From IMG/VR virus record IMGVR_UViG_3300046787_000508, positions 124,001 to 188,000 of that record: DNA of 64,000 nt, one strand, 5' to 3'. Of the stretch, positions 1-64,000 are shown one piece after another. The position numbers were made by a program, and so were the translations under genes. The notes below the pieces were generated by a model. That model made no database searches, was not told the DNA's origin, and was given only the letters and a program-made list of their open reading frames with translations. This DNA comes from a virus. Position 1 is the first letter of the stretch, and each line of letters opens with the position of its first letter.

Positions 1-1
1 C

Positions 2-145
2 ATAAAAGGTATTATTGATGGTCACACAGAGGAGGTTGATGCCAATTCATTTATAAAAATTGCACTTAAACCTTCAATCATACCGGCAGGTCCTGGTGGT
101 GCGGTAATATCACCATTGGTAACGGGTGTAGGTAAAATGTTCTAA
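2..145 (+). CDS. C-terminal end of a phage structural protein (5' truncated)
   Basis: An open frame runs from the window edge to a TAA at 143-145 and gives 47 residues ending in a Gly/Pro-rich stretch (PAGPGGAVISPLVTGVGKMF). The start lies outside the window. It is followed after one base by the next gene, so it belongs to the same plus-strand operon as the baseplate-like genes. No family can be named from this fragment. Confidence 0.6.
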   Translation: MKGIIDGHTEEVDANSFIKIALKPSIIPAGPGGAVISPLVTGVGKMF

Positions 146-146
146 T

Positions 147-344
147 ATGGATAAAGATAAAATCATTGAAATTGTACAAAACGTAAAAGATAAATCAAAT
201 AAAGATTTAATTGAGAGTAGAGACGTGCTAGCTGATGAGTATGAAAAAACAAAAACTCTTATTGTTGATTTAACAAGACATTTGGAGATTGTGGAGAATT
301 ACTACAACACAGTTAATAATGAAGTTGGAAATAGAATGACGTAA
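147..344 (+). CDS. Small helical protein of unknown function
   Basis: 65 residues, charged and predicted helical or coiled-coil, with no cysteines, signal peptide or membrane segment. It sits one base after the upstream stop and one base before the next ATG, so translation is probably coupled within the baseplate operon. A small chaperone or structural role would fit the position, but no motif supports it. Confidence 0.6.
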   Translation: MDKDKIIEIVQNVKDKSNKDLIESRDVLADEYEKTKTLIVDLTRHLEIVENYYNTVNNEVGNRMT

Positions 345-345
345 T

Positions 346-1881
346 ATGAAAATAATTGACATTGCGGTTTGTGTTAATAACATAGACCCTAAAGGTATCG
401 GTAGAGTTAGATATAGACCTTATGGATTGTATCTAAGTGAAATTGAAGGTGGGATAAAGTACGAAGAGTGGGATGAAAATGACCCACTTATTGCGTTACC
501 ATTCCTACCTGCACATATCAATATTATTCCGAAAATACAATCGTCAATCAAATTAATAAAATATGACACCGACAAGGATACTCAAAATGTTGAATATGTA
601 ACCGGTCCCTTTAGTTCTCCACACGATTTTGGAAGTGAGTCTTTTACCTCACAAAACAAATACACCACGTATGGTGGGGTTATCGTTTCAGATAGAAAAG
701 ATGTTCGTACTAAGGAAGGTAAATTAATATCCCCATTAACCGAGGGTTCGTTTGCTAAGTTAAATGACATTAGTATCAACGGTGATTACGGTTCCGATGT
801 AATTTTTACCGAAAACGGTGTTCAAATTAGAGGAGGGGCATTAATAAACAAAGATGCGGGAAATAACTCTAAATTCAAACAAAGTTTAATGGATTTCCCA
901 CAAGTTGCAAAAAAGATGGGTAGATTCGGATTAAAGAAATTCCCACATACAATGCAATTGGTTTCAGAAGATGTTGTCATATCAAAACAAGTTGTTTCAA
1001 AATTAAAATATCTTGTTGAATTTGAAGTCGATAGTTTCACGTCCCCAACAAAATTAGATTTGTTTGTTTATAAAATAATTGATGAATACGGTTCTAAATT
1101 TAGCACCGTTAATTTTAATCAAAACACCGTAATTGATAGAACCGATACTAAAGTTGTTAAATTGATAAACGTAGACAATACGTTAACAACCCCAACAGTT
1201 AGTAAAGATATTGTCGGCACAACTAATACCGAAAAAATACAAAGTGTATATGTTAACATGAGAGAATTGTTACATATTATTGACATGAGAGGACTTGGAG
1301 ATTTAGACCCATCATTTGAACCTACAGATTGTCACCCATTTTACTATAGACCCACCCCAACGTTCCTTACAACTATACCATCAACACCTCAAGGTATTGA
1401 AAACAAAACTAAAATTGTACAAAAGATACAAGTTAGAAATAGATTGGGAGATAATGGATTGGTTTATTCTAAAACAAGTCTTTATGCACCATTTATCGAT
1501 GAAAAAAAGAAGGAAATTAAAATTAAACACGTAAAAGATGCGGGGGAACAATCGTTCTCATACTTAAGTTCAGATAAGGTGTACCTACTTTCAACCTCAC
1601 CTAACATTGGTGTGAACGTTGAATCAATTAATTTTAATGAACTAAGCGAATACGAATTAACTCAAGAAGATTACGTAAAATCTATTGACCCTAAGACATA
1701 TGCGTTAGTTAGGGGCGAAAATCTATATAATGTGTTAGTTGCATTTAAAAATATTATAGACAGTCACGTCCATAATATCAACGAACCTTTGGAAAAAGGA
1801 GACCCTAATTGGTTAAAATTAGACGAATTAATATCAACTTTACGAAATGACCTTTTAAATGATTCAATTAGAATAAACTAA
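346..1881 (+). CDS. Baseplate hub/spike-like protein with N-terminal OB-fold-like region
   Basis: 511 residues. The first ~65 residues (IGRVRYRPYG then DPLIALPFLP) resemble the OB-fold domain at the start of gp5/VgrG-type hub proteins, which carries the spike. The rest is beta-rich, with a C-terminal stretch (VRGENLYNVLVAFKNIIDSHVHN) of a type seen in hub proteins. No lysozyme domain is visible. The tight operon with other structural genes supports a tail/baseplate role. The family call is inferred from pattern, not from a search. Confidence 0.5.
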   Translation: MKIIDIAVCVNNIDPKGIGRVRYRPYGLYLSEIEGGIKYEEWDENDPLIALPFLPAHINIIPKIQSSIKLIKYDTDKDTQNVEYVTGPFSSPHDFGSESFTSQNKYTTYGGVIVSDRKDVRTKEGKLISPLTEGSFAKLNDISINGDYGSDVIFTENGVQIRGGALINKDAGNNSKFKQSLMDFPQVAKKMGRFGLKKFPHTMQLVSEDVVISKQVVSKLKYLVEFEVDSFTSPTKLDLFVYKIIDEYGSKFSTVNFNQNTVIDRTDTKVVKLINVDNTLTTPTVSKDIVGTTNTEKIQSVYVNMRELLHIIDMRGLGDLDPSFEPTDCHPFYYRPTPTFLTTIPSTPQGIENKTKIVQKIQVRNRLGDNGLVYSKTSLYAPFIDEKKKEIKIKHVKDAGEQSFSYLSSDKVYLLSTSPNIGVNVESINFNELSEYELTQEDYVKSIDPKTYALVRGENLYNVLVAFKNIIDSHVHNINEPLEKGDPNWLKLDELISTLRNDLLNDSIRIN

Positions 1882-1885
1882 TTGA

Positions 1886-1892
1886 TATTTAT
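1886..1892 (+). promoter_or_regulatory. TATTTAT box (putative late promoter)
   Basis: TATTTAT followed by TAAATAAAAAAG and the ATG at 1905. The same box recurs just upstream of many structural genes on both strands. Confidence 0.5.
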
Positions 1893-1904
1893 TAAATAAA
1901 AAAG

Positions 1905-3278
1905 ATGTCATATTTCCGTTCATACTTTAACAAAAACAACACGTTAGTAAAAGACTCTCAGATTAATACCGCTAAAAATCCAAATACCGAGATATTCTAT
2001 GGTTCAGGATTTTCTAAGTATATCTTTAGAGTTGACCTTACCGATTTGAAAAGTAAAATCGATAATGGTGAATTAGTTCTAAACGAGAACACAAAACATT
2101 ATTTACATTTAACTAACACCATTTTTGGTGACGAATCTCTAATGGGACAGAAAAGAGGTACGGGTAGAGAAAGAACTACGTCGTTTAACCTTATAGTTTT
2201 CCCTGTTACTGAATTTTGGGATGAAGGTGTTGGATTTGATTACGAACAAGCTTACGATTTTACAACAGGTAATGAAACATTTGACGAAAGACCGTCAAAC
2301 TGGTTTAATAGAACGACTTTGGATAGTTGGACTCAAGAAGGTGTTTATTCTACTGACCCATCGGAAATAATTGCAACAGTACATTTCGATAATGGTAATG
2401 AAGATTTACATGCAGACATTACAACATTCTTAAATGGTGTTCTAACAGGCTCAACCCCAAATTACGGAATGGGAGTTGCATTTGCACCCGCATACATGGA
2501 TATAACCAATGAGGTTGACCAATCGGTCGCTTTCTTTACAAAATACACTCAAACATTTTTTGAACCATTTGTAGAAACGGTATTTAACGATACTATTGAA
2601 GACAATAGAGAGAACTTTATTGCCGAAGTGGATAGAAATCTTTATTTATACGTGACTAAGGGAACGAATTCATATGATTTGGATGAATTACCTACAGTCG
2701 ATGTTTTGGACTCAACCAGCAACCCTATTTCGGGTCTGACGGGACTTACAACAACAAAGGTAAGAAAGGGTGTTTATAAAGTTACATTTGGTTTGACGGG
2801 ATTTTTATGTGATGGAAAAAAATTCTATTTTGATAAATGGAAAAACATAAAATTAGACGGTGTAGACTTTAGTGACGTTATTCAAAAATTTGTACCTAAA
2901 CAACATACTTCACTATTCTCCATCGGAGCAAACCAAACAGAATTGGAACGATATTCAATTCAATTTTTTGGTGTGAAAATGAATGAAAAAATAAAGAGAG
3001 GTGAAAACAAGAAAATCGTTGTAACTTTTAGGTCTATAAACCAACCAATGTCGGTTCTATTTGATGATGTGTACTATAGAATATACATTAAAGAGGGAAG
3101 AACCAACATTAATGTGTTTGATTGGACAAAATTAGATAGAACGAATGAAAATTCATTTATGTTAGATACCAGTTATTTAATTCCTCGTGAATATTTTGTT
3201 GAGGTTAAGGCTAAGACTCATGGTGAAGAGATATACTATAAAGATGAAATCAAATTCGAAATCATTTCGGAAAAGTAA
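1905..3278 (+). CDS. Large phage structural protein, unknown type
   Basis: 457 residues, beta-rich and aromatic, no signal peptide, few cysteines. The N-terminus (YFRSYFNKNNTLV) and the many Asn/Thr/Phe residues are typical of a tail or baseplate component. It follows the hub-like gene after a TATTTAT box, so it may have its own late promoter. It could be a baseplate wedge, tail-fibre attachment or neck protein; the sequence alone does not decide. Confidence 0.55.
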   Translation: MSYFRSYFNKNNTLVKDSQINTAKNPNTEIFYGSGFSKYIFRVDLTDLKSKIDNGELVLNENTKHYLHLTNTIFGDESLMGQKRGTGRERTTSFNLIVFPVTEFWDEGVGFDYEQAYDFTTGNETFDERPSNWFNRTTLDSWTQEGVYSTDPSEIIATVHFDNGNEDLHADITTFLNGVLTGSTPNYGMGVAFAPAYMDITNEVDQSVAFFTKYTQTFFEPFVETVFNDTIEDNRENFIAEVDRNLYLYVTKGTNSYDLDELPTVDVLDSTSNPISGLTGLTTTKVRKGVYKVTFGLTGFLCDGKKFYFDKWKNIKLDGVDFSDVIQKFVPKQHTSLFSIGANQTELERYSIQFFGVKMNEKIKRGENKKIVVTFRSINQPMSVLFDDVYYRIYIKEGRTNINVFDWTKLDRTNENSFMLDTSYLIPREYFVEVKAKTHGEEIYYKDEIKFEIISEK

Positions 3279-3281
3279 AAA

Positions 3282-3288
3282 TATTTAT
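3282..3288 (+). promoter_or_regulatory. TATTTAT box 4 nt from a start codon
   Basis: TATTTATTAAT leads directly into the ATG at 3293. If the box is a -10-type late promoter, the mRNA would have almost no leader. Confidence 0.5.
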
Positions 3289-3292
3289 TAAT

Positions 3293-3802
3293 ATGGAATT
3301 AAAACAAATCATCAGAGAGAGACTAAAACAAATCGTTTTAGAAAATGAAATGACAGTGAATTATATGTTTTTCAGTAATATACAACAAATACATAGACAA
3401 TGTGAAATGTTGTTAAAAATGGACAAGGAAACATTAGATTCAATTATTCAAAATGGTCACGATTGGGCAGACGACCACGTATCTGAAGCTAAGAATAATA
3501 TGGACCAAGTTTTCGATTTTTTCATGAACGAAACTAAAAAAGAGGATAACGTTAACGAGGTAAAGAACTCATCTCAACAAGCGGCCATCGCTATTAATAT
3601 GAAAAAAAAGGGTGTCGAACCTAAAAATGAATCATATGGTGAGATAGATGAAAGTAAAAACTGTCCAACCGACCCCGCAAAATGGGCAGCATCTAAAGCC
3701 AAAGCTAAAAGAAAGTTTGACGTGTACCCTTCGGCATACGCAAATGGGTTCGCAGCTAAGGACTATAAGGCCAAAGGTGGTGGATGGAAAAAATGTAAAT
3801 AA
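3293..3802 (+). CDS. Small virion-type protein with Lys/Gly-rich C-terminal domain
   Basis: 169 residues. The N-terminus is an amphipathic helix (MELKQIIRERLKQIVLENE). The C-terminal ~45 residues (CPTDPAKWAASKAKAKRKF, then VYPSAYANGFAAKDYKAKGG) form a basic domain common in large environmental phages and often found near the prohead genes. Function is unknown; the basic tail could bind DNA inside the capsid. It ends one base before the next ATG. Confidence 0.65.
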   Translation: MELKQIIRERLKQIVLENEMTVNYMFFSNIQQIHRQCEMLLKMDKETLDSIIQNGHDWADDHVSEAKNNMDQVFDFFMNETKKEDNVNEVKNSSQQAAIAINMKKKGVEPKNESYGEIDESKNCPTDPAKWAASKAKAKRKFDVYPSAYANGFAAKDYKAKGGGWKKCK

Positions 3803-3803
3803 C

Positions 3804-4829
3804 ATGAAAATAATAGTTTCAAAAGAAGACAAGAAGTACATCGAAGAGTCTATTAAGTCAGGTGAGGTTTTAGTCGAAGACCTTAGACGATGGTTTAAAG
3901 AAAAGTGGGTAGATGTATCTAAGAAAGTAGATGGTAAACATCCCCCTTGTGGTAGAAAGGATGCTGACGGTAAATCATATCCAAAATGTAGACCTTCAAA
4001 GAAAGTTTCAAAAGAAACACCAAAAGTTGCGTCATCGTATGATAAAGATGAAAAGAAATCAATGACGGCACAAAAAAGAAGAGCAGAAAAAAAGGACCCT
4101 AAAATAGGTAAAGGTAACAAACCAACGATGGTTCGTTTCGATGAACAAAAAGATATGAAAATAATTTGTGACGGTTGTGATTGGAGTTGGAACCTATCTG
4201 AAGGTGGTAATGACCCATACGTATGTCACAAGTGTGGAAAGGACAATTCAAAAAAATATAAAAAAATGAACGTAAAAGTAACTGAAAGTCAATACATTAG
4301 ACTTAATTTTAATAACCAATCTCCTAAATTAGTTAACGAAAATGTTATAATTTCTGATGCGTTAAAATACCAACTAACCACAAAGAAGACACTTGTTGAG
4401 AATATATATAAAATTGGTACCGAAGGGTATAATAAATTAATCGACGAATGTAGAGAACTTTACGAAAACGAGGATTTAGATTTATTTGGTGACGATATTG
4501 ATTTAATTTATGAAGATGAATTAGGTTTAGTGGAGGATTCAGATATTATTTTTGATGAAACATTGTATGAAGCGGAATATCAAGGACGTAATGTTCAATT
4601 GGGTAAAATTATGCAGGGGGACATCAAGAAATTTAAAGTATACGTAAAAAACGATAAAGGTAAAGTTGTTAAAGTGAATTTCGGTTTTGGTGGTAAGTCC
4701 GCTAAAGGTAAAAGAATGGTTATAAAAAAGAATAACCCTGAAAGACGTAAATCATTTAGAGCACGAATGAAGTGTGATACTCCAGGTCCACGTTGGAAAC
4801 CGAGATATTGGGCTTGTAAAACTTGGTAA
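3804..4829 (+). CDS. Two-part protein: DUF5872-like/zinc-ribbon region plus basic C-terminal domain
   Basis: 341 residues from the ATG at 3804. The N-terminus MKIIVSKEDKKYI resembles the leader shared by several small proteins here. Residues ~30-60 (LRRWFKEKWVDVSKKVDGKH, CGRKDADGKSYPKC) look like DUF5872. A zinc ribbon CDGCDW...CHKCGKDN lies at ~115-145. The final ~90 residues are basic (RRKSFRARMKCDTPGPRWKP). The ATG at 4266 inside the frame begins MNVKVTESQ, again the leader motif, so a second 187-residue product from internal initiation is possible. An earlier in-frame ATG at 3648 was rejected because it lies inside the previous gene. Confidence 0.65.
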   Translation: MKIIVSKEDKKYIEESIKSGEVLVEDLRRWFKEKWVDVSKKVDGKHPPCGRKDADGKSYPKCRPSKKVSKETPKVASSYDKDEKKSMTAQKRRAEKKDPKIGKGNKPTMVRFDEQKDMKIICDGCDWSWNLSEGGNDPYVCHKCGKDNSKKYKKMNVKVTESQYIRLNFNNQSPKLVNENVIISDALKYQLTTKKTLVENIYKIGTEGYNKLIDECRELYENEDLDLFGDDIDLIYEDELGLVEDSDIIFDETLYEAEYQGRNVQLGKIMQGDIKKFKVYVKNDKGKVVKVNFGFGGKSAKGKRMVIKKNNPERRKSFRARMKCDTPGPRWKPRYWACKTW

Positions 4830-5471
4830 ATGAAAGTATTAATAACCGAATCACAAAATAAAAGATTATTTGAGGGTAGATACATTAACATCCCTATGGA
4901 TAATGATGCCTCAGTTGAATTATGGGATAGTGGTGAAAGATTCGATTTAGAATCCATCGTAATACCAAAACAACTAAGAGGACAAGGTTATGGTACCGAA
5001 ATAATGAATAAAATTATTAAATTGGCGGATGATGAGTCAAAACCAATTTATTTAACTCCCGATACTTCATTCGGTGGTTCATCATTTAAAAGATTAGTAA
5101 GTTTCTATAAAAGGTTTGGGTTCGTTAAAAATGATGATAAATCCGTAACTAAACATTTTATGGTTAGATATCCACAGGTAAAGAAAAACACCAAGAAACA
5201 ATATATCGGTCAATGCGATACGTTACGAAGAGGTAATGAACAAAATGAAGAATATTGGCAACAAATGATGTCTAATAAACAAAAAATCGACTTTAATCAA
5301 TTTATCAATGGTGTTGATATGGATAGGTTGTTAGATGATGGAGAAACCACACAGGAATTCATCCAAGATTTAATTAATTCTGACCCATCCACTTCAGCGT
5401 ATGTTTCGAATTGGGGTAATAAAGAAACTTACTTTATCCAAACTGCCGGATTTGAATTTATCTTTGTTTAA
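4830..5471 (+). CDS. GNAT-family N-acetyltransferase with leader-like N-terminus
   Basis: 213 residues. The acetyl-CoA binding motif of GNAT enzymes is visible as IPKQLRGQGYGTEIMNKII (~50-70), followed by FYKRFGFV. The first 12 residues (MKVLITESQNKR) carry the [IL][TS]E.Q leader seen on other small proteins in the window. The C-terminal ~100 residues are unrecognised. The ATG follows the upstream TAA without a gap. The target is unknown. Confidence 0.7.
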   Translation: MKVLITESQNKRLFEGRYINIPMDNDASVELWDSGERFDLESIVIPKQLRGQGYGTEIMNKIIKLADDESKPIYLTPDTSFGGSSFKRLVSFYKRFGFVKNDDKSVTKHFMVRYPQVKKNTKKQYIGQCDTLRRGNEQNEEYWQQMMSNKQKIDFNQFINGVDMDRLLDDGETTQEFIQDLINSDPSTSAYVSNWGNKETYFIQTAGFEFIFV

Positions 5472-5908
5472 TAGTAAATCACATTAACACCACATTCGTT
5501 TAGTAGTTGTAAACTTTTTTTCTGTGATTCTTCCCATTTTTCTTTATTCTTAGTGGTACACACCTCTTTACAATACACAGTTGTTACACCTGAATTAACA
5601 ATTCCTCTTGCACAATCCATACAAGGTAACCCCGAAGTAAGGTAAATTGTTGAATTTTTTAATGAAACCCCAATACGAGCAGCATTATATATTGCATTAC
5701 GTTCAGCATGTTCCATCCAGAAGTATTTTTCGGGTCTTTCCTGACGTTCTTTTAAAGAATCGTCTAAACCCCTTGGAAATGAATTATAACCCGTAGAAAG
5801 TACCTCTTTATCCTCCCCAACGATAACCGCACCTATCTGTGTAGATTCGTCCTTGGATTTGAGTTTAACCTGTTCTGCAATGTTTAAAAAATAGTCAGTC
5901 CAATTCAT
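5468..5908 (-). CDS. Deoxycytidylate (dCMP) deaminase
   Basis: 146 residues, the usual length. It converts dCMP to dUMP for dTMP supply. The zinc site is complete: HAERNA (~66-71, His and catalytic Glu) and PCMDC (~95-99). It overlaps the convergent GNAT gene by 4 bases and is preceded by a small gene on the same strand. T4 and many large phages carry this enzyme (cd). Confidence 0.9.
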   Translation of the reverse strand: MNWTDYFLNIAEQVKLKSKDESTQIGAVIVGEDKEVLSTGYNSFPRGLDDSLKERQERPEKYFWMEHAERNAIYNAARIGVSLKNSTIYLTSGLPCMDCARGIVNSGVTTVYCKEVCTTKNKEKWEESQKKSLQLLNECGVNVIYY

Positions 5909-5909
5909 A

Positions 5910-6224
5910 TTAAATTAATTTTTGTTTTGTCCAATAATATACCATACCATTGGCGAATCTCATTAGATTCCTTGCCTCTTTCTTTAAGATTAGATTACCG
6001 ATTTGTACTAAATGTGTGTGATTTTTTAAATCAACCCCCACAACAAAACCATTTTCTGATTTTTCGTACGTTGTATCTCTCATTGGGAGACTATATTTCC
6101 CTTCGTCGTCGAGTTTCAACATCTTAATCATTTCGTCTTTCTTCATTTTACATTCAATACCTCTTGAATATATCAATTTTTCTAAAACGTCTAATCTTAA
6201 TTTTGTGTAATCAACCTCTGCCAT
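5910..6224 (-). CDS. Small SAP-like protein
   Basis: 104 residues. Residues ~5-40 (TKLRLDVLEKLIYSRGIECKM then KKDEMIKMLK) resemble a SAP helix-turn-helix, a nucleic-acid binding motif. The C-terminal half is unrecognised. It is one base upstream of the dCMP deaminase gene and likely co-transcribed with it. Confidence 0.6.
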   Translation of the reverse strand: MAEVDYTKLRLDVLEKLIYSRGIECKMKKDEMIKMLKLDDEGKYSLPMRDTTYEKSENGFVVGVDLKNHTHLVQIGNLILKKEARNLMRFANGMVYYWTKQKLI

Positions 6225-6266
6225 GTTGCAAATATATGAAATTATTTATTAATATCCAAAAACAAA

Positions 6267-6297
6267 AAACCCCCGAATTTCTCCGAGGGTTTTTTTA
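6267..6297 (-). terminator. Terminator after the capsid gene
   Basis: An imperfect hairpin (AACCCCCGAA / TCCGAGGGTT) with T/A tracts on both sides lies just past the stop of the major capsid gene on the minus strand; it could work in both directions. Confidence 0.7.
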
Positions 6298-6313
6298 TTG
6301 ACATCCGTTAAGA

Positions 6314-8047
6314 TTATCTTAAAGTATCTAAACTGAAAGATTGTAAACCTCTTACTGTGATAGTACCGAAGAAACGGTTGTTAACCATTTTCTTAGCGTA
6401 TCTAGTCATGATACCTTTGATAGGTGTCATGTTGAAAGGGTTATACATTGTAGGAGTTAATTGTAACGGCACGTATGGTGCGTATACATAACCTGCGTCT
6501 AACAATGACTTACCTTTGTGTCCTACTAATATTTTGTTAGCTGGGAAGTAAGGGTCACGGTAAACTTGGTATCTACCTGCTAATGTACCAACTTTCTCAA
6601 TACCCATGTTGTATTGGTCTTGTTCAGCACCTGCGTTAGAAACGTGGAAGTATTCCAAGTCATCAAATACTGCAGAAACCTCTGAAGAAACTACAATCCA
6701 GTTAGCTCCACCTCTTAAAGTAGATTTGTGGATTTGAGCTGATAATTGGTTGATTTTTGTAACCAAAGTTTGGTTCCAGTCTTTTTGAGTGTAACCTGCG
6801 TAAGATGCTCCACCATTACCGTATTTCCACTCGTTGTAATCCCATTTAGCTGACCAAGCCGCACCTTTACGTAAATCACGTAAGATTTCACGGTCAACCT
6901 CTGCTGCGATTTGCTCAGATAATAAAGCTGTTAATTCAGCTTCAGCATCGATGTTGTGGAATGCACTAACGTCTTGAGCCAATTCAGGAGACCAAGAAGC
7001 TCTTAATTTTCTTTCAGTAACAGAAACAGTTACAGATTGTAAATCGAAAGAAACTTCACCGATGTTATCTTCAAACTCCATGTCAGAGTAAACTCTGAAA
7101 GATAATGAGATATCACTTGCAGTAAATCCTGAAGCTAAAGTTACGTTTGCGAAACCTGCAGTTGAAGAGTAAGTTTGTAAATCAACGTTAACGTAGATTA
7201 CACCTTCTTCATCACAAAGGTCATTATATTTTCCACCTGGGTAAGTAGAAGTTGATTTTTTACCGTACTCGATAATACCTTTACCGTATTTTTGAGTTAC
7301 GATGTTAAAGTTTTTAGACTCACCACCGAAGTTAACTTCAGCAGATGCTAAGAACTCTTCAGTATCCATAACAGAACCGTTTGGTCCGATTAATTTACCT
7401 TGACCATCTTTAGTGAAACCTGAGAATTTAACAACCAATGAAGATTGAGAAGTTCCAGTTAAACTTGCTCTTGTTACGTCACTTACAGTTCCGTTAGAGA
7501 AAGATACAACCGCAGCTGCGTTTAATGTTACATCGTCGTAAGAACCTTTAGAGTAATCGAACAATCCTGTTTCAGGGCTGTTACCATCTCCCGCTTCGTA
7601 GAAACGGTCGTAAAGGTTTCTTGAGTTAGCACCATATCCGTTATCTACGTTAGTGTTTGATGTAACACCATTTGCTCCACCGTAAGGTGCGTAATGGTCT
7701 CCACCATCTCTTTCCTGAATTTTAGGAATGAAGTAGAATAATTTACCGATTGGTAAGTTCATAGCTTGTACAGATACGATATCGTTAGCTAATAATTTTG
7801 AGAATACACGACGGATAATTGGGAAAACTACAGTCTCGAAAGAACCACTAGCATCAGAAACTGCTGCTTCGTTGATTAAGTAAGACGCTTGGTTTTCATA
7901 CAATTGCGCGATGTTATCTTTTTGGTGACCACCAAGACCCTCTAAGAATCCTAATTCGTCCCATTTTTTGATGGTATCTTCTTTGATAACTCTTAGGTGT
8001 TTTAACCCGATGTTACCTACCATACCTGATTCTAATAATGCTCCCAT
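6314..8047 (-). CDS. Major capsid protein, gp23-like
   Basis: 577 residues. The gp23 signature region VFPIIRRVFSKLLANDIVSV (~73-92) is clear. An [IL]xE prohead-protease site, SYLINE/AAVSD, lies at residue 60, matching the place where T4 gp23 loses its ~65-residue propeptide. The C-terminus (GIMTRYAKKMVNNRFFGTI) is also gp23-like. It forms the capsid lattice. Neighbours upstream are scaffold, protease, portal and terminase, the T4 order. Confidence 0.93.
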   Translation of the reverse strand: MGALLESGMVGNIGLKHLRVIKEDTIKKWDELGFLEGLGGHQKDNIAQLYENQASYLINEAAVSDASGSFETVVFPIIRRVFSKLLANDIVSVQAMNLPIGKLFYFIPKIQERDGGDHYAPYGGANGVTSNTNVDNGYGANSRNLYDRFYEAGDGNSPETGLFDYSKGSYDDVTLNAAAVVSFSNGTVSDVTRASLTGTSQSSLVVKFSGFTKDGQGKLIGPNGSVMDTEEFLASAEVNFGGESKNFNIVTQKYGKGIIEYGKKSTSTYPGGKYNDLCDEEGVIYVNVDLQTYSSTAGFANVTLASGFTASDISLSFRVYSDMEFEDNIGEVSFDLQSVTVSVTERKLRASWSPELAQDVSAFHNIDAEAELTALLSEQIAAEVDREILRDLRKGAAWSAKWDYNEWKYGNGGASYAGYTQKDWNQTLVTKINQLSAQIHKSTLRGGANWIVVSSEVSAVFDDLEYFHVSNAGAEQDQYNMGIEKVGTLAGRYQVYRDPYFPANKILVGHKGKSLLDAGYVYAPYVPLQLTPTMYNPFNMTPIKGIMTRYAKKMVNNRFFGTITVRGLQSFSLDTLR

Positions 8048-8080
8048 TTTAAAATATTTTGTTTTTTGGTTTTTTATTTA

Positions 8081-9247
8081 TTATTTTATTTTACTCATCA
8101 AATCCTTCATTCTCTTGAATTGTGGGTTTTCGTAAGCTTTCGCTTCAGATAGAACCTCAGTTGAAGATGTTGTTGGAGTTGAAATTAACTTTTCTACTAC
8201 TGACTCAGTCATTGGTTTTTTAGTGTCTAATTCAGCTTTAATAGAAGAGTAAAGATTTTTTGATTCTGTAATTGTGGAAATTGTATCAAATCTCTTTAAA
8301 ATGTTCAATTTCTCTTGTTTTGTTGTTGAATGTTCAGTGAACAATCTTGTAGCGTACGCTAAGTTAGCGTTGAAAACTGCAACTTCATTAAGTTTGTCTT
8401 TGAAAAGAAGTAAAGCTTTTTTGTATTCAGAATTTTGTTTCTTCAACTTTTCAACTTCTTCATTCATTTCGTGACGACCAGCTTTGAATTTTTTACCTTG
8501 TGTGGCAGGCTTTCTCGCATCGTTTGCAAATGTTCTTGCCGCTTCAGTCGCTTCAACTTCTTCAGTTTCAGATTCCTCTTCTTCAGAAACTTCCAATTCA
8601 GGAGCTTCAAAATCTTCACCCTCTGCAACTTCTTGGTCTAACGCGATTTCTTCTTCGTCAAGTGTGATTTCGTAGACAGTTTCCTCATCTTCGTTAATAC
8701 CGTCCATTGAAAACTCTTCTTCATCTTCATCTTCCATAGAAAAATCAGTTTCTTCTTCGTCCTCAACCTCTTGGTCTAACTTAATGATGTACTCATCTGA
8801 TTCATCTGAGAATGAAATAGTATCGCCATCTTTTTTAACTACGATACCATCTTCAGGTTTCATCGCTTTGAACACTTTCAAAACTTCTTCGTCAGATGCA
8901 CTTGTCATATCAAGTACGTCTTCCTCGTCGTCTGCAGGTTCGTCTGCCATTTCTTCTTCAGAATCTTCGTCGTCTAATGATGGTTCACCTTCTTCATCTT
9001 CTGAATCAGTGTCATCTGCGGTTTCGTCGCTTATCGAAGTTTCTTCATCACCAGGTTCATCACCGGTTACATCTTGTGCTTCTTCATCAGGAACATTTAA
9101 TTCCTCGTCTTCTGCTTGTTCTTTAAGCAAATCATTTAGTTCTTGCTTCATTACTGAAGAAAGTATACCTTTTGCATTTTGCTTTACGGCTTCTTCAAGT
9201 GTATTAACTTGAAGTAACGCTTGTTCTAAAATGGATTTTTGACTCAT
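8081..9247 (-). CDS. Prohead core/scaffold protein (gp22-like position), very acidic
   Basis: 388 residues. Residues ~45-240 are extremely Asp/Glu-rich and end near ATEAARTFAND; the C-terminal part (~260-388) is helical and probably coiled-coil (NEEVEKLKKQNSEYKKALLL). Acidic, helical scaffolds are typical of the T4-type prohead core and are degraded by the prohead protease. It lies between the capsid and protease genes, the usual position of gp22. The identity rests on composition and position. A Ser-rich frame on the opposite strand is a shadow. Confidence 0.75.
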   Translation of the reverse strand: MSQKSILEQALLQVNTLEEAVKQNAKGILSSVMKQELNDLLKEQAEDEELNVPDEEAQDVTGDEPGDEETSISDETADDTDSEDEEGEPSLDDEDSEEEMADEPADDEEDVLDMTSASDEEVLKVFKAMKPEDGIVVKKDGDTISFSDESDEYIIKLDQEVEDEEETDFSMEDEDEEEFSMDGINEDEETVYEITLDEEEIALDQEVAEGEDFEAPELEVSEEEESETEEVEATEAARTFANDARKPATQGKKFKAGRHEMNEEVEKLKKQNSEYKKALLLFKDKLNEVAVFNANLAYATRLFTEHSTTKQEKLNILKRFDTISTITESKNLYSSIKAELDTKKPMTESVVEKLISTPTTSSTEVLSEAKAYENPQFKRMKDLMSKIK

Positions 9248-9331
9248 TCTAATTATTTGTTTTGTTATCTTATAAATATAACGGTTTTATGAAAAATTTT
9301 GTTTTTCGTATCGATATCCTAATAAATATTG

Positions 9332-10015
9332 TTATTTCGACAAAAAACTATCAAGTTTCCCCATCAGTGATTTCATTTTGTCCATTTCTTGAGGTTGTTC
9401 AGCGATAGATTCTTGGAATTTATCTCTGTCACCTAAGTCTTGGAATACATATGCTCCAGGTGTAGATGGAGACGACACTAAATCAAAACAAACCAATTCA
9501 AAATCTTCTTGAACAATGTTTTGACCTTTAATGTTTTTTAAAGAACCCACACCACGTGATGATATACCCAAAGTTGCCCCGTTCATAATTAACATTGCCG
9601 CTTGGTCACCTTTAGTAGAAACAATACCCATCTTCTTCCAACCTGGGGAAGTGAATAGTTTAATTTTACCCATTAGGATTTTACCGTCCCACCAAGTTTC
9701 CAAAATAGAATGAGAAACCCTATCTAAATCAATTAGAGAAGATGAAGGGTGATTTAACTCATTTAGAGCCCCACCTTTTTGAATAAGTGTTTGGTATTTT
9801 TCGTTCTCTCTTTTTAAAAGAACCTCGGGATAGATTCTCCCGTTTTTATTTGGTGTGTCGTATTTTTGTAAAACAGCATAAAGGATAAGGTCTTGTGAAA
9901 AGTCCATATCCTTCATTTCTGCTATAATCTTCTTATTGTCGTCGGGAGAGACGTGTCCTGCGTCGTATTCGATTAGTATACCTTTTCCCGTCTCGTTTGC
10001 TCCTAGTACCTTCAT
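9332..10015 (-). CDS. Prohead maturation serine protease, gp21-like
   Basis: 227 residues. Members of this family cut scaffold and capsid propeptides at [IL]xE sites during head maturation. The catalytic His is visible in NELNHPSS (~83) and the Ser in LGISSRGVGSL (~150-156); the PNKNGRIYP motif (~55-63) is also typical. A TATTTATA box lies upstream. It sits next to scaffold and capsid genes. Confidence 0.9.
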   Translation of the reverse strand: MKVLGANETGKGILIEYDAGHVSPDDNKKIIAEMKDMDFSQDLILYAVLQKYDTPNKNGRIYPEVLLKRENEKYQTLIQKGGALNELNHPSSSLIDLDRVSHSILETWWDGKILMGKIKLFTSPGWKKMGIVSTKGDQAAMLIMNGATLGISSRGVGSLKNIKGQNIVQEDFELVCFDLVSSPSTPGAYVFQDLGDRDKFQESIAEQPQEMDKMKSLMGKLDSFLSK

Positions 10016-10031
10016 TTATAGTTTTTATACT

Positions 10032-10038
10032 ATAAATA
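10032..10038 (-). promoter_or_regulatory. TATTTAT box upstream of the protease gene
   Basis: On the minus strand TATTTATAGTATAAAAACTATAA leads to the ATG at 10015, the same box as at other structural genes. Confidence 0.45.
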
Positions 10039-10053
10039 CATCAATATCGAGAC

Positions 10054-10479
10054 TTAATCTTTGTTTTTGAAAAAATTAAATATATTTCTATCATTTAAAT
10101 CATTATTAATGATAGTATCACTTATTTCTTTCATAAGGTTTTTTATGTCTTTTGACTTAATATCAAAAGATTTTTGAACATAAAATGTTATCTCTAAATT
10201 CATAAACGATTTCTTATCTAATTTTATGCCTTTCGTTCTAACATCTAAATCTACAATACTTTCCCTTTTAAAGTGGTCGTTATTTAAATCGTAGATTCTC
10301 GATTTTATTGTTCTTCTTGTTTTTGAGATTACATATTCGTAATCTGTTGTGTCATTATTTGGTAATAACCATGAATTAAGTTTAAGGTAAATTGTTTTTA
10401 AATTTTTATAATCAACTGTACCGTATCCTATTTTAACATTCTGATGGAATCCCAAGGGTATAAATTTCCCTGTTTTCAT
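10054..10479 (-). CDS. Hypothetical protein in head gene cluster
   Basis: 141 residues, mixed alpha/beta, basic, without signal peptide or recognised motif. It lies between the protease gene and the convergent side of bS21. Its place in the head cluster suggests a virion or assembly role, but nothing in the sequence defines it. Confidence 0.65.
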   Translation of the reverse strand: MKTGKFIPLGFHQNVKIGYGTVDYKNLKTIYLKLNSWLLPNNDTTDYEYVISKTRRTIKSRIYDLNNDHFKRESIVDLDVRTKGIKLDKKSFMNLEITFYVQKSFDIKSKDIKNLMKEISDTIINNDLNDRNIFNFFKNKD

Positions 10480-10549
10480 TAATTTGGTTCATATTTATTT
10501 CTTTATGGTGATATTAAAATATAGTTAAAATATTCAATAAAACCAAAAA

Positions 10550-10556
10550 TATTTAT
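10550..10556 (+). promoter_or_regulatory. TATTTAT box upstream of the bS21 gene
   Basis: TATTTATAAATAAACAATAATATA precedes the ATG at 10574. The box suggests that the ribosomal protein is made with the late (virion) genes. No Shine-Dalgarno-like sequence is visible. Confidence 0.5.
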
Positions 10557-10573
10557 AAATAAACAATAATATA

Positions 10574-10765
10574 ATGATAATAGTAAAACTTAGTAACGAA
10601 AAAAACTTAGAAACTGCATTAAAGACCTATAAGAATAAGGTCAATAAAACTAAACAAATTCAGAAATTAAGAGAAAGACAGGAATTTGTTAAACCTTCTG
10701 TTATTAGAAGAAAAGAAATTTTAAAAGCAGTGTACGTTGAACAAACAAAAAATGGTCTTAATTAA
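10574..10765 (+). CDS. rpsU: Ribosomal protein bS21
   Basis: 63 residues, the normal bS21 length. The family pattern is clear: MIIVKLSNEKNLETALKTYK at the N-terminus, KLRERQEFVKPSVIRRKEI in the middle and a KAVYVEQ end like Bacteroidota bS21. bS21 sits beside the anti-Shine-Dalgarno of 16S rRNA and helps control initiation. It is the only plus-strand gene inside the minus-strand head cluster and overlaps the convergent gene end by 8 bases within a shared palindromic terminator. A phage copy could replace host bS21 on ribosomes. Confidence 0.9.
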   Translation: MIIVKLSNEKNLETALKTYKNKVNKTKQIQKLRERQEFVKPSVIRRKEILKAVYVEQTKNGLN

Positions 10766-10776
10766 GACCATTTTTT
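10747..10776. terminator. Bidirectional palindromic terminator
   Basis: A perfect palindrome AAAATGGTCTTAATTAAGACCATTTT with flanking A/T tracts spans the overlapping ends of bS21 (+) and the next minus-strand gene, so it can end both transcripts. Confidence 0.8.
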
Positions 10777-11495
10777 AATTCATTTAATCTGTGTAGATTA
10801 TATCTCGAAGGTGACATTTGTTTGACCTCTTCTTTCACAGAATTTAATTTTCTTGATAAATCAGTATCGTTAGATTCATTTAATAATGTTGATACTGAAT
10901 TTAGAATACTTTCTTTTAAATCGGTAGTTTTTGATTCAACCTCTTCATTAGATAAAGAAAGAATATTTTTTAATTCCTCCTTTTGTTCCTCAGTTAATGA
11001 ACTATTATATAGTACATTGAAATTGTTAGCTAAAACGGCGTGTAATAAGTTTTCATTGGATGTGTATGTAGTGTCTTCTACAACGACTGGTTCTCTCTTG
11101 GATGTTAAGTGTTCCATTAGTCTATTCTTAGCATCTACCTTAGTTTCAACGTTTGATAGTGTATCCATTTCACATAAGTGGTCTAAAGCTGAATATACTT
11201 CATTTTCGTTGATGTCGGTGACATTAAGTTTTTTATCTAAAGTCTCACAAAATTCACGTAATGAAGACATGTGGTTTTTTAAAATTGAACCAAGTCCGTC
11301 AACATATTGTTTTGCGTTTTCTTTATTGTCGAAATATTTTGTTTCGATGCTTTCATAAAACAAATACATTTCTTTGAAATCTTTGTTTTCTTTAATTGTA
11401 TTTAAAATGTCTTTCATCTCAGCCTTATTCTGGTTGGTATAGGCTTCTGTTAATTTACTTAACATTTTAGTTTTTAGTGTTCCGAACTTAGTCAT
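10758..11495 (-). CDS. Helical protein between portal and protease genes
   Basis: 245 residues, almost entirely charged and helical with coiled-coil segments, no cysteine motif or membrane segment. The start is 2 bases after the portal gene stop, so it is probably translated together with the portal. A scaffold or portal-associated role is likely from position (T4 has small prohead core genes here), but there is no direct motif. Confidence 0.65.
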   Translation of the reverse strand: MTKFGTLKTKMLSKLTEAYTNQNKAEMKDILNTIKENKDFKEMYLFYESIETKYFDNKENAKQYVDGLGSILKNHMSSLREFCETLDKKLNVTDINENEVYSALDHLCEMDTLSNVETKVDAKNRLMEHLTSKREPVVVEDTTYTSNENLLHAVLANNFNVLYNSSLTEEQKEELKNILSLSNEEVESKTTDLKESILNSVSTLLNESNDTDLSRKLNSVKEEVKQMSPSRYNLHRLNELKNGLN

Positions 11496-11497
11496 TT

Positions 11498-13327
11498 TTA
11501 ATCGTTTAAGATGTCTTTTAATTTATTCTCTATTTCATAAATATTCTGTTGTGCCTTATTAACGTCAAATAAATCCGCTATTTCGTCACCTTCACCCAAC
11601 ATTCCCAATATTTTATTCTTTCTACCTTCACTTAAGGGTGCTGTTCCACCTTCCATCGGTGGTGCTGAATCCATTGGTGGGGTTGACATGTCACCACCTA
11701 ATCCGGCATCTCCACCTGCTGCTGCATCTGTTCCACCCGATGATTCTAATTTAGTTCTTTCTTCTTCAGGGATACCATATTTCTTATCAACCTCATCAAA
11801 TATACCTGAACGTTTAATGATTGTGTTGGTTACCATTAACTCAGCACCTAACGCTCTCTCAAGACGTTGTTGTTGTAAATCAAGAATAACATCATTATCA
11901 CTTAAACCAAGGATATTTTTCTTGGCCCAAGTATGTGAAACAGGCAATATACCCATTTGTGATTGGTCAGATGTTGCGTCCTTATATAAAGTAATTTTTT
12001 CTTTCCATTGCTCAATACGTAATAAATCTGATTGTGCAGATGGATTAGTTAAAGACAATGTGAAATTATGTAACTCATCCTCTAACCCTAAAAGATAAAG
12101 GTGAACTAAAGCAATTTTATTTAATTCTTGAATTAATGATTTTTGTATTCTATTAATTGTTCTCGCAAAACGAATATCCATTAATGCCAAATTCTTACCA
12201 TCACCAACAACTTCTTCAAAACCTAAGAATGCCTTAGGAATACGAAGTGCTGCTAATAATTTCTTTTGGATGTACTCGATATCGGCAATCTCACCTAAGT
12301 TCTGAGCTCCCGGTAATGTTTCAATAGGATTGGTTTGAGACGGGTCACGAACAGGGATAAAATAATCTTGGTCAACAGCCATTTGATTATATCTCATATC
12401 AACCTGACCATTTTTCTGGTCCACAACTTGGTCTCTTTTAAATTTATTCGCCACACGTTGTACATAAGGTTCAATGTCCTTATCGTCCATGTTACCAACG
12501 AACACTTTGAATACACGTCTTTCAGGTGCTCTCGAAGTTCTATAAATTAACATAGCATCTTCAGCAAGTAAAAGTTGTTTCCAAATTCTTCTGATTTTAT
12601 CTAACATAGAAGTACCGTAAGGTAATTTTCTATCGTCACCCAATAATCTAAAGTGGGCAATCTCCCAAGCTTGAAATTCTAAATCTTTATTTTTCCAAGC
12701 AAATCTCAATTCTCTTGATGGAAGTTTAGTGTTTGTGTTAAAACCTGTTTGGTTTGGAACTTTTTGTACCGCACCTTCGATTCTTTCAACCTCAATGTTA
12801 GGTAATTGTTGACAACCAATAACACCCTTATCAGGGTCCACTTTTAAATAAACAAAATCATCACCATACTTACACATACCTCTAGCCCACATTTGTAGGT
12901 TAGTGTTAATGTCTAATGTATTTTCAAATAAATCAGTTAATATGTTTTGAATTCTTTTAGATTCAGAATAAATGGTTAATATCTCACCTTTTTCTGACAT
13001 TGTTGTTGACTCTTCTGCGTAAATGTCCAATGATGCCGAAACTTCAGGTGTAAATTCCATTGATTCGTAATCATAATATGCTGACAATCTATTTGGTTCG
13101 TAATAAACCGATTGATTATATAACGACTGGTCAATCTTCGCCCATTTATCTGCAACGTATTGACTTTGTTGTGCCTGTAATAACGCATTTTCAAAATCCT
13201 CCTTACTGTCAGTCTTTAGTAACTCATCTTTAGAAAATTGAAAAGATGGTGGAGCTTCAACATTAGGTCCTTGAAAACCAAATGTTTTAGTTAATTTTTG
13301 AAATATCGTTAGATTTTGTTTTTCCAT
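11498..13327 (-). CDS. Portal vertex protein, gp20-like
   Basis: 609 residues. Typical gp20 features are DIYAEESTTMSEKGEILTIY (~100-120), the region around RDPSQTNPIETLPGAQNLGEI (~335) and ALRIPKAFLGFEE (~362). The C-terminus is low-complexity (Gly/Ala/Pro/Met, ~530-565). It forms the dodecameric portal through which DNA is packaged. A TATTTATAGAT box lies directly before the ATG, and the terminase gene follows upstream. Confidence 0.92.
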   Translation of the reverse strand: MEKQNLTIFQKLTKTFGFQGPNVEAPPSFQFSKDELLKTDSKEDFENALLQAQQSQYVADKWAKIDQSLYNQSVYYEPNRLSAYYDYESMEFTPEVSASLDIYAEESTTMSEKGEILTIYSESKRIQNILTDLFENTLDINTNLQMWARGMCKYGDDFVYLKVDPDKGVIGCQQLPNIEVERIEGAVQKVPNQTGFNTNTKLPSRELRFAWKNKDLEFQAWEIAHFRLLGDDRKLPYGTSMLDKIRRIWKQLLLAEDAMLIYRTSRAPERRVFKVFVGNMDDKDIEPYVQRVANKFKRDQVVDQKNGQVDMRYNQMAVDQDYFIPVRDPSQTNPIETLPGAQNLGEIADIEYIQKKLLAALRIPKAFLGFEEVVGDGKNLALMDIRFARTINRIQKSLIQELNKIALVHLYLLGLEDELHNFTLSLTNPSAQSDLLRIEQWKEKITLYKDATSDQSQMGILPVSHTWAKKNILGLSDNDVILDLQQQRLERALGAELMVTNTIIKRSGIFDEVDKKYGIPEEERTKLESSGGTDAAAGGDAGLGGDMSTPPMDSAPPMEGGTAPLSEGRKNKILGMLGEGDEIADLFDVNKAQQNIYEIENKLKDILND

Positions 13328-13331
13328 ATCT

Positions 13332-13338
13332 ATAAATA
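13332..13338 (-). promoter_or_regulatory. TATTTAT box directly before the portal start
   Basis: On the minus strand TATTTATAGAT is followed at once by the ATG at 13327, leaving room for almost no mRNA leader. Confidence 0.5.
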
Positions 13339-13381
13339 CTAATTATAATAATCTAAGTCTTTTTTTTGTAATAATCAATAG

Positions 13382-15151
13382 TTACCTTGGTTTCCCAAAT
13401 AACCACGAAAATTCTTTATAACTATCTTTAGGTATATTCGTTGGATTACCCTCACTAAAGAGACTATTATCCATTGACATTGAACCTATTGGGTCGAATG
13501 ATGTCCCGTACGAATAGAATGTTTTACTCGCCTCATACGTTCTCTCTGACATAGTCCAAGACTCTAACATTGCTTTGTTTGCGTTTTCATTTCTCTCCAA
13601 TTGATTAAAACACATATCGCCGGCATATAATGCCATTGACATACTCATAATCGCATCATCATGTTGACCTTTCATGTGGTCAGGTCTACCGTTAAGATAA
13701 ACAAACGTATTAAGTTCACTTAATAATCTACTTGACCTAACAATAAAACCTTTTCTTAATTGTTCTTCAAACGCAGCAACGATTTGTGTTCTTTTATTGT
13801 TGAAATTTAACCCGGGTATTTTTTCAGTTGCTTTCTTGTTATATTCCCAAATATTTTGTGTGTTTATACCGTCAATATAAAGGTTTTTATAATTCATTTC
13901 CTGTAACTTTCTTGAGGTGGCAACTCCCATACCGCCTGTAATATCGATAACAATAAACGCCTCATATAATATCCCCCACTTATATGCAACCGCAGCTAAG
14001 TCATCCGGAGGTATTTTACCAATATATTCGGCAACTTGTTCCCTATCATCAAAATCCACAATATTAATTGACGAGAAGTCTTCACTATCTCCTCTACTAA
14101 CGTCGACTCCCATAATGTAACGATGACCGGCAATTGGTTCCTTCCAATGCCAAAATGTACCCTGCATGTATTTTTCTTTAGGTACACGTATCATATTCTT
14201 AGCGATGTTCTCTTGTGTCTCTCCAGGTATAACGGAATCCCCTGAACCTAAAAAGTCACATTCCAACTCCTGAGAAATCATACGTCTATCGTATTTAAAT
14301 TTCTTAGACATGGATTCAAACCACGATGAAAGAGGTTTATATCCCTCATCCAAATAGTCGTTATATTTTTCCATATCAAAATCGGTCATTACAATGTCAT
14401 CATCATTGTATTGTTCCCTATTTAACATGTAATGTACAATATCGTTACATTTTACCCATCTTAAATCTTTTGTGTAACGTGGGTCTTTAAACCATCTTAA
14501 ATCCGTAATGTGGAAATCGTTAACACCTCTAATTGCTTGGTCGTATACCCCATAATAAATTGGGTCATATCCATTGGGTGTTGAGATAAGAATAATCTTA
14601 CCACCCGTAGATAACGATGCCATAGACGCAGCCCAAAAGTCTTCACCTGCATCAATGTACGCAGCCTCGTCAAATACAAGTATGGTCGGTGTAAAACCAC
14701 GTAACGCATCGGGAGATGTTGCAACGGCTTTAACCTCACATCCATTATTTAATCTAAATCGACTTTCAGAGTTTTTATCAGGTGAGAAACCAACATTAAT
14801 CCATTCTGGCCACTGCTCCAAGAAATTTCTAACTTTGTTAGCCATTTCAATTGCGGTGTCACGTTTGTTGGCAATAATAAGAACCCTCTCAGGTTCAGTC
14901 TTCTTTGCTGTTTGTAGTTTTTTTGAAATCCAAGCTGCGGTTACGGTTGATACCCCCGCCTGTCTATATTTTCTTGTAATGTTCTCATTATACTTCTCAT
15001 AATCCTGAATCAATTGTTCTTGGTCAGGGAAAAGTTTTAATGGTACATATTTTTTTTGAGTATTATCGTAAGTTGTGAGGTATGTTCTTAAGGCATACGG
15101 TGCGTCTTTTATAATTCTTGCATATTCATGTAGTTGTTCTAATCTACTCAT
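13382..15151 (-). CDS. Terminase large subunit, gp17-like
   Basis: 589 residues. The ATPase part has a Walker-A-like RKYRQAGVSTVTA (~60-72) and Walker B ILVFDEAAYID (~157-167) with catalytic Glu, followed by a motif III-like ILISTPNG. The RNase-H-type nuclease begins at IMGVDVSRGD (Asp ~350) and has a late acidic pair in GQHDDAIM (~535). It packages DNA into proheads. It precedes the portal gene and has its own TATTTATTAGT box. Confidence 0.93.
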   Translation of the reverse strand: MSRLEQLHEYARIIKDAPYALRTYLTTYDNTQKKYVPLKLFPDQEQLIQDYEKYNENITRKYRQAGVSTVTAAWISKKLQTAKKTEPERVLIIANKRDTAIEMANKVRNFLEQWPEWINVGFSPDKNSESRFRLNNGCEVKAVATSPDALRGFTPTILVFDEAAYIDAGEDFWAASMASLSTGGKIILISTPNGYDPIYYGVYDQAIRGVNDFHITDLRWFKDPRYTKDLRWVKCNDIVHYMLNREQYNDDDIVMTDFDMEKYNDYLDEGYKPLSSWFESMSKKFKYDRRMISQELECDFLGSGDSVIPGETQENIAKNMIRVPKEKYMQGTFWHWKEPIAGHRYIMGVDVSRGDSEDFSSINIVDFDDREQVAEYIGKIPPDDLAAVAYKWGILYEAFIVIDITGGMGVATSRKLQEMNYKNLYIDGINTQNIWEYNKKATEKIPGLNFNNKRTQIVAAFEEQLRKGFIVRSSRLLSELNTFVYLNGRPDHMKGQHDDAIMSMSMALYAGDMCFNQLERNENANKAMLESWTMSERTYEASKTFYSYGTSFDPIGSMSMDNSLFSEGNPTNIPKDSYKEFSWLFGKPR

Positions 15152-15155
15152 ACTA

Positions 15156-15162
15156 ATAAATA
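15156..15162 (-). promoter_or_regulatory. TATTTAT box 4 nt from the terminase start
   Basis: On the minus strand TATTTATTAGT runs straight into the ATG at 15151; an identical arrangement precedes the gene starting at 32353. Confidence 0.5.
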
Positions 15163-15171
15163 TAAAAACTA

Positions 15172-15192
15172 AAGGTCTCTATTCGAGACCTT
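15172..15192 (-). terminator. Terminator hairpin
   Basis: AAGGTCTC / GAGACCTT with a 5-nt loop followed on the minus strand by TTTAGTTTTT, just past the stop of the gene at 15197-16489. Confidence 0.75.
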
Positions 15193-15196
15193 CATT

Positions 15197-16489
15197 TTAT
15201 TTTGGTAAACTAATTCCCATCTGTGATAGGAAATCAGTTAAGTCATCGTCTTTATGTTCTTCCATAAATTCATCCATTAGTCGTTTGAATTCTGAATCGG
15301 AAGTTGTAACGGTTTCATTATCTACCTTTCTGGTTAAATCGTAATAGATTGCACCTATTAATGTTTTACCCATATCGGTACCACCCATGATTTCTTTAAA
15401 TAATAATAAGAATTCTTTAACAGGTAGATTTACAATGTTTACATAAATGTAATATTGTATTTTTTTCTTTTCTTCGTCAGTAACAATTGCGTCAGGATAC
15501 AAATTGGTTAATCTTTTCCAAATTGCTCTACCTAATCTAATGTCCCATATTTCGTGTTGAACTTGGTCTTCTAAATCTTTAGCTTTCTCATAATTCTCAG
15601 GATTTTCAGGTTTTCTTTCTTTACCTAAAAATTCCATAACACCTTTAATTGCTTCATGAATTAAAAATGGAAAAATCATTGCCTCGGCATGTATTGTTGG
15701 TGGATTTGTTGACGTATCAATTCTTGTTTTACCTGATGCCCCACCTTCACCACTACCAGCAGCTGATAACATTTCATTAGGGAACTGCCAATAACCTAAC
15801 ATCATTGTTGATACAAAAATAGCATACTTTTCAGTAATTCCTTGTACTCCCATGATGTTTTCCAATTCACCAACAACTTTCTCGAAAAGATATGAACCGT
15901 CAACAGCATGACCTTGTGTCATTGCATTTACAATTCTTCTCTTTGCTCTTTCAGGGTTCAATTCATTGACATCATCTGCCAATTCCTCTTCCTTCTGTTG
16001 TAATTGTTGTTTGGTTTGGGTGTTATTTAATTTTATAGATTGTTTAACTAATTTAAAGTCAAATTGAATTCTATTTTCAGGAATTTTAAAATAATCTCTA
16101 ATTAAAGTTTCACAAAGTTGTTCTAATTCAGATTCATGAGTTGTTTCGGCTCTCATTACCTCACCTAATATTCTTCCTGCTTGGTTTGATAATTGAGCAT
16201 ATTGACCATTAATACCTGTACCAATGTTACGAACACCCGTGTATTCAGCTAACTTATCTAACGCATGTTTATATTCTTCAGACGCCAATAACTCTTCGTA
16301 ATTTTCGTGTTCTTCAGGTGCGTTTGGAAAATCAACTTTATCAAACGGGGTTTCTCTATTTGATAAATCAGATTGTACATCGGGACTTGGTCTACTATCA
16401 TCACTAAATGACATAGCCTCTTTTTGTTCTCCTTTTTGACCTAAAATTAGAGGTTTAACCTCCTTATTTGTTGATTTTTGTTTTGCCAT
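15197..16489 (-). CDS. Conserved-type phage protein next to terminase
   Basis: 430 residues. The first ~70 residues are polar and disordered-looking; the rest is helical with a glutamine-rich coiled coil (~160) and hydrophobic helices (LLGYWQFPNEML-like region ~250). No catalytic motif is visible. It overlaps the next gene by one base (TAATG-type junction) in a four-gene minus-strand operon with mostly acidic products. A virion or packaging role is likely only from position. Confidence 0.65.
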   Translation of the reverse strand: MAKQKSTNKEVKPLILGQKGEQKEAMSFSDDSRPSPDVQSDLSNRETPFDKVDFPNAPEEHENYEELLASEEYKHALDKLAEYTGVRNIGTGINGQYAQLSNQAGRILGEVMRAETTHESELEQLCETLIRDYFKIPENRIQFDFKLVKQSIKLNNTQTKQQLQQKEEELADDVNELNPERAKRRIVNAMTQGHAVDGSYLFEKVVGELENIMGVQGITEKYAIFVSTMMLGYWQFPNEMLSAAGSGEGGASGKTRIDTSTNPPTIHAEAMIFPFLIHEAIKGVMEFLGKERKPENPENYEKAKDLEDQVQHEIWDIRLGRAIWKRLTNLYPDAIVTDEEKKKIQYYIYVNIVNLPVKEFLLLFKEIMGGTDMGKTLIGAIYYDLTRKVDNETVTTSDSEFKRLMDEFMEEHKDDDLTDFLSQMGISLPK

Positions 16490-17106
16490 TAGTTAAATGA
16501 ATTGATAATTTCTTTAAATCTCATAAAGTCTGGTAATTCTGAATCTCCCTTTTCGAATTTAGGGTCAGGGTCAGGACCTTCGTTTGGATTGTCCCATGGG
16601 TCAATGAACGGGTCTTTATCCGGTGATATTGAAGGTTGTTTAATGTCCGGTTCAACGTCGATATCCGGTTCTGCAATTGCGGGTCCTTGTTCGTTTAATT
16701 TTGTGTTAATCATTTCCATAATTTCATTTTTTGATGTAAAACTATGAAAATTTTCGTTAGCTAACAACTTTACCCACTCATTTATTTCTTTTTTTTCTTT
16801 ATTGACTACTTTTTTGTCCTTTTTTAGAAGTTTGAAATCCTCGGCATCAATCTCTCCATTGTGGTTTTTATCTAACTTATCTTGGTCACCTTTTAATTCA
16901 CCCTCATAAGTCTCAATGGTTTTTAAACTTTTTTTCGCAGCTTCAATATCGGCAGCGTAAGTCGGACTTTTTTTAGAGACCATAACTGTTTCTTCAGAAA
17001 GTATTCTCTCTGATAACATGTTTAATTGTTTGTCTGACATATTAACTAATGTACTTTCCGAAAATCCTTCGTTCATTAGTTTTTGTACTATTTCATTTCT
17101 TTTCAT
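16489..17106 (-). CDS. Acidic protein with one EF-hand-like loop
   Basis: 205 residues. The N-terminus (EIVQKLMNEGFSESTLVNM) and IxE-like positions (LSERILSEE) are followed at ~85 by a calcium-loop-like DKNHNGEIDAEDF. The C-terminus is Asp/Pro-rich (EPDIDVEPDIKQP). It lies in the operon downstream of 17112-18594. Calcium binding is an inference from the loop. Confidence 0.6.
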   Translation of the reverse strand: MKRNEIVQKLMNEGFSESTLVNMSDKQLNMLSERILSEETVMVSKKSPTYAADIEAAKKSLKTIETYEGELKGDQDKLDKNHNGEIDAEDFKLLKKDKKVVNKEKKEINEWVKLLANENFHSFTSKNEIMEMINTKLNEQGPAIAEPDIDVEPDIKQPSISPDKDPFIDPWDNPNEGPDPDPKFEKGDSELPDFMRFKEIINSFN

Positions 17107-17111
17107 GGAAA

Positions 17112-17504
17112 CTATTCTTTAATTTCTTCGTTTATTAATTCCAACCCTTTTATTCTCAATTTCTCGACAACAGTATCAAATTCTTCACCAAAGTGAAAAG
17201 AAACCCTAATAGGTCTCTCCTCAGCGTCTCTGTCAAATTCTTCCCAACCTAATGCAACAATTCCATCAACAGCATCAATCATTCCATGATAATCAGAGTT
17301 TTGTACGAGTTCAAGTTCTAAATCGGAATTTTTTAATAAACCAACTAAATCTATCGACTCAATCTGAGGTGGAACTGCTCTACCTGATGATGGAATTATA
17401 AACCATTCGTCTTCTAATACCTCAATGTCTGTTCCGAAAATGAATTCGTATTGTCTTTGACCTTTATAGTCTCTACCAAGTTCATTGATGTATATTAAAA
17501 ACAT
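17112..17504 (-). CDS. Hypothetical protein in the 15197-18594 operon
   Basis: 130 residues, acidic, alpha/beta. No signal peptide, membrane segment or known motif. It starts 2 bases after the stop of the upstream gene and ends 6 bases before the next start, so it is part of the same transcript. Confidence 0.6.
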   Translation of the reverse strand: MFLIYINELGRDYKGQRQYEFIFGTDIEVLEDEWFIIPSSGRAVPPQIESIDLVGLLKNSDLELELVQNSDYHGMIDAVDGIVALGWEEFDRDAEERPIRVSFHFGEEFDTVVEKLRIKGLELINEEIKE

Positions 17505-17505
17505 A

Positions 17506-18594
17506 TTATTTTATATATTTCCCTAACGCTTCTTTAACACTTTGGTTAATAACATCAGTTAATTCGTTAATGTCTAACTCTTTGATGTCATGTTGTTCAG
17601 GTTGACCCTCAGAATCACCAATTGGGTCTTCTTCGTTAATATCAAAAGTAAAATCAAAATCTCCGAAACCTTCTTCATCATCATGTGAGTTTTCACTATT
17701 TCTGAAGTATTCGTCTTCTTCACCACCCGGAGCTAATTCCATACCGAAATCATCATCTTCGTCAATTTCATCAAATGGGGTATTGATTAAAGCTTCTAAA
17801 GCGTCCATTGACATGTCGTTTTCTTCACCTAAATCAGTGTCTTCCCCTTCAGGTGCAACTTCTTCACCACCCATTTCAGGTTCTTCTCCTTCGTACTCAT
17901 CTTCGTCTTCAAATTGAGTAAGAATTTCTTCTTTATCAATTGAATCCAATTTGTCTAAATTCAAAGCTGAAACCACAGAATTGATAACATACTTAATGTC
18001 GTCACTTTCCATATCTTCCTGAGCTCCTCTTAATTTCTGACCTAACTTACCTGTTAGTTTTTGAATTAATTTAATTGGGTCATTATCTTCAGAATCATCT
18101 TGTGTTGGTTCTTCTTCAGGACCATCAATTGGTTCTTCTGCCGGTAAATCTTCTAAGCCTGCATCTGACATCGGTGCGTCATCCTCTGCAGGTGGTAATG
18201 CCGGCGGCATATCCGCAGGAGGTGCAATTGGAGCTTCAGTCGCTGGTTTGTTTTGTTTTAAAACATATTTTGTAGCTTCCTGTAATTCTTCTTGACCTTT
18301 TAAAAGTTCAAGTCTTTTCAGTGCTTCTGAATATGAAGAAAATCTGTTTTTATTTTTCATGAACATCCCACCAATGTAATCAAGGGAACTTTCGTTCAAA
18401 CCTCTCTTCACATAGTAGCTGTCCTTTTCTTTTACAATTCCGTAAACACCACCAATAGTGGATTCTTTAATAATCTCAGCACGTGGATTAGTCGGAACGT
18501 TTTTATTTTCATTAAAGTACGTGAGTTCAAGGATTCTCTTTAATTTATCCTCGCCTTTTAATTTCTCACTACCGATTGGTTTTAAATCTCCCAT
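17506..18594 (-). CDS. Acidic scaffold-like protein
   Basis: 362 residues. After a mixed N-terminal domain (~1-110) there are Pro/Ala-rich and Asp/Glu-rich stretches (PPADMPPALPPAEDDAP, EDEYEGEEPEMGGEE) and an acidic helical end. This composition resembles the scaffold at 8081-9247, so a prohead-core role is possible. A TATTTATAGG box lies about 35 bases upstream of the ATG. Confidence 0.6.
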   Translation of the reverse strand: MGDLKPIGSEKLKGEDKLKRILELTYFNENKNVPTNPRAEIIKESTIGGVYGIVKEKDSYYVKRGLNESSLDYIGGMFMKNKNRFSSYSEALKRLELLKGQEELQEATKYVLKQNKPATEAPIAPPADMPPALPPAEDDAPMSDAGLEDLPAEEPIDGPEEEPTQDDSEDNDPIKLIQKLTGKLGQKLRGAQEDMESDDIKYVINSVVSALNLDKLDSIDKEEILTQFEDEDEYEGEEPEMGGEEVAPEGEDTDLGEENDMSMDALEALINTPFDEIDEDDDFGMELAPGGEEDEYFRNSENSHDDEEGFGDFDFTFDINEEDPIGDSEGQPEQHDIKELDINELTDVINQSVKEALGKYIK

Positions 18595-18663
18595 TTTTGC
18601 ATTGTTAAATGAAGTTATTCTTATCCTATAAATACATTGATATAAGGAAAAAAATAACTGTAG

Positions 18664-19455
18664 TTATTGTGGTATAGACAATTTTTTATCTGTTATATCC
18701 GTTTTTAGTGTTAATAGCTTATTAATGTATCCATTTCTTCTAAGTAATTTGAAGGTTAAATTCTCATATGAGTATTCTCCACCTCTCTCTAATCCACTTT
18801 GTCTGAAACGTTTTATCTTATTTTTTAAGGATTTTATCTGATTTATTACGTCAGACCCAGATTTGGACTTTTCAATTAATTTATCAATTAACCTCATATA
18901 TTCCTCACCCTTCTCAATTATCTTAGAATCATCAATAAATTCTTTAGTTTTTTGAGGTTCAATTACCCACTTATCGTTTAGTACTGAATACACACCTGAA
19001 GAGACGTGTTTTTCGTCAACGTCTTGAACATATAATTCAACTTCGTACCCTTTTATCTTAATATTGTGATTTTCGTTCCACACGTCTTTTTTTGCATCCA
19101 AAAATTCTTTTACTAAATCGTGATATGCAGTGTTATTGATTTTGGTACTTTTTCCGTTTTCATCCATGTCAACTAATATATGTAAATCAACATCTGAAAA
19201 TTCTGACCAATTGTAATTTGATAATGAACCGGTTAATACAATATCGTGTATGAAAAAATCAACACCTAAGAAATCAATGAACGTATCTGAGATTTTTATT
19301 AATTTCTCCCTTACGTTACTATCCATTTTATACGTGTCTTTGATTTTTTTGAAGATATTAGAATCTAATTCATCTTTAGCCGAAAACGACTTTATGATTT
19401 TATTATCTAACTCACTATCTTCAAATAGTTCATCAACTAAGGATTTACCAATCAT
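18664..19455 (-). CDS. Nucleotidyltransferase-fold protein
   Basis: 263 residues. The minimal nucleotidyltransferase motif is visible: LTGSLSNYNWSEFSDVDLHI (~77-97), with the GS helix and the paired Asp in SDVDLHILVD. Such proteins transfer a nucleotide to a small molecule, RNA or protein. The acceptor is unknown. It overlaps the KTSC gene by 4 bases (ATGA). Its C-terminal half is helical and basic. Confidence 0.75.
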   Translation of the reverse strand: MIGKSLVDELFEDSELDNKIIKSFSAKDELDSNIFKKIKDTYKMDSNVREKLIKISDTFIDFLGVDFFIHDIVLTGSLSNYNWSEFSDVDLHILVDMDENGKSTKINNTAYHDLVKEFLDAKKDVWNENHNIKIKGYEVELYVQDVDEKHVSSGVYSVLNDKWVIEPQKTKEFIDDSKIIEKGEEYMRLIDKLIEKSKSGSDVINQIKSLKNKIKRFRQSGLERGGEYSYENLTFKLLRRNGYINKLLTLKTDITDKKLSIPQ

Positions 19456-19697
19456 TTAATTTTTTGAAATTTGTATTTTCCGTTTATATTACTACTGAAG
19501 TACTTACCTTGAGATTCTGACATCCTAAATTTAGTGAATTCTGACCAAGGAAACTTGTAGTACTCATAAATACCTCCGTTATTGAAAGTAATCGTTAATG
19601 TCTCATCTGTAGTGTTATATTGTGCAGATTTTATGTTGGATGACTTTATGTCAACATTAATGATTGTCCCGTTAATTTGTTCCGATATAATTCCCAT
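19452..19697 (-). CDS. KTSC-domain protein
   Basis: 81 residues that fit the small KTSC domain, found at the end of some lysyl-tRNA synthetases and as stand-alone phage proteins: SSNIKSAQYN, TLTITFNNGGIYEYYKFP, and the late SQGKYFSSNI. It is translationally coupled to the nucleotidyltransferase gene. The function of KTSC is not known. Confidence 0.75.
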   Translation of the reverse strand: MGIISEQINGTIINVDIKSSNIKSAQYNTTDETLTITFNNGGIYEYYKFPWSEFTKFRMSESQGKYFSSNINGKYKFQKIK

Positions 19698-19774
19698 ATT
19701 ATTTTATTTATGTTATAATATAATACATTTTAAGATAAATATCAACGGATATTTTTTGACATTTTGTCATTTAT

Positions 19775-19805
19775 TTGTTTTTTATTAAAATTTGTTTTAC
19801 ATTTG
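19775..19805 (+). promoter_or_regulatory. Bacteroidota-type promoter for the Clp-like gene
   Basis: TTG at 19775-19777, 20-nt spacer, TACATTTG at 19798-19805. This matches the Bacteroidota -33/-7 consensus TTG...TAnnTTTG and precedes the ATG at 19829. Confidence 0.75.
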
Positions 19806-19828
19806 TATCGAACTAAAAAACATATGAT

Positions 19829-21850
19829 ATGGCAGTAGATTTCTTTGAAGAAGGACCAAAACAAAATCAAAAGAGTAGAAGACCTGGTTCAACAACACCT
19901 ATTTTAGATAATTTTTCACGAGATTTAATAAAGTTAGCTGAAGAAGGTAAGATTGACCCGGTTGTGGGAAGAGATAAAGAAGTGAAACGTATTTCTCAAA
20001 TCTTATCTCGAAAGAAAAAAAATAATGCGGTAATCGTTGGGGATGCGGGTGTTGGTAAATCGGCGTTAGTTGAGAAGTTAGCCATACAAATCCATAAAGG
20101 TAATTGTCCAAACAATCTATTAGATAAACGTTTAGTATCGTTGGACCTTACATCATTAGTTGCAGGAACAAAATACCGAGGACAGTTCGAAGAACGTATT
20201 AAAGCAATTTTAAACGAATTACAAGAGAATCCAAATGTAATTGTTTTTATCGATGAATTACATACCATGGTTGGTGCAGGTAATGCGAGTGGTGCAATGG
20301 ATGCCGCTAATATACTAAAACCCGCATTAGCACGTGGTGAAATGCAATGTATCGGTGCAACCACTTTCGATGAGTATAAAAAACATATTGAGAAGGATAG
20401 CGCGCTTGTACGAAGATTTCAAAAGGTTACCTTAAAAGAACCGACATATAGTGAGACAACAGAAATTTTAAATAACTTATCCCCATCATATGAAGATTAC
20501 CACAAAGTATCTTACGGTGAGGATGTTATTGACACTATCGTATTATTGTCAGATAGATACATCACAGATAGACAATTTCCAGACAAAGCCATTGACATCC
20601 TTGATGAATTAGGTTCAGAGAAAAGAGTTTCAACTAAAGTCCCTGAAATAATTGAAGAATTGAAAAAGGAAGTTGAAGTTATTAGAGAAAAGAAACTTCA
20701 AGTTGTTAAGAGTCAAAATTACGAATTGGCGGCCAAGTTACGTGACGACGAAAAGAAAGTTCAGAAGAAATTAGAAGAAGAAAAAGAAAATTGGGTTATC
20801 TCACAAAGAGATAATAAAACTCCCGTAATTGTTGAGGATGTATACAAAATTGTATCGGAGATGACAGGTGTCCCAATCACTAAATTAGACGTTAATGAAA
20901 CTGAAAAATTACTTGATTTAGAAAATATACTTGGTGAAAGAGTAATCGGTCAAGATGAAGCAGTTTCTATCATCTCAAAATCAATTAGAAGAAGTCGTGT
21001 TGGGATAAAAGATACAAATAGACCAATCGGTTCATTTATATTTTTGGGTTCAACAGGTGTGGGTAAAACTCACTTGGCAAAATCAATTGCGAGTACATTG
21101 TTTGGTTCTGAGGATAATGTTATACGTGTTGACATGAGTGAATTCATGGAAAAACACAGTGTTTCTCGTTTGATTGGTTCTCCTCCGGGATACGTTGGTT
21201 ACGATGAAGGTGGTCAATTAACAGAGAAAGTGAAAAACAATCCATTCTCAGTTATTTTATTTGATGAAATAGAGAAAGCACATAAGGATGTCTTTAACTT
21301 ATTATTACAAATCTTAGACGAAGGACATTTAACGGATTCATTCGGTAGAAAAGTAAATTTTACCAACACTTTGATTATTTTAACATCTAACATAGGTGCC
21401 AAGAAAGTAGTTGAATTTGGTGGTGGTGTTGGATTCAACACATTATCTAAGGAGAGTCAGTCTGAACAAGTTAAAAAGACTATTATAGATAAGTCATTAA
21501 AACAACAATTTAGTCCCGAATTTTTAAATCGTATAGACGATATCATCATCTTCAACCCATTGACCGATGATGTTTTAAATAAGATTATCACTATCGAACT
21601 TAATAAATTAGTTAAACGACTTGCAGAGAAAAAGTACGATATTGTTTTTGATAAAAGTGTGAACGATAAAATCCTTTCAATGAACAAAAATGAAGGATAC
21701 GGTGCACGACCTATTAAACGAATCATTCAAAATTTATGTGAAGATTTCTTGAGTGATGAGATTTTAAGAGGTAAAATAAAAGAAGGTAAATTAACAAATA
21801 TTAAGTGTAATAACGATGGTGTATTGTTAATTGGAAAAAAATTATTGTAA
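19829..21850 (+). CDS. ClpC-like AAA+ unfoldase lacking the N-terminal domain
   Basis: 673 residues, shorter than the ~810-850 of ClpC because the Clp N domain is absent. Walker A GDAGVGKS (71-78), Walker B VIVFIDELH (137-144), short coiled middle region (~275-325) like the ClpC M domain, second Walker A GSTGVGKT (407-414), sensor/arginine regions intact. A VGF tripeptide (534-536) stands where ClpC docks ClpP. It could deliver substrates to host ClpP. It has a host-type promoter, so it is probably expressed early. Confidence 0.88.
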   Translation: MAVDFFEEGPKQNQKSRRPGSTTPILDNFSRDLIKLAEEGKIDPVVGRDKEVKRISQILSRKKKNNAVIVGDAGVGKSALVEKLAIQIHKGNCPNNLLDKRLVSLDLTSLVAGTKYRGQFEERIKAILNELQENPNVIVFIDELHTMVGAGNASGAMDAANILKPALARGEMQCIGATTFDEYKKHIEKDSALVRRFQKVTLKEPTYSETTEILNNLSPSYEDYHKVSYGEDVIDTIVLLSDRYITDRQFPDKAIDILDELGSEKRVSTKVPEIIEELKKEVEVIREKKLQVVKSQNYELAAKLRDDEKKVQKKLEEEKENWVISQRDNKTPVIVEDVYKIVSEMTGVPITKLDVNETEKLLDLENILGERVIGQDEAVSIISKSIRRSRVGIKDTNRPIGSFIFLGSTGVGKTHLAKSIASTLFGSEDNVIRVDMSEFMEKHSVSRLIGSPPGYVGYDEGGQLTEKVKNNPFSVILFDEIEKAHKDVFNLLLQILDEGHLTDSFGRKVNFTNTLIILTSNIGAKKVVEFGGGVGFNTLSKESQSEQVKKTIIDKSLKQQFSPEFLNRIDDIIIFNPLTDDVLNKIITIELNKLVKRLAEKKYDIVFDKSVNDKILSMNKNEGYGARPIKRIIQNLCEDFLSDEILRGKIKEGKLTNIKCNNDGVLLIGKKLL

Positions 21851-21964
21851 ATATTTGACTTTTTAATAAAGTTATATATATTTATATCTCGGAGGTTCTC
21901 TTTGTCGATTACCTTTTCGTTTTTTTTTCATAAGTAAATGGGGTTGAACCCATTGAAAGACCTT

Positions 21965-21994
21965 AAACCCCGACAACCTGTTGGGGTTTTTTTA
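21965..21994 (+). terminator. Terminator downstream of the Clp-like gene
   Basis: AACCCC / GGGGTT hairpin followed by TTTTTTTATTT. Confidence 0.75.
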
Positions 21995-22037
21995 TTTAAA
22001 TTTGGTATTGTCAGAAATAAAGTGTATATTTACTATA

Positions 22038-22214
22038 ATGAAAAAATATATTTTAGTATTCGCGGTTATTGTATCGATTACAATGGCGGCATGTGGTTCT
22101 AAGTCTACCACAAACGAAGCAACAGACTCAACAGCTACTCAAGTTGATAGTACTGCAGTATCTGCGGACTCAACAACGGCTCAAATCCCTGCAGATTCAG
22201 CTGCAACAAAATAA
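22038..22214 (+). CDS. Small lipoprotein
   Basis: 58 residues. Lipoprotein signal peptide: MKKYILVFAVIVSITMAAC with cysteine 19, then a Thr/Ser/Asp/Ala-rich mature part. The ATG at 22038 is chosen over upstream in-frame ATGs because only it gives a proper signal peptide. It would be anchored to a host membrane. Function unknown. Confidence 0.75.
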   Translation: MKKYILVFAVIVSITMAACGSKSTTNEATDSTATQVDSTAVSADSTTAQIPADSAATK

Positions 22215-22216
22215 AA

Positions 22217-22239
22217 ATGGGGCTTCGGCCCTATTTTTC
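22217..22239 (+). terminator. Terminator after the small lipoprotein gene
   Basis: GGGGC-TTCG-GCCC tetraloop hairpin followed by TATTTTTC. Confidence 0.75.
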
Positions 22240-22252
22240 AATTTTTAACATT

Positions 22253-22426
22253 ATGAGAGAAAATTCAAAAGAAAAGGTGCTATTTGTATTAAACATGGCA
22301 TTACTTGTTTTATTGTGGTTCACAATAAATGTTTATCGGACTAAATTATCTGTTATAGAAAAAAGAGTAACGGTTTTAGAACAAAAAATGAATTCACAAG
22401 AAACAAAGGTGGTAAACGAAAAATAA
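22253..22426 (+). CDS. Small single-pass membrane protein
   Basis: 57 residues: a short charged N-terminus, one membrane helix (VLFVLNMALLVLLWFTI, ~9-26) and a coiled-coil-like tail (SVIEKRVTVLEQKM). The ATG at 22253 is used because the earlier ATG at 22217 lies inside the terminator hairpin. A lysis-regulator or spanin-like role is possible but unsupported. Confidence 0.6.
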   Translation: MRENSKEKVLFVLNMALLVLLWFTINVYRTKLSVIEKRVTVLEQKMNSQETKVVNEK

Positions 22427-22452
22427 CTACCCCTAATTTAATAAAACAATAC

Positions 22453-22773
22453 ATGGCAGCTAAAAAAGAACCATACATTCGATTGGAAATCAATACCAAT
22501 CACCAAGATTTTACAGATTTCTACGACACCAATAAAGAAATAATTTATAAGTCAATCGTGGAAGTTTTCGAGGGTCTAAAGACATCCAGAAAGAAAACCT
22601 TAAAACTTTTAGTTGTTAGTCAAATAAGTGGATTGGAATGGGACACCGAATTTAACTTCTCCAAAACTGAAACAAAAATATTAGTAAGGGACGTTATTCC
22701 ATATTTTGAACAAATTGAAGATTACGAAACTTGTTTAAAAATAAAAAATTTACATTACGAGTTGACAATGTAA
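22453..22773 (+). CDS. Hypothetical small cytoplasmic protein
   Basis: 106 residues, alpha/beta, charged, no signal peptide. DTNKEIIYKSIVEVFEGLKT and the ending DYETCLKIKNLHYEL are typical of small uncharacterised phage proteins. It lies 26 bases after the membrane protein gene and is followed by a terminator. Confidence 0.65.
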   Translation: MAAKKEPYIRLEINTNHQDFTDFYDTNKEIIYKSIVEVFEGLKTSRKKTLKLLVVSQISGLEWDTEFNFSKTETKILVRDVIPYFEQIEDYETCLKIKNLHYELTM

Positions 22774-22835
22774 TTTTTATAGTTTATATTTTAATAGTAT
22801 CAATCGTAAGAGATACGTTTATTTATTTTTGTCAT

Positions 22836-22870
22836 ATCCCTCGTTGTTTCTACTTCGGGGGATTTTTTTT
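22836..22870 (+). terminator. Terminator hairpin
   Basis: ATCCCTCG / CGGGGGAT stem followed by eight T residues. Confidence 0.7.
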
Positions 22871-22966
22871 GTATTATATAAAGAACTTGTGGTTATTATC
22901 CTATTTTTCTTGGTATTTTAACACTTTTGTTGTATTTTTCTAATAATTATATAAAAAAAATACAAT

Positions 22967-23104
22967 ATGTTAAACTTACTAATATCTCTACTAATACTAT
23001 GTTCCACGTTAGGTGCAACAATTTCTAAAATAACTACGGATTACGGTGTTAGAAAACAAAGACAACACACGAGACCGTTAAGATTAGATAAAGATGTGTT
23101 ATAG
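22967..23104 (+). CDS. Very small membrane peptide
   Basis: 45 residues starting MLNLLISLLILCSTLGATIS, a membrane or signal-like helix, then a basic tail (RKQRQHTRPLRL). The stop is TAG at 23102-23104, one of the few TAG ends in the window. It overlaps the end of the convergent gene by 6 bases. Real translation is likely but not certain. Confidence 0.45.
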   Translation: MLNLLISLLILCSTLGATISKITTDYGVRKQRQHTRPLRLDKDVL

Positions 23105-24535
23105 CATCATTCTTGAACCAATTAAGAAATTGTTAGTCACAGTAGTTCCAGGTTGAGTATTAAGACTCATCTTGTAATTTAAACTTAGACCAAACCTTCT
23201 CGATAATTTTAAATCAAAACTACTACCAATCAAAAAACCAAAATGTCTACCAACGGTTGTTCCTCCCGTTACTGTGTTATAGTTAATTGGTGAGTACGTC
23301 GTAAAAATTTGTGGAGATATGGTGACTTTCTTACTATATTGGAAAGGTTTTGTCCAAAATACTATTGTTGATGTTGTTAAATTCAAATCGTATTTATCTT
23401 CTTGATTTTTTAATAATAAATTAACCATACCGATGTTATAACCATAGGTACCGAATTTCGGGTGGGGTTTTATGTATGTATATCCGACTAAACCCATCCA
23501 TGTACCATTTAGGTACGCAAACGTTGTTGAGTAACTGTGGATTGAATTTAACATTCCCTTATCATCCAATTTCATTTGAGTCATTCCCGTTGAGAATGCA
23601 AATTGATTTAATGTTGACCAAATCATTAAATTGACACTGTATGACTTATCACCCATTAAAGATGATTTAGATATACCTAACGATAACATTGCACTATATT
23701 GACCATCAGGACTTTCGGTGGTTGCCAAATCTGATGCAACTAATGTTGGGTTTTGTGATTGTTGTTTTTTCTTTTCGTCTTTTTTCTTCTCTTCTTCTTT
23801 CTTTTTCTCCTCTTTAGATTCTTCTTTTTTCTCTTCTTTAGATTCTGATTTTGATTCCTCTTTCTTTTCCTCACTTTTAGTTTCCGATTTTGATTCACTT
23901 TTAGTTTCAGAACTACTTTCTGATTTTGTTTCAGATGAACTTGAACCACTACTTTCCGAACTTGAACTACTAGATGATGAACTCGAACTACTAGATGAGG
24001 ATGTTGAACCTCCAGTGTTTGTTGAAGATGAACTACTTGTGGATGCCGAACTACTTGCTGCCGATGATGCTGAACCACTCGCGGCTGACGACGCCGAATT
24101 ACTTGCTGCGGATGACGCAGAACTACTCGCAGCTGATGAGGCGGCACTACTCGCGGCAGATGATGCGGCACTACTTGCCGCTGCAGTTGCGGCCGATGTG
24201 GCGGCTGCAGTTGCGGCTTGAGTTACGGCTTGGGTTACCGTTTGTTGAACTGTCTGTTGAACTACGGTAGCCGCAGGGCATGGTAATGACGAATACGTGG
24301 CATATGTGGTTTGTAACCACACCTGTAATTGTCCTGATTGTACTTCTGACGGTGTAAATGTTCTTACATCACCATAAAAAGATACAACAGCATTACCATT
24401 AACATATACGGTTTTTGCCGTTCTCACTTCCCCCGTACACTTATCAATGAAGGTTTGTGTAAATGTCTGTCCATTAACTTTTTGTGAAAGTAATGAAAAC
24501 AATAAAACTACGAATATAAAAAGATATCTTTTCAT
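23099..24535 (-). CDS. Exported protein with Ala/Ser and Lys/Glu repeats and a beta-rich C-terminus
   Basis: 478 residues. Sec signal peptide at 1-23 (MKRYLFIFVVLLFSLLSQKVNGQ). Residues ~95-165 are Ala/Ser repeats, ~165-205 Ser-rich, ~205-265 Ser/Lys/Glu repeats, and ~270-478 beta-rich with alternating aromatic residues like an outer-membrane or surface domain. The repetitive part could be a flexible stalk. An 11-residue leader ORF (24532-24567) overlaps its start codon. Function unknown. Confidence 0.7.
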   Translation of the reverse strand: MKRYLFIFVVLLFSLLSQKVNGQTFTQTFIDKCTGEVRTAKTVYVNGNAVVSFYGDVRTFTPSEVQSGQLQVWLQTTYATYSSLPCPAATVVQQTVQQTVTQAVTQAATAAATSAATAAASSAASSAASSAASSAASSSASSAASNSASSAASGSASSAASSSASTSSSSSTNTGGSTSSSSSSSSSSSSSSSESSGSSSSETKSESSSETKSESKSETKSEEKKEESKSESKEEKKEESKEEKKKEEEKKKDEKKKQQSQNPTLVASDLATTESPDGQYSAMLSLGISKSSLMGDKSYSVNLMIWSTLNQFAFSTGMTQMKLDDKGMLNSIHSYSTTFAYLNGTWMGLVGYTYIKPHPKFGTYGYNIGMVNLLLKNQEDKYDLNLTTSTIVFWTKPFQYSKKVTISPQIFTTYSPINYNTVTGGTTVGRHFGFLIGSSFDLKLSRRFGLSLNYKMSLNTQPGTTVTNNFLIGSRMML

Positions 24536-24567
24536 ATGATTCTATTGTTGTTTATAATTTTTGTCAT
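24532..24567 (-). promoter_or_regulatory. Leader mini-ORF overlapping the start of the gene at 24535
   Basis: Just after a TATTTATAGT box, ATGACAAAAATT opens an 11-codon frame (MTKIINNNRII) whose TGA overlaps the ATG of the exported protein (ATATGA). This is a classic layout for coupled re-initiation. Confidence 0.5.
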
Positions 24568-24582
24568 AACTATAAATACTAA

Positions 24583-24607
24583 AAAAGGAGGTTAATAAAC
24601 CTCCTTT
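24583..24607 (-). terminator. Terminator after the CsgG-like gene
   Basis: AAAGGAGGTT / AACCTCCTTT hairpin followed on the minus strand by TTTT. Confidence 0.8.
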
Positions 24608-24633
24608 ATATAAATCAAATTGTAAATTACGTA

Positions 24634-25356
24634 TTACTTAGTAAAAATCCCCTTTTTAATCATTCTATCCAAAATATTAGCACATGCAATATCTAAAGCT
24701 TTCTTTGTGGATATTGAAATTGTAGATTGATTGAATTTTATTGGGTCTACAGTTGCGTCAGATAAAAGTGTTAATTCTCTATTTGTCTTAGCCTCACCTA
24801 ATCCAGAACCCGCGAAAACAACCCCTGTTTCTGCGTCTGTAAATCTAACCTGTAAACCAATACGAGTGACCATATTATCTCTAATACCATCTTTCATATT
24901 AATAGTTTCATCTTCAGATATAGAATAATCGTAACATTCAATTGTAACGAAATACTTCGCCAAATTAATCTTACCACGACCATCTAATTTATTTTCAGAA
25001 ATACCCGCTTGAGATGCTTGAAATTGTTTTACCATACGGTTTTTTATTTCTGTTGATGACTCAGTGAATTTAAAACGATTTAAATTTTCCAAATACTCCA
25101 TTGAAATATTTGCAACACCTAATCCTACTCTTTTTTCCTTTAACTCGGGATACATTTCGTATACTTCATCTGAGATTCCACACTTAAGTATTTGAATCGG
25201 AATTTGAGGACCCTCATAATCCATATAAGCGGATATGTCTTTTTTCTTTTCAAAGTCCGCTTTATACTCTTCAGTTTTTGTTTTACCGATTGTTTGTGCT
25301 GTAGATACGAAACTAAAGAACATACAAACTAATAATAATGATAATGTTTTTTTCAT
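24634..25356 (-). CDS. CsgG-like exported protein
   Basis: 240 residues from the ATG at 25356, which gives a signal peptide (MKKTLSLLLVCMFFSFVSTA); an earlier ATG would add 13 residues before it. The CsgG-family pattern is visible: a predicted strand VGLGVANISMEYL, an AKYFVTIECYDYSI strand, LQVRFTDAETGVVFAGSG, and a C-terminal helix LDIACANILDRMIKK. CsgG forms an outer-membrane secretion pore for curli. No lipobox is present, so whether this one forms a pore is uncertain. Confidence 0.65.
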   Translation of the reverse strand: MKKTLSLLLVCMFFSFVSTAQTIGKTKTEEYKADFEKKKDISAYMDYEGPQIPIQILKCGISDEVYEMYPELKEKRVGLGVANISMEYLENLNRFKFTESSTEIKNRMVKQFQASQAGISENKLDGRGKINLAKYFVTIECYDYSISEDETINMKDGIRDNMVTRIGLQVRFTDAETGVVFAGSGLGEAKTNRELTLLSDATVDPIKFNQSTISISTKKALDIACANILDRMIKKGIFTK

Positions 25357-25370
25357 AATAATGTGTTTAT

Positions 25371-25577
25371 TTAATATCTTTTCGGCCAAGACCAACCTTT
25401 TTTAATACCACGAAGACCTAATAATGTTGAAAATCCAAAAAATTGAATAACCCATAATATGCCGGCCCAATTGGTCGTCTTTAATTCATGGTCAAACACA
25501 ATGGTTAATGTCACCATGTAAATTATAAGTGAATAAAACAAAATAACTTGTTCATATCTTAAAAACCAATTTTTCAT
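25371..25577 (-). CDS. Small two-helix membrane protein
   Basis: 68 residues with two membrane segments (VILFYSLIIYMVTLTIVF and WAGILWVIQFFGFSTLLGL) and a basic end. It lies in a run of small membrane genes, starts 4 bases after the previous stop and ends 14 bases before the CsgG-like start. A holin-like role is possible. Confidence 0.6.
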   Translation of the reverse strand: MKNWFLRYEQVILFYSLIIYMVTLTIVFDHELKTTNWAGILWVIQFFGFSTLLGLRGIKKGWSWPKRY

Positions 25578-25580
25578 AAC

Positions 25581-25811
25581 TTAGTTGTTTACGGGACCTT
25601 CGTACCAAATGTTATCAGGATTGTTTTTAAATCTTCCATCAATTTTCCATGTCACCTTATTTGAAATGTCTCTCATTCTATCTTGTTGATTCGTAAATTC
25701 AAGATAAATAAAAAACACTTGTGTTGACAGGGCAACTACAATCCATACCATTGTAAGGATTAGAAATGAGTTAAAAAGTAACTCACTTGTTTTGTTCAAT
25801 ATTTTTGTCAT
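25581..25811 (-). CDS. Small single-pass membrane protein
   Basis: 76 residues beginning MTKILNKTSELL, with one membrane helix (SFLILTMVWIVVALSTQVFF, ~15-35) and a polar tail. A TATTTATAAT box precedes it. The MTKI start matches other genes and leader ORFs nearby. Confidence 0.6.
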   Translation of the reverse strand: MTKILNKTSELLFNSFLILTMVWIVVALSTQVFFIYLEFTNQQDRMRDISNKVTWKIDGRFKNNPDNIWYEGPVNN

Positions 25812-25839
25812 AATATATTGTTTTATTATAAATATAAAA

Positions 25840-25862
25840 AAAGGGAGATAAATCCCCCTTTA
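25840..25862 (-). terminator. Terminator hairpin
   Basis: AAAGGGGGA / TCCCTTT-type stem on the minus strand followed by a T tract, just past the stop of 25864-26112. Confidence 0.65.
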
Positions 25863-25863
25863 A

Positions 25864-26112
25864 TTATCCTTCATTTTCTTCTTTCTTCTTATGTGTGAAT
25901 TTATCCACCGTATCCGCACCCATACCAATTCCCGTTATAATCATAACGGCATTTACTAAGTCAGGTGACGGAGCAAAATCGGCATGTGAGAACGAATTTA
26001 AAATCATTGTAACACATAAAAATAGTGCACCAATCATAGCGATTACCGGTTTTACCGATATTGAACCTCTTTCATCTTTGAAAAGTTCGATAACCCATTC
26101 TTTAAATTTCAT
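25864..26112 (-). CDS. Holin-like two-helix membrane protein
   Basis: 82 residues. A charged N-terminus (KEWVIELFKDERGS), two membrane helices (VIAMIGALFLCVTMILNSF ~24-42 and LVNAVMIITGIGMGADTV ~55-72) and a Lys/Glu-rich tail (KKKEENEG) match small phage holins. No endolysin is adjacent; the M23 peptidase is far away. A 7-codon leader ORF (MTKINKL) overlaps its start. Confidence 0.5.
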   Translation of the reverse strand: MKFKEWVIELFKDERGSISVKPVIAMIGALFLCVTMILNSFSHADFAPSPDLVNAVMIITGIGMGADTVDKFTHKKKEENEG

Positions 26113-26132
26113 AGTTTATTTATTTTTGTCAT
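26109..26132 (-). promoter_or_regulatory. Leader mini-ORF overlapping the start of the gene at 26112
   Basis: ATGACAAAAATAAATAAACTATGA encodes MTKINKL and its TGA overlaps the ATG of the downstream gene, the same design as at 24532-24567. Confidence 0.5.
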
Positions 26133-26140
26133 TTTATTTA

Positions 26141-26743
26141 TTAACCTTCCATGTCCATTTCGGCATATTCGTCTTTTACTTTACCACACTTCAAACATTC
26201 CTCAGTTCCATCACCATCTAAATCACCCCAAACGTGTTCACATTGTCTGTGGGCGAAATATTCGTCAATTTTACCGTCACCGTCAAAGTCTAAACCGTCC
26301 ATAACACCATCACCATCCTCGTCAATCTCAACTCCCTTTTTCTCAGGTTGGTCACTTACTTGGACATCTTGTCCAACTTCTGACGATTCTGTTAACACTA
26401 ATGGCGTTGTTGACATTGGTACAATCGGATTATTAGGACCATCTGCGGTATTACTTAAGGAAATTCCATCTTCTTCGTCCATTTTCTGAACTAACATTTT
26501 ATCCTTATCAGTATCACTAAACCAATAGTCAATGATTTTACCGTAAGAACCAATGAAAGCACCTAACATTAATAATAATAATTCTTTCCATTCAGCTGAT
26601 GCCGCTGTGTTTGTGGTTATTGCTCCAAAAATACCACCGATAATTATCATAAATCCACCCAATACCATCGCAGAAATATACCATCTACGTTGCATCATTG
26701 AATTTAATAGTTCTTTAAACCCACTTGGTTGTTGTTCAGCCAT
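26141..26743 (-). CDS. Membrane protein with calcium-binding-type Asp repeats
   Basis: 200 residues. Two membrane helices (ISAMVLGGFMIIIGGIFGAI ~18-37 and ELLLLMLGAFIGSYGKII ~50-67), then a polar region and, at ~135-175, repeated calcium-loop motifs (DEDGDGVMDG, DFDGDGKIDE, DLDGDGTEE). A Cys pair CEHVW...CLKCG may bind zinc. It lies in the membrane-protein cluster. A role at the host envelope is inferred. Confidence 0.6.
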   Translation of the reverse strand: MAEQQPSGFKELLNSMMQRRWYISAMVLGGFMIIIGGIFGAITTNTAASAEWKELLLLMLGAFIGSYGKIIDYWFSDTDKDKMLVQKMDEEDGISLSNTADGPNNPIVPMSTTPLVLTESSEVGQDVQVSDQPEKKGVEIDEDGDGVMDGLDFDGDGKIDEYFAHRQCEHVWGDLDGDGTEECLKCGKVKDEYAEMDMEG

Positions 26744-26773
26744 ATTCTTTTAAATTTTTAACTTTTTAATTTA

Positions 26774-27100
26774 TTACCACTGAGCAGGTTTTTCCTTAAA
26801 CTCATCACCTTCTTTTTTCTTAGGTGCCGGAGCAGGTGCAGGTGCCGATTGTTGTGTAGGTGTTGCCTTTTCTTTAATGATAACTGTTTTACCAGCTGCG
26901 GCTGATTGTTGTTGTGCTTGTTGATTTGAGTTTGTAATGTTAATTACCGGTGCGGCTTGTACGGGTGCAGGTTCGTCACCACCACCTCCAAGTAAACTAG
27001 CAGCCCAAACACCACCCGCAGTTACTATTGTACCTAAAGTACCGATTATGGTTTTTTTCAACCCACTCATTGTTCCGTCGTTTTCTGTTTCTTCTGACAT
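26774..27100 (-). CDS. Single-pass membrane protein with Pro/Ala/Gln-rich tail
   Basis: 108 residues. One membrane helix (TIIGTLGTIVTAGGVWAASLL ~16-36), then Gln/Ala- and Pro/Lys-rich low complexity (APAPAPKKKEGDEF). Function unknown; located in the run of membrane genes. Confidence 0.55.
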   Translation of the reverse strand: MSEETENDGTMSGLKKTIIGTLGTIVTAGGVWAASLLGGGGDEPAPVQAAPVINITNSNQQAQQQSAAAGKTVIIKEKATPTQQSAPAPAPAPKKKEGDEFKEKPAQW

Positions 27101-27124
27101 AATTCTATTTTTAATTTTTTTTTA

Positions 27125-27505
27125 TTATAATTTATTAAAATCTGTAATACCTAACTCCACTCCATTTGAATCGAATAAACCAATTCTATAAGCCGATGGT
27201 GGTAAAGATGAAGTATATACTTTAAGTATATTGTTTCCTGATTTTACTTCAATTTCTTCTTTTGACACAACTTTATTAGTTATGTCAAATATTTTTATTG
27301 TTACTACACCGTTAATTTCGGTCTTAACATTCATTGCAACTTCGCTCGTAACAAACGGAGTTTCTAATTTTATCCCGACTGAATTTTTAATCTGTAATTG
27401 GGGGGTTACAGATACTTCAGGTTCTACTATGAAATCATCTTTGGTACAACCTCCAAGAGTCATAATAATTAACGTAAGAGTTAATAGTTTTTTCATTTTT
27501 GTCAT
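27125..27505 (-). CDS. Lipoprotein
   Basis: 126 residues. Begins MTKMKKLLTLTLIIMTLGGC, a lipoprotein signal peptide with lipobox LGGC; initiation at the internal ATG (MKKLL) is equally possible. The mature part is a beta-sandwich-like domain (VTIKIFDITNKVVSKEEIEV) like the C-terminal sorting-type domains of Bacteroidota secreted proteins. It overlaps the upstream gene by 4 bases. Confidence 0.7.
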   Translation of the reverse strand: MTKMKKLLTLTLIIMTLGGCTKDDFIVEPEVSVTPQLQIKNSVGIKLETPFVTSEVAMNVKTEINGVVTIKIFDITNKVVSKEEIEVKSGNNILKVYTSSLPPSAYRIGLFDSNGVELGITDFNKL

Positions 27506-27849
27506 TTATTAAGGTTTATTATTGTTTTACCAATTTGGTTATTACTATAATCCACCAGTGTTAAATATAAATACTTTGACTGTATGGAATTAGTGTAAAT
27601 TTTCTTTATATTTTCACCGATTTGTCCGTTAAATTTTTCCTTACTAATAACTTGACCGGATTCCTTATCTGTTAAGATTAAAATATATGTTCCCGATGAT
27701 GGTAAATCAAAATGTATTGACTGACCATTTGAAACACTACTTTCGGTAACACTAAAGATATCATCTATAGCCATTACCTCAGGATATGGTAGCTCGGGTT
27801 TAGTACATCCTACTAATAAAATCAACGACATTAATATTAGTTTCTTCAT
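27502..27849 (-). CDS. Lipoprotein
   Basis: 115 residues. Signal peptide and lipobox LLVGC (MKKLILMSLILLVGCTKP). The mature domain resembles that of the next lipoprotein (TYILILTDKESGQVISKEKF), so the two are probably paralogues. Start and stop overlap with both neighbours, so the cluster is translated in series. Confidence 0.7.
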   Translation of the reverse strand: MKKLILMSLILLVGCTKPELPYPEVMAIDDIFSVTESSVSNGQSIHFDLPSSGTYILILTDKESGQVISKEKFNGQIGENIKKIYTNSIQSKYLYLTLVDYSNNQIGKTIINLNK

Positions 27850-30146
27850 TAGTTTACCTTTATTTTTAATTGTGTTCCACTCTTACTTACAGCGTCGGTA
27901 TTCGATATTGAAGTCAATCCCAATATACTACTCAATCCTTGCAATGGTAAGAACGTTATTTTATATTCAGTTGTCTTGTCCAATGTAGTTGAACCATCTG
28001 TTATCAATGAACCCAATGTTATAAATGAACCTCTGTCAGTTCCAAAATTCGTAGGTGTTCCTTTTGTGGTAAATTCCACCTTTTCAAAACTTAATGCGGT
28101 GTTATCGTAGTTTAAATTGAATTGAGTCCCAACCACTTCCTGTTGTAAAGGGTCTAACGTTATTGTTACAACTAACTTACCACCGACATTCTCACCCATT
28201 AGATAAGCGTTTATTTCATTTGACGTTGTTTTTGACGATATGGACATTGTTCTCATTGAATTGGTTGCAACACCACTTATACTTTGTTGTGCTGAATGAG
28301 ATAGATTTATATCCCCCAACCAAGTCACATTAAGATTATACGTATTATTCAATACCCCACTATTCAAATTAAATGGGTATAAACTTCTCGTTGAATTTAA
28401 GACAGTATTCCAATTTGATTTAGTTATTGCATCGTATTCTGATTTACTATATAACTTCATCAAATAAGTTAAAGCAGTGTACTGTGTTATTGGTTGTATA
28501 CCTGTTATGTGTTGTAATAATCTATATGTATCTGCTTCGTTAAATATTCCGTTCCCATCCACATCTGCATTCATAAACTGTATACCTGATGTGAATTCTA
28601 ACCCACTTTGATTCCCAAATATTCCACCATTTGATAATTCTTTAAATGCCAAATAAACATCTGATATTGTAACAACACTATTATATAAAGTGTTTAATTC
28701 AGTTTGATTGTTTGCAATAATGTCAATACCATGTTGTTTGAAACTTTCGATTGGGGTAAATGTAAATTCAGATGTTAATGCATAATAACCTCCACCATTT
28801 CGTATGTTAGATGTAAATGATGAACTATTAAAGTTGAGTGGTGTTGTTGTATAGATGTACACCTCGGTCCAACCATTAGGGTCATAACTACCATAAGTTA
28901 CCGGTCCATTATATAAATCAAATAATTGTAAATTAGTTATTGTAGATGGGTCCGAAATGATACCATTTACCTCCCTACTATCTATCCCAACTCTATACCT
29001 TTGATTATACGTGTCATACTCATAAATCACGCACCATTCCACTTGTCCTGGTGTTGATGATACCTTAATACCTCCATTTGTTATTTTAGCAGTATCCAAA
29101 TCGTTTGTGATATCTACTTTACCCAAACCACTTAATACTCTCGATGTGTTGGTTGTTACACCCCATATATTATTTACATAAGTGTTTGCCTTTGCTGAAA
29201 ATTTAGTTTCATCCACATTACCACCAAAATCAATATTGAATCGTGCGGTTAATACATCTCCATTCGTGTGTGTCGTTGAATTGGTGTAAAATTCGGTAAA
29301 TGTTGCGTTATCTGGATTAGTCCAAGTCCCATATTCAATCACATATGGGTTATTATAATTGGGATGTAAATCATTCCAACAACTTGCACCATTCCATTTT
29401 GCTACGGGGTAATCTTCACTATGGTTACCACCATTTGGTTCACCACCACACCAGTTATTATAAACACCGGGAATATTACCCGCGGTTTGTCCATTCGATG
29501 TTTTCATCACAGTCCCCAATTCAGGACCATCATCAATCACCCAAGTCCCGTCAATTACTTTATCCGTTGCCGCAAACCATATGTTAGATTGTGGTACATT
29601 TGCTCTAATAAATGATTCCTCATCTGCAGATGTTAGAGTTAGTAGATACCCTTCTTGACCTTTGAATGTAGTGGCATGTGCATTTGTTTTTGCCACGGGA
29701 TAGTAAGCACCAATTGACACTGGTTTGTAAAAGTGTCCATTTACACCATTGTAATAATAACCCGTTGGATTAATCGTTGCAGCTACTGATAATTTTACAT
29801 TACCTTTATTTACACCTGTGTTCACTTTTAACGTAGTTAATGCGGTATTAATATTTGTCATCGTACCCGTCACAACTAAACGAGTTTTATTACCCGACAA
29901 CGTAAAACCACTTGCGGCTGTTAATCCTGTTGTTGTTGTTAAATAAAATGTTGTACCTGTTGGATATTCCACTAAACTAATCGATGCAAGTATCACATCG
30001 GTCGTTGAAAAACCAATTAATGAAAATCCACTAGCATCTTGTCCCGTTGTAGATGGTATAAACGATTTAGAGTCCGGAGCAGATACACTCTGTCCGAACC
30101 CTAAAAATGATGTTAATAGTAATAATATTACTAATATTTTACGCAT
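27849..30146 (-). CDS. Secreted protein with C-type lectin, dockerin-like and cohesin-like regions
   Basis: 765 residues from the ATG at 30146, 1 base after the upstream stop. Signal peptide (MRKILVILLLLTSFLGFGQ). A C-type-lectin domain spans ~125-275: YYPVAKTNAHATTFKGQEGY, WCGGEPNGGNHSEDYP, and SCWND with paired Cys; EPN is the usual sugar-binding signature. A calcium-type dockerin-like segment (DVDGNGIFNEADTYRLLQHI) lies at ~540, and the C-terminal ~120 residues look like a cohesin (GTQFNLNYDNTALSFEKVEF). Probably binds carbohydrate outside the cell. Confidence 0.75.
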   Translation of the reverse strand: MRKILVILLLLTSFLGFGQSVSAPDSKSFIPSTTGQDASGFSLIGFSTTDVILASISLVEYPTGTTFYLTTTTGLTAASGFTLSGNKTRLVVTGTMTNINTALTTLKVNTGVNKGNVKLSVAATINPTGYYYNGVNGHFYKPVSIGAYYPVAKTNAHATTFKGQEGYLLTLTSADEESFIRANVPQSNIWFAATDKVIDGTWVIDDGPELGTVMKTSNGQTAGNIPGVYNNWCGGEPNGGNHSEDYPVAKWNGASCWNDLHPNYNNPYVIEYGTWTNPDNATFTEFYTNSTTHTNGDVLTARFNIDFGGNVDETKFSAKANTYVNNIWGVTTNTSRVLSGLGKVDITNDLDTAKITNGGIKVSSTPGQVEWCVIYEYDTYNQRYRVGIDSREVNGIISDPSTITNLQLFDLYNGPVTYGSYDPNGWTEVYIYTTTPLNFNSSSFTSNIRNGGGYYALTSEFTFTPIESFKQHGIDIIANNQTELNTLYNSVVTISDVYLAFKELSNGGIFGNQSGLEFTSGIQFMNADVDGNGIFNEADTYRLLQHITGIQPITQYTALTYLMKLYSKSEYDAITKSNWNTVLNSTRSLYPFNLNSGVLNNTYNLNVTWLGDINLSHSAQQSISGVATNSMRTMSISSKTTSNEINAYLMGENVGGKLVVTITLDPLQQEVVGTQFNLNYDNTALSFEKVEFTTKGTPTNFGTDRGSFITLGSLITDGSTTLDKTTEYKITFLPLQGLSSILGLTSISNTDAVSKSGTQLKIKVN

Positions 30147-30147
30147 G

Positions 30148-31812
30148 TTATTCAATAACTAAATTTATTTTTTCACCTTTAGAATCAATAGCATCCGATA
30201 GAACAAAATAAAACAATCCCGCAGTGTTTGTTAAATTTGTTTTAGGAGTAAAAATCAACTTATACGGTGTACCTGTTTTTATTCTTGCGGTTTTTAATTG
30301 GTCAATAGAACCAAATGTTAATCTACCATTATCATGAGTTGAGAAGTTTGTAATTGTACTTCCCGCATTGAAAACAACTTCATCTAATGTTAATTTTGAT
30401 TCGTCATAATTCATAATAACCTGTAAACCTGCCAAATCCGACTTAGTCAAATTCGTCAATAATACAACTTTCCCATTTTCAATTTTAGATACCACACTTA
30501 AAGTTGCGGTTTCTAAAGTTTTTGACGTATATGATAAAGTTCCGTATGTTGACATAGTTCTATTCATTGTAACCACATTAGTGTTTACCGAATTAACATA
30601 GTTTCCACTAGCAATTCTACTACTAATTTCACTTGGCGATGATGAGTGTGACCAATCTAAATCTCCACCCCAAGCGTAAACCATATCAACAACTTGAGTT
30701 GGAGTGGTTATGGTTACGTCATTTTTAACAATCCCATCTAACCAACCTTGGTTTAATAAACCACTATACCATCTTACTGAGGTTGATGTAGATTTAGGGA
30801 TAAATGCGTTTGTTGATACATCTATACCCATAACATGTGAAAACATATAATATGAGTCCGATTCACTAAATGCCGTTTTATTGAATGTTATTAAACCAAC
30901 TTTCTTTTCTAAAGCAGGATACGTAAAGAAATTAGTGGTACCACTTATATCAGTTTGTGAGATACCTAAAAATGCCTTATAAGCATCTGACACCGTTACA
31001 ATATTATTCATAAATGATTTCTGATTGGCAGGTGCAACAAATACACCGAATTCATCACCTACTTTTACTTCAGTAGTGAATAACGCCTCTCCTGTCCCAT
31101 CTAATTGTTTAACTGCAATAGGTTGTTGAGTCCAATCAATTTGTTTAGTTCCGTCTGTTTTTAATTTCATTAATTGAACACTATGGTCTGTTATGTTCGT
31201 ATATGAAGATGGAAATAAAACTCTAACTTTAAATTGGGAAGTGTTACCGACAACGTTAGTTAATGAAATCCCATCCGTTGATGTGGTAATTGGTGATATA
31301 TATAAACCCGCGGCATCAATTGAATATGATAAATCTAATTTATGAATATTATTATATGTGTTTTGGTCTTTTATAATATATTTTTGAGTTGCCAACAAAC
31401 CGTCAATTGAATTATCGGTTCTCTGTAATGTAATTTGACCAACATTCCAATCAGGGTTCGATAAATAATTCCAAGGAGTTGTTGTATATTGACCATACAA
31501 TGATTTAGAGTCAACATTCTGAGATGGTGTAAATGAATAATTATTCCACCCAGTATAATAAGTTTGAACTGATGACCCTTGATTATATGTGGTTGATAGG
31601 TAACTTAAAGCCTTATTATTATATTGATATCTTAACCAAAAGTAACGAGGTGTTGTAATTGGGTTTGAACCCTTGATTACGGTGTATTTTATAGTTAACG
31701 TATCACCAACCTTATATGAAGATTGTGTTACTACAGATTGATTGATTGTTAATTGTGCGAACGTTGAAAATGATATTAAAAACGTCCCAAGTAAAAATAA
31801 TATTTTTTTCAT
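30148..31812 (-). CDS. Secreted cohesin-like protein
   Basis: 554 residues. Signal peptide MKKILFLLGTFLISFSTFAQ. The central region has a dockerin-like helix pair (FSESDSYYMFSHVMGI) and the C-terminal ~110 residues match the cohesin-like end of the next gene (LAGLQVIMNYDESKLTLDEV). The N-terminal ~240 residues are beta-rich. The two proteins share layout and may assemble together. Start is one base after the CsgG-like gene stop. Confidence 0.68.
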   Translation of the reverse strand: MKKILFLLGTFLISFSTFAQLTINQSVVTQSSYKVGDTLTIKYTVIKGSNPITTPRYFWLRYQYNNKALSYLSTTYNQGSSVQTYYTGWNNYSFTPSQNVDSKSLYGQYTTTPWNYLSNPDWNVGQITLQRTDNSIDGLLATQKYIIKDQNTYNNIHKLDLSYSIDAAGLYISPITTSTDGISLTNVVGNTSQFKVRVLFPSSYTNITDHSVQLMKLKTDGTKQIDWTQQPIAVKQLDGTGEALFTTEVKVGDEFGVFVAPANQKSFMNNIVTVSDAYKAFLGISQTDISGTTNFFTYPALEKKVGLITFNKTAFSESDSYYMFSHVMGIDVSTNAFIPKSTSTSVRWYSGLLNQGWLDGIVKNDVTITTPTQVVDMVYAWGGDLDWSHSSSPSEISSRIASGNYVNSVNTNVVTMNRTMSTYGTLSYTSKTLETATLSVVSKIENGKVVLLTNLTKSDLAGLQVIMNYDESKLTLDEVVFNAGSTITNFSTHDNGRLTFGSIDQLKTARIKTGTPYKLIFTPKTNLTNTAGLFYFVLSDAIDSKGEKINLVIE

Positions 31813-31813
31813 T

Positions 31814-32353
31814 TTATTTCGTGTTTGTGAATATTTTATTAATTAATGACACACATGTCTTTTTAATTGCAGAAGACAATGCTTGTTGGTTTACTTTATC
31901 ACTACCTGAATCGGTAATTAATGTTGATGTAGAAATTTCGCTACTTGATTCCTCAGCAACGGCATCCTTTATCTTTTTCCCATCTTTGTCAGTTAAAAAA
32001 CCACGCATAACAACTAATGTCTCCTCAACATCAGAATGGAATACGGAAACATTTCTTTTGGTTCTATTAACATCAAAGTAAAGTAGTTCAGCCCTAAAAA
32101 TGTAATCAGCGTTTTCAGGACTCTCAACAATAACATAATCTTTTTCTTGAAGAATTTCTTGAAAGATATTCTTTACCCCAAATCCAAGGTTACGATTATT
32201 GGTGAGTTTACCAATTTTAATTTTATTCTCAACACCTGAAACGTAGACTGATTTCGTCTCATCTATTGGTCTTAACACGTCTACGAAGAACGCAAACGTG
32301 AAAAGATACAATAAGGGCAGTAGAGATACATTGAGTCTCTTTATTTTTGTCAT
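31814..32353 (-). CDS. CsgG-like or related membrane-anchored protein
   Basis: 179 residues from the ATG at 32353; an upstream ATG is rejected because a TATTTATTAGT box lies between. The N-terminus MTKIKRLNVSLLPLLYLFTF is a signal anchor. GKLTNNRNLGFGVKNIFQEI, a NADYIFRAELLYFDV strand and TSTLITDSGSDKVNQQALSS resemble the curli-assembly (CsgG) fold in reduced form. It heads the secreted-protein operon. Confidence 0.5.
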   Translation of the reverse strand: MTKIKRLNVSLLPLLYLFTFAFFVDVLRPIDETKSVYVSGVENKIKIGKLTNNRNLGFGVKNIFQEILQEKDYVIVESPENADYIFRAELLYFDVNRTKRNVSVFHSDVEETLVVMRGFLTDKDGKKIKDAVAEESSSEISTSTLITDSGSDKVNQQALSSAIKKTCVSLINKIFTNTK

Positions 32354-32357
32354 ACTA

Positions 32358-32364
32358 ATAAATA
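32358..32364 (-). promoter_or_regulatory. TATTTAT box heading the secreted-protein operon
   Basis: TATTTATTAGT followed immediately by the ATG at 32353, identical to the terminase gene arrangement. Confidence 0.5.
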
Positions 32365-32417
32365 TCATCTATTAGTCAACTGATTATAAAAAAAAATAAA
32401 AATATTTTAATCTTTTC

Positions 32418-32448
32418 TTGTTTATTACAATACTTATTGTTACCTTTG
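32418..32448 (+). promoter_or_regulatory. Bacteroidota-type promoter
   Basis: TTG at 32418, 20-nt spacer, TACCTTTG at 32441-32448. It drives the mini-gene at 32478 and possibly, past the terminator, the first tRNA block. Confidence 0.7.
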
Positions 32449-32477
32449 TACTATAAATCAAAGGAAAAAAAAATTCA

Positions 32478-32576
32478 ATGAGACAATTTACACATACAAT
32501 GTCGTTTACAATCTGTTCAAAATGGGCGGATGAGCGTTCTATGTCCTATAGTCTCGGAATTGATGAATTAAGTTAA
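32478..32576 (+). CDS. Mini-gene of 32 residues
   Basis: A 32-residue frame (MRQFTHTMSFTICSKWADER and then SMSYSLGIDELS) enclosed by its own host-type promoter and a strong terminator at 32600. The layout matches the 35-residue mini-gene at 37721, and both end with a similar SY..../D..E stretch. It may be a small takeover protein or a regulatory leader. Nothing else is known. Confidence 0.5.
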   Translation: MRQFTHTMSFTICSKWADERSMSYSLGIDELS

Positions 32577-32599
32577 AAGTAAATTAACTAATAATATTA

Positions 32600-32632
32600 A
32601 AACCCTGAGACTTATAATCTCAGGGTTTTTTG
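32600..32632 (+). terminator. Strong terminator before the tRNA block
   Basis: AACCCTGAGA-cttata-aTCTCAGGGTT followed by TTTT. Confidence 0.85.
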
Positions 32633-32636
32633 TTTT

Positions 32637-32706
32637 GGGCCTGATGTCAACGGCAGACCACCTGATTTGCAATCAGAGTGTTTGGGTTCGATTCCCACAG
32701 TGTCCA
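32637..32706 (+). tRNA. tRNA-Ala (TGC)
   Basis: Anticodon arm CTGA-TTTGCAA-TCAG gives TGC; T arm with TTCGATT. The acceptor stem is weak (several mismatches). A frame-shifted reading would give Cys (GCA), but the Thr tRNA at 39824 has the same arm layout and supports TGC. Confidence 0.65.
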
Positions 32707-32712
32707 CAAATT

Positions 32713-32784
32713 GGAATATAGCTCAGTTGGTTAGAGCGTCATCCTGATACGGTGAATGTCGATGGTTCGAGTCCATCTATTCCA
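32713..32784 (+). tRNA. tRNA-Ile (GAT)
   Basis: Complete cloverleaf; anticodon loop CTGATAC; T loop TTCGAGT; CCA not encoded. Confidence 0.9.
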
Positions 32785-32792
32785 ACAACAAT

Positions 32793-32865
32793 GGTGATGT
32801 AGCTCAGATGGTAGAGCGCTACCCTGAAGAGGTAGGCGTCGGCGGTTCGAGTCCGTCCATCACCA
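32793..32865 (+). tRNA. tRNA-Phe (GAA)
   Basis: Complete cloverleaf; anticodon arm CTACC-CTGAAGA-GGTAG. Confidence 0.93.
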
Positions 32866-32869
32866 CAAT

Positions 32870-32943
32870 GACCTCGTAGCTCAGTTGGTTAGAGCACCTC
32901 ACTTTTAATGAGGGAGTCAATGGTTCGAGTCCATTCGGGGTCA
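32870..32943 (+). tRNA. tRNA-Lys (TTT)
   Basis: Complete cloverleaf; anticodon loop CTTTTAA; acceptor GACCTCG/CGGGGTC. Confidence 0.93.
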
Positions 32944-32949
32944 CAATAT

Positions 32950-33021
32950 GCTGCGGTAGTGAAGAGGTTAACACGTATCACTTTCTATGATAAGGCCGGG
33001 GTTCGATTCCCCGTCGCAGTA
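32950..33021 (+). tRNA. tRNA-Glu (TTC)
   Basis: Anticodon arm TATCA-CTTTCTA-TGATA; T arm CCGGGG-type stem with TTCGATT. A second Glu (TTC) gene is at 36351. Confidence 0.88.
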
Positions 33022-33027
33022 CAAAAT

Positions 33028-33096
33028 ACAAATTAGGCTAAGGTAGCCAAATGGTCTCCAAAACCATAGGAGAAAGTTCGATTCTTTCAATTTGTG
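33028..33096 (+). tRNA. tRNA-Trp (CCA)
   Basis: Acceptor ACAAATT/AATTTGT perfect; anticodon arm ATGGT-CTCCAAA-ACCAT. Confidence 0.9.
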
Positions 33097-33152
33097 CAAA
33101 ATATAAATTATGAAAAAGAAATTTGATATGCATTAGGTTAAATTCCTAATAT

Positions 33153-33374
33153 ATGAAACCGTTCAAAAACAAAGTAAGTCAAACGACAACTCACAACAAA
33201 GAGTATAAAATAGTAACAAACGATAAATTCGACCCATATTGGGATGAAGGATATAATTTTTATCCGAGATATCGTAGAGGGTATAAGAACCCAAATAAAT
33301 GTATAATGAGTTTTCAAATTAGAATGTATCGAACTTGGAAACATAATAGAAAAACACAATGGAGAATAATGTAG
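33153..33374 (+). CDS. Hypothetical basic protein between tRNA blocks
   Basis: 73 residues, rich in Tyr/Arg/Asn (FDPYWDEGYNFYPRYRRGYK). Overlaps the next gene by 16 bases. A preceding 9-codon frame (33110-33136, MKKKFDMH then TAG) is in another frame and may be a leader. Function unknown. Confidence 0.55.
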   Translation: MKPFKNKVSQTTTHNKEYKIVTNDKFDPYWDEGYNFYPRYRRGYKNPNKCIMSFQIRMYRTWKHNRKTQWRIM

Positions 33375-33781
33375 AGGGATTTAAGTTAAAGGCCGAAGCT
33401 CAACTTATCCAAATCAGAGAGGAAAGAAAAAAGAGGGTAAAGGAGTATTGGGAAAATCTCCCCAAGATTGTTACTCCAAACGATGTCCCTGAATTACCAA
33501 GAGTAGATATTCAGGAATGGAAAGATTTCTACGTCCCAAAATTAATTGAGGCGGGAGCAATTGGTAAGGACGATTTGATTGAAGGTCAAATTTACATTGG
33601 TGAACATAGAAGAGCGAATGTTGCTAAATGGAACGGAAATGAATTCATTTACAATAGAGAGAAATTTGGAAACGTTTATGAAGATAAATGTAACCACTTT
33701 GAAGATGATGATGGGTTCGCTTTATTTGTTCCAATTAGATTTGGTACTGAGGAAGAATATAAGCAAAATTGTTTACAATAA
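33359..33781 (+). CDS. Hypothetical protein between tRNA blocks
   Basis: 140 residues, acidic. IEGQIYIGEHRRANVAKWNG-type strand pattern in the middle and a highly charged helical N-terminus. No recognised motif. It probably overlaps and couples with the gene before it. Confidence 0.65.
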   Translation: MENNVEGFKLKAEAQLIQIREERKKRVKEYWENLPKIVTPNDVPELPRVDIQEWKDFYVPKLIEAGAIGKDDLIEGQIYIGEHRRANVAKWNGNEFIYNREKFGNVYEDKCNHFEDDDGFALFVPIRFGTEEEYKQNCLQ

Positions 33782-33790
33782 ACAATAAAG

Positions 33791-33862
33791 GGTCTCTTGG
33801 TGTAACGGATAACACGGAACACTACGAATGTTTTGTTAAAGGTTCGAATCCTTTAGAGACCT
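33791..33862 (+). tRNA. tRNA-Arg (ACG)
   Basis: Acceptor GGTCTCT/AGAGACC perfect; anticodon loop CTACGAA. Confidence 0.9.
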
Positions 33863-33869
33863 CAAATAA

Positions 33870-33941
33870 GTCAGGTTGACCGAGTTGGTAAGGTGAAGGT
33901 CTGCAAAACCTTTTACGTTGGTTCGAATCCAACACTTGACT
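33870..33941 (+). tRNA. tRNA-Cys (GCA)
   Basis: Anticodon arm AAGGT-CTGCAAA-ACCTT; acceptor GTCAGGT/ACTTGAC with one wobble. Confidence 0.92.
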
Positions 33942-33950
33942 CTAATATAT

Positions 33951-34024
33951 GGTGATTGTAGCTGAAATGGTAAAGCACCTGATTGTGGTTCAGGCGATTG
34001 TGGGTTCGATTCCCACCTTTCACA
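33951..34024 (+). tRNA. tRNA-His (GTG)
   Basis: Anticodon arm CCTGA-TTGTGGT-TCAGG; the extra 5' G expected for His is available. Confidence 0.85.
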
Positions 34025-34031
34025 CAAAAAT

Positions 34032-34112
34032 TGCGGGATGTCAGAAGATGGTATCTGGGGAGTCTCATAAGCTCTTGCGTAAGCCTCGTGGGTTCGAGTC
34101 CCACTCCCGCAA
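34032..34112 (+). tRNA. tRNA with CAT anticodon and long variable arm
   Basis: Acceptor TGCGGGA/TCCCGCA is perfect and the T arm normal. The anticodon loop CTCATAA gives CAT, but the variable region (TTGCGTAAGCC) is long with a CTT/AAG mini-stem, like class II tRNAs (Leu, Ser). The amino acid is therefore uncertain: Met, Ile (modified C) or an altered Leu/Ser tRNA. Confidence 0.7.
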
Positions 34113-34150
34113 CCATTTACAATGATATTTATATTCGGTAAATTATTACT

Positions 34151-34969
34151 ATGGAGTATAAATGTCAATATTGTAATGAAATGTTTGTTTTTGAAAAAAA
34201 ACAACAAGCGGGAGCTCACGTAACTAACTGTTCTATGAATCCCAAAAAAAAATTAATGACCGAGAAAAGGTTATTAAGTAAGGACCAAGTAAAAATAGAT
34301 AGAGTATTAAATTGTGAAAGATGTAATCAGGAATATACAATTAATATAACCAACCATCTATTCTCAATTGGTGATTATAAAAAACATTGTTCAAGAAAAT
34401 GTGCAAACAGTAGAACACAAAAAGAAGAAACAAAAAATAAAATATCGGAATCGGTTAAAATGTGGTTTGAAAAACCTGAAGTTAAAATAAAATTATTAAA
34501 AGATAAATCAAAATATAGAAGAAATAGAAAATGTCCATCTTGTAATGATGATTTTTTAACATTAAAATCGTCAAAACAAAAATATTGTTCATTGAAATGT
34601 GCAGGTTCCGCCGGAGGTAAAAACTCTAAACAGGGGAAAAGGAGTTTAAATGAAATTATGTTTTTTGAATTATGTAGTGAACATTTTGAAGGTGTAATGT
34701 CAAACGAAAACGCGTTTAATGGTTGGGACGCTGATGTTATTCTACCAAATGAAAAAATTGCAGTTTTATGGAATGGAATTTGGCACTATAAAAAAATAAT
34801 GAAAAAACATTCATTAACCCAAGTTCAAAATAGGGATATGATTAAAATAAAGGAAATAAAAAAATTAGGGTTTAAACCATATATAATAAAAGATATGGGT
34901 TCACATAATCCAGAGTTTGTGAATGAACAATTTATTATTTTTAAAAAATATTTAGAAAATATTTTGTAA
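34151..34969 (+). CDS. Zinc-finger homing-endonuclease-like protein (Vsr/EDxHD type)
   Basis: 272 residues. Three Cys-rich zinc-finger parts (CQYCNEMF...; CERCNQEY...HCSRKC; CPSCNDDF...YCSLKC, to ~157) precede a Vsr-like nuclease core: GKRSLNEIMFFELC, WDADVILPNEKIAVLWNGIW and HYKKI...QNRDMIKIKEIKKLGF. This family includes free-standing homing endonucleases. Its place inside the tRNA block suggests a selfish insertion. A TATTTATA box is just upstream. Confidence 0.75.
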   Translation: MEYKCQYCNEMFVFEKKQQAGAHVTNCSMNPKKKLMTEKRLLSKDQVKIDRVLNCERCNQEYTINITNHLFSIGDYKKHCSRKCANSRTQKEETKNKISESVKMWFEKPEVKIKLLKDKSKYRRNRKCPSCNDDFLTLKSSKQKYCSLKCAGSAGGKNSKQGKRSLNEIMFFELCSEHFEGVMSNENAFNGWDADVILPNEKIAVLWNGIWHYKKIMKKHSLTQVQNRDMIKIKEIKKLGFKPYIIKDMGSHNPEFVNEQFIIFKKYLENIL

Positions 34970-34993
34970 ATTAAAAAATAAATATTACATTTG
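34964..34993 (+). promoter_or_regulatory. Bacteroidota-type promoter for the initiator tRNA block
   Basis: TTG at 34964, 19-nt spacer, TACATTTG at 34986-34993, 31 bases before the initiator tRNA. Confidence 0.75.
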
Positions 34994-35024
34994 TACAAGA
35001 ATTAAATGTTCATTGAAAATATAT

Positions 35025-35096
35025 CGCAGGGTAGAGCAGTGGTAGCTCGGGAGGCTCATAACCTCTAGGTCGTCAGTTCGAATCTGGCCCCTGCAA
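35025..35096 (+). tRNA. Initiator tRNA-fMet (CAT)
   Basis: The 5' C cannot pair with the 3' A (C1-A72 mismatch), the hallmark of bacterial initiator tRNA; the body closely follows the initiator pattern (AGAGCAGTGGTAGCTCG, CTCATAA loop, CCCCTGCAA end). The anticodon stem GGAGG/CCTCT has two rather than three consecutive G-C pairs at the loop. Confidence 0.88.
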
Positions 35097-35098
35097 CA

Positions 35099-35144
35099 AA
35101 ACATAAGATTAATTACCTTATGTATGGAAGGTTCGAAACTTCCG
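35099..35144 (+). ncRNA. Two hairpins, the second with a T-loop-like sequence
   Basis: ACATAAG/CTTATGT (7 bp perfect) followed by GGAAG-GTTCGAAA-CTTCC, which imitates a tRNA T arm without a tRNA around it. Confidence 0.45.
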
Positions 35145-35145
35145 A

Positions 35146-35259
35146 TTGATTATGGTGTAAAGGTGCACGGCAGAACGGAGTAGGAATACGAAAAGCATTG
35201 AGCTTTCGTCGGTTCCGAAAGGGGAAACAGGATTATGGTTCGAATCCATTTTAGTCAAC
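35146..35259 (+). ncRNA. Oversized tRNA-like RNA (Gln-like)
   Basis: About 114 nt. Acceptor TTGATTA/TAGTCAA, Gln-type D region (ATGGTGTAAAGGT) and T arm ATGG-TTCGAAT-CCAT are intact, but the middle ~65 nt does not form a standard anticodon arm; it holds a long hairpin around CGAAAAGCATTGAGCTTTCG whose loop contains TTG. Either an interrupted or degenerate tRNA-Gln or a tRNA mimic. Confidence 0.55.
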
Positions 35260-35261
35260 TA

Positions 35262-35387
35262 TTGTAATTGACATAACGTCCTTAGCGGGAGAGCTTAGTA
35301 TATTACGGATAATCCTTCGGTAATTTACGATATGGTAACGTAGAAACAAGAGTAAGAGGATTTGAGTTCTACCTATGTTAGTTACAA
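35262..35387 (+). ncRNA. Structured spacer RNA closed by a 14-bp stem
   Basis: TTGTAATTGACATA (35262-35275) pairs with TATGTTAGTTACAA (35374-35387) with only two G-U pairs. Inside are further hairpins (GTAGAAAC / GTTCTAC). It fills exactly the space between the tRNA-like RNA and tRNA-Asp and has no convincing reading frame. Confidence 0.5.
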
Positions 35388-35392
35388 TTTTT

Positions 35393-35465
35393 GGGATTGA
35401 GGTCAAACGGTTAAGATGTCGCCCTGTCACGGCGCACGGAGCGGGTTCAACTCCCGTCAGTCCCG
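35393..35465 (+). tRNA. tRNA-Asp (GTC)
   Basis: Anticodon arm with loop CTGTCAC; acceptor GGGATTG/CAGTCCC. Confidence 0.9.
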
Positions 35466-35673
35466 CAAATGAGTAAGAGATACTCAATGATTTGGCATCG
35501 TTCGAAATAATGATGTAGTTGTTTCCTTCCACGATTTTATAGAGGGGGTCTCGGAATATGGTCGTAACAAAACTACCGAGTATGTTTGACGTTTTAAGCG
35601 GTAAGACGCGATGGGTTTTTCAATACGAAAAACTGTGAATATCTACCTCGAAATAATCTCATCGGGGACAATT
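35466..35673 (+). ncRNA. Structured spacer between tRNA-Asp and tRNA-Ser
   Basis: Hairpin CATCGTT/AATGATG near the start, then TTGTTTCC (35519) pairing with GGGGACAA (35664), enclosing CTCGG/CCGAG and GTTTTTC/GAAAAAC hairpins. The closing stem ends 2 nt before tRNA-Ser. No gene is visible. Confidence 0.45.
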
Positions 35674-35759
35674 GGAAGGATGGCAGAGTTGGTCGATTGT
35701 ACCTGACTTGAAATCAGGCGTACTGCAAGGTACCGTGGGTTCGAATCCTACTCCTTCCG
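35674..35759 (+). tRNA. tRNA-Ser (TGA)
   Basis: Class II tRNA; anticodon arm CCTGA-CTTGAAA-TCAGG and long variable arm GTAC..GTAC. Confidence 0.92.
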
Positions 35760-36033
35760 CAATTCGACGACATTTAGGGTGATTTAGTATCTAGATTACT
35801 CTTTGTAACGATTACGGAAGTACACATTTATTTGTGTTAAACGTTAAGTTCGACAGGTAGAAACTAAGTGGTTCGGAATTTGACTGAAACAAGGTGACTT
35901 GGTCTTTGAAGTATTCAAACGATTTATCGTTGTAGGTACTGAATAACAAGAAGATAAACTAAGAACATCATCGTATGAAGTTTACCTAGAGAAATTTATA
36001 AAACGATGACTGCTCGGAAAGACGGGCTCATTT
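35760..36033 (+). ncRNA. Structured spacer without a gene
   Basis: 274 nt with several inverted repeats: ACACA/TGTGT, AACGAT/ATCGTT, and CATCGT (35969) with ACGATG (36003). No reading frame of note. Similar in size and style to the other inter-tRNA spacers. Confidence 0.4.
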
Positions 36034-36145
36034 AATTAGGTGGCGGAATTGGTAAACGTAGAGATGTTGAAGTTTAGGTATCACTATGATTAAGTTCAGA
36101 AACTTGACCTAATGCTCTAAACAGGTTCGAATCCTGTCCTGATTA
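36034..36145 (+). ncRNA. Oversized tRNA-like RNA (Leu-like)
   Basis: 112 nt. Acceptor AATTAGG/CCTGATT, Leu-type D region (TGGCGGAATTGGTAAACG) and T arm ACAGG-TTCGAAT-CCTGT are intact. The middle holds TAGAG/CTCTA and AAGTT-CAGA-AACTT pairings instead of a normal anticodon and variable arm, so about 25 nt are extra. Confidence 0.55.
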
Positions 36146-36350
36146 CAGGTCGTCTTTTTATATTGCTCCCGTTTGTGAGTTAACTTTATAGACGTAAAAC
36201 TTAAAGTAATGAAAATCATTCCCTTCTGGAGTTGACGGTAAAACTATCCAGTCCTGTTCCTTACCGAAGGAGTTTCCGGACGTTAATATGAAACTCAAAC
36301 GACAGTGAAAAGTAGGGACTTATAAGTTTTACCTGAACTTGTCCCGAATT
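36146..36350 (+). ncRNA. Structured spacer before tRNA-Glu
   Basis: GTAAAACTTA (36194) pairs perfectly with TAAGTTTTAC (36323); internal GGTAA/TTACC and CGTTT../..AGACG stems. No gene is visible. Confidence 0.45.
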
Positions 36351-36422
36351 GGCCCGTTCGACTATCGGTTAGGTCGTCAGGTTTTCATCCTGGAAAGAGG
36401 GGTTCGACTCCCCTACGGGCTA
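36351..36422 (+). tRNA. tRNA-Glu (TTC), second copy
   Basis: Anticodon arm CAGG-TTTTCAT-CCTG; acceptor GGCCCGT/ACGGGCT. Confidence 0.9.
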
Positions 36423-36436
36423 CTAAATTTAATGAA

Positions 36437-36628
36437 ATGAAAAAGTTAATTTTATTATTGGTTGTGATGTTTAGTATGAGTGGTTGTTATACCACATATA
36501 GAACGCCACAAAGACACAATGGACTTAGACCTTTATGGTATAATCCAAGAACTCATCAAGGACCGTTTTATAATCATCCAAGACCAAGAAACATGAGACC
36601 ACATTTCAATCCAAGAAATCGTTGGTAA
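36437..36628 (+). CDS. Small lipoprotein rich in Pro/Arg/His
   Basis: 63 residues: lipoprotein signal MKKLILLLVVMFSMSGC and a mature part of Pro, Arg, Asn, His and aromatics (YNHPRPRNMRPHFNPRNRW). Function unknown. Confidence 0.6.
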   Translation: MKKLILLLVVMFSMSGCYTTYRTPQRHNGLRPLWYNPRTHQGPFYNHPRPRNMRPHFNPRNRW

Positions 36629-36656
36629 CATTTGACTTTTTAATATTTTATTAGTA

Positions 36657-36663
36657 TATTTAT
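36657..36663 (+). promoter_or_regulatory. TATTTAT box before the Pth2-like gene
   Basis: TATTTATATTATT leads into the ATG at 36670, which supports that ATG as the true start and so places the TAG at codon 5 inside the gene. Confidence 0.5.
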
Positions 36664-36669
36664 ATTATT

Positions 36670-36999
36670 ATGAAACAACATTAGACACATAGACTTATAA
36701 CCGTAACGAGAAAAGATATTTCTCCGGGTTATCAAATTGCACAATCGGGGCATGCAATTGCACAATTCTTTTTAGACCATCCCGATTTATCTAAAAAATG
36801 GAACAACAACTATCTTATTTCGTTGTCCATAGATTCCGAACAAAAATTACATAAACTTTTTACCGACTTAATTGAGTGTGGAATATCCGTATCCGTGTTT
36901 AACGAACCAGATATTGATAATCAACTAACGTCACTGTGCTTCCTCGAAACGGGAGATACAAAAAAATACACACATAAACTTAAATTATCTTTAAATTAA
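36670..36999 (+). CDS. Pth2-like peptidyl-tRNA hydrolase with in-frame TAG at codon 5
   Basis: Reading from ATG 36670 to TAA 36997-36999 gives 109 codons if the TAG at 36682-36684 is decoded. The product matches the Pth2 fold: RKDISPGYQIAQSGHAIAQF is the nucleotide/tRNA binding start of that family, followed by LISLSIDSEQKLHKLFTDL and GISVSVFNEPD. Pth2 frees tRNA from aborted peptidyl-tRNA. No ATG, GTG or TTG offers a start after the TAG before the core. A CTA-anticodon tRNA lies at 37576, so amber decoding is plausible; a mutation or assembly error is the alternative. Confidence 0.7.
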
Positions 37000-37108
37000 G
37001 AAACCATGAAATAGATACGACCACCGAACTAAACTTAATAAAGTAAAAAATGCTCGATAAAGGCATCAACTTTATCATTAAACAATAACTTTATTAAATT
37101 TAAACAAA

Positions 37109-37447
37109 ATGAAAAAATACACAAATAACCCAACACAAATGATTAAATGTACATTCTCTAACTCAGTTCATAAAATATTAGAACCTAATATCGATATTAA
37201 AAATCGTGAAAGATGGAGAAAAGAAAATCGTGACAAATACAATTTCACTGATGAACAAAAAATAGAAATGTTCGATAAGATAATGAAAATACATAAAGAA
37301 ACATCTAATGAATTAACATCTTATCAATTTGATAGGAGAGACAAAAAAAGGTTACACGCTGACCGTGTCGCTCGAGGTTATAAATTTAAAACAAAAACCA
37401 AAAAGGAAGAATATGAAAAAAATATTCAGAAAGATTTGGTATTATAA
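37109..37447 (+). CDS. Hypothetical basic helical protein
   Basis: 112 residues, strongly basic and helical (NRERWRKENRDKYNFTDEQK). No motif recognised. It lies between the Pth2-like gene and the suppressor tRNA and could bind RNA, on charge alone. Confidence 0.6.
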   Translation: MKKYTNNPTQMIKCTFSNSVHKILEPNIDIKNRERWRKENRDKYNFTDEQKIEMFDKIMKIHKETSNELTSYQFDRRDKKRLHADRVARGYKFKTKTKKEEYEKNIQKDLVL

Positions 37448-37466
37448 AAAATAAACAATACATTTG
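37436..37466 (+). promoter_or_regulatory. Bacteroidota-type promoter for the suppressor tRNA
   Basis: TTG at 37436, 20-nt spacer, TACATTTG at 37459-37466. Confidence 0.7.
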
Positions 37467-37470
37467 TATT

Positions 37471-37573
37471 ATAATTTACAACCAAAGAGACATTGACTTA
37501 GTAACCCAGTGGAGGCACACATAAACTGTATTAGTGAAAAGTTGAGGTGATAGACCACCATGTTGTAAATTAT
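37471..37573 (+). ncRNA. Structured leader closed by a perfect 12-bp stem
   Basis: ATAATTTACAAC (37471-37482) pairs perfectly with GTTGTAAATTAT (37562-37573). It begins at about the expected transcription start of the promoter and ends 2 nt before the suppressor tRNA. Confidence 0.55.
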
Positions 37574-37575
37574 TT

Positions 37576-37647
37576 GTCCTGTTAGTGTAGTGGTAGCACG
37601 AAGGTCTCTAAAACCTTTAAGGGTCGGTTCGAGTCCGACACGGGGCA
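37576..37647 (+). tRNA. Amber-suppressor tRNA (CTA)
   Basis: Acceptor GTCCTGT/ACGGGGC, D arm AGTGTAGTGGTAGCAC, anticodon arm AAGGT-CTCTAAA-ACCTT giving CTA, T arm GTCGG-TTCGAGT-CCGAC. It reads UAG. The arm GGT-CTCTAAA-ACC differs by one base from the Trp pattern (CTCCAAA), so descent from tRNA-Trp is possible; Gln is the other candidate. The amino acid cannot be fixed here. Confidence 0.9.
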
Positions 37648-37672
37648 CAAAAATAAAAAAAATAAAAAATAT

Positions 37673-37703
37673 TTGTTTACTATTGATATTTTTTGTAAAT
37701 TTG
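37673..37703 (+). promoter_or_regulatory. Bacteroidota-type promoter for the mini-gene at 37721
   Basis: TTG at 37673, 20-nt spacer, TAAATTTG at 37696-37703. Confidence 0.7.
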
Positions 37704-37720
37704 CATATACTTATTAAACG

Positions 37721-37828
37721 ATGAAGAATATAAATAACATATTGACGAGTACGAGACCCCTTAACAATGGTAATGGGTATGGTGTGCAACCGTTAAGTTA
37801 CTTATGTTCGGATATTATTGAGATGTAA
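37721..37828 (+). CDS. Mini-gene of 35 residues
   Basis: 35 residues (MKNINNILTSTRPLNNGNGY and then GVQPLSYLCSDIIEM) with its own promoter and a strong terminator at 37848. The arrangement repeats that at 32418-32632. It could be a small effector or a leader peptide; no family is recognised. Confidence 0.45.
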   Translation: MKNINNILTSTRPLNNGNGYGVQPLSYLCSDIIEM

Positions 37829-37847
37829 ATAAATTTTACAATTATAA

Positions 37848-37886
37848 ATCAACCCGAACAAATTAAAAAAATGTTCGGGTTTTTTG
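37848..37886 (+). terminator. Terminator after the mini-gene
   Basis: AACCCGAACA / TGTTCGGGTT hairpin followed by TTTTTTG. Confidence 0.85.
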
Positions 37887-37914
37887 TTTTAATTAAATTT
37901 TATTATTACATTTG
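37884..37914 (+). promoter_or_regulatory. Bacteroidota-type promoter for the Leu-Asn tRNA block
   Basis: TTG at 37884, 20-nt spacer, TACATTTG at 37907-37914. Confidence 0.7.
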
Positions 37915-37947
37915 TAACGTAGTTCATTGACATTCTGAGAAAGTAAC

Positions 37948-38032
37948 GCCCGGGTGGTGTAATGGTAGCCACGAGGGACTTAAAATCCCTTGGACAGAAA
38001 CGTTCGTGCCGGTTCGAGTCCGGCCCCGGGTA
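37948..38032 (+). tRNA. tRNA-Leu (TAA)
   Basis: Class II; anticodon arm GGGA-CTTAAAA-TCCC; acceptor GCCCGGG/CCCGGGT. Confidence 0.9.
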
Positions 38033-38080
38033 CGAAGCTTAGTTCACACTATACTCGCGAAGAGGAGGAAGTGTATTTTT

Positions 38081-38154
38081 GGTTCCATAGCTCAATTGGA
38101 TAGAGCAACACACTTCTAATGTGTAGGTTTCAGGTTCGACTCCTGATGGAATCA
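38081..38154 (+). tRNA. tRNA-Arg (TCT)
   Basis: Anticodon arm ACACA-CTTCTAA-TGTGT; acceptor GGTTCCA/TGGAATC. Confidence 0.93.
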
Positions 38155-38212
38155 CACCGGTGGTAGTTTTGAGGTTGACGAATTCTACATAAAAAAAATA
38201 ATTCATCCACTA

Positions 38213-38285
38213 CTAGGTGTGGGAAAGTTGGTAATCCGCGTGGTTTGGGACCACGAGACCGTAGGTTCGAGCCCTACCACTTAGA
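38213..38285 (+). tRNA. tRNA-Pro (TGG)
   Basis: Anticodon arm CGTGG-TTTGGGA-CCACG; acceptor CTAGGTG/CACTTAG. A hairpin (GGTGGTAGT...ACTAC) precedes it directly. Confidence 0.9.
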
Positions 38286-38362
38286 CGAGATGGTGATAAC
38301 CAATCAGCAGCCAAAATGTATACAGAAATGCTGGAGGTGACAAACGGGGAGAGACCCGTACA

Positions 38363-38444
38363 TACCCGAGTGGTGGAATGGTATACACAGCGGTCTTAGA
38401 AACCGTGTCGAAAGGCGTGTCGGTTCGAGTCCGACCTTGGGTAC
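38363..38444 (+). tRNA. tRNA-Leu (TAG)
   Basis: Class II; anticodon arm GCGGT-CTTAGAA-ACCGT; acceptor TACCCGA/TTGGGTA. Confidence 0.9.
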
Positions 38445-38451
38445 GAAAATT

Positions 38452-38523
38452 GGCCTTGTAGCTCAGTGGTAGAGCAGTTGACTGTTAATCAACTGGTCGT
38501 TGGTTCGAATCCAACCGGGGCCT
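38452..38523 (+). tRNA. tRNA-Asn (GTT)
   Basis: Anticodon arm GTTGA-CTGTTAA-TCAAC; acceptor GGCCTTG/CGGGGCC. An interrupted second Asn gene is at 43314. Confidence 0.93.
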
Positions 38524-38589
38524 CAAAAAGTTTAACCATATAAGGTTGAATAAGATGACAGACGAAAGTTATCTCTTGAGGGTAAAATG

Positions 38590-38655
38590 AAAAGATTGGT
38601 AGAGTGGTACTACGGGGTGACGGCCCAAACGCAGGTTCGATTCCTGTATCGAAGT
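38590..38655 (+). ncRNA. Partial tRNA-like fragment
   Basis: A D-arm-like GTAG-AGTGGTA-CTAC and a good T arm GCAGG-TTCGATT-CCTGT flank a poor anticodon arm. The following TATCGAAGT finds its complement ACTTTGATA only downstream, just before tRNA-Tyr. A degenerate tRNA is the simplest reading. Confidence 0.35.
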
Positions 38656-38717
38656 AATTTGAGAGTAAAGGTAAAAGGTATTAATAGCGGTCTAAAAACT
38701 GGGTTAAACTTTGATAT

Positions 38718-38799
38718 GGGAGCATCGCATAGCGGCAATTGCAGAAGACTGTAAATCTTCCCTCTTTCGAGTTCGTAGGTTCGAGTCCTACTGCTCCCA
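38718..38799 (+). tRNA. tRNA-Tyr (GTA)
   Basis: Class II-type long variable arm; anticodon arm GAAGA-CTGTAAA-TCTTC; acceptor GGGAGCA/TGCTCCC. Confidence 0.93.
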
Positions 38800-38813
38800 C
38801 AAAAAAACAAATT

Positions 38814-39467
38814 ATGGCAACATTAGAAACACAGTACAAGGATTTTTTGGTTAAAAACCCAAGTTCAACGTTTACATTTGAAGAATGGAAAAACGACCAC
38901 GGGGTTAAGATTGCAAATGCAGTTGAACGTTCTTCCTCACTTAAGAAAATTATTGATGAGATTAGAACACCCGAATACAAGGAAAGGAGATTAAAAGAAA
39001 AAAAAGAAAGTAAAGAAAGATTAACCGCCGAGTATCAGTTTGGATATTATGTTGGTGAAGAAATTGTGACAAGGCATTTACCAACGATTACAACAGATAT
39101 GATAAAGTCTCGTAATCAAATTAAAGTTTCGGATGAAGACACTGAAGAAAACAAACGTATACATGACCTATGGTGGGAGAGTGGAAAATATGGTTCCAAT
39201 CCTGACGATGTGGTTAATAAAGAAACTTGGAAATTATATCGACAACATATGGTTATGTTGGAAAAGAAGTATCTCCCAAATCCTTTAAAATGTAATATTG
39301 ATTTATTAAATATTCGTGACGAGAAAGATTTTAAAGATGGGTTAATCCATTCGTTGTGGAATTGTGATATGTGTACTTACAGTTTAAAACCTGAAGACAT
39401 TAAGATATACGATGATGAAGATATGTGGTTTACCATCATTGAATTTATCCTAAGAGACGAAGAATAA
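38814..39467 (+). CDS. Hypothetical protein between tRNA genes
   Basis: 217 residues, highly charged and helical, from the ATG at 38814 (an earlier ATG lies inside tRNA-Tyr). DLWWESGKYGSNPDD and LIHSLWNCDMCTYSLKPEDI are notable aromatic/Cys stretches, but no family is recognised. It starts 15 bases after the tRNA and ends 7 before the next one. Confidence 0.7.
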   Translation: MATLETQYKDFLVKNPSSTFTFEEWKNDHGVKIANAVERSSSLKKIIDEIRTPEYKERRLKEKKESKERLTAEYQFGYYVGEEIVTRHLPTITTDMIKSRNQIKVSDEDTEENKRIHDLWWESGKYGSNPDDVVNKETWKLYRQHMVMLEKKYLPNPLKCNIDLLNIRDEKDFKDGLIHSLWNCDMCTYSLKPEDIKIYDDEDMWFTIIEFILRDEE

Positions 39468-39473
39468 TAGTTT

Positions 39474-39547
39474 GGACTTGTAGCTCAGTTGGTTAGAGCA
39501 CCGCACTCATAATGCGTAGGTCCCTGGTTCGAGCCCAGGCTGGTCCA
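39474..39547 (+). tRNA. tRNA-Met or tRNA-Ile2 (CAT)
   Basis: Standard class I tRNA; anticodon arm CGCA-CTCATAA-TGCG. Elongator Met or lysidine-type Ile cannot be separated by eye. Confidence 0.85.
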
Positions 39548-39554
39548 CAAAATT

Positions 39555-39631
39555 TGGAAAGTTAGCTCAGTTGGTTCAGAGCACCTCGTTTACACCGAGG
39601 GGGTCGTAGGTTCGAATCCTACACTTTCTAC
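39555..39631 (+). tRNA. tRNA-Val (TAC)
   Basis: Anticodon arm CTCG-TTTACAC-CGAG; acceptor TGGAAAG/CTTTCTA. Confidence 0.9.
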
Positions 39632-39632
39632 A

Positions 39633-39818
39633 ATGTATCAAATGTGCAGTGAAAGTTGATGTAGGCATACATCGGTGAGGTGGGTTCGAATCCCAAGTAA
39701 CAATACCCAATTTGGTGGGGGCCGAGTAACTGATAACACATTATAGCCGATTTTGGGTTGTGCACCTCGTCCGAGAAACCCTAATAGTTCCTAATAGACC
39801 GGTATGGAACTGATACAT
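39633..39818 (+). ncRNA. Structured spacer closed by a perfect 8-bp stem
   Basis: ATGTATCA (39633-39640) pairs with TGATACAT (39811-39818). It begins 2 nt after tRNA-Val and ends 5 nt before tRNA-Thr and contains GATGT/ACATC and a T-arm-like TGGG-TTCGAAT-CCCA hairpin. No gene is visible. Confidence 0.5.
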
Positions 39819-39823
39819 AATTT

Positions 39824-39896
39824 GCCTCCATAGCTCAGTTGGTAGAGCAGCTGATTTGTAATCAGCAGGTCGTTGGTTCGAGCCCGACTGGAGGCT
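39824..39896 (+). tRNA. tRNA-Thr (TGT)
   Basis: Anticodon arm CTGA-TTTGTAA-TCAG; acceptor GCCTCCA/TGGAGGC. Confidence 0.93.
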
Positions 39897-39900
39897 CATA

Positions 39901-39974
39901 AGCAGATGTCGTATAATGGTCATTACTTCAGACTTCCAATCTGAAGATGAGAGTTCGATTCTCTCCATCTGCTC
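39901..39974 (+). tRNA. tRNA-Gly (TCC)
   Basis: Anticodon arm TCAGA-CTTCCAA-TCTGA; acceptor AGCAGAT/ATCTGCT. Confidence 0.92.
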
Positions 39975-40069
39975 TGTCGGTACCCAAAGGGTGAAGGACG
40001 TGGTATGGGACTTGTTCCCTCAAACTCAATACCGTAAGTTGAGCGGCCAATCTACGGGATTGGCTTTAC
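39975..40069 (+). ncRNA. Structured spacer between tRNA-Gly and tRNA-Gln
   Basis: 95 nt with hairpins GGTACCC/GGGT, GGTAT/ATACC and GCCAATC-tacgg-GATTGGC. No reading frame. Confidence 0.4.
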
Positions 40070-40141
40070 TGTTCCATGGTGTAACGGTTAACACTACCGG
40101 TTTTGAGCCGGTCATTTCAGGTTCGAATCCTGATGGGACAA
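40070..40141 (+). tRNA. tRNA-Gln (TTG)
   Basis: Anticodon arm ACCGG-TTTTGAG-CCGGT; acceptor TGTTCCA/TGGGACA. Confidence 0.92.
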
Positions 40142-40145
40142 CAAA

Positions 40146-40231
40146 GGAAGGTTACCCAAGTTGGTGAAGGGGCCTGTTTGCTAAACAGGTAGGGTGTAAC
40201 AGCCGCGAGAGTTCGAGCCTCTCACTTTCCG
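40146..40231 (+). tRNA. tRNA-Ser (GCT)
   Basis: Class II; anticodon arm CCTGT-TTGCTAA-ACAGG; acceptor GGAAGGT/ACTTTCC. Confidence 0.92.
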
Positions 40232-40233
40232 CA

Positions 40234-40300
40234 AATCGATAGTGCTGTACGCGACGGAGACACAAGACAGAAGTGAAGGAACTGTCCCTATTGATTTTTT
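40234..40300 (+). ncRNA. Structured RNA closed by a 9-bp stem, followed by a T tract
   Basis: AATCGATAG (40234) pairs with CTATTGATT (40288-40296), followed by TTTTTT; inner hairpin GACAG/CTGTC. It may end the tRNA transcript. Confidence 0.45.
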
Positions 40301-40304
40301 TTAT

Positions 40305-40441
40305 TGTAATGTGTTGGAATTAGATATGAATAATATCTTTGGCAGACAAGCCCTCCTGTCTCGGGGGTGATGAAAAAGAAATAGGTTAATGGTAACATAA
40401 ACTGAATCTCATCGTGGATGGTTCGAGTCCTCCCATTACAG
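40305..40441 (+). ncRNA. Oversized tRNA-like RNA with perfect acceptor stem
   Basis: 137 nt. Acceptor TGTAATG/CATTACA is perfect, a T-loop sequence GGTTCGAGTCC and a D-like GGTTAATGGTAAC are present, but the T stem has mismatches and the middle ~90 nt holds extra hairpins. No standard anticodon arm was found. Confidence 0.4.
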
Positions 40442-40476
40442 CATTATAAAAAAAACAAAAAATTTTTACAAAAGGC

Positions 40477-40506
40477 TTGTTTTTTAAAAAATATTATGTA
40501 CATTTG
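40477..40506 (+). promoter_or_regulatory. Bacteroidota-type promoter for the TerD-like fusion gene
   Basis: TTG at 40477, 19-nt spacer, TACATTTG at 40499-40506, about 50 bases before the ATG at 40556. Confidence 0.75.
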
Positions 40507-40555
40507 TACTCACAACAACAATTAACAACATTATTAACAACAAAATTTTACAACA

Positions 40556-42628
40556 ATGGAATTGACTAAGAACATCGTCGCTCTACAAAAAGGTCTTGTA
40601 GTACCATCTAACGACGGGATGGATAACAGAATTGCAGTTTCAACTGTACAAACTCACTTAATGGAGTGGGGTTATATGTTAGACCAAGACGCTTTCACAG
40701 AATTATCAAAATCAGACTTATCGGTTATCGTTAAATTCAATGACGAAGTAATTTCATATTTGAAAAACGTAATGGGAGGTAAAAGAGATTACCAACCACT
40801 TTACAAAAACTTCCCTGAAGAAGTTATGTCATTATCCGATTACGAATTATATTTCAACGCCATTGTTCATTATTGGTCAAATGGTAATTGGGAACCATCA
40901 ACTGTTACATACGAGAAACCAATTAAATTTGAGAAAATCAAATATACGTTGATTAAGTTTGCAACACCTGAAAGATTCTCACAAATCTTTACTGATTTAG
41001 TTTCAATTAACACATCATTATCTCCACAAGATATGTCAATTATTCAATGGTTTGTGAATAGCGGTGAGAAACTTGTTTTCCCAGATGTTATTCCATTCAA
41101 AGAGAATCTTTGTACATTAGCGTCAATGGGAATTGAAGGTTTACCTGTTAAAACGACAACGGATGTATTAAGAATTGCGGTATCATTATCTGGTGGGGAT
41201 ATTTCATTACCTAAATTACCATTTAAAGAAGTTAGAGCAAGTCGTTGGACAACTCAAAAAGTTGATAACCCGGCAAGAGAATTGTTTAAATTTAAAAAGT
41301 TCACTCGTAAAGAGAGAAAATACCTTTTAGGTTTATTAGAACAGACAAACTGTGATGCAAGAGAAATGGTTCTTAGAGACCAAAGATGGATTCGTTTAGG
41401 TGAAATTTTACATCCGGGTGAATATAAAACAAAATTCCCTAAATCCGCTGAGGTGTTTAACAAAATCAGAAATGAGAAAGTTAAATCTTGGTATGGAATA
41501 TTGAACGATTCATTCAAGAAAGGATTGGAAGACGGTTTGAAAGTTTTATCACAAAGACCGGGTGAATTCTCACGTAGAATTGATTGGTTAATTAGAACTA
41601 ACCCAAACCAATTGGATTTAATCATGTCTTATTTCAATGAGTCCGTTAAAGGAACATCGAATAAAGTATTATTTGAAGTGTATGGTCATTTCGAAGGTAG
41701 ATTAGAACCAAAGAATAATCGTTCGGTTATGATTAAAGGAGCAAGAAAACGTACCGAATTACCATCATTACCTGCATTGTCAAACGATACAGTAGAAATG
41801 ATTCATTCAAAACTTTTTGAAACTCTTAAAGATAAATTCTCAACATTAGAACCGTTAGGTGATTGTTGGATTGATGAGGAATTGAAAAAGATTCCATTAC
41901 CGACAAATATGAGAAGTATGAACTTTTCAACTAAACCAGTTTTACGTGGTCAAAGAACACCGTTGGATAATCCTGACGCTAAAGTAATTAGACCTTTCGT
42001 TCATTGGAATGATAAAACGGGTAATGAAGATTTGGATTTAAGTGTTACCTTTGTTGGGGACTCGAATAATGTACTTTCTTTCAGTAATATGAAGGTTGGT
42101 AATTCGGTTCACTCAGGTGATGTTAGACATAGACAAGGACCTTGTGCTGAGTATATCGATATTGATATTGCCGACGCTAAATCACGTGGATTCAAATACG
42201 CTATTATTGATGTGAGAAACTATAATGGTCGTTCATTGAAATCTGTGGAATCTACATTTGGTATTATGGAAAGAGAATTTCCAGAATCAAATAAGACTTG
42301 GTTACCTGAAACTATGGTCGGTGCACAATCATTGGAATCTGAATCATCTAATACGTTAATCGCGATTGTTGATTTATACACCAAAGAGTACATTATGTTG
42401 GATATAGATTCTGACGGTGAGGTTACCGCAAGAGGTGACGTTAAGAACACTTTGAAGATGATTGAGCAATATGCTAAACCACCAAAGGTAAGTGTATATG
42501 ATTTAGTTCTATTACACGTTGAAGGGAGAGGTAGACAAGTGACATTAGATTCTAATGTTAACACCTACTTCAAATTCGAAGACTTTATGACTTCGTATGA
42601 ACAAACAGGAAAATTAATGGGTGTGTAA
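40556..42628 (+). CDS. Large two-part protein with TerD-like C-terminal domain
   Basis: 690 residues. The N-terminal ~450 residues are helical; GLLEQTNCDAREMVLRDQRW, LGEILHPGEYKTKFPKSAEV and SQRPGEFSRRIDWLIRTN (~255-350) resemble a helical domain found beside tellurite/stress (Ter) genes. The C-terminal ~230 residues look TerD-like: GNEDLDLSVTFVGDSNNVLS, VHSGDVRHRQGPCAEYIDID and YAIIDVRNYNG, with Asp residues that in TerD bind calcium. It has its own host-type promoter and precedes the repeat array. The role in phage is unknown. Confidence 0.6.
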   Translation: MELTKNIVALQKGLVVPSNDGMDNRIAVSTVQTHLMEWGYMLDQDAFTELSKSDLSVIVKFNDEVISYLKNVMGGKRDYQPLYKNFPEEVMSLSDYELYFNAIVHYWSNGNWEPSTVTYEKPIKFEKIKYTLIKFATPERFSQIFTDLVSINTSLSPQDMSIIQWFVNSGEKLVFPDVIPFKENLCTLASMGIEGLPVKTTTDVLRIAVSLSGGDISLPKLPFKEVRASRWTTQKVDNPARELFKFKKFTRKERKYLLGLLEQTNCDAREMVLRDQRWIRLGEILHPGEYKTKFPKSAEVFNKIRNEKVKSWYGILNDSFKKGLEDGLKVLSQRPGEFSRRIDWLIRTNPNQLDLIMSYFNESVKGTSNKVLFEVYGHFEGRLEPKNNRSVMIKGARKRTELPSLPALSNDTVEMIHSKLFETLKDKFSTLEPLGDCWIDEELKKIPLPTNMRSMNFSTKPVLRGQRTPLDNPDAKVIRPFVHWNDKTGNEDLDLSVTFVGDSNNVLSFSNMKVGNSVHSGDVRHRQGPCAEYIDIDIADAKSRGFKYAIIDVRNYNGRSLKSVESTFGIMEREFPESNKTWLPETMVGAQSLESESSNTLIAIVDLYTKEYIMLDIDSDGEVTARGDVKNTLKMIEQYAKPPKVSVYDLVLLHVEGRGRQVTLDSNVNTYFKFEDFMTSYEQTGKLMGV

Positions 42629-42654
42629 TACCACCCATTATTAAAATATATTGT

Positions 42655-43393
42655 GGCTATGTGTTATGTTACTTCTAAACTTTTAATTGGCTAAAAACAT
42701 ACATACACTCTTTCCACTTTTTAAAAATTATTGCGGCTATGTGAGATTCCAAAAGGATAACCATTAACCACATTTACTTGAGACGGGATGTTTCCGTAAT
42801 GTGGTCTTAGATTAGGTGAAAGTACGGGAACAAAGGTCTTACTTCTAACATACAAATTAAGATAACACGTTAGACACACTTTTTCCGCAAAACTTATAAA
42901 CGGCTATACATATTCTTACTTCTATCCAAACTTTTACTTTGACAATAGATTTGTGATTTCCGTTTTTTATTACGTTCTTTGAAAAAATATTTGGCTATAG
43001 ATTGTGTTACTTCTATATGGTTAATCTTGGTTCGAATCCAAGTCATACCTGTAACAGGGTAAGATTTTTACACAACTAATCTCCAAATAAATTATATTTT
43101 AATGGCTATGTGGGCGTGAATTGGTATAATATTTACATATCAACCACGGACTGGTTACTTCTACATCATCTGCGGGGAACTCAGCTTCGCCGCAACCATA
43201 ACAATTAACCAGCACAGTTTCCATTAAAAACTTATATCGGCTATGAATCGAGTTACTTCTAAAAACTATCAATAATGAAAACTCACTCATCCAATTTCCG
43301 ATTAATTTAAAATGAGGGTGGTAGCTCAGTTGGTAGAGCACGTATTCACTGGTTTAATTACCGTTTATATGGCTATATTCACAGTTACTTCTA
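42655..43393 (+). repeat. Array of seven GGCTAT-N8-TTACTTCTA repeats
   Basis: GGCTAT occurs at 42655, 42735, 42902, 42993, 43104, 43239 and 43371, each followed by TTACTTCTA (42669, 42839, 42916, 43007, 43155, 43253, 43385). In five copies exactly 8 variable bases separate the two parts; in copies 2 and 5 the gap is 98 and 45 nt. Most copies are preceded by TTTCC or ACCG and an A/T-rich stretch. No protein-coding frame. The last copy lies inside a tRNA-Asn gene. Confidence 0.8.
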
Positions 43394-43441
43394 TTAGGCT
43401 GTTAACCTCGTGGTCGTGAGTTCGAATCTCACCCACCCTCC
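43314..43441 (+). tRNA. tRNA-Asn (GTT) interrupted by a 53-nt insertion
   Basis: Joining 43314-43342 to 43396-43441 gives a perfect tRNA: acceptor GAGGGTG/CACCCTC, D arm GCTCAGTTGGTAGAGC, anticodon arm CGAGG-CTGTTAA-CCTCG, T arm GTGAG-TTCGAAT-CTCAC. The insertion 43343-43395 splits the 5' side of the anticodon stem, starts and ends with TATT and contains one GGCTAT-N8-TTACTTCTA repeat. It is too short for a group I or II intron. Confidence 0.85.
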
Positions 43442-43477
43442 TATAATAAACAATAAACAACAATTAAAACAACAAAA

Positions 43478-43924
43478 ATGGCAACATCAAAAACAACAGA
43501 TGAAAAAGTTAAAGATTTATTTAACTCAGTACAAGAAAAAAAATTAGCAATTGAAAAGGCAGAAAGACCTTGTTGGTTGACTTCGGGTAATTTTGGTTAC
43601 TCAACAAATTCAGCTCACGATAGAATCAATGTTCAAATCGTTAGTGATTATCGCAAAATAGTGGAAATGTACGCATTTCTTATTGATAGAAAAGAGAAGT
43701 CTGAAAAATCTGCAAATGAACTTGGAGTAGATTATAAATTTACTTGGTTAGGATTTACGGTTGACGAATGGAAAAACGATTTTCAAACAAGAGTTAATCA
43801 ACTTTCAATTCAAGAAAAACGTAACGAACTTGCAGAAATCGAAGCTCGTTTAAATGCTATTATCTCACCAGATTTAAGAGCTCAAATGGAACTTGAAGCA
43901 ATTTCTAAATTGCTTGATAAGTAA
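43478..43924 (+). CDS. Hypothetical protein
   Basis: 148 residues, helical and coiled-coil (SIQEKRNELAEIEARLNAII). The middle WLTSGNFGYSTNSAHDRINV is distinctive but not assigned. An ACAACAAAA-rich leader resembles that of the gene at 40556. Confidence 0.65.
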   Translation: MATSKTTDEKVKDLFNSVQEKKLAIEKAERPCWLTSGNFGYSTNSAHDRINVQIVSDYRKIVEMYAFLIDRKEKSEKSANELGVDYKFTWLGFTVDEWKNDFQTRVNQLSIQEKRNELAEIEARLNAIISPDLRAQMELEAISKLLDK

Positions 43925-43985
43925 GTTTTCTTAGTTTCGTAAAACTAAGTGGTGGAATCGTCGTCAGTAAACTGTCGGCCCCAAT

Positions 43986-44016
43986 AAAAAGGCTAGAAGG
44001 AATTCTAGTCTTTTTT
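43986..44016. terminator. Convergent terminator
   Basis: AGGCTAGAA-gg-AATTCTAGTCT hairpin with A and T tracts on both sides, between the converging genes; the minus-strand stop (TAG) lies inside it. Confidence 0.75.
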
Positions 44017-44322
44017 GTTTATAGAAGTGTTGTCTTTATATGCGGAATTAACCTCGTATTTTGTAACACCGTGAGTTCTGGCAATATAAGCCTTTACAGG
44101 TTCAATTGCCGATTCAGTGTTATGGTAAGAATAACAATGTGGAACTAAATCTTTTGGTCCACAAATTTTACCTCCACTTTTTGTATTACTAACTGAACAA
44201 TTGGCGTGTGATTCGGCCCAAGATAATACTCTTTTGAGTTCTTTACTGTTATGTGGACCTTCCATGATGAAGTTATCCAATACCTTTTTAATTTGTGATT
44301 CAGTTAAAATAATAGTCTTCAT
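44005..44322 (-). CDS. Small protein with leader-type N-terminus
   Basis: 105 residues beginning MKTIILTESQIKKVLDNFI, the [IL][TS]E.Q...L leader shared with several genes here. The rest has four Cys or His-rich spots (CSVSNTKSGGKICGPKDLVP, HCYSYHN). It ends in TAG within the terminator. A TATTTAT box lies ~22 bases upstream. If the leader is a capsid-targeting peptide, this would be an internal virion protein. Confidence 0.65.
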   Translation of the reverse strand: MKTIILTESQIKKVLDNFIMEGPHNSKELKRVLSWAESHANCSVSNTKSGGKICGPKDLVPHCYSYHNTESAIEPVKAYIARTHGVTKYEVNSAYKDNTSINKKD

Positions 44323-44381
44323 ATATCGATAATATTAAATAAATATTTGGTTTTTTAAATAAAAAAACGTATATTTTCATT

Positions 44382-45134
44382 ATGAGAATAGTTTGTATAT
44401 CCGACACGCACGGTCTTCATAACATTATGGAGGATTATAACCAATTACCGAAAGGTGATATTCTTATTCATGCGGGTGATTGTACAAACGTTGGTAAACC
44501 TCAAGAAGTGATAAACTTTGTTGAATGGTTTATGAACGTAAAAGGATTTAGTAGTAAGATTTTTATTGCGGGTAATCACGATTTTGCGTTTGAAAAAAAG
44601 AATTTACCTCACCATAGAGGTGACTTCGATTGGTATTGGAATCTAATGAATGAAGAAAATCTAACCCAATCAGATGTTATTTATTTGGAAGACAATGAAT
44701 TCGTTATTGAATCTTCTGAGTTTTCTAAACCCATAAAAATTTACGGGACACCATGGCAACCAGAATTTTATAATTGGGCATTTAACCTACCAAGACAAGG
44801 AAAAGAACTTGAGGAAAAATGGTCAAAAATTCCTGATGATACTGATATTTTAATTTCACATTCCCCACCTCATGGTTGTCGAGATTTTGTTAAAGATAGA
44901 TTTGGACCAACCTCAGTTGGTTGTGAATTATTGAGACATAGGGTTGAACAAATAAAACCAATACTTAACATATTTGGACATATACATGAGGCGTATGGAT
45001 GTGTGTACGTTAAAGACACCGCACATATTAACGCATCAATATGTGATGAAAGATATGTTCCTAAAAATAAACCAATAATAATAGACCTTATTGAAATAGA
45101 AGGTATTTTAACACCAATTTTTATAGATGAGTAA
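44382..45134 (+). CDS. Calcineurin-like metallophosphatase
   Basis: 250 residues. All metal-binding motifs are visible: ISDTHGLH (6-13), HAGDCTN (30-36), IAGNHDF (~66-72), SHSPPHG (~161) and FGHIHEA (~200). Such enzymes cleave phosphomono- or diesters; the substrate is unknown. It overlaps the glycosyltransferase gene by 8 bases. Confidence 0.85.
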   Translation: MRIVCISDTHGLHNIMEDYNQLPKGDILIHAGDCTNVGKPQEVINFVEWFMNVKGFSSKIFIAGNHDFAFEKKNLPHHRGDFDWYWNLMNEENLTQSDVIYLEDNEFVIESSEFSKPIKIYGTPWQPEFYNWAFNLPRQGKELEEKWSKIPDDTDILISHSPPHGCRDFVKDRFGPTSVGCELLRHRVEQIKPILNIFGHIHEAYGCVYVKDTAHINASICDERYVPKNKPIIIDLIEIEGILTPIFIDE

Positions 45135-46665
45135 CATCGTATCAGTTGTAGTCTCAACAAGAAAAAAAGACGAATCGTATTATAATCACATTAGAAAAGT
45201 GTTCTCGAATCCAAAGACTGAAATCTTAATTTATGAGAATGACGGTGAAATGTCATTACCTGAAGTTTATAATAAAGGTTTAGAACAAAGCACAAATGAA
45301 ATTGTGGTTTTCATGCATGACGACTTACAAATCGATTCTAAGAATATTGGTGAGAAGATATGTAAGATTTTCCAAAAGAATCCTGAGTATGGTATTATAG
45401 GTCTTGCCGGAACCACTGATTTGGTAAATGGTAAATGGTGGGAGATTAGAAAATCAATGTACGGTAAAGTTGGACATGAGAAGGACGGTAGAAAATGGTT
45501 ATCAAAATATTCAAACGAATCCTTCGCCGACACGTTAAAAGAAGTTGTGGTGATTGATGGACTTTTTATGATGGTTCATAAAGGAAGAATAAAAAATACA
45601 TTTGATACTGATTTTAAAGGATTTCACTTCTATGATATTCCGTTCTGTGTGTCTAATCACATTAACGGTGTTAAAATTGGTGTAACCACTAAATTTGATA
45701 TAACTCATAAATCAATCGGTGAAACTAATTTACAATGGGAAGAGAATAAAATCCAATTTGAAGAAAAGTTTAAAGATATTCTTCCATTGAAGATGACAAA
45801 CAACAAGAGTTTTGAAGAAAGATTAAACTATTCAAAAGACAGTATCGGTGTTGGTATGGTTACATATAATGCTGAACATAGAATTAGACAATCATCGATA
45901 ACTGTTCCTTTATGGGTGAAACATTTTGTTATTGTAAATGATGGTACACCATACACTGAAGGTTCGTATCCCGAAAACGCACATATCATCCAACACGAAA
46001 CAAATAAGACTGTCGGTCAAGCTAAAAATAGTGCAATTGATTACTTAATGTCCCAAGGATGTGAACACATTTTTATTATGGAGGACGATGTCCTTATTAA
46101 AGATGAGAACGTATTTGACAAATACATTAAGACATCAATTAACACTGGAATTAAACACCTAAACTACGCACTACAAGGTCCGGCAAATAGAAAGGGATAT
46201 CAATCATTCAATACTTTAGATGAACGTGCCAAAATGGAAGTTGATAATGACCCAAACCCAAGAGAGGTTGTTAAGTATTCAGATGACACTGAAGTTGCGT
46301 TATATCCAAACTGTGTGGGGTCATTCTCATATTACCAACGAGAAGTGTTAGAAAGTATCGGTGGGTTTGACAGTGAGTATAAAAATGCGTGGGAACACGT
46401 TGACCACACCGTAATGGCATTTAAAAATGGATTTACAACACCTTTTTGGTGGTTTGCCGATATTAATAAATCGTGGGAGTACATTGACGATATTGAGAAC
46501 TGTATTGCCGAATCAACAATTGGTCATACACCTGAGTGGCAGGCTAATAGTGTTAAGGGTTTTAAACATTTTGAAAAGAAACATGGAATGGGTCCAACCC
46601 AAATTCCAGACACATCTAAAGAGACCTTACATAAGATTTTGACCAATCTTTACCAATTTAGGTAA
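45127..46665 (+). CDS. Two-domain GT-A glycosyltransferase
   Basis: 512 residues. Two GT-A-like domains: the first has SVVVSTRKKDESYYN and the metal-binding MHDD (~63-66); the second starts at ~235 (GVGMVTYNAEHRIRQS) and has MEDD (~317-320), followed by a late GGFDSEYKNAWEHVDH. It probably transfers sugars to phage or host surface molecules. Translationally coupled to the metallophosphatase. Confidence 0.8.
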   Translation: MSNIVSVVVSTRKKDESYYNHIRKVFSNPKTEILIYENDGEMSLPEVYNKGLEQSTNEIVVFMHDDLQIDSKNIGEKICKIFQKNPEYGIIGLAGTTDLVNGKWWEIRKSMYGKVGHEKDGRKWLSKYSNESFADTLKEVVVIDGLFMMVHKGRIKNTFDTDFKGFHFYDIPFCVSNHINGVKIGVTTKFDITHKSIGETNLQWEENKIQFEEKFKDILPLKMTNNKSFEERLNYSKDSIGVGMVTYNAEHRIRQSSITVPLWVKHFVIVNDGTPYTEGSYPENAHIIQHETNKTVGQAKNSAIDYLMSQGCEHIFIMEDDVLIKDENVFDKYIKTSINTGIKHLNYALQGPANRKGYQSFNTLDERAKMEVDNDPNPREVVKYSDDTEVALYPNCVGSFSYYQREVLESIGGFDSEYKNAWEHVDHTVMAFKNGFTTPFWWFADINKSWEYIDDIENCIAESTIGHTPEWQANSVKGFKHFEKKHGMGPTQIPDTSKETLHKILTNLYQFR

Positions 46666-46712
46666 TATTTATATATATAAAATTAAAAACTAAAAATTAA
46701 AAACAAAAAATT

Positions 46713-47003
46713 ATGACATTATTATTAATTATTTTAGCAGCTGTAATTGGAATTTCAATAGCGTTCTTTGCAATGAAGAAAGGTATGATTGAAGATAAAG
46801 ACGGTAATAACATTCCCGATGTTATTGATGTAAAAATCGAAGAAACAAAAGAAGTTGTTAAAGAGGTTAAAAAAAGAGCAAAACGAATTAAAGAAGAAGT
46901 ATCTGATGTTGTTGAAGCCTCTAAAGAAGTTACTAAACAAATTAAAGGTGTTGCTAAAGCAGCAAAAGGTGAACCAAGAGTTGGTAGAAAACCAAAAAAA
47001 TAA
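46713..47003 (+). CDS. Small membrane-anchored coiled-coil protein
   Basis: 96 residues: one membrane helix (LLLIILAAVIGISIAFFAM), an EF-hand-like DKDGNNIPD, then a Lys/Val/Glu-rich coiled coil ending in basic residues. Function unknown. A TATTTATA box lies ~40 bases upstream. Confidence 0.6.
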   Translation: MTLLLIILAAVIGISIAFFAMKKGMIEDKDGNNIPDVIDVKIEETKEVVKEVKKRAKRIKEEVSDVVEASKEVTKQIKGVAKAAKGEPRVGRKPKK

Positions 47004-47021
47004 ATTATTTTATGATATAAT

Positions 47022-47052
47022 TTGTTTTATAAATTAATTTATATTACATTTG
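47022..47052 (+). promoter_or_regulatory. Bacteroidota-type promoter for tmRNA
   Basis: TTG at 47022, 20-nt spacer, TACATTTG at 47045-47052; expected start of transcription is a few bases before the tmRNA 5' end at 47073. Confidence 0.8.
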
Positions 47053-47072
47053 TATCAGTTCTTTAAAATAAT

Positions 47073-47479
47073 GGGGATGCTTTGGAATTGATTTCAAGTA
47101 TCGGGGATAAATGGCATGTAGTCAGACTTCATCTATGACTTAAATCTATGGTGGAAAACTTTTAGACGGCAACGTTTACAACAACATGGAGACTGCAGGT
47201 ATTCTTGCAACTTCAAACGTAGCAGTAGCCTAAGGCCAAACTACATCGGGTCGAATAACACATAACCTAGGAACAGAAGTTATCAAGGTGTAATACCACC
47301 AAAAGATGTATTAGGAGTCTCGTTCAGGGTGCTACTCCAACACAAGTGAATCCGACACAGTTATTGGTAACGATGTTAAAATAGGAACCAATTATTTGTC
47401 AGTTGAGAATTAACTGAATAAACATGTAGTCATTTATTGTTGAGCGGGAAAGACCGGAGTTCGAGTCTCCGCATCTCCA
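47073..47479 (+). ncRNA. ssrA: Transfer-messenger RNA (tmRNA)
   Basis: 407 nt. The ends form the tRNA-like domain: GGGGATG...CATCTCC with the Ala identity pair G3-U70, a D-loop-like start (CTTTGGAATTGATTTC) and a T arm GACCGGAGTTCGAGTCTCC. A tag frame runs 47168-47233 (resume codon GGC inferred): GNVYNNMETAGILATSNVAVA then TAA. The tag is 21 residues and ends VAVA, not the common ALAA. Predicted pseudoknot-rich region follows. It rescues stalled ribosomes with SmpB. Own promoter and terminator; CCA not fully encoded. Confidence 0.9.
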
Positions 47480-47484
47480 CTTAT

Positions 47485-47507
47485 AAAGGGTCTTAGGACC
47501 CTTTTTT
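47485..47507 (+). terminator. Terminator after tmRNA
   Basis: AAAGGGTC-tta-GGACCCTTT hairpin followed by a T tract. Confidence 0.8.
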
Positions 47508-47518
47508 AATTTATTAAA

Positions 47519-47956
47519 ATGAAAAATATCATAGATAACCGTAAATCGTATTTTAACTATTCCATTGAGGACAAGTACACGGCAGGTGTTCAATTAATTG
47601 GGACAGAAATAAAATCTATTCGTGAAGGTAAATTAAACTTTAACGATTCATTTTGTTTGTTTATTAATGGTGAACTATTTGTCCGTGGAATTTATATTTC
47701 CGACTATTCTTTTGGTGTTAAACATGAGAATGTACGAGATAGGAAGTTACTATTGTCTAAAAAAGAATTAAATAAGATACAAGAATCGGTAAAAGAGAAA
47801 GGATATACTATAGTACCCCTAAAAGGATACTTTACAGACACGAACTATTTTAAAATAGAAATCGGTATTGGTAAAGGTAAAAAGTCCTACGATAAGAGGG
47901 AAACCATTAAAAAAAGGGACACTGAAAGAGAAATCAGGAGATTGGTAACTACCTAA
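47519..47956 (+). CDS. smpB: SmpB, tmRNA-binding protein
   Basis: 145 residues, the normal length. SmpB hallmarks: YTAGVQLIGTEIKSIREGK (~20-38), NDSFCLFINGELFVRGIYIS, RKLLLSKKEL, KGYTIVPLKGYFTDTNYFKI, and the basic C-terminal KSYDKRETIKKRDTEREIRR that reaches into the empty mRNA channel. It binds the tRNA-like end of tmRNA. It lies 40 bases after the tmRNA. Confidence 0.94.
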   Translation: MKNIIDNRKSYFNYSIEDKYTAGVQLIGTEIKSIREGKLNFNDSFCLFINGELFVRGIYISDYSFGVKHENVRDRKLLLSKKELNKIQESVKEKGYTIVPLKGYFTDTNYFKIEIGIGKGKKSYDKRETIKKRDTEREIRRLVTT

Positions 47957-48070
47957 ACGAACAAAAGGTCCGAAGACCCTTTGCCGAGATTAAGATACCT
48001 CCTTTTCGTTTAATATTCATTATCGATTAATGGCGACCAAACCATTAACCTCTAATATAAATATCTCAAA

Positions 48071-49000
48071 TTATACAAATCTCGCGATTGCTTTCAATGC
48101 ATTTATACCCATAAAACTACCAACCGCAGCTCCGATACCTGGTTCGGAACTATCTTGTTGTGGTACAGGTAGTTGTTGTGTTTGTTGTAATGATGACATT
48201 TCTTCAGGTGTTGTGGTTTGTTGCACAAACTGAGCAAATTGTGGATTTTTCATTAACATTTCTGCCTCTGAAGGGTTTGACATTTTTCTTTCCAAATCCT
48301 CAATGTTAAAAATTCCTAATGCACCTAAGAAATTACTACCAAGTAATAATCTTTTTACAACTGCACGTCTCGCCATTTTACCTTTATAAACAACGTTCCA
48401 CCATCTTGATAACCAATTTGTTGGTGTTAGTCCACCTGTTTTAATCATGTATTTTTGTAGTGCGTCTCTTTGGAATGTTTGTTTAAGAGTTTTACCCACA
48501 CCATTTTTTAAAACCTCCCCTGTCTTAGCTGCCGTAGATTCAATCTTAGAAGCTAACCCAACATGTAAATTTCTTGCTGAATTCATTTCACCACCCCATT
48601 TACCTGACACTTTTGAAACATCTCCAATTAGTTTATCAACTTTTGGGTTCGTAAAATATTTCGATGCTTTGGCGTAATTTGCTCTAGCGACCGGATTCTC
48701 AGCTAAAAATTTAGTAAATGTCGACGCAGTTCTAAACGCTCCCATACCTTTACCCATTTTAAGTATTGGTTTAATTAAGAAGTCACCAACTGTAGGTATT
48801 AATGCAAATAACATTAATCCCGCCTCAATGTATCGCTTTTCTCTTAAGAACTTTATAATAAGAATAACATCGGCTATTTCACCTATCACAGGAACAAATC
48901 CTGCAATCATTAATGCATTCTCGAAGAAACTCTCATCCAAATCCTGATTCACTTCGAACACTTCAGATTTGATATATTTTTTTTGTTTTATATTTTCCAT
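48071..49000 (-). CDS. Membrane-active virion candidate (pretoxin-like helical hairpin)
   Basis: 309 residues from the ATG at 49000. The region FVPVIGEIADVILIIKFLRE and YIEAGLMLFALIPTVGDFLI (~33-75) resembles the paired hydrophobic hairpins before toxin domains in polymorphic toxins. The middle is helical and basic; the end is Gln/Pro-rich (QQTQQLPVPQQDSSEPG) with a final hydrophobic helix. Part of a four-gene set with similar membrane-seeking proteins. A role in membrane penetration at infection is inferred. Confidence 0.5.
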   Translation of the reverse strand: MENIKQKKYIKSEVFEVNQDLDESFFENALMIAGFVPVIGEIADVILIIKFLREKRYIEAGLMLFALIPTVGDFLIKPILKMGKGMGAFRTASTFTKFLAENPVARANYAKASKYFTNPKVDKLIGDVSKVSGKWGGEMNSARNLHVGLASKIESTAAKTGEVLKNGVGKTLKQTFQRDALQKYMIKTGGLTPTNWLSRWWNVVYKGKMARRAVVKRLLLGSNFLGALGIFNIEDLERKMSNPSEAEMLMKNPQFAQFVQQTTTPEEMSSLQQTQQLPVPQQDSSEPGIGAAVGSFMGINALKAIARFV

Positions 49001-49005
49001 TTTAA

Positions 49006-49641
49006 TTAGTTTTTCCAAATGGCACCACATACTTTTTCTGCGATACCTTCACCTAAGTTTGATTGTCTTAACACATCGGCAAATACGTTTCTTAATGCAA
49101 CCCCACCGATATCTTGTCTAATGTTCATTGGTCTTTCTCCTGTTTGTAAATAAGCCACAACACCTTCAATTACTGCGTCCGATATTCCTGGCATACCTTC
49201 AGGTGCCAAACAGAATTCTTTACTTTTAAATACCTTTAATAGGTCTCTAACATCGTAATCCGCTAAAACTGCTGAGATGAAAGTCGCTGCACCTGCACCC
49301 ATACCTAAACTTGTTAATAACCACTTAAGTATTTGTTCTTTTACTCCTGATAATCCGCCACCAAATAACGCACTTAAAACATTTGTTTTATCCCAAGTAT
49401 CTGCTGCCATACCACCAATACCTTGTTTTAACCTATCAGTTAAACTCTGCTCCACTAATGGTTCTATTTCTTCTAATGTATAACCTTCTTCCATCAAATT
49501 ATCCGCAATTTGGATATATGATTGAATGAAGAATCCCTCATCAGAAATATCTGATAAGGGTTTCAACGATTCTGTTAGATAATTTGTACGAGATTGTTCT
49601 TTTTGAAGTTCTTCTCTGATTTTTTTCTTAATATCGTTCAT
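49006..49641 (-). CDS. Virion candidate with hydrophobic helices
   Basis: 211 residues. A basic N-terminus (MNDIKKKIREELQKEQ), an acidic region with DISDEGFFIQSYIQIADNLM, then hydrophobic helices (LLTSLGMGAGAATFISAVLA, ~110-130). No catalytic motif. It belongs to the four-gene set 48071-52702 and lies 6 bases from the next stop. Confidence 0.5.
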   Translation of the reverse strand: MNDIKKKIREELQKEQSRTNYLTESLKPLSDISDEGFFIQSYIQIADNLMEEGYTLEEIEPLVEQSLTDRLKQGIGGMAADTWDKTNVLSALFGGGLSGVKEQILKWLLTSLGMGAGAATFISAVLADYDVRDLLKVFKSKEFCLAPEGMPGISDAVIEGVVAYLQTGERPMNIRQDIGGVALRNVFADVLRQSNLGEGIAEKVCGAIWKN

Positions 49642-49647
49642 TATTAT

Positions 49648-51447
49648 TTATTTTTTTAACCACACGTATTTTTCACCGTATCTCTTATCAAGTTTTTGTT
49701 TAATTCTATCGTAACCCATTCCTGATAAAATTGAATCCAATTTACCAACGGTTTCATCGTCTAATTCGGGTCCTTTGTATTTTACTCGATTAGTTGGTGG
49801 AAGTACTGTTCCATCTTCTAATGTTGTTTCATTTGCATCACCTCTTAATAAATTAGCATCTTTCAATGCCTTATATAAATCGGTAGGTTGTTGGTTCGAT
49901 TGAATCAATTGAGTTAACTCAGGAAGTTTAATGTCGATTGGATTAATTTTTAATCCCGCCATTTTTAAAGGTTCAATCGGCTCTAATTTTTTTCTATTAC
50001 CTGAGCAATTTGTCAAAACCGCTTTATAAATGTCCTCAGTGATACCTTTTGATGTATCATATCCAGCTTCCTTTAATGAGGTTTGTGTTTTTGGTCCGTA
50101 ATTACCTGTTTGTAAATTAGTTGGTAACCCTAAACATACTTGCATTTCTCTAATTAAATCATTTTTACATCCATAAGAGAAAGGTAAACCTTTACACGGT
50201 TTATATGGTGAAGGTTTCGATTTTGATTTTACTTTTGGGTTTGGATTAGTTGTGGTAGTTGTTTTCTTTTCACCATCCCAATCAATATGGATATTTGCAT
50301 ATTTTGAAAACTCACCAGATTGTTCTTGTAATTTAGCAGCAACATCAGATGCCCCACCACTTGTACCTTTACAATAATATGAACCTCTCACTTTACCATC
50401 ACCGGTAATTGCTCTACCATTTGGCCAAAAGAATAAACCATTATGTCCACTTGATTTTTGGTCAATTCCATCTGCAATTTTTGCAACTGCAACATCACCA
50501 GTACCCACCACAAAATCAACACCATCTAAATTGGCTATACAAGCGGGTATAATACCGTTAGTGTTCTTACCGTCTTCACCGAACATACCTTTTAGTAGTT
50601 CATAGATTCCATAACCGGCCAATCCATAAAGAGCCAATTGTTTAGCGTTTAATCTACCCTTCAATTTTTTCAATCTATTGAAAACATCTGGTTTAAATCT
50701 TTTTAATTGTTCTGATGCTTTTTTCGCCAACTCAGCTCCTTTATCACCAATCTTAGTTAATAAACCAGCACCCTTAGCAACTTCTTCCGCAGGTTTAACA
50801 ACGTCTTTAGCCACAAACTTAGCAACTTCAGGAGACGTTCCTTTTAATGTATTAGGGTTTAATGCGGGATTACCACCTTTTACACCTTTAAATTGACTTA
50901 CATTTTTTACATTTCCACTTGCTTTCTGAGCTGCAGTTTTCAATGCCGCTTCCGCTTCTTGTGCTGACATACCGTATGTCTTAACTAACGTATCTTTTGC
51001 CAATTTTAAATTTTGAGCATTTGGAGCCATTACTGTCCCATTAGGGTAAACCTTTCTAGAAATTTCTTGAAATGATTTAGAATCAGTTAAAAACCCTTTT
51101 AATTTAGCGGCAACTTCAGGTACCTTGTTAGCTTGTTTTATAATATTAAACGAATCCATCGTTGACATTTCACCACTTTTCAAAGCTGCGATTGCCTCAT
51201 CTGCCGTTTTAAATTTACTTAATCCAGGAATCTCATTTTTAAATGTTGAGAATAGACCCTTTTCTTTAGACAAAACATTTGCTAAAACTTCAGCACCACC
51301 CTTAGCTGCTTGAGTTACCTGTTCGTCAACTTCCACTTCTGGTGTTGTTATTTCTTCTTCTGATATAATTGATTCTGTTTTAACATCTGTTGTTTCAACC
51401 AACGTTAACATTTTTCTAATTAAATCTACGTTTTGATTATTTTCCAT
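49648..51447 (-). CDS. Large virion candidate with peptidoglycan-binding domain
   Basis: 599 residues. The N-terminal half is Ala/Lys-rich and helical, with LARYGLAGYGIYELLKGM-type hydrophobic segment at ~275. A peptidoglycan-binding type 1 domain is visible at ~430-480 (KNDLIREMQVCLGLPTNLQT, YGPKTQTSLKEAGYD). Such domains bring proteins to the cell wall. With its neighbours it may form the ejection or cell-wall-penetration machinery. Confidence 0.6.
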   Translation of the reverse strand: MENNQNVDLIRKMLTLVETTDVKTESIISEEEITTPEVEVDEQVTQAAKGGAEVLANVLSKEKGLFSTFKNEIPGLSKFKTADEAIAALKSGEMSTMDSFNIIKQANKVPEVAAKLKGFLTDSKSFQEISRKVYPNGTVMAPNAQNLKLAKDTLVKTYGMSAQEAEAALKTAAQKASGNVKNVSQFKGVKGGNPALNPNTLKGTSPEVAKFVAKDVVKPAEEVAKGAGLLTKIGDKGAELAKKASEQLKRFKPDVFNRLKKLKGRLNAKQLALYGLAGYGIYELLKGMFGEDGKNTNGIIPACIANLDGVDFVVGTGDVAVAKIADGIDQKSSGHNGLFFWPNGRAITGDGKVRGSYYCKGTSGGASDVAAKLQEQSGEFSKYANIHIDWDGEKKTTTTTNPNPKVKSKSKPSPYKPCKGLPFSYGCKNDLIREMQVCLGLPTNLQTGNYGPKTQTSLKEAGYDTSKGITEDIYKAVLTNCSGNRKKLEPIEPLKMAGLKINPIDIKLPELTQLIQSNQQPTDLYKALKDANLLRGDANETTLEDGTVLPPTNRVKYKGPELDDETVGKLDSILSGMGYDRIKQKLDKRYGEKYVWLKK

Positions 51448-51466
51448 CTTTTATTCTATTTTATTT

Positions 51467-52702
51467 TTAATTCATTTGAGATAATAAATTACCCATGTCT
51501 CCCTCAATACCTTGTTTTATTACATCGTCAGGTATTGCTGATGCAACTTTACCAATCTCTTGATTAGATTTGTTTGCTGAGTAATTTTTATATTTATCGG
51601 CACCATACTCGATACCTTTATTTAAAGCGTAGAATCCAGTACCTACTTTTGCACCTTTAATCGCACCTTGACGTGCCATTGATTTAGTCACCTGTTTTAG
51701 TGGATTAGTAATGTCTTGTTTTATACCTTTAGATACAATAGATTTTAATGAAGGATTATTTACCGATGCCTTCTGTAATGCAGGACTAAATGTTGACTTC
51801 ATGTCGGTAAAGACTTTACCAAGACTACGTTTAGCGGTTGAAACTAAAGACTCGGCTTTAGGTCCGAAAACACTTGCCAACCATTCAAACGGTTTTGCCA
51901 ATAGACTTAATATTTTTCCGGCACCTCCGGCTAACATTTCAATTAACGGACCTAAGAATTTAGGACTCATTTTTGCTATATTACCACCCACACTTGTAAA
52001 TGCGGTTTTTAATCCCTTAGCGGCACCTGAGAAAATTAATCCTACGAAACAAACCGCAATATCAATATAAGCCCATGCACCTTTTATTTTACCTGTCATT
52101 AATTGGTAAATTTTCCATATACCTAAAATACCCCATAAAATTCCTGTGGCTAACTTACCGACACCAATTGCCGTCAACGCAACATCTAAACCAATTCCAA
52201 CGGGTGATAACATGAAGTTTTCTAATTTCTCCATAAACCAAGGTAAACCTTTATTCAATACCCAAGCACCTGCCTCTTTAACTTTATCCCATGCTTTACC
52301 TGCAACTCCCTTTACATCGTCCCAAATACCTTCAGCCAATAATGGATATTGTTCCACTAATTTTAGTTTAACAAAATCCCAAGCTTCCTCTATAAGTTGT
52401 AGTGTGTCAGTTGAGTGTTCATTCTCAACCAATAGTGATTGTCCATATTTCATCTCATATTCCATAATGTAATTAGGTTCGTTACCTAACAATGGATATA
52501 TCAGTTTTCTCATTTTACTAAATAAATCAGTCGATTCCATTAAAGAATGTTCATAAGATAATGTAAATTGAGATTTGTACATTTCGGAAACAAAAATAGG
52601 ATTTGGTGAGTTGATATCGGTAGAAAGACCTGTCTCAATGTCAACAAGTTTGTTAAACATTTGTACAAATCTACCGTCCTTTGTGATTATTGGTTCTCCC
52701 AT
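51467..52702 (-). CDS. Virion candidate with hydrophobic core
   Basis: 411 residues. Residues ~125-230 contain amphipathic and hydrophobic helices (DDVKGVAGKAWDKVKEAGAW, IGLDVALTAIGVGKLATGIL, YIDIAVCFVGLIFSGAAKG). The end is Gly/Ala/Lys-rich. A TATTTATAG box precedes it, heading the four-gene set. Membrane insertion is likely; function is inferred. Confidence 0.5.
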   Translation of the reverse strand: MGEPIITKDGRFVQMFNKLVDIETGLSTDINSPNPIFVSEMYKSQFTLSYEHSLMESTDLFSKMRKLIYPLLGNEPNYIMEYEMKYGQSLLVENEHSTDTLQLIEEAWDFVKLKLVEQYPLLAEGIWDDVKGVAGKAWDKVKEAGAWVLNKGLPWFMEKLENFMLSPVGIGLDVALTAIGVGKLATGILWGILGIWKIYQLMTGKIKGAWAYIDIAVCFVGLIFSGAAKGLKTAFTSVGGNIAKMSPKFLGPLIEMLAGGAGKILSLLAKPFEWLASVFGPKAESLVSTAKRSLGKVFTDMKSTFSPALQKASVNNPSLKSIVSKGIKQDITNPLKQVTKSMARQGAIKGAKVGTGFYALNKGIEYGADKYKNYSANKSNQEIGKVASAIPDDVIKQGIEGDMGNLLSQMN

Positions 52703-52720
52703 TATTTTTGTGATTATACT

Positions 52721-52727
52721 ATAAATA
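52721..52727 (-). promoter_or_regulatory. TATTTAT box heading the 48071-52702 set
   Basis: On the minus strand TATTTATAGTATAATCACAAAAATA then ATG at 52702. Confidence 0.45.
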
Positions 52728-52742
52728 TCAAGTAAAACTTAA

Positions 52743-52997
52743 TTATTTTAATTGATTTGCGGGACCGTCTCTTTTTGTTCTATCGTCCATTTTTTTATTA
52801 CCAATTGGGTTTGCGGGTCCCCTTGAAAGTTTAGAACCTACAATGTCTGACCATTTTGTTACTTCAGGATAACCTTGACCTCCACTCTGTGTTGCCGATG
52901 TACCGGCACTAGGTTCTGCAGATGCTGGGTCTTCCTGTTCTTCAATATCTTTAGTAATAAGATTTTTTAATTGTTTTTCGGATATAATAAGTCTCAT
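52743..52997 (-). CDS. Small protein with leader-type N-terminus
   Basis: 84 residues from the ATG at 52997, chosen because a TATTTATTAAC box lies directly before it and inside the longer reading. It begins MRLIISEKQLKNLITKDIEE, the shared leader, and continues with a Ser/Thr/Gly/Pro-rich tail. Possibly packaged into the capsid. Confidence 0.6.
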   Translation of the reverse strand: MRLIISEKQLKNLITKDIEEQEDPASAEPSAGTSATQSGGQGYPEVTKWSDIVGSKLSRGPANPIGNKKMDDRTKRDGPANQLK

Positions 52998-53001
52998 GTT
53001 A

Positions 53002-53008
53002 ATAAATA
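53002..53008 (-). promoter_or_regulatory. TATTTAT box 4 nt from a start codon
   Basis: TATTTATTAAC runs into the ATG at 52997 and decides the start of that gene. Confidence 0.5.
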
Positions 53009-53036
53009 CTGTAGAATATTTTGTATATAGAAAAAT

Positions 53037-53055
53037 ACTCAATTTTCTTGAGTTT
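53037..53055. terminator. Small bidirectional terminator
   Basis: ACTCAA-ttttc-TTGAGT with T and A tracts on both sides, past the stop of 53092-53460. Confidence 0.6.
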
Positions 53056-53091
53056 TTAAACCTTATATCCGTGAATTTGTTTGAATAACGA

Positions 53092-53460
53092 TTACTCGTC
53101 GTAGATAGTTGGGTCTATCTTTGAAAACATTTTAATGTAAACACCCGCCTTAGCGTTTGCCTCATCTTCAATTTCTCCACCTATATCCGGTGGTTGTACT
53201 TTAAGTCTACCTTGTTCGAATTGTTTGTGGTGAACCATTTCGTGTGCGATACTTCTTAACACGTCAACAAGTGCTCTATTTTTACCCGTAACTCTTATTA
53301 GTTTATTTTCTTTGGTATAATCGTAATTTGCGGTTGTTTTTAGACCGTCACGATTATTCTGAACGGCAATCGTCGGTACGGTTTTTAAGTCAAGTTCTTT
53401 TTTAACAAACCTAACAAATTTGTCTAATGTATCTTTTTTCTTTTCGTTTAAGAATCCCAT
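53092..53460 (-). CDS. HExxH zinc metalloprotease-like protein
   Basis: 122 residues. The zinc motif is in SIAHEMVHHKQFEQGR (~70-85). The fold resembles small phage metallopeptidases of the SprT/DUF45 kind. A second HExxH protein is at 60269. A TATTTATTACT box precedes the ATG. The substrate is unknown. Confidence 0.7.
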   Translation of the reverse strand: MGFLNEKKKDTLDKFVRFVKKELDLKTVPTIAVQNNRDGLKTTANYDYTKENKLIRVTGKNRALVDVLRSIAHEMVHHKQFEQGRLKVQPPDIGGEIEDEANAKAGVYIKMFSKIDPTIYDE

Positions 53461-53471
53461 AGTAATAAATA

Positions 53472-53711
53472 TTACAAAGTTTTTTCTTCAGGTAAATCGT
53501 TATCCTTAAAATATTGGGTTAACAAATCAATAATGAAATCTTCATCAATTTCATTCATTTCATCTTCAGTTATTATTGTTGGTGAGTTATATTCAATGTC
53601 TTCAAAAACAAGTTCCACCACTCTGTAGTACCTGTCTCTATCCTTTCTAGTAGAAAATTCGACATACAACGTCCTGTTGTCGTCGTTATAAAAATATTCA
53701 ATAATTGTCAT
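53472..53711 (-). CDS. Hypothetical acidic protein
   Basis: 79 residues, acidic, with FYNDDNRTLYVEFSTRKDRD as a strand-rich start. No motif. In line with the genes around it on the minus strand. Confidence 0.6.
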   Translation of the reverse strand: MTIIEYFYNDDNRTLYVEFSTRKDRDRYYRVVELVFEDIEYNSPTIITEDEMNEIDEDFIIDLLTQYFKDNDLPEEKTL

Positions 53712-53752
53712 ATCTAAACAATCATAATTATATTACATTTAAGGAAAAGACC

Positions 53753-54412
53753 TTAAGCCATATCAGAATGAACGTTTTTAGGGTTCATTGCAATACTTGC
53801 TGAATTTAAAACTTCGTAGTGTAGGTGAGCTCCCATTGAGTTTCCTCTATATGGGTCATTTGGTCCACCTCCAGAATATCCAATTAATTGTCCTTTTTTC
53901 ACGTCCTGACCTTGACTAACTGTCCATCTTTTTAAGTGACAGAATTTAGTTTTTAACCCAACACCTGTATGGTCAATCTGAACAAATCCACCGCATCCGT
54001 TTGGTGAGGTATCTTTAGCCGTTACAACCCTACCATCTGCGGGTGCATATACAGGTGAACCTGATACCGCAGGTAAATCGACCCCTTTATGGTTTTTAGA
54101 TGCACTACCACCGACATTACGTGGACCAAATCCACTTGTTACTTTTGTTCTTTTACCTAGTGGGTTCATTAACTCAGTTCCCGGTGGAATATCGTTTGCG
54201 AATGTACTTGACGAACTATCAGTATTACCCCCATTTAATTTATCAACAGCGGACCCAATTGGGTCTCTCATAAATTTAGCAAATGCCGCAAGTGCTGGTG
54301 CCTCTTTTTCGAGACTACCCATTAAATCTCCACCTTCCTTTTTAGGTGCTTCCTGTTCATCTAAGGTTACCATCAATTTATTCAATTGACCCTCGGTTAA
54401 TTTTAGCTTCAT
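53753..54412 (-). CDS. M23 peptidase (cell-wall endopeptidase) with leader-type N-terminus
   Basis: 219 residues from the ATG at 54412. The leader MKLKLTEGQLNKLMVTLDEQ is followed by a spacer and an M23/LytM domain (~85-215): SGFGPRNVGG, NHKGVDLPA (zinc His and Asp), VYAPADGRVV and GAHLHYEV (HxH). M23 enzymes cut peptide cross-links in peptidoglycan. The leader suggests virion packaging, so it may act at entry; a lysis role is the alternative. Confidence 0.85.
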   Translation of the reverse strand: MKLKLTEGQLNKLMVTLDEQEAPKKEGGDLMGSLEKEAPALAAFAKFMRDPIGSAVDKLNGGNTDSSSSTFANDIPPGTELMNPLGKRTKVTSGFGPRNVGGSASKNHKGVDLPAVSGSPVYAPADGRVVTAKDTSPNGCGGFVQIDHTGVGLKTKFCHLKRWTVSQGQDVKKGQLIGYSGGGPNDPYRGNSMGAHLHYEVLNSASIAMNPKNVHSDMA

Positions 54413-54459
54413 ATACATATAAATATACTGTTTATTGTACTTTCTAAATAATTAATAAT

Positions 54460-54750
54460 ATGACCGTTAATTTTCTACTTCGAGCAACTAGAATTATTCA
54501 TTCGGATGATTATGACGACGATGAGTTGGTGATGGTGTACGATTATATACGTAGACTTGACAATGAAACATTAATAGTGTATCTTAATACATGTACGGTA
54601 ATATCGTATGATAACGATTTAGAATTTTTTATTGAGATAATTGACGGATTAATTTCTATTCTTGAAAAAAGAGAAGAGTATGAAAAATGTGATAAGTTAT
54701 TTAAAAGAAAACAACAATCGTTAGAAATAATTAAACTTAAAAAAATATAA
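54460..54750 (+). CDS. Hypothetical protein
   Basis: 96 residues, acidic N-terminal half (SDDYDDDELVMVYDYIRRLD) and a basic end. No family recognised. The next small gene follows after one base. Confidence 0.6.
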   Translation: MTVNFLLRATRIIHSDDYDDDELVMVYDYIRRLDNETLIVYLNTCTVISYDNDLEFFIEIIDGLISILEKREEYEKCDKLFKRKQQSLEIIKLKKI

Positions 54751-54751
54751 T

Positions 54752-54901
54752 ATGTCAGTATTTGGAATGTCAGAAGAAGAGAGAAAGAAAATCTCCGACC
54801 AACACAAAGTAGCTATGAAAAAGGATAGTGAAAAAAAAGAAGAATTAAAAAAAGGTTTACAAAAACCAGAAGAAAAGAAAGAAGATAAAAAAACCTCCTA
54901 A
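54752..54901 (+). CDS. Small Lys/Glu-rich protein
   Basis: 49 residues: MSVFGMSEEERKKISDQHK then mostly Lys and Glu. It is coupled to the gene before it (one base) and ends in the convergent terminator. Confidence 0.55.
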   Translation: MSVFGMSEEERKKISDQHKVAMKKDSEKKEELKKGLQKPEEKKEDKKTS

Positions 54902-54915
54902 TCGGAGGTTTTTAT
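54890..54915. terminator. Convergent terminator
   Basis: AAACCTCC-taatc-GGAGGTTT with A and T tracts, between the small Lys/Glu gene and the glycosyltransferase cluster. Confidence 0.8.
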
Positions 54916-55616
54916 TATTTTTCCCAAGCGTAATGTTTAAAATTTCTCATAAACATATGAACCGCGGGACTATTTTCAAATATTGGTAAACCACTATTTC
55001 TTATTGCAACCCCAATGGAATATCCTTCACCGTAACCTAAAATATATTGATTACGTTCCGTATCCTTCTTATCACAAAAATCAGATAACATATCCCAAGT
55101 CTCTAAGAATTTAACTATTCTCTCATCTTTTCTAATTATAAGAAAACTTTCTTGGAAAAGAATCACTCCATCAGTTAATAATGATGACCTATCGCAGAAC
55201 TCCTTGTATTCAACACCATAAGGAACCCTATCAACTTTACCCAATATGAATTTATCAAAGGAACAATCTGCCGGATATTTCCATAAAATTTGAGGGTAGA
55301 TTCCGGGTTCTAAATCTAAATCTGTAATCTCATTTAAAAAGTTTACATCCCTAACCCCATGGTCAGCATCCATTAGAACTACATGGTCATAGTTCTTAAA
55401 TCCTTCTTTAAATAATAATTTCTTATCATGAAATGAGAACTTCTCCTTTTCATATTTTATAGTTGTAATTCTATCTGAAAAATTAAATTTTTCCACATCA
55501 TCAGTTAAAATGATGAATCTAACATCAATTACATTACTAATATCGTTTATTAGTTTTATTGTTTTTTCGTGGTATTTTACACCGACAGATGCAATACCAA
55601 TTACAAAATTTTTCAT
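54915..55616 (-). CDS. Glycosyltransferase (GT-A type)
   Basis: 233 residues from the ATG at 55616. The metal motif is LMDADHGVRD (~97-106) after a GT-A-like start (FVIGIASVGVKYHEKTIKLI). Last gene of a four-gene glycosyltransferase operon; its ATG overlaps the previous stop (TAATG). Confidence 0.7.
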   Translation of the reverse strand: MKNFVIGIASVGVKYHEKTIKLINDISNVIDVRFIILTDDVEKFNFSDRITTIKYEKEKFSFHDKKLLFKEGFKNYDHVVLMDADHGVRDVNFLNEITDLDLEPGIYPQILWKYPADCSFDKFILGKVDRVPYGVEYKEFCDRSSLLTDGVILFQESFLIIRKDERIVKFLETWDMLSDFCDKKDTERNQYILGYGEGYSIGVAIRNSGLPIFENSPAVHMFMRNFKHYAWEK

Positions 55617-56413
55617 TAAATAAGTGTCCAATTTTCACAAACCAAATCACCAAAAGACTTATTATGTGATTTTTCTTTATAGTATTTCTCAGAGAACCAA
55701 TTATTAGTTGGGTCCGGTGAGATAACGTTATTATTATCCCCTAACCAAGCACTCCACCAACTAAAGGTGCTATTGGCTATTATGTTATTTTTAAACATTG
55801 ACATCAAATGTAACTCAGTAAAATCACTTTTCTCGTTGATGTAGGTTTTGTTTTTAATAAAAGTTAAGTTATCCTTACACCATTGAATATCATCTGAAAA
55901 AATAACAAATGTTGTGTCGTCATCGAAACGACTAACAGCATCCATATAGTAGTCTAAACTTAGGATGTTCATATCCGGATTTAATAATGAATCACCTTTC
56001 CTAACATGTAACGTACAAGTTTTACCATTTATAAGTTCTGAGTAGTCATTAACTAATCTATTTTTTATCTCATCTTTAATTGAGAATAATTCAACAACCT
56101 CATCTCTGACGTGTTTGAAATACTTTTCAGATTGAAAAAACCCATCGATTATTGTGTCAGTATTAAATTTTGGTGGTTTAACATATTTTATATCACCTAT
56201 ACCCCAACGACTCACATCGGTAAGGGAATTTAAATCTACCCATGGTAATTCATGTTTAAATTCTGAATTTGCACCGTATCTAACTCTTCTAAAATTACAA
56301 ACGTCAGGAAATGCAAACGAAGTATTACTATCGTTTGCTGCTCCCATCGTTGTTGCAATTTGAAATAAAGAGTTACCTAATCCCCAACCACCTAGTCTTT
56401 CAAAAACTATCAT
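55616..56413 (-). CDS. GT11-type fucosyltransferase-like protein
   Basis: 265 residues. It fits the alpha-1,2-fucosyltransferase (GT11) family: GGWGLGNSLFQIATTMGAA (8-26), FFQSEKYF, the nucleotide-binding TCTLHVRKGDSL (~150), FVIFSDDIQWCK and the late NSTFSWWSAWLGDN (~215). It would add fucose (or a related sugar) from a GDP donor. It overlaps both neighbours in the operon. Confidence 0.82.
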   Translation of the reverse strand: MIVFERLGGWGLGNSLFQIATTMGAANDSNTSFAFPDVCNFRRVRYGANSEFKHELPWVDLNSLTDVSRWGIGDIKYVKPPKFNTDTIIDGFFQSEKYFKHVRDEVVELFSIKDEIKNRLVNDYSELINGKTCTLHVRKGDSLLNPDMNILSLDYYMDAVSRFDDDTTFVIFSDDIQWCKDNLTFIKNKTYINEKSDFTELHLMSMFKNNIIANSTFSWWSAWLGDNNNVISPDPTNNWFSEKYYKEKSHNKSFGDLVCENWTLI

Positions 56414-57111
56414 AATTCAAATTTATTATAAAGTTCATTAACTTCAGCCAATTTATCTTTTGATTTCTCACCAATTCTTGCCCAATAACTATCACCTCTT
56501 AAAGTGTGGTCATACTCATAATCCTTAATACAGAATAATTTGTAACCAGAACTTAACCATAAATAATTAAAGTATATGACATCCACCGCCCAATACGCGA
56601 AGGACTCATCAATTTTCTCTGATACCTTTAAATAATTTTCCCTGTTAATTAAAAAATTACCTGTATTTAAAAATATTTGCATATCTAAATTAGGTATTTT
56701 AGGTTTAACAAATTCCATATCCATCAAAACGTTTGAGAAAACTTTAAATCCAAAATTAGGTCTTGCAAAATCAGGGCAGTACGTTGTTTCGTTATTTAAC
56801 TCTAATTCTTTGATTTTATCAAAACAATTCTTTTCTAAGAAATTGTCTGAATCCATCAATAGGACCCAATCATTTTTACAATTCCTCACTAAATTAACTC
56901 TACTTAATAAGGGTGACAAATTCTTTTCATTTTGAAATACTTTAACGTTTTCACTTTCGTACGGTTTAAGTAAATCGTAATCTTCGGTAAAATCATCTTG
57001 AATGACAATCTCATCAATTAATCCTCCGGACATCGTGAAAAAGTCTCTTTCTAATTGTTTTAAGATGTATTTGTAACTATTGTATGTTGTAAATGCTAAG
57101 CTTATTTTCAT
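56410..57111 (-). CDS. Family 2-like glycosyltransferase
   Basis: 233 residues. GT2 pattern: SLAFTTYNSYKYILKQLERD at the start, VIQDDFTEDY (~36), and the metal motif LLMDSDNFLE (~85-94). Overlaps the neighbours by ATGA junctions. Acceptor unknown. Confidence 0.78.
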   Translation of the reverse strand: MKISLAFTTYNSYKYILKQLERDFFTMSGGLIDEIVIQDDFTEDYDLLKPYESENVKVFQNEKNLSPLLSRVNLVRNCKNDWVLLMDSDNFLEKNCFDKIKELELNNETTYCPDFARPNFGFKVFSNVLMDMEFVKPKIPNLDMQIFLNTGNFLINRENYLKVSEKIDESFAYWAVDVIYFNYLWLSSGYKLFCIKDYEYDHTLRGDSYWARIGEKSKDKLAEVNELYNKFEL

Positions 57112-58316
57112 AGTGAATAATCTTTTCTTTCAACCCAATTACCTTGTTTATCAACAGGCCAATAAACCCATTTACTCGGTTCGATGAATGTTTTAACAGT
57201 AACATTTAATGTCTCAACATGTTCTTGTAGGTCATTTCTATAAATTACATTACCGTCTTTATCTTCTATACCAATGTATATGAATTGGAAATCGACCGTT
57301 GGTTTTGGTATTGTTAAATTATATGTATGTTCAATTTCGACAAGTTTATCCCATTCTGTGTTATCGTTAACTGGTGGATTAATACCCTTAATTGCGTTTG
57401 GGTGCAATTTTCTATTTAAAAAGTTAATACCAGCATATAACTCATAGTCACGGTGAGACCTAACTGTCCCTAATCCATAAATCCCTAAGTCTATGTTATT
57501 ATCCTCTTCTTGTAACATGTGTCTTAACCTTCTCTTACTCTCATTGTCCATCTCCCACCAAGGTTTTTCAACTAAACCTTTAGTTTTGTTTTCATTGTTA
57601 AAGTCCGTCCAATGTTTTGTTCTACCTTCTCTTGTGTATTCATGCCACACAACAGTTTTATGTGGGTGAAATAAATCATAACCCAATGTGTAGGAACGAA
57701 TTGATAAACTAATCTCGTCACCTGCGAAGTAGATATTTGGGTCGTATTTGTACTCTTCACAGTGGTAACCCCATGTAAAGAAAAAGTGTCCACTGACAAA
57801 TCTAGCCGGTATCGGTTCAGTTAATGATTGCCAATTTTCAATATGATGAGGTCTAAATAAAATAGTTCCACCTGGTGTAAAATTAGACGGTACCATTTTA
57901 TACGGTTCAACATTTAATAACGTATTGTCAGATGGTCGATACATCCCCGCATATGCTGTGATAATTGGTTTCTCCGACCCTGTTTGGTTCATCATGGTAA
58001 TTAACTCCTCGTCCCAATCCTGAAGAAAACGGTGGTGAGAATCTAATTGCATCGTGTATTCTTCATCTTTCCATAGTTTCTGAATTTCACTACGTGCCCA
58101 ACATAAACCTTTACTTTCGTTCCATGGATAATCTAAAATTGTGAATCTTTCATCATTGGCATATTCTTCCATGGATTCAGTTTCATCTCTTTGCCAACAA
58201 ATACCGAAAGTTAACATTTCGGGCTTACTAGCTTTAGCAATACAATCTCTTATTGTTGGTAATAATTCAGGGTCTCTATATGAGGCTATCTGAACAAAAA
58301 TCTTTCTGTTTCCCAT
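57108..58316 (-). CDS. GlcNAc-type glycosyltransferase
   Basis: 402 residues. Matches the GlcNAc-transferase (PF11397-like) pattern: IFVQIASYRDPELLPTIRDC (~5-24), TFGICWQRDETESME (~36-50), the metal DSHHRF (~93-98) and HFFFTWGYHCEEYKYDPNIY (~190). First gene of the glycosyltransferase operon. Members add GlcNAc to protein. Target here is unknown; phage fibre or host envelope are candidates. Confidence 0.8.
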   Translation of the reverse strand: MGNRKIFVQIASYRDPELLPTIRDCIAKASKPEMLTFGICWQRDETESMEEYANDERFTILDYPWNESKGLCWARSEIQKLWKDEEYTMQLDSHHRFLQDWDEELITMMNQTGSEKPIITAYAGMYRPSDNTLLNVEPYKMVPSNFTPGGTILFRPHHIENWQSLTEPIPARFVSGHFFFTWGYHCEEYKYDPNIYFAGDEISLSIRSYTLGYDLFHPHKTVVWHEYTREGRTKHWTDFNNENKTKGLVEKPWWEMDNESKRRLRHMLQEEDNNIDLGIYGLGTVRSHRDYELYAGINFLNRKLHPNAIKGINPPVNDNTEWDKLVEIEHTYNLTIPKPTVDFQFIYIGIEDKDGNVIYRNDLQEHVETLNVTVKTFIEPSKWVYWPVDKQGNWVERKDYSL

Positions 58317-58376
58317 TTTTTATTTTTTTATATTAAAATATACGATTTTTTTTCTAAAAATCAAATCTTTAGTGAT

Positions 58377-58407
58377 TTGTTATTATTGTTTTTTTTTATT
58401 ACATTTG
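58377..58407 (+). promoter_or_regulatory. Bacteroidota-type promoter
   Basis: TTG at 58377, 20-nt spacer, TACATTTG at 58400-58407, 20 bases before the ATG at 58427. Confidence 0.7.
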
Positions 58408-58426
58408 TTTTATATTAATAACAGAC

Positions 58427-58789
58427 ATGGGAAAAACTTACCAACCAATTGTAATTGAAAAAACCGATAAACTTGTGGACGCACTATCCGAAAGTGGATT
58501 TTTCGATGATTATGAAATAACGAATACTGATTTCGCAAAAACATATATTAGTGATGCGTTAACCGATAAATTCATATTAGGTGAATTAGATTTTGAGGAA
58601 AATGAACTATTTTCCGAGGAAGAATTTGATAAACTTTTAAGGGAGATTGTTGCAGGTTCAATATTACATGAACTTAAACAAAATGGGTTGGTTGAATCGT
58701 ATGAAGATGATGTAACTGAAGAGTTATTCTTTTTGACTGAGAAGGGTAAAATGGCGTTAGCGGATAAAAACAAAAAAATAGAAGATTAG
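58427..58789 (+). CDS. Hypothetical acidic protein
   Basis: 120 residues, acidic, with a winged-helix-like end (ASILHELKQNGLVESYEDDV, LTEKGKMALADKN) that resembles small transcription-factor wings. The stop is TAG. It has a host-type promoter, so early expression is likely. DNA binding is an inference. Confidence 0.6.
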   Translation: MGKTYQPIVIEKTDKLVDALSESGFFDDYEITNTDFAKTYISDALTDKFILGELDFEENELFSEEEFDKLLREIVAGSILHELKQNGLVESYEDDVTEELFFLTEKGKMALADKNKKIED

Positions 58790-58790
58790 A

Positions 58791-59117
58791 TTATTTCTTC
58801 TCTTCTATTTGTTGTGTGTATAACGTTTTTTTATATTGTTTAACCTTATCTTTTAATTGTGTAATGACTTTCTGTGCATTAGATAGATTACTTGATATTG
58901 TGGTAATTCTACCATTTGATAACGTTTTTAAACCTGAAGGTATTGAATCATCTAATTTCCTCAACTCCTTTACTGTCTCATTAAGTGAATTTTGAAGTTC
59001 GTCAATTTTAAACTGTACTTTACTAAATTCTTGTCTTGATACCTTTGAGGTACTTTCACTTAAAACTTTATGTAATAGGTCCTTTATTTGATTTTCTGAA
59101 ATGATTTTCTTTTCCAT
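58791..59117 (-). CDS. Coiled-coil protein with leader-type N-terminus
   Basis: 108 residues beginning MEKKIISENQIKDLLHKVLS, the shared leader, followed by heptad repeats (KVQFKIDELQNSLNETVKEL). A TATTTATAGTAAT box precedes the ATG. Possibly an internal virion protein. Confidence 0.65.
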   Translation of the reverse strand: MEKKIISENQIKDLLHKVLSESTSKVSRQEFSKVQFKIDELQNSLNETVKELRKLDDSIPSGLKTLSNGRITTISSNLSNAQKVITQLKDKVKQYKKTLYTQQIEEKK

Positions 59118-59123
59118 ATTACT

Positions 59124-59130
59124 ATAAATA
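59124..59130 (-). promoter_or_regulatory. TATTTAT box before the leader-type gene at 59117
   Basis: TATTTATAGTAAT then ATG at 59117. Confidence 0.5.
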
Positions 59131-59134
59131 GTGT

Positions 59135-59377
59135 TTACTCGATTCTAAAATCGGTATCTGAACCTTTTAATTCAAGGTCTCTAACCATACCTTCTTTAAT
59201 GTACTTTCTAATAAGAACTGAAGTTGAGATATTTTGGTCGTCAGCCACTTCCTTAATTTTCTCAAAATAAGTAGGTACAATTCTAAACGATAACATTCTA
59301 ATAAGTTGTTTATATTTTGGTATTTCAGTGTGTGATGAATTATCCGGTGCGGTTGTAGTTGTTTTTTTATCTGACAT
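59135..59377 (-). CDS. Ribbon-helix-helix-like protein
   Basis: 80 residues from the ATG at 59377 (an earlier ATG would read through a TATTTATA box). RMLSFRIVPTYFEKIKEVAD and STSVLIRKYIKEGM fit a ribbon-helix-helix DNA-binding fold. It may regulate phage transcription; the target is unknown. Confidence 0.6.
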   Translation of the reverse strand: MSDKKTTTTAPDNSSHTEIPKYKQLIRMLSFRIVPTYFEKIKEVADDQNISTSVLIRKYIKEGMVRDLELKGSDTDFRIE

Positions 59378-59450
59378 TGTTCTAATATTTCTATATAAAT
59401 ATTTTGTATTACAATTAAAATTCATTATATTATTAAAAAACAAATAAATT

Positions 59451-59810
59451 ATGTCAGAAGATAAACAAGTTCAGTTATCTGTAGTAAAACAATGTGAGGA
59501 GAAATACCCAGAAACAACTGCAGAATTTAAAAAAATCTTAAAAGAACAATATGAAGTGTTCTGTAGAAAACAATTAAACTATGGTCCCGATAATATATCC
59601 GTAGGTACTCGTTTAGAGACCGCTGAGGAACTTAAATTATCACAAACAGGTCTTTGGTTCAGAATGAATGATAAGATTCAGAGATTGAAGCAATTGGTGT
59701 TATTAGGTCAACCTGACACTGTTGGTGAGGCCGTGGAAGATACATATCAAGATTTATCTGTATATAATATCATTGCACAAATTGTCATCAGAGGTAAATG
59801 GGCTAAGTAA
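59451..59810 (+). CDS. DUF1599-like protein
   Basis: 119 residues. CEEKYPETTAEFKKILKEQY, CRKQLNYGPDNISVG and WFRMNDKIQRLKQLV match DUF1599, a domain linked to nucleotide modification in phages. The family function is not settled. A terminator follows. Confidence 0.7.
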   Translation: MSEDKQVQLSVVKQCEEKYPETTAEFKKILKEQYEVFCRKQLNYGPDNISVGTRLETAEELKLSQTGLWFRMNDKIQRLKQLVLLGQPDTVGEAVEDTYQDLSVYNIIAQIVIRGKWAK

Positions 59811-59826
59811 TTGGTAATCTTATTAA

Positions 59827-59870
59827 TAGGGGGTATTGTCTATTTTTAATGGATTATACCCCTTTTTAAT
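59827..59870 (+). terminator. Terminator after the DUF1599-like gene
   Basis: AGGGGGTAT / ATACCCCT stem with an 18-nt loop followed by TTTT. Confidence 0.65.
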
Positions 59871-59906
59871 GTAACGTAATGGTATTTATTAATAAACGGA
59901 AAAGAC

Positions 59907-60269
59907 ATGAGAGTTAACATTAATCACCCATCATTTGTGTCCTTCTTGGAGGGAGTATCAAATAGTATTTTAACATCTATTAACTTAGACAACTACTTTA
60001 CTTTAACTGACAAAAAGAAACTACCGTTACTATATGGGGTTTTTAGTATGATTAAAAGTATGGCCAAAATTAAATCTGACCTAACGGATTTAGAATTAAG
60101 GAGTTTTATCATTGTCTTATGTAAGAAAAATGAGGAGATTGAAAATTATGAATTTGCGGCACTTCTAAGTGATATATCAAAAAGTTTTGATATGATTTGT
60201 GAAATGTCAAAAACACCCCCAATAAAGAAAACAAGTAGAACAACAAAAAAAACAGACACAACTAAGTAA
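59907..60269 (+). CDS. Hypothetical helical protein
   Basis: 120 residues, helical with a Lys/Thr-rich tail (KKTSRTTKKTDTTK). A TATTTATTAAT box lies ~25 bases upstream. It overlaps the next start by one base (TAATG). Confidence 0.6.
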   Translation: MRVNINHPSFVSFLEGVSNSILTSINLDNYFTLTDKKKLPLLYGVFSMIKSMAKIKSDLTDLELRSFIIVLCKKNEEIENYEFAALLSDISKSFDMICEMSKTPPIKKTSRTTKKTDTTK

Positions 60270-60661
60270 TGTCTCGAAAAATTGATATTGAAACCAAAAA
60301 ACGTTACGCACTGTTAACATTAAAATGGTGCGAAACGTATTTCGGTTTATGTCTAAGAAAAAAGAGAAAATTACTTTTTAAGTTTAGTGAAAGAAAAAGA
60401 AAAATTGAAAACTGTGATGTTTTTGGGAATTACTGTTTTTATCGAAATGAAATTATTATCTACCTACCAAATAACCACACTATCTACGATGTAGTTTCTA
60501 CCGTAATTCACGAATATACACATTATTTACAGGTAAGAAGAAAATATAGAGAGTTTGAAAAAACTAGATATTATTCTCAAAATCCTATGGAAAGACAAGC
60601 AAAAAGAAACGAAGACAAGTATACCAACATCTGTTTAAAAGAAATTAAGAAACTTCTGTAG
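60269..60661 (+). CDS. HExxH metalloprotease-like protein
   Basis: 130 residues, very basic. The zinc motif VIHEYTHYLQVRRKY is at ~83-97; the downstream NPMERQAKRNEDKY may supply the third ligand. Fits small SprT-like peptidases. The stop is TAG, overlapping the end of the convergent gene. Confidence 0.65.
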   Translation: MSRKIDIETKKRYALLTLKWCETYFGLCLRKKRKLLFKFSERKRKIENCDVFGNYCFYRNEIIIYLPNNHTIYDVVSTVIHEYTHYLQVRRKYREFEKTRYYSQNPMERQAKRNEDKYTNICLKEIKKLL

Positions 60662-60866
60662 TTTCCTCTTCAGTGACTATAATTGCTTCTTCAATCTCCC
60701 TCATAAAAAGTAACACGTCGTCGTCATTATTACGACTTTTAACGACCATGTCACACATCCAAAACTCTTTAAGGTCACTTACTGAACCTTCTTTTACGTG
60801 ACTTTGTCTAACTTTTCTATAAACCCAATATAGTTTATTTTGGTAATTTACGAGTTCTTTTGTCAT
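60645..60866 (-). CDS. Hypothetical small protein
   Basis: 73 residues, begins MTKELVNYQNKLYWVYRKVR; acidic end. One-base overlap with the nuclease gene upstream. No motif. Confidence 0.6.
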   Translation of the reverse strand: MTKELVNYQNKLYWVYRKVRQSHVKEGSVSDLKEFWMCDMVVKSRNNDDDVLLFMREIEEAIIVTEEETTEVS

Positions 60867-61504
60867 TATTTTTTAAATTTAAATCCTGTTAACTTTTCGA
60901 TATCAATTACATCCACTTTGTTATTGTTAATTCCGTCAGGTTTCGATGTGTCGTTATCAAATAAAAATCCCATCCACTCTTTTGATTTTACAATATAGAT
61001 AACTTTCCAACATTTAGAAGGGACGGCAACTTTACCAATTCTTTTTAATTCACCAATATTCCCACACCAAACTTTAACACTGTCTTGTTCAGAAGCAATC
61101 TTTCTCTCTAACGTTTCAACTGATTTCCAATCTCCAGCATTTAATGAATGATATTGAGCTGCCATATTTGAGAAGTAAAAACACTCATCCTGAATTGCAG
61201 GTGTTTGACACAGATTCTCCGCTGCCGGCATCATATGTCCTCTATCGGTTCCACTACCAACATAGTCAGATGATAAATTTGTTTCCGAAATCAACAATGG
61301 GTCAGGTTTAAAATTGTCTTTTCTTGCTAACGGTTTTTCACAAGCAACTTTAGCTTTAGTTATCCACCATTCCACCATTACGGGATACTTTTTTGATTTA
61401 CTGTAATGTGATGTGTAATTTGTGTGTTTTAAGACCACAACGTCTTGTGCATTTACTGTTACCCCAAATGTAATAATTGAGATTAATAATAATAGTTTTT
61501 TCAT
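60866..61504 (-). CDS. Exported DNA/RNA non-specific endonuclease
   Basis: 212 residues. Signal peptide MKKLLLLISIITFGVTVNA. The nuclease motif GTDRGHMMPAAENLCQT (~82-98) holds the catalytic His, and SNMAAQYHSLNAGDWKSVET (~110-130) the metal-binding Asn. It degrades nucleic acid outside the cytoplasm (periplasm or outside). A phage use could be to destroy incoming rival DNA or recover nucleotides. Overlaps the kinase gene by ATGA. Confidence 0.85.
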   Translation of the reverse strand: MKKLLLLISIITFGVTVNAQDVVVLKHTNYTSHYSKSKKYPVMVEWWITKAKVACEKPLARKDNFKPDPLLISETNLSSDYVGSGTDRGHMMPAAENLCQTPAIQDECFYFSNMAAQYHSLNAGDWKSVETLERKIASEQDSVKVWCGNIGELKRIGKVAVPSKCWKVIYIVKSKEWMGFLFDNDTSKPDGINNNKVDVIDIEKLTGFKFKK

Positions 61505-62055
61505 ATATAATATTGCTTTATATAACTAAATATATCCGAAGCAGTATTACTATTAACGTTAAATTCAACAAAAGGTATGTCATGAGTGATAAGTTTCTGT
61601 TTAATATCCTCATCAATTTGTTTAGATTCTTGTAGATTTTGAAACCTACCATTTTCGTCATATGTTGCATCATTTCTGGTTAATAGAATATTAAGACTAT
61701 TATACTTCTTAAATAGAGTAACAACGAAAGTGTCAAATGATTCATCGTAAAACATTGCCGGGTACTCCGGTTCAACACTATAACGGTCCTTATAAACCAT
61801 CCCAAGTATTATCGGCGAATCCACAATTATATATTTTACTTTATTGTATAACCTACTAATGTTCCTATGTTGATTGGCTGTAATGTAAAATTGGTCTTTT
61901 ATTGCTGAATGGTTTTCCTCCCACGCAACTATTTTTGGGAATTCATATGTTAGTTCAACATCCATATGTGCCTTTTTCATTTTAGTGAATAACCCAGCCG
62001 ATTGTGTGGATTTACCGATACCCGGACCACCAAAGAAATTAATAATTAAACTCAT
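61501..62055 (-). CDS. P-loop kinase-like ATPase
   Basis: 184 residues from the ATG at 62055; an earlier in-frame ATG would add a hydrophobic stretch that lies over the terminator. Walker A FFGGPGIGKSTQ (~6-17), a Walker-B-like KYIIVDSPII and an LTRNDATYDENGRFQ lid region fit small AAA_28/NadR-type kinases of phages. Substrate unknown. Confidence 0.65.
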   Translation of the reverse strand: MSLIINFFGGPGIGKSTQSAGLFTKMKKAHMDVELTYEFPKIVAWEENHSAIKDQFYITANQHRNISRLYNKVKYIIVDSPIILGMVYKDRYSVEPEYPAMFYDESFDTFVVTLFKKYNSLNILLTRNDATYDENGRFQNLQESKQIDEDIKQKLITHDIPFVEFNVNSNTASDIFSYIKQYYI

Positions 62056-62076
62056 ACTAAAATATACAAAAAAAAA

Positions 62077-62103
62077 GGGAGAATGTAAAAACATCTCCCC
62101 TTA
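62077..62103 (-). terminator. Terminator after the TonB-receptor-like gene
   Basis: On the minus strand AAGGGGAGATGT-tttt-ACATTCTCCCTTTT with a T tract. Confidence 0.8.
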
Positions 62104-62123
62104 ATTTTTATATGTTGTGTAGA

Positions 62124-64000
62124 TTATCTACCAAATGTATAACGAATACCTAATTGAGCACTCCACACATCAAATACCGATGAATTATACTGATGAGTAT
62201 CTCTAGCTAAAACCGTAGAACCATCTGTTAATCTTTGAGTTGCCAATCTATATGTTGGGACGTTATTTACATCTCTACTTACGAAGTTCAATAATTGCGG
62301 TGCCGTCGCTCTTTGAGAAACACCGAATGTATTGTCAACCATATTACCAAAGTTAAGAATATCTGCTCTGATTTGGAATGAATTTTTCTTTCCACCAATC
62401 TTAATGAAGACATCTTGAGCTACTGATAAATCAAATCTATGTAAGTAAGGTAACAATCCACCATTTCTTTCTGCATATTGACCTCTACGAGTTGATAAGT
62501 ATGGGTCTTGGTCAATGAATTTGTCAAAAGCCGCTTGTTGTTCACCTTCAGTATAAGTTCTACCACCTGTAGTTAAACTTGTAAATTTAATATCCGAACC
62601 TTTTAATGGAACGAAAATTAAATCGTTGTTGTTTACTCTATCACCATTCAAGTCACCTGCTACGATGTAAGAGTATGGGTTAGATTGTTGACCTACATAT
62701 CCTAATGTAATTGTAGTTGCACCACCTAAACCTTTTCCGTATTCAATTCTATATCCTAATAAACCTACGAATCTGTTTTTTACAAATCCATCTGCCAATG
62801 ATAATCCTAAATCATTATTACCATTAACCGATAATGCCGATTGCCAAGAACCACTGGCGATTGAACCAGCACTCATATAATCTTTTGAATTTGCAGTTGT
62901 CCAAGCGATTGAGCCCCATAATCCTTTTTGAACTGGTTTCTCTAATTTCAATGTTAATGATTGGTGGAATGCGCCGTCTCTATTTGTAAGAACGGCTCCC
63001 ATAGAAACATTATCATTAACTCTTACACCATTATCATTTCCTGCGTAACGAGGTCTATTATCAACACCACCTAATGTTCCAATCGGTGCGTCTAAGTTTG
63101 CGTTATAGTAATGAACTGCATTAAGTGTTTTGTTATAAAGATATTCCGCACTTGCGATTAATCCTAAGAATGGTAATTTTTGGTCCACCGCCAAATTCGT
63201 TTTCCAAACTTGTGGGAATTTATAGTTCTCATTCGTTAACGCCAAATCAAATGTGGATGGTAATGTTGGTGTTGACGGAATAAAATATTGATTTGGGTTC
63301 GCAGTAAATCCATATTGAGAGGCTGCTGAACCACTTACATCGATAAATCCTGTTAACACACCATTATTCCCAATTTGGTTAGATAAGAACACATAAGGAG
63401 GTCTACCTGTGAATACACCAGTACCACCTCTAAATTGTGTTTTACTTTCACCTTTTAAATTATAGTTGAAACCAACACGAGGTTCGAAAAGAACTTGTGT
63501 CTTTGGCATCACACCAGTATTAAATCTCTCACCGTTGGCAAATGTCATTGATGATACTGCAGGGTTTTCTAATGCCGTATTCTCGAATCCAATGATATTA
63601 GCTCTCACACCAAATGTTAATTTTAAATCTTCGGTGGCATCATACTCATCTTGTAAGTATAAATCTAATCTATCTGATTTCAAAGTTTGCATCGGTTCAA
63701 TTGCTCCAGGTAACGCCGAATATCGGAATTGGAAACGGGCAGGTACAAATGTTGATGGTGCCCCACCGTTTGCCAACGATTGGTTAGCTGCGGTGTAAAA
63801 ATCATTCAAACTATTAAAGATATAAACACCGTTCGATGCAGGAAAGAATAAGTTATTAGATTGATACTTTTGATAGTTAAATCCACCAACCAATGTATGT
63901 TTATCTAAATATTTAGTTACGTTATTCGTAATATTAAATGTACTATAATCTAATTTGTTTCCTGGTGTGAATGGGTCAAATCCTACCGATGTAAGAGTTG
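62124..64000 (-). CDS. TonB-dependent-receptor-like (Oar-type) outer membrane protein, 5' cut by window edge
   Basis: 625 residues visible and open to the edge: the frame continues past 63893 (the TTG there reads as an ordinary Leu in DKHTLVGGFNYQ). It is the C-terminal part of a large beta-barrel: repeated amphipathic strands, LQDEYDATEDLKLTFGVRAN, LFEPRVGFNYNLKGESKTQF, and a final strand AQLGIRYTFGR. Such proteins sit in the outer membrane of Bacteroidota. It is very unusual in a phage genome; a decoy or receptor-exclusion role, an assembly junction or a host-derived segment are the options. Confidence 0.75.
   Translation of the reverse strand, partial: TLTSVGFDPFTPGNKLDYSTFNITNNVTKYLDKHTLVGGFNYQKYQSNNLFFPASNGVYIFNSLNDFYTAANQSLANGGAPSTFVPARFQFRYSALPGAIEPMQTLKSDRLDLYLQDEYDATEDLKLTFGVRANIIGFENTALENPAVSSMTFANGERFNTGVMPKTQVLFEPRVGFNYNLKGESKTQFRGGTGVFTGRPPYVFLSNQIGNNGVLTGFIDVSGSAASQYGFTANPNQYFIPSTPTLPSTFDLALTNENYKFPQVWKTNLAVDQKLPFLGLIASAEYLYNKTLNAVHYYNANLDAPIGTLGGVDNRPRYAGNDNGVRVNDNVSMGAVLTNRDGAFHQSLTLKLEKPVQKGLWGSIAWTTANSKDYMSAGSIASGSWQSALSVNGNNDLGLSLADGFVKNRFVGLLGYRIEYGKGLGGATTITLGYVGQQSNPYSYIVAGDLNGDRVNNNDLIFVPLKGSDIKFTSLTTGGRTYTEGEQQAAFDKFIDQDPYLSTRRGQYAERNGGLLPYLHRFDLSVAQDVFIKIGGKKNSFQIRADILNFGNMVDNTFGVSQRATAPQLLNFVSRDVNNVPTYRLATQRLTDGSTVLARDTHQYNSSVFDVWSAQLGIRYTFGR

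What the first reader, a model, noticed from the sequence alone, without database searches (positions are those of the whole stretch)
36670..37647. Amber-suppressor tRNA beside a Pth2-like gene with an in-frame TAG
The tRNA at 37576-37647 has a clean CTA anticodon (AAGGT-CTCTAAA-ACCTT). Less than 1 kb upstream, the Pth2-like gene has TAG as codon 5 (36682-36684) with no alternative start before its conserved core and a TATTTAT box fixing the ATG at 36670. The long genes in the window are not broken by TAG and most end in TAA, so this looks like selective, switch-like suppression, not global recoding. A peptidyl-tRNA hydrolase controlled by a suppressor tRNA would tie tRNA recycling to suppressor dose.
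Basis: partly seen in the sequence, partly recalled or inferred. Interest (0 to 1): 0.9.

Follow-up and report, generated by a model that had tools for sequence, protein, structure and literature searches.

The report
Suppressor tRNA gates phage Pth2 gene
Many distantly related large phages put a stop codon right after the start of one small tRNA-handling gene and carry, usually close by, the one kind of tRNA that can read through that stop, so the gene probably works only when the phage's own tRNA is active; this would explain why phages with an ordinary genetic code keep stop-reading tRNAs.

Summary
In a 202,894-bp phage record the Pth2-like gene (36670-36999) has TAG as codon 5, no start codon for the next 47 codons, a promoter-like box fixing the ATG, and a CTA-anticodon tRNA at 37576-37648. 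It is no assembly error: of 93 Pth2-like clusters, 55 have ATG-(0-4 codons)-TAG, and 47 of those have a CTA tRNA within 9 kb. Cultured examples include GAP32, CBB, pEa_SNUABM_19, Arash and ME3, and XacN1 and RAS14, where the gene is fused behind another domain and TAG is codon 3. In two clusters the stop is TAA and the only suppressor found is a TTA tRNA; in one an internal TGA goes with a TCA tRNA. The base after the early TAG is always a purine (55/55), the context known to favour suppression. A second, uncharacterised family ('FHFNK') is gated the same way. No locus looks globally recoded. Best explanation: a natural switch keyed to a suppressor tRNA. Read-through and enzyme activity are inferred, not shown; the lysine conserved in Pth2 is replaced. 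Exceptions: six clusters with CTA but no stop, three huge-phage records without a detected CTA tRNA, and mycobacteriophages, where a GTG after the TAG is a plausible start.

The parts
36657..36663 (+). TATTTAT promoter-like box, 6 nt before the ATG
   Evidence: Within 30 nt upstream of 36 of 160 genes of this genome, about 1.5 expected
36670..36999 (+). Pth2-like gene, 109 residues if TAG is read
   Evidence: Pfam PTH2 E 6e-4, phrog_1866 E 3e-12; structure model pLDDT 93, Foldseek TM 0.77-0.80 to Pth2
36682..36684 (+). Early in-frame TAG (codon 5), followed by A: the proposed gate
   Evidence: Conserved in dozens of relatives; 3' purine in 55 of 55 clusters
37006..37032 (+). Micro-ORF ATG AAA TAG ATA CGA CCA CCG AAC TAA with its own TAG at codon 3; possible remnant or short form of the second gated gene
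   Evidence: Kept in L009, L039 and L145 as M-[KR]-TAG-I-(I)R-x-P-[TN]-stop; in L034-L038 and L041-L043 the same spot holds the TAG-gated FHFNK gene
37576..37648 (+). CTA-anticodon (amber suppressor) tRNA: the proposed key
   Evidence: ARAGORN; same neighbourhood in L009 and most gated relatives
32712..40232 (+). Array of 25 tRNA genes that contains the module
   Evidence: ARAGORN; no tRNA elsewhere in the record

Best explanation
The phage keeps its Pth2-like gene behind a lock. Ribosomes start at ATG 36670 and meet UAG at codon 5. Without the phage's CUA tRNA, release factor 1 ends translation after four residues, so almost nothing is wasted and no partial protein forms. Once the CUA tRNA is made and charged, the UAG, followed by a purine, is read through and the protein is made in proportion to suppressor activity. 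The switch is gene-specific: one stop at a free N-terminal position of one gene, or of its FHFNK neighbour. The likeliest purpose, in my view, is to match a peptidyl-tRNA or tRNA-handling factor to the amount of active suppressor tRNA. Shown: anatomy, conservation, stop-anticodon matching, purine context, Pth2 fold. Inferred: read-through, gating, enzyme activity, purpose.
For: 55 of 93 clusters with ATG-(0-4 codons)-TAG; 47 of them with a CTA tRNA within 9 kb, plus L082/L087 and LR756511 found later. TAA with TTA tRNA in L045 and L084, TGA with TCA tRNA in L097; chance of this matching about 2e-5 if clusters were independent. Purine after TAG 55/55 against 74/140 for TAG terminators, p 9e-13; purines there favour amber suppression (PMC6266110). 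Shine-Dalgarno sites fit the ATG before the stop in 13 clusters; XacN1 and RAS14 fused genes have TAG at codon 3 after good ribosome sites and CTA tRNAs. FHFNK family gated alike, purine 33/33. No global recoding. RaK2 and Hallingskeid: no CTA tRNA found, no stop. Suppressor tRNAs are of diverse types, as expected if only read-through matters.
Against: No expression data. Six clusters have a CTA tRNA and no stop in Pth2, and Lak phages have a TTA tRNA and no gating stop. LR756504, LR745206 and LR756502 have the TAG but no detected CTA tRNA. In mycobacteriophages the ribosome site fits a GTG after the TAG. In L045 and L084 most terminators are TAA, so an efficient ochre suppressor should be costly. 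Charging of these tRNAs by host synthetases is assumed.
Confidence: 0.8

Rival explanations
1. Re-initiation: the ATG-to-TAG stretch is a minimal upstream ORF, and the real start is the codon after the stop (often ATT, sometimes GTG), as in the AUU start of infC.
For: The codon after the stop is ATT in 23 of 55 Pth2 clusters and 25 of 33 FHFNK cases. In Bxz1- and Myrna-like phages the annotated start is the GTG after the TAG and the Shine-Dalgarno site fits it.
Against: Stop type follows the suppressor anticodon. Many next codons cannot be starts (ACA in the window, AAT in GAP32, AAC in Arash, ACC in XacN1). Some genes carry the TAG inside the domain. It does not explain the linked CTA tRNAs.
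Confidence: 0.1
2. Minigene sensor: the 1-5 codon ORF makes ribosomes drop short peptidyl-tRNAs, and its translation reports low peptidyl-tRNA hydrolase activity, so the gene regulates itself much as prfB does with its own stop codon.
For: ORF length (1-5 codons before the stop) is that of known drop-off minigenes, and the gene product has a Pth2 fold. Can hold together with the main explanation.
Against: Does not by itself require TAG, nor the matching suppressor tRNA, nor the gating of the unrelated FHFNK gene.
Confidence: 0.12
3. Ordinary stop-codon recoding (code 15 or an early stage of it), with the Pth2 TAG one of many.
For: Phages of gut Bacteroidota do this, with CTA tRNAs (PMC7886860 and PMC9523058, listed).
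Against: TAG still ends 15 of 200 ORFs here; no locus shows the in-frame TAG density or density gain expected of recoding, although tRNA-rich loci blur the measure; the stop is confined to the first codons of one or two families.
Confidence: 0.03
4. Pseudogene or assembly error at codon 5.
For: A single TAG in one metagenome-derived record could be either.
Against: Conserved in many independent records including sequenced isolates, and the protein stays conserved after the stop.
Confidence: 0.01

Closest known systems
Stop-codon recoding in crAss-like and Lak phages (code 15 with CTA suppressor tRNA)
   Same: A phage CTA tRNA is thought to read in-frame TAG in phage genes.
   Different: There TAG is reassigned in many genes; here the code stays standard and TAG sits at codon 2-6 of one or two gene families.
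CTA tRNAs without known target (XacN1, PMC5852040; zeta crAss-like phages, PMC12386605)
   Same: Standard-code phages that keep suppressor tRNAs.
   Different: Those papers found no target. Here a target is proposed for XacN1: ORF364 read from an upstream ATG (L024:2431) with TAG at codon 3. Zeta crAss-like phages were not tested.
prfB (release factor 2) autoregulation, from my own knowledge
   Same: An early in-frame stop in the gene of a translation factor sets its expression.
   Different: prfB uses a frameshift and senses RF2; here a suppressor tRNA is the likely key.
Pth2 peptidyl-tRNA hydrolases (PF01981; 2zv3, 1q7s)
   Same: Fold and the invariant Gln, His and Thr of the motifs.
   Different: The Lys of the GK motif is replaced, mostly by Tyr; activity untested. 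PTH2 in jumbo phages was noted before (PMC7824862), the stop codon was not mentioned there.

Membership tests
Pth2 peptidyl-tRNA hydrolase | Pth2 fold and sequence family | tested here: met
   PF01981 in 16 of 19 members; PDB profile E 6e-11 to 2zv3; TM 0.77-0.80. The window protein itself is just below the Pfam cut-off (20.4 of 23 bits).
Pth2 peptidyl-tRNA hydrolase | Conserved Lys of the GK motif, known from memory as catalytic | tested here: not met
   Aligned position is mostly Tyr in the phage family. So: Pth2 fold, not claimed as an active Pth2.
Pth2 peptidyl-tRNA hydrolase | Hydrolysis of peptidyl-tRNA | not testable with these tools
   Needs an enzyme assay.
Phage amber suppressor tRNA | tRNA fold with CTA anticodon | tested here: met
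Phage amber suppressor tRNA | Charged and active in UAG read-through | not testable with these tools
   Needs a reporter or mass spectrometry.
Phage stop-codon recoding (code 15) | TAG read as an amino acid in many genes and rarely used as terminator | tested here: not met
Suppressor-gated gene | Stop codon matches the anticodon of a linked suppressor tRNA, and both change together | tested here: met
   47 TAG-CTA clusters, 2 TAA-TTA, 1 TGA-TCA.

The most novel reading that the evidence does not exclude
A natural regulatory module widespread in large phages of several host groups: a dedicated suppressor tRNA (CTA, rarely TTA or TCA) as the key, and an early cognate stop codon as the lock on a Pth2-like and/or FHFNK gene. 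Lock and key change together in evolution while the genetic code stays standard.
Probability: 0.7. Interest if true: 0.93.

Novelty: new variant of a known kind. Interest (0 to 1): 0.9.

Why it matters
Papers on XacN1 and on zeta crAss-like phages ask what phage suppressor tRNAs do when the code is standard. This names a specific, testable target gene in cultured phages, suggests translational control set by the supply of one tRNA, and exposes a gene that annotation misses or truncates. It also yields a second, uncharacterised protein family under the same control.

Tried and rejected
PF01981 searched in the window's own record found nothing, since the protein scores below cut-off. Global recoding was tested and rejected. 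Protective second stops after TAG terminators: no clear excess. One parental isoacceptor for the CTA tRNAs: none, they are diverse. Other gated genes in this genome: three further TAG candidates all overlap longer ORFs. FHFNK family and fold searches gave no known relative. The all-family alignment was too diverse to drive a collection scan. The two Lak rows labelled 'internal-TAA' are a frame-anchor error of my script. Borges et al. 2022 on phage recoding is not in the library.

Full report
Observation. The window is bases 124001-188000 of a 202,894-bp virus record. The gene starts ATG AAA CAA CAT TAG at 36670 and is open to 36999. The CTA tRNA is at 37576-37648, inside an array of 25 tRNA genes. 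The next possible ATG/GTG/TTG start is 47 codons after the TAG. TATTTAT, a box found within 30 nt upstream of 36 of 160 genes against about 1.5 expected, lies 6 nt before the ATG, so that ATG is the likely start. TAG is not recoded here: it ends 15 of 200 ORFs, and no other TAG-gated candidate stands free of a longer ORF.

What the protein is. The family matches Pfam PTH2 (16 of 19 members) and solved Pth2 structures (profile E 6e-11). The predicted structure of the window protein (pLDDT 93.4) matches Pth2 of M. jannaschii and human Bit1 (TM 0.77-0.80). The Lys of the Pth2 GK motif is replaced, mostly by Tyr, so activity is open.

Conservation. The first relative found, L009 (64% identical), also has TAG as codon 5 and a CTA tRNA 1.4 kb downstream. 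Huge phages (LR756500-LR756504, LR745206, LR756511) and cultured phages show the same: GAP32 and CBB MAQ-TAG-NEKTW, pEa_SNUABM_19 MTH-TAG-NDKTW, Arash ML-TAG-NKHW, ME3 MT-TAG-IHEN. IMG/VR scans raised this to 138 loci in 93 clusters. Fifty-five clusters have an early TAG: codon 3 in 28, codon 4 in 14, codon 5 in 7, codon 2 in 5, codon 6 in 1. Forty-seven of the 55 have a CTA tRNA within 9 kb. Two tRNAs missed by ARAGORN (L082, L087; unusual D-arm) were found with a covariance model, and LR756511's lies 8 kb from its gene. Several clusters that the script called 'none' do carry an in-frame TAG after a longer leader or just before an ATG (L044, L101, L144; L078, L124, L138, L139).

Stop and anticodon change together. 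L045 has ATG ACT TAA ATT and L084 has ATG ACG TAA GTA; each has only a TTA suppressor tRNA on the locus. L097 has TGA inside the gene and only a TCA tRNA. With 47 TAG-CTA clusters, this matching has a chance of about 2e-5 if clusters were independent. They are not fully independent, and three CTA clusters also carry a TTA tRNA. A hand tally of stop against cognate suppressor gave 61, 8, 7 and 9 (p = 3e-4).

Context and start. The base after the early TAG is A (37) or G (18), never a pyrimidine; TAG terminators in the same loci are followed by a purine in 74 of 140. A purine there favours amber suppression, with a 10-fold rise from C to A for SupE (PMC6266110). In clusters with a Shine-Dalgarno site, 13 fit the ATG before the stop and 3 the codon after it; those 3 are mycobacteriophages.

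Fusions and a second gene. In XacN1 and RAS14 the Pth2 domain is fused behind another domain (phrog_14850), and TAG is codon 3 of the fused ORF after a good ribosome site. Both phages have CTA tRNAs. The XacN1 authors could not find a target for theirs (PMC5852040). Directly after Pth2 in close relatives lies a second gene, FHFNK, with TAG at codon 2-3. It has 299 relatives in one IMG/VR scan and no known family or fold. Where it stands without Pth2 it is usually gated itself; where ungated it mostly follows a gated Pth2. In RHph_I1_18 it ends about a dozen bases before the CTA tRNA. One ungated group (L265-L269, L274) has a CTA tRNA nearby in most members and no Pth2 recognised upstream. In the window the same spot holds a micro-ORF with its own TAG (37006-37032), also seen in L009, L039 and L145.

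Mechanism. An early stop wastes almost nothing and leaves the fold untouched whichever residue is inserted. The suppressor tRNAs are diverse, so the residue seems unimportant; this looks like a switch, not a special amino acid. The input would be active suppressor tRNA, the output Pth2-like protein. That this matches tRNA rescue to suppression is my inference.

Limits. No expression data. Six clusters (L083, L088, L091, L093, L094, L104) have a CTA tRNA but no stop in Pth2, and Lak phages have a TTA tRNA but no gating stop. LR756504, LR745206 and LR756502 still lack a detected CTA tRNA. Mycobacteriophages are ambiguous. The literature check covers open PMC papers only; nothing found there reports this.

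Noticed in passing
L220-L298; L148:3983-4228: FHFNK, a large uncharacterised phage protein family (some about 190 aa) with an early TAG next to CTA tRNAs; no Pfam, PHROG or PDB relative.
   Followed up: partly
window 37006-37032; L009:5338; L039:6333; L145 after 1812: Conserved micro-ORF M-[KR]-TAG-I-(I)R-x-P-[TN]-stop directly after Pth2; could be a leader peptide or remnant.
   Followed up: partly
window 37109-37447; L009 from about 5420: A conserved hypothetical gene lies between Pth2 and the CTA tRNA in both genomes; no annotation attempted.
   Followed up: no
whole record G000: TATTTAT lies within 30 nt upstream of 36 of 160 genes, often 4-8 nt from the ATG: a probable phage promoter and very short leaders.
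   Followed up: partly
L016, L018, L019 (Lak phages): A TTA-anticodon tRNA lies about 0.6 kb upstream of the Pth2-like gene, which shows no gating stop.
   Followed up: no
L029:5307-5381 (Arash), L017:4481-4552 (Myrna), L025:3079 (GAP32_397): Probable annotation errors: CTA tRNAs labelled Phe and Ser, and a Pth2-like gene truncated because its TAG was taken as a stop.
   Followed up: partly
L106-L113, L099, L103, L010: Relatives whose single TAG sits inside the Pth2 domain, mostly just before the conserved Trp, instead of at the start.
   Followed up: partly
L062, L122: Pth2-like genes with no in-frame start and an upstream ATG in another frame: perhaps a frameshift or a sequence error.
   Followed up: no

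What the first reader, a model, noticed from the sequence alone, without database searches (positions are those of the whole stretch)
42655..43393. Repeat family GGCTAT-N8-TTACTTCTA of unknown nature
Seven copies in ~740 bases, five with exactly 8 variable bases between two fixed blocks, two with 98- and 45-nt cargo instead. In copies 4 and 7 the variable part resembles sequence just upstream (AGATTGTG vs AGATTTGTG; ATTCACAG vs ATTCACTG). A lone tRNA T arm (after copy 4) and strong hairpins lie between copies. No known repeat class I recognise fits. It could be a mini-intron family, an integron-like cassette array or a set of small structured RNAs.
Basis: seen in the sequence. Interest (0 to 1): 0.86.

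Follow-up and report, generated by a model that had tools for sequence, protein, structure and literature searches.

The report
Phage array of Y-RNA-like small RNAs
The repeats are a tandem set of small folded RNAs, one of them built into a tRNA, that across many phages and bacteria sit beside the gene for a protein resembling the RNA quality-control protein Ro60, so they are probably that protein's RNA partners: a previously unnamed counterpart of the Y RNAs.

Summary
The seven repeats are real and are a structured RNA family absent from Rfam. Each unit is P1 - GGCUAU - 8-nt strand - UUACUUCUA - variable hairpin - complementary strand - NNUUUCC - P1'. The 'variable' 8 bases are half of a helix; the 98- and 45-nt 'cargos' are extra domains in it. 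Covariation is overwhelming (score 0.966 against 0.194 shuffled). Covariance models place the RNA close to one gene family, on the same strand, in 96 of 97 phage and bacterial loci from many phyla; in 104 related genomes 28 have both, one has only a gene fragment, none has RNA alone. That gene, just upstream in the window (40556-42628), encodes a helical-repeat plus TerD-fold protein whose model resembles Ro60 over about 300 residues, without detectable sequence homology to TROVE. Some units carry tRNA-like domains; two in another phage match Rfam's YrlA (Y RNA-like) model. The last window unit is circularly permuted and sits inside the anticodon stem of a tRNA-Asn, an arrangement repeated with other tRNAs and in a planctomycete. 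Best reading: a new class of Y-RNA-like RNAs for a Ro60-like protein, arrayed in a huge phage. Binding and function are inferred, not shown.

The parts
40556..42628 (+). Gene for a 690-aa Ro60-like protein: helical (HEAT-like) region plus C-terminal TerD-fold domain; the proposed protein partner of the RNAs
   Evidence: NCBIfam RING_SCO0854 partial match E 6e-69; AlphaFold model pLDDT 91.6; TerD Z 14.2 and Ro60 entries aligned over 287-319 residues
42649..42721 (+). Unit 1: Y-RNA-like motif, X GTGTTATG / Y CATACAC
   Evidence: cmsearch R1 74.9 bits, R2 59 bits; RNAfold gives P1 and P2
42731..42890 (+). Unit 2: 98-nt extra domain between GTG and GTC of the 5' strand of P2 (partner GACACAC), P1 TTGCGG/CCGCAA
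   Evidence: same unit conserved in relatives with TAGACACAC before the TTTCC-like box; too large an insert for a strong CM score
42896..42967 (+). Unit 3: X ACATATTC / Y GATTTGT, P1 AAACGG/CCGTTT
   Evidence: R1 64.3 bits, R2 59 bits
42974..42982 (+). GTTCTTTGA, resembles a boxA antitermination signal, present between units in relatives
   Evidence: seen in the sequence and in L047, L122 and others; boxA identity from general knowledge, not tested
42987..43090 (+). Unit 4: P3 domain with UGGUUA, a T-arm hairpin and a capped hairpin (tRNA-elbow-like)
   Evidence: R2 46.7 bits; same design in L018, L024, L047, L122; Rfam tRNA only E 0.63
43098..43228 (+). Unit 5: 45-nt extra domain in the 5' strand of P2 (GTG..CTGG with CCAGCAC), P1 TTTTAATGG/CCATTAAAA
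   Evidence: R2 15.4 bits; RNAfold shows P1, P2 and the extra hairpin; conserved in L011, L050
43233..43305 (+). Unit 6: X GAATCGAG / Y CTCATCC, P1 ATCGG/CCGAT
   Evidence: R1 71.7 bits, R2 57.9 bits
43315..43440 (+). tRNA-Asn(GTT) gene with a 53-nt insert in the 5' strand of the anticodon stem
   Evidence: Rfam tRNA 45.3 bits; without the insert the anticodon stem reads CGAGG/CCTCG
43343..43395 (+). Unit 7: circularly permuted motif inside the tRNA: Y part, AATTACC, capped P1 (CCGT-TTAT-ATGG), GGCTAT, X, TTACTTCTATT
   Evidence: P1 cap covaries between relatives (CTGT/ACGG, CTGT/GCGG, CTGA/TCGG) and such inserts recur in tRNAs of L024, L028, L047, L075, L076, L122, L164, L180 and L223

Best explanation
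The array encodes several small RNAs (or one precursor with several modules) whose shared stem, P1 plus P2 with the conserved GGCUAU, UUACUUCUA and UUUCC strands, is the docking site for the neighbouring 690-aa Ro60-like/TerD protein. The variable P3 parts are effector modules: simple hairpins, a tRNA-elbow mimic (unit 4), extra domains (units 2 and 5) or a whole tRNA (unit 7, joined through its anticodon arm). This is the design of bacterial Y RNAs such as YrlA: a stem that holds the Ro60 ring and a tRNA-like domain that tethers a partner or mimics a tRNA. In the phage the RNP would sequester, deliver or quality-control tRNAs and other structured RNAs during infection. Shown here: the RNA structure, its covariation, its genomic coupling to the protein across phyla, and the tRNA-like modules. 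Inferred: that the protein binds the RNA, and what the complex does.
For: Structure: 33 phage units, 90.9% of cells paired, covariation score 0.766 against 0.230 (sd 0.022) shuffled and 0.10-0.17 slid; a set picked without any pairing criterion gives 338/420 pairs against 216 (sd 9); 74 matches in other loci score 0.966 against 0.194 (alignment fitted to the model). Coupling: model R1, trained on phage units only, hits within 1 kb of the gene in 45 of 80 bacterial and 16 of 17 viral loci, with nine further or wrong-strand hits, five of them in one long array; model R2 then hits 35 of the 36 loci left over, the exception being a gene at the contig start. In 104 genomes of one family the RNA is in 28 and the gene in 29, the odd one a fragment; RNA without gene 0. 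In whole-genome searches the RNA has only one to three copies per bacterial genome. Phage records not used for the model carry the RNA beside the gene in 5 of 6 (XacN1, Weasels2, RpAliso, LpeD, a faecal phage). Protein: best matches TerD for residues 473-635 and, alone among hits, Ro60 entries aligned over 287-319 residues (phage phiLo, human, Deinococcus). tRNA mimicry: Rfam YrlA matches the P3 domains of two units in L064, E 9e-4 and 3e-3, model positions 23-85 of 114. Y RNA design and operon neighbours: PMC8394870. A Listeria phage has an Rsr-like protein next to tRNAs and very abundant unexplained RNAs, read by its authors as possible Y RNAs (PMC12282133).
Against: No sequence relation to TROVE: Pfam none in 56 homologs, hhalign with a TROVE alignment 0.4%. 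Ro60 Z-scores are 8-10.3 with the first, poorer model but only 5.2-5.6 with the better one, a range where chance likeness is possible; the C-terminal domain is TerD-like, where Ro60 has a vWA domain. The window units do not match Rfam Y RNA families, and unit 4 is only weakly tRNA-like. One phage with five RNA copies (L064) has no detectable homolog of the protein in its 208-kb contig. No binding or expression data exist for this family.
Confidence: 0.74

Rival explanations
1. The motif is a cis-acting leader: the protein binds its own mRNA and represses it, as some ribosomal proteins do. Arrays would be repeated operator sites and not separate RNAs.
For: In most bacterial loci the motif lies 5' of the gene on the same strand, often within 20-200 nt of the start, in one to three copies.
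Against: In the window, L164, L174, L200-L206, L208, L213, L228, L234 and others the copies lie after the gene's stop codon; arrays of five to seven copies and copies embedded in or containing tRNAs are not expected of an operator.
Confidence: 0.13
2. Copy 7 and its relatives are a new type of mini-intron in tRNA genes that is removed to give functional tRNAs; the free copies are derivatives or decoys of the splicing element.
For: Removing 43343-43395 restores a perfect CGAGG/CCTCG anticodon stem and a normal loop; inserts lie 5' of the anticodon in tRNAs read here as Asn, Phe, Gln, Tyr, Ala and Arg; tRNA bodies keep their pairing.
Against: An uninterrupted tRNA-Asn(GTT) exists in the same phage (38452-38524); no RtcB was found in the phage record and no group I intron match in the window; most copies are not in tRNAs; in L064 the tRNA itself is permuted within the motif, which splicing would not explain.
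Confidence: 0.08
3. The units are aptamers or self-cleaving ribozymes in tandem, and the protein gene is merely regulated or processed by them.
For: A compact core with conserved unpaired bases that occurs in two circular permutations is typical of ribozymes and aptamers.
Against: No match to any Rfam riboswitch or ribozyme; conserved single strands are pyrimidine-rich; coupling is to one protein family regardless of lineage, in both orders relative to the gene.
Confidence: 0.04
4. DNA repeats such as integron-like cassettes or recombination sites.
For: Repeated fixed blocks with variable spacers.
Against: Changes are compensatory in RNA pairing terms; copies are kept at one locus in diverse phyla.
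Confidence: 0.01

Closest known systems
Bacterial Y RNA YrlA (Rfam RF02553) with Rsr/Ro60
   Same: Stem plus separate tRNA-like module; encoded next to the gene of a Ro60-like protein; in L064 the tRNA-like modules match the YrlA model in its tRNA-like part (T arm, capped acceptor, D arm)
   Different: Different conserved stem (GGCUAU, UUACUUCUA, UUUCC); no match at the Rfam gathering score; partner protein not TROVE by sequence; tandem arrays; some units contain or lie inside complete tRNAs
Ro60/Rsr (TROVE plus vWA) proteins, including Thermus phage phiLo Ro60 (9l5y)
   Same: Predicted helical-repeat body plus C-terminal domain, aligned over about 300 residues to Ro60 structures
   Different: No detectable sequence homology; C-terminal domain has the TerD fold
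TerD proteins / NCBIfam NF041916 RING_SCO0854 family
   Same: Residues 473-635 have the TerD fold (Z 14.2); NF041916 scores 233 bits on the window protein
   Different: The score is far below the family's cut-off of 600; no RNA partner for it was found in the sources searched
GOLLD and ROOL giant phage RNAs (Rfam)
   Same: Large non-coding RNA region near tRNAs in phages; a GOLLD lies about 1.5 kb downstream in relative L164
   Different: No Rfam GOLLD or ROOL match in the array; the array is made of one repeated 75-nt module
Putative Y RNAs of Listeria phage CKA15 (PMC12282133)
   Same: Rsr-like protein gene close to tRNAs and abundant non-coding RNAs
   Different: Authors' suggestion only; whether those RNAs carry this motif was not tested here

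Membership tests
Y RNAs (YrlA type) | Basal stem formed by the 5' and 3' ends with conserved bases for Ro60 binding | tested here: met
   P1 and P2 with strong covariation and conserved internal loops; that it binds the protein was not testable
Y RNAs (YrlA type) | tRNA-like domain (T arm, D arm, capped acceptor) | tested here: met
   RF02553 matches in two L064 units, E 9e-4 and 3e-3; in window unit 4 only partial; many units have a plain hairpin instead
Y RNAs (YrlA type) | Match to a Rfam Y RNA family at its gathering score | tested here: not met
   No such match in the window, in 12 bacterial loci or in 16 phage and bacterial loci; best 29.1 bits against a cut-off of 69
Y RNAs (YrlA type) | Encoded next to a Ro60 gene | tested here: inconclusive
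   96 of 97 loci are next to the Ro60-like gene, but that gene is Ro60-like by fold only
Y RNAs (YrlA type) | Physical binding to Ro60/Rsr | not testable with these tools
   Needs biochemistry
Ro60/TROVE proteins | TROVE domain by sequence | tested here: not met
   PF05731 absent from the phage record and from 56 homologs; hhalign 0.4%
Ro60/TROVE proteins | HEAT-repeat ring closed by the C-terminal domain | tested here: inconclusive
   Ro60 entries aligned over 287-319 residues, Z 5.2-10.3 depending on the model
Ro60/TROVE proteins | vWA domain with MIDAS | tested here: inconclusive
   The C-terminal domain matches TerD structures best; vWA was not specifically compared
Group I intron in a tRNA | Group I catalytic core in the insert | tested here: not met
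   53-nt insert, no Rfam Intron_gpI match in the window
GOLLD / ROOL | Rfam covariance-model match | tested here: not met
   No match in the window at gathering score or in the array at E up to 5

The most novel reading that the evidence does not exclude
A second, ancient Ro/Y-type ribonucleoprotein system, with a TerD-fused Ro-like protein unrelated to TROVE by sequence and its own RNA family, is spread through many bacterial phyla and huge phages. In it real tRNAs are hooked to the protein through their anticodon arm, so the system handles intact tRNAs (withdrawing, protecting or delivering them for decay or repair) instead of only mimicking them.
Probability: 0.5. Interest if true: 0.93.

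Novelty: new variant of a known kind. Interest (0 to 1): 0.86.

Why it matters
It gives an RNA partner to a widespread but uncharacterised bacterial and phage protein family. The RNA is tied to that one gene almost perfectly in Bacillota, Bacteroidota, Pseudomonadota, Planctomycetota, Acidobacteriota and others, so it can be tested in ordinary cultured bacteria. It suggests that Ro/Y-type RNPs are far more widespread in prokaryotes than TROVE searches show. The tRNA-embedded copies, in both circular permutations, are a natural experiment on how Y RNAs came to resemble tRNAs, and they bear on why huge phages carry so many tRNAs.

Tried and rejected
Rfam scans at gathering and at permissive E-values of the window, the array, and bacterial and phage relatives gave only tRNA, tmRNA, GOLLD, a group I intron and, in L064, sub-threshold YrlA, apart from chance-level matches. 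Theta ribozymes (PMC10879173) were considered because they sit beside phage tRNAs; the paper was not read in depth and no theta-ribozyme model was tested. Most single-copy hits of the bare pattern in IMG/VR are chance matches. A splicing role for copy 1 (continuation of the upstream gene through the repeat) was considered at first and dropped once the structure was clear. RtcB and TROVE were not found in the phage record; the T4 RNA ligase 1 search was uninformative because its controls were silent. Blastn of the array against cultured phages found nothing. PDB sequence searches with the protein or its alignment found no relative. Canonical TROVE loci scanned with R2 showed no motif, but only about 100-nt flanks were held, so this is no test. 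SCTP-2 has the protein but no motif within 2.5 kb of the match.

Full report
What was checked. The seven copies of GGCTAT...TTACTTCTA exist as described at 42655-43393. A scan of IMG/VR with the exact pattern returned many chance hits and about 18 contigs with two or more copies; most of these hold the same intergenic array between the same two genes, 690 aa and 148 aa.

The repeat is an RNA structure. Aligning units from different phages shows that the eight variable bases (X) pair with seven bases (Y) lying about 20-60 nt downstream, with X4 bulged, and that the bases outside GG pair with those after UUUCC. The consensus is P1 (NNNNGG) - CUAU - X - UUACUUCUA - P3 domain - YA - Y - NNUUU - P1' (CCNNNN). 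In 58 distinct units, 562 of 638 cells pair, against 330 (sd 12) when 3' sides are exchanged between units. Because those units were chosen with pairing in mind, a second set was chosen only by the letters GGCTAY-N8-TTACTTCTA and the next TTTCC: 338 of 420 pairs against 216 (sd 9), maximum 249 in 2000 shuffles, even though the set includes some chance hits. On a MAFFT alignment of 33 units the covariation score is 0.766 against 0.230 shuffled and 0.10-0.17 when the helices are slid. Copies 2 and 5 fit the same plan: their 98- and 45-nt 'cargos' are extra domains inside the 5' strand of P2 (GTG...GTC with GACACAC; GTG...CTGG with CCAGCAC). Folding each of units 1-6 alone recovers P1.

Copy 7 is inside a tRNA. 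Rfam finds a tRNA at 43315-43440 with a large insert. Taking out 43343-43395 leaves a tRNA-Asn(GTT) with a perfect CGAGG/CCTCG anticodon stem. The insert is the same motif cut open at P3 and closed at P1 by a four-base loop: CCGT-TTAT-ATGG in the window, CTGT-ACAT-ACGG, CTGT-AAAT-GCGG and CTGA-GTAT-TCGG elsewhere. Its X:Y pairing is imperfect in the window (about four of seven pairs) and better in L075 and L122; this is the weakest part of the structural case. Such inserts occur in phage tRNAs that I read as Asn, Phe, Gln, Tyr and Ala and in a tRNA that I read as Arg(TCT) of a planctomycete contig, directly followed by a standard copy and the protein gene. In each I place the insert 5' of the anticodon; the exact boundary is ambiguous in the loop cases, so those identities are provisional.

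The opposite permutation exists too. In L064, from a 208-kb phage contig, the P3 domain of two standard units is a permuted tRNA: T arm first, an acceptor stem closed by a short loop, then the D arm. Rfam's YrlA (Y RNA-like) model matches exactly these parts, E 9e-4 and 3e-3, below its gathering score but with the right parts in the right order. Unit 4 of the window has a reduced form: UGGUUA, a T arm and a capped hairpin.

The neighbour gene explains the family. In distant phages the motif stands directly beside the gene for a homolog of the window's 690-aa protein. I therefore fetched homologs: 41 viral and 80 bacterial loci. A covariance model built only from phage array units hit near the gene in 45 of 80 bacterial and 16 of 17 viral loci tested; nine hits lay further off or on the other strand, five of them in the long array of L180. 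A model rebuilt from those matches (covariation score 0.966 against 0.194) then hit 35 of the 36 loci left over; the one failure has its gene at the contig start. Copies lie before or after the gene. In 104 genomes of one bacterial family, 28 have the RNA, 29 the gene, 28 both; the gene-only genome has a fragment. Records of cultured or faecal phages not used for the model carry the RNA next to the gene in five of six cases.

What the protein is. Pfam finds no domain in it and no shared domain in 56 homologs. NCBIfam's RING_SCO0854 family matches part of it, well below its cut-off. With the 56-sequence alignment AlphaFold gives a confident model (pLDDT 91.6, pTM 0.87). Residues 473-635 are a TerD fold (Z 14.2). 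The only solved proteins that align over about 300 residues are Ro60: human, Deinococcus and Thermus phage phiLo, with Z 5.2-5.6 for this model and 8.0-10.3 (human and phiLo) for an earlier, less confident one. A profile comparison with eight TROVE proteins finds no sequence relation. So the protein is Ro60-like in architecture, not a demonstrated TROVE family member.

Mechanism. A stem of constant loops and freely changing helices, in one to seven copies, nearly always with one protein gene, and with modules that imitate or contain tRNAs, is the design of Ro60-Y RNA particles, in which the stem holds the protein ring and the tRNA-like domain recruits a partner such as PNPase (PMC8394870; PMC8058203). 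The proposal is that the phage makes its own Ro-like particles, with several RNA effectors, beside its tRNA region. In a Listeria phage an Rsr-like protein gene lies next to tRNAs and non-coding RNAs that make up a large share of phage transcripts (PMC12282133), which shows that such loci can be highly active; whether those RNAs are this motif was not tested. Shown: RNA structure, coupling, tRNA modules. Inferred: binding, processing, purpose.

Novelty. No Rfam 15 family matches the motif in the window or in bacterial relatives. I found no paper describing it in the library searched; most subscription papers and preprints were not available, so an earlier description cannot be excluded.

Noticed in passing
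window 35100-36340, 38530-38710, 39640-39820, 40230-40445: Stretches between tRNA genes hold T-arm-like GGTTCGA pieces and hairpins that ARAGORN and Rfam mostly do not call as tRNAs; they may be further interrupted, permuted or tRNA-like RNAs.
   Followed up: no
window 32637-40232: Cluster of about 25 phage tRNAs, including one with a CTA (amber suppressor-type) anticodon at 37576-37648, and a second, uninterrupted tRNA-Asn(GTT) at 38452-38524.
   Followed up: no
window 47073-47482: Phage-encoded tmRNA (Rfam 81.3 bits), also present downstream of the array in relatives L028, L047 and L073.
   Followed up: no
window 34151-34969: ORF with an HNH endonuclease profile match (phrog_1271) between tRNA genes, possibly a homing gene.
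   Followed up: no
L164 8281-8679: A strong GOLLD RNA match (315.7 bits) about 1.5 kb downstream of the Y-RNA-like array in a 310-kb phage relative.
   Followed up: no
L064 120-600 (contig IMGVR_UViG_3300031994_000006): Five motif copies in a 208-kb phage contig in which no homolog of the Ro60-like protein was detected; the partner may be more divergent or missing from the contig.
   Followed up: partly
L229 4424-4874: A Neomarinimicrobiota contig has at least four tandem motif copies before the Ro60-like gene, so arrays are not limited to phages.
   Followed up: partly
L122 1689-1903 (- strand): Group I intron match (68.7 bits) in a related phage contig.
   Followed up: no

What the first reader, a model, noticed from the sequence alone, without database searches (positions are those of the whole stretch)
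47022..47956. Phage tmRNA-smpB unit with an unusual tag
A complete tmRNA (47073-47479) with the Ala G3-U70 pair has its own host-type promoter and terminator and is followed by smpB. The inferred tag is 21 residues and ends VAVA instead of the common ALAA/LAA, so tagged proteins might avoid or redirect the usual degradation. tmRNA together with SmpB is rare in phages.
Basis: partly seen in the sequence, partly recalled or inferred. Interest (0 to 1): 0.85.

Follow-up and report, generated by a model that had tools for sequence, protein, structure and literature searches.

The report
Phage tmRNA with a long tag
A large lake-type phage, probably of Bacteroidota, carries its own working-looking ribosome-rescue RNA and helper protein, which would mark unfinished proteins with a long tag seen only in a family of such phages, and it also carries the two halves of a Clp protein-shredding machine that may read that tag.

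Summary
Window 47073-47479 is a one-piece tmRNA (Rfam 81.3 bits) with G3-U70, pseudoknot 1, a Bacteroidota-type promoter and a terminator. smpB (47519-47956) follows it. The tag is GNVYNNMETAGILATSNVAVA.

The end varies among related phages (KVAA, VEVA, VVA, VSA). What sets the tag apart is its 20-22 residues, a framework G-N-V-Y-x-x-M-E-x-x-G-[LI]-[LIV]...V-x-A, and an extra RNA hairpin inside the reading frame that is selected beyond the peptide (36 of 37 variants). About 90 phage contigs carry this tag. No GTDB genome matched the tag pattern, and a Bacteroidota-type tmRNA read here encodes GENNYALAA.

The phage also encodes ClpP (intact Ser-His-Asp) and a ClpC-like unfoldase lacking the N-terminal domain but keeping a ClpP-docking VGF loop. 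Among tmRNA-bearing records of at least 200 kb, 8/8 have the unfoldase, 7/8 ClpP and 3/8 smpB. The unfoldase gene lies upstream of the tmRNA on the same strand wherever both were placed.

Best reading: a phage-borne tag-and-degrade system with its own degron. Rescue is well supported; tag-to-phage-Clp delivery is inferred. tmRNA and SmpB in huge phages were already reported, so this is a new variant of a known kind.

The parts
47021..47052 (+). Bacteroidota-type promoter: -33 TTTG (47021-47024), 20-base spacer, -7 TACATTTG (47045-47052)
   Evidence: Sequence; -7 element 45/50 and full pattern 20/50 upstream of related tmRNAs, against 11% and 0.5% in shuffles
47073..47479 (+). ssrA, one-piece tmRNA; acceptor stem with G3-U70, T arm, no encoded CCA
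   Evidence: RF00023 81.3 bits; compensatory changes in acceptor stem and T arm across 48 relatives
47120..47155 (+). Pseudoknot 1: P3 AGUCA/UGACU and P4 UUCAUC/GGUGGA, upstream of the resume codon
   Evidence: 44-47 of 48 pair in P4 and 43-47 in P3, with compensatory types such as A-U/G-C
47168..47233 (+). Tag reading frame GGC...GCC TAA: GNVYNNMETAGILATSNVAVA*
   Evidence: ARAGORN on relative L026; entropy by codon position 0.29/0.14/0.61
47189..47214 (+). Extra hairpin inside the tag reading frame (core UGCAGG-UAUU-CUUGCA)
   Evidence: More stable than synonymous resampling in 36/37 unique tags, mean z -1.65; wobble-wobble A-U to U-A, U-G, G-U changes
47219..47244 (+). Hairpin GUAG..GCC(UAA)GGC..CUAC with the tag stop codon in its loop (canonical helix-5 position)
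   Evidence: also in the minimum-energy fold
47485..47507 (+). Intrinsic terminator of ssrA
   Evidence: GGGTC-TTAG-GACCC then TTTTTT, read from the sequence
47519..47956 (+). smpB, 145 aa SsrA-binding protein
   Evidence: PF01668 178.6 bits; NF003843 179.8 bits; PDB SmpB 7ljp E 2e-42
19829..21850 (+). ClpC-like double-ring AAA+ unfoldase, 673 aa, no N-terminal domain; ClpP-docking VGF loop at residues 534-536
   Evidence: PF07724, PF00004, PF17871, PF10431; aligns to S. aureus ClpC from its residue 155 on, E 2.5e-220

Best explanation
This is a phage-encoded trans-translation unit. The tmRNA is transcribed from its own Bacteroidota-type promoter, processed, given CCA and charged with alanine by host enzymes, and loaded by the phage SmpB (or, in relatives without smpB, probably host SmpB) onto ribosomes stalled on broken mRNA, as would happen if transcripts are destroyed during infection. 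The ribosome resumes at GGC (47168), reads through an extra in-frame hairpin, and adds the 21-residue tag. The tag serves as a phage-specific degron: tagged fragments are unfolded by the phage's N-domain-less ClpC-like ATPase and cut by the phage ClpP. Shown by sequence: tmRNA fold, frame, stop, SmpB, promoter, intact ClpP triad, ClpP-docking loop, conserved tag and hairpin, and conserved gene linkage of unfoldase and tmRNA. Inferred: activity in infection, tag recognition by the phage Clp machine, and the benefit (keeping ribosomes and amino acids available and proteolysis under phage control).
For: tmRNA and SmpB pass their family tests, with covarying acceptor stem, T arm and PK1. The tag frame shows coding constraint (pN 0.23 against pS 0.49). 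The tag family is found in about 90 phage contigs by two patterns and in no GTDB genome (four spurious pattern hits). Bacteroidota-type tmRNA L251 shares the resume context TTTTTAAAC|GGC and the block GAATAAACGTGTAG but encodes GENNYALAA. ClpP is encoded in the same record with Ser128, His153 and Asp202. Unfoldase with both Walker pairs, pore loops and VGF loop. In tmRNA-bearing records of at least 200 kb: unfoldase 8/8, ClpP 7/8. Starting from the unfoldase instead, 7 of 24 records have a tmRNA, all downstream on the same strand; the same order and strand where both were placed. Lak phages and the 636-kb phage LR756504 also combine tmRNA, SmpB, ClpP and a Clp-type ATPase.
Against: No experiment links the tag to either Clp machine. 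The clpP gene lies far from the tmRNA. Linkage and co-occurrence are shared by descent within one phage group, so they are not independent events. smpB is missing from 5 of 8 large records. The in-frame hairpin is under RNA-level selection, so part of the peptide conservation may come from the RNA. Host ClpXP could well degrade a tag ending VAA or VA.
Confidence: 0.55

Rival explanations
1. The phage tmRNA and SmpB simply top up ribosome rescue, and the tagged proteins are degraded by host ClpXP like host-tagged ones. The phage Clp proteins serve other ends, such as turnover of host regulators or general protein quality control.
For: Tags ending KVAA, as in many relatives, resemble known bacterial AVAA/LAA ends (own knowledge). 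smpB is optional, so host factors are probably used at least there. Hsp20- and DnaK-like genes near the unfoldase in distant relatives point to general protein quality control.
Against: It does not explain why the tag left the host form GENNYALAA and then kept its own framework, nor the constant ATPase-upstream-of-tmRNA order.
Confidence: 0.3
2. The extra in-frame hairpin is the selected feature (for example to pace the ribosome, stabilise the RNA or bind a phage factor), and the long peptide is mostly its passenger.
For: 36/37 unique tags fold better than synonymous versions of the same peptide. The stem is rebuilt with different bases in different lineages (TTGCG/CGCAA, GUUG/CAAC, GAAUUAA/UUGAUUC).
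Against: Third codon positions vary two to four times as much as the first two, and residues outside the stem (V3, Y4, M7, V18) are also conserved. RNA and peptide constraints are not exclusive.
Confidence: 0.1
3. One reading: the VAVA end lets tagged proteins escape degradation.
For: The end differs from ALAA; L223 even ends AVS.
Against: The end is variable and many relatives end VAA. Engineered ssrA tags ending LVA are degraded in E. coli (own knowledge).
Confidence: 0.05

Closest known systems
Bacterial one-piece tmRNA (RF00023), Bacteroidota type with tag GENNYALAA
   Same: Acceptor stem with G3-U70, T arm, PK1, resume context TTTTTAAAC|GGC, GAATAAACGTGTAG block, stop codon in a hairpin loop, promoter type
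   Different: Tag of 20-22 instead of 9-10 residues, with an extra hairpin inside the tag frame; tag ends V-x-A or VAA instead of YALAA
tmRNA and SmpB of huge phages (Al-Shayeb et al. 2020, PMC7162821) and Lak phages
   Same: Phage-borne tmRNA with smpB; Lak and LR756504 also have ClpP and a Clp-type ATPase
   Different: The tags are unrelated: Lak DDEIDFRMAA or DDEIEFRMAA, LR756504 DNVNSFEQSILNELFAPVEMAVAA (my reading). The main text of that paper mentions no Clp, and its tmRNA passages give no tag sequence
Other phage tmRNAs: mycobacteriophages such as Bxz1, phage G, and the methylophage Melnitz (PMC4131195, PMC9004378)
   Same: Complete tmRNA in a phage
   Different: Different hosts; Melnitz has a permuted two-piece tmRNA with a riboswitch. 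I did not compare their tags
ClpC of Firmicutes and Actinobacteria
   Same: Two AAA+ rings, UvrB/C-like middle segment, D2-small domain, ClpP-docking loop
   Different: The phage protein begins at the equivalent of ClpC residue 155, so it lacks the N-terminal adaptor-binding domain

Membership tests
tmRNA (RF00023) | Covariance-model match over the whole length | tested here: met
   81.3 bits against a gathering score of 47, positions 1-374
tmRNA (RF00023) | tRNA-like domain with acceptor stem, G3-U70 and T arm | tested here: met
   Pairs and compensatory changes in 48 relatives; charging itself not testable here
tmRNA (RF00023) | Pseudoknot 1 upstream of the resume codon | tested here: met
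   P3 and P4 conserved with compensatory pairs
tmRNA (RF00023) | Open tag frame with a stop, under coding constraint | tested here: met
   ARAGORN on L026
tmRNA (RF00023) | Tags proteins on stalled ribosomes | not testable with these tools
   needs an experiment
SmpB (PF01668) | Family match above cut-off, with the DKR/KRE C-terminal region | tested here: met
   ends KSYDKRETIKKRDTEREIRRLVTT
ClpP (PF00574) | Ser-His-Asp triad | tested here: met
   Ser128, His153, Asp202 by alignment to solved ClpP
ClpC | Two AAA+ modules with Walker motifs and middle domain | tested here: met
ClpC | ClpP-docking (IGF-type) loop | tested here: met
   VGF at residues 534-536, aligned near the corresponding ClpC loop; docking itself not tested
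ClpC | N-terminal domain that binds adaptors | tested here: not met
   Alignment starts at ClpC residue 155; no Clp N-domain among the Pfam matches shown. I therefore call it ClpC-like, not ClpC

The most novel reading that the evidence does not exclude
An orthogonal phage degron system: a lineage of jumbo phages uses its own tmRNA tag, read specifically by its own N-domain-less ClpC-like unfoldase with its own ClpP, so that proteolysis of stalled-ribosome products becomes independent of the host's ssrA/ClpXP pathway, with tag and unfoldase co-evolving.
Probability: 0.35. Interest if true: 0.85.

Novelty: new variant of a known kind. Interest (0 to 1): 0.66.

Why it matters
It would show a virus bringing a whole protein quality-control pathway (mark, unfold, cut) with a mark of its own. 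It gives a testable answer to why large phages carry tmRNA and SmpB, offers a candidate orthogonal degron and protease pair for Bacteroidota, and supplies a tmRNA family in which the tag contains an extra RNA hairpin, useful for asking how far ribosomes tolerate structure in a tmRNA message.

Tried and rejected
Chance or misframed tag: rejected by the whole-length Rfam match, ARAGORN on a relative, and codon-position entropy. Host contamination: rejected, since the record carries phage structural genes and the tag occurs in no GTDB genome. One viral pattern hit (L063), four genome hits (L094-L097) and six of the second scan (L103, L107, L108, L115, L118, L122) are not tmRNAs and were dropped. 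The tag-defined set is biased at fixed codons, so a second, tag-independent pattern was scanned; that set was still read with a loose tag expression. My first scripts used a wrong T-arm register (corrected) and a failed promoter pattern (redone). GOLLD was sought in the window's own record and not found. Direct sampling of Bacteroidota genomes for host tags was not possible, so the host tag rests on one Bacteroidota-type tmRNA in an IMG/VR record (L251). The window tmRNA and its tag have no match among 50,697 deposited phage records. Literature searches for phage-encoded tmRNA together with Clp found no description of this pairing, within an open-access library only.

Full report
What is there. 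Window 47073-47479 encodes a one-piece tmRNA. Rfam RF00023 matches over its full model length with 81.3 bits. The acceptor stem has the alanine-type G3-U70 pair and CCA is not encoded. Across 48 distinct relatives the acceptor stem, the T arm and pseudoknot 1 keep pairing with compensatory changes; some of the T-arm exceptions are relatives in which a group I intron interrupts the T loop. The record is a virus record of 202,894 bases in which the window is 124001-188000, with T4-type capsid, portal and terminase genes. A promoter of the Bacteroidota type precedes the gene, and the same -7 element precedes 45 of 50 related tmRNAs. A terminator follows, then smpB at 47519-47956.

The tag. Reading from GGC at 47168 gives GNVYNNMETAGILATSNVAVA and a TAA stop. 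The start point is supported by ARAGORN's own call on relative L026 and by the shared context TTTTTAAAC|GGC in a Bacteroidota-type tmRNA, L251, whose tag is GENNYALAA. A degenerate tag pattern found 69 tmRNAs in IMG/VR contigs, among them the loci already brought in by smpB; a tag-independent pattern added 21 more with a readable tag; unfoldase-centred sampling added seven distant ones. The same tag pattern in 84,980 bacterial and archaeal genomes gave only four spurious hits. Tag ends vary: VAVA, VEVA, VAA, VVA, VSA, VTA, VLA, AVS. What stays is length (20-22) and the framework G-N-V-Y-x-x-M-E-x-x-G-[LI]-[LIV] with a V-x-A or V-A-A end. Mean entropy by codon position is 0.29, 0.14 and 0.61, as expected of a coding frame. 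The most frequent tag length in the current tmRNA database is 10 residues (PMC11915505).

An extra hairpin. Codons 8-17 form a hairpin that is more stable than synonymous versions of the same peptide in 36 of 37 unique tags (mean z -1.65). Its central wobble-wobble pair changes in a compensatory way (A-U to U-A, U-G, G-U), and other lineages rebuild the stem with other bases. In the window and in many relatives a second hairpin holds the stop codon in or near its loop, the position of canonical helix 5. My reading is that the phage tag is longer because an additional hairpin lies between the resume codon and helix 5. Both RNA and peptide appear constrained.

A Clp machine of its own. The record encodes ClpP (G000:28695-29219) with Ser128, His153 and Asp202, and a 673-residue ClpC-like unfoldase at window 19829-21850 that lacks the N-terminal domain and keeps a VGF loop of the kind used for ClpP docking. 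In 27 tmRNA-bearing records the unfoldase is found in 24; in the eight of at least 200 kb it is in 8, ClpP in 7, smpB in 3 (the 28th record, L014, has clpP directly upstream of smpB and no tmRNA found). Starting from the unfoldase without regard to tmRNA, 7 of 24 records, mostly fragments, have a tmRNA over the cut-off, and in all seven it lies downstream on the same strand. In the larger records the distance is about 9-26 kb with the same order, two of them counted across the contig ends. Where smpB was placed in these records it lies within about 10 kb of the tmRNA.

How it most likely works. Rescue of stalled ribosomes by tmRNA and SmpB follows from family membership. An unfoldase without the N domain cannot use adaptors that dock there and is expected to take unstructured degrons directly into its pore, as N-domain-less ClpX does with ssrA tags (own knowledge). 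The phage tag is the natural candidate. This last step is inference, not shown.

Known and new. Huge phages with tmRNA and SmpB were reported in 2020 (PMC7162821), and 2.3% of phage genomes carry a tmRNA (PMC9004378). Lak phages and LR756504 also combine tmRNA, SmpB, ClpP and a Clp-type ATPase, with unrelated tags. In the library searched I found no description of the tag family, the in-frame hairpin, or the pairing with phage Clp. I rate it a new variant of a known kind.

Limits. The host is inferred only to phylum, from promoter type and tmRNA features; the taxon of L251 is not named. Records are mostly fragments. Co-occurrence within one phage group is not independent evidence. No biochemical step was tested.

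Noticed in passing
window 42629-43440: 0.8 kb noncoding stretch with seven copies of GGCTAT-(usually 8 bases)-TTACTTCT; the compact form occurs 5 times where 0.01 is expected by chance. Similar arrays of 2-6 copies lie in many tmRNA-bearing relatives, e.g. L032, L040, L043, L060, L064, L065, L091. Possibly an undescribed large ornate RNA.
   Followed up: partly
L008, L009, L010, L061, L084, L059, L079, L110: GOLLD RNA (RF02032, 290-338 bits) lies upstream of the tmRNA in these relatives. The window and three relatives with the GGCTAT array (L028, L065, L091) gave no GOLLD, so the two may replace each other.
   Followed up: partly
window 43315-43440; L065 7658-7780; L091 4347-4469: tRNA-like gene (Rfam 45 bits in the window) with about 50 extra bases in the anticodon arm that contain one copy of the GGCTAT...TTACTTCT motif.
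   Followed up: partly
L028, L045, L084, L091, L119: Group I introns (RF00028, 62-79 bits) interrupt the tmRNA T loop in related phages. T-loop introns are known in bacterial tmRNA genes (PMC11915505), including class Bacteroidia.
   Followed up: partly
window 32637-40232: A block of about 27 tRNA genes, including one with anticodon CTA (37576-37648) that could read UAG. In the window 4 of 57 main ORFs end in TAG, with short readthrough, so no general recoding is seen.
   Followed up: partly
L014 4331-5429: A distant phage contig has clpP immediately upstream of smpB, with no tmRNA detected in its 65 kb.
   Followed up: partly
L243, L245, L248: By sequence motifs only, a DnaK gene (L243) and small heat-shock protein genes (L245, L248) lie beside the ClpC-like unfoldase in distant relatives.
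   Followed up: no
L209, L210 (Lak phages), L208 (LR756504): Their tmRNAs encode unrelated tags by my reading: DDEIDFRMAA, DDEIEFRMAA and DNVNSFEQSILNELFAPVEMAVAA.
   Followed up: partly
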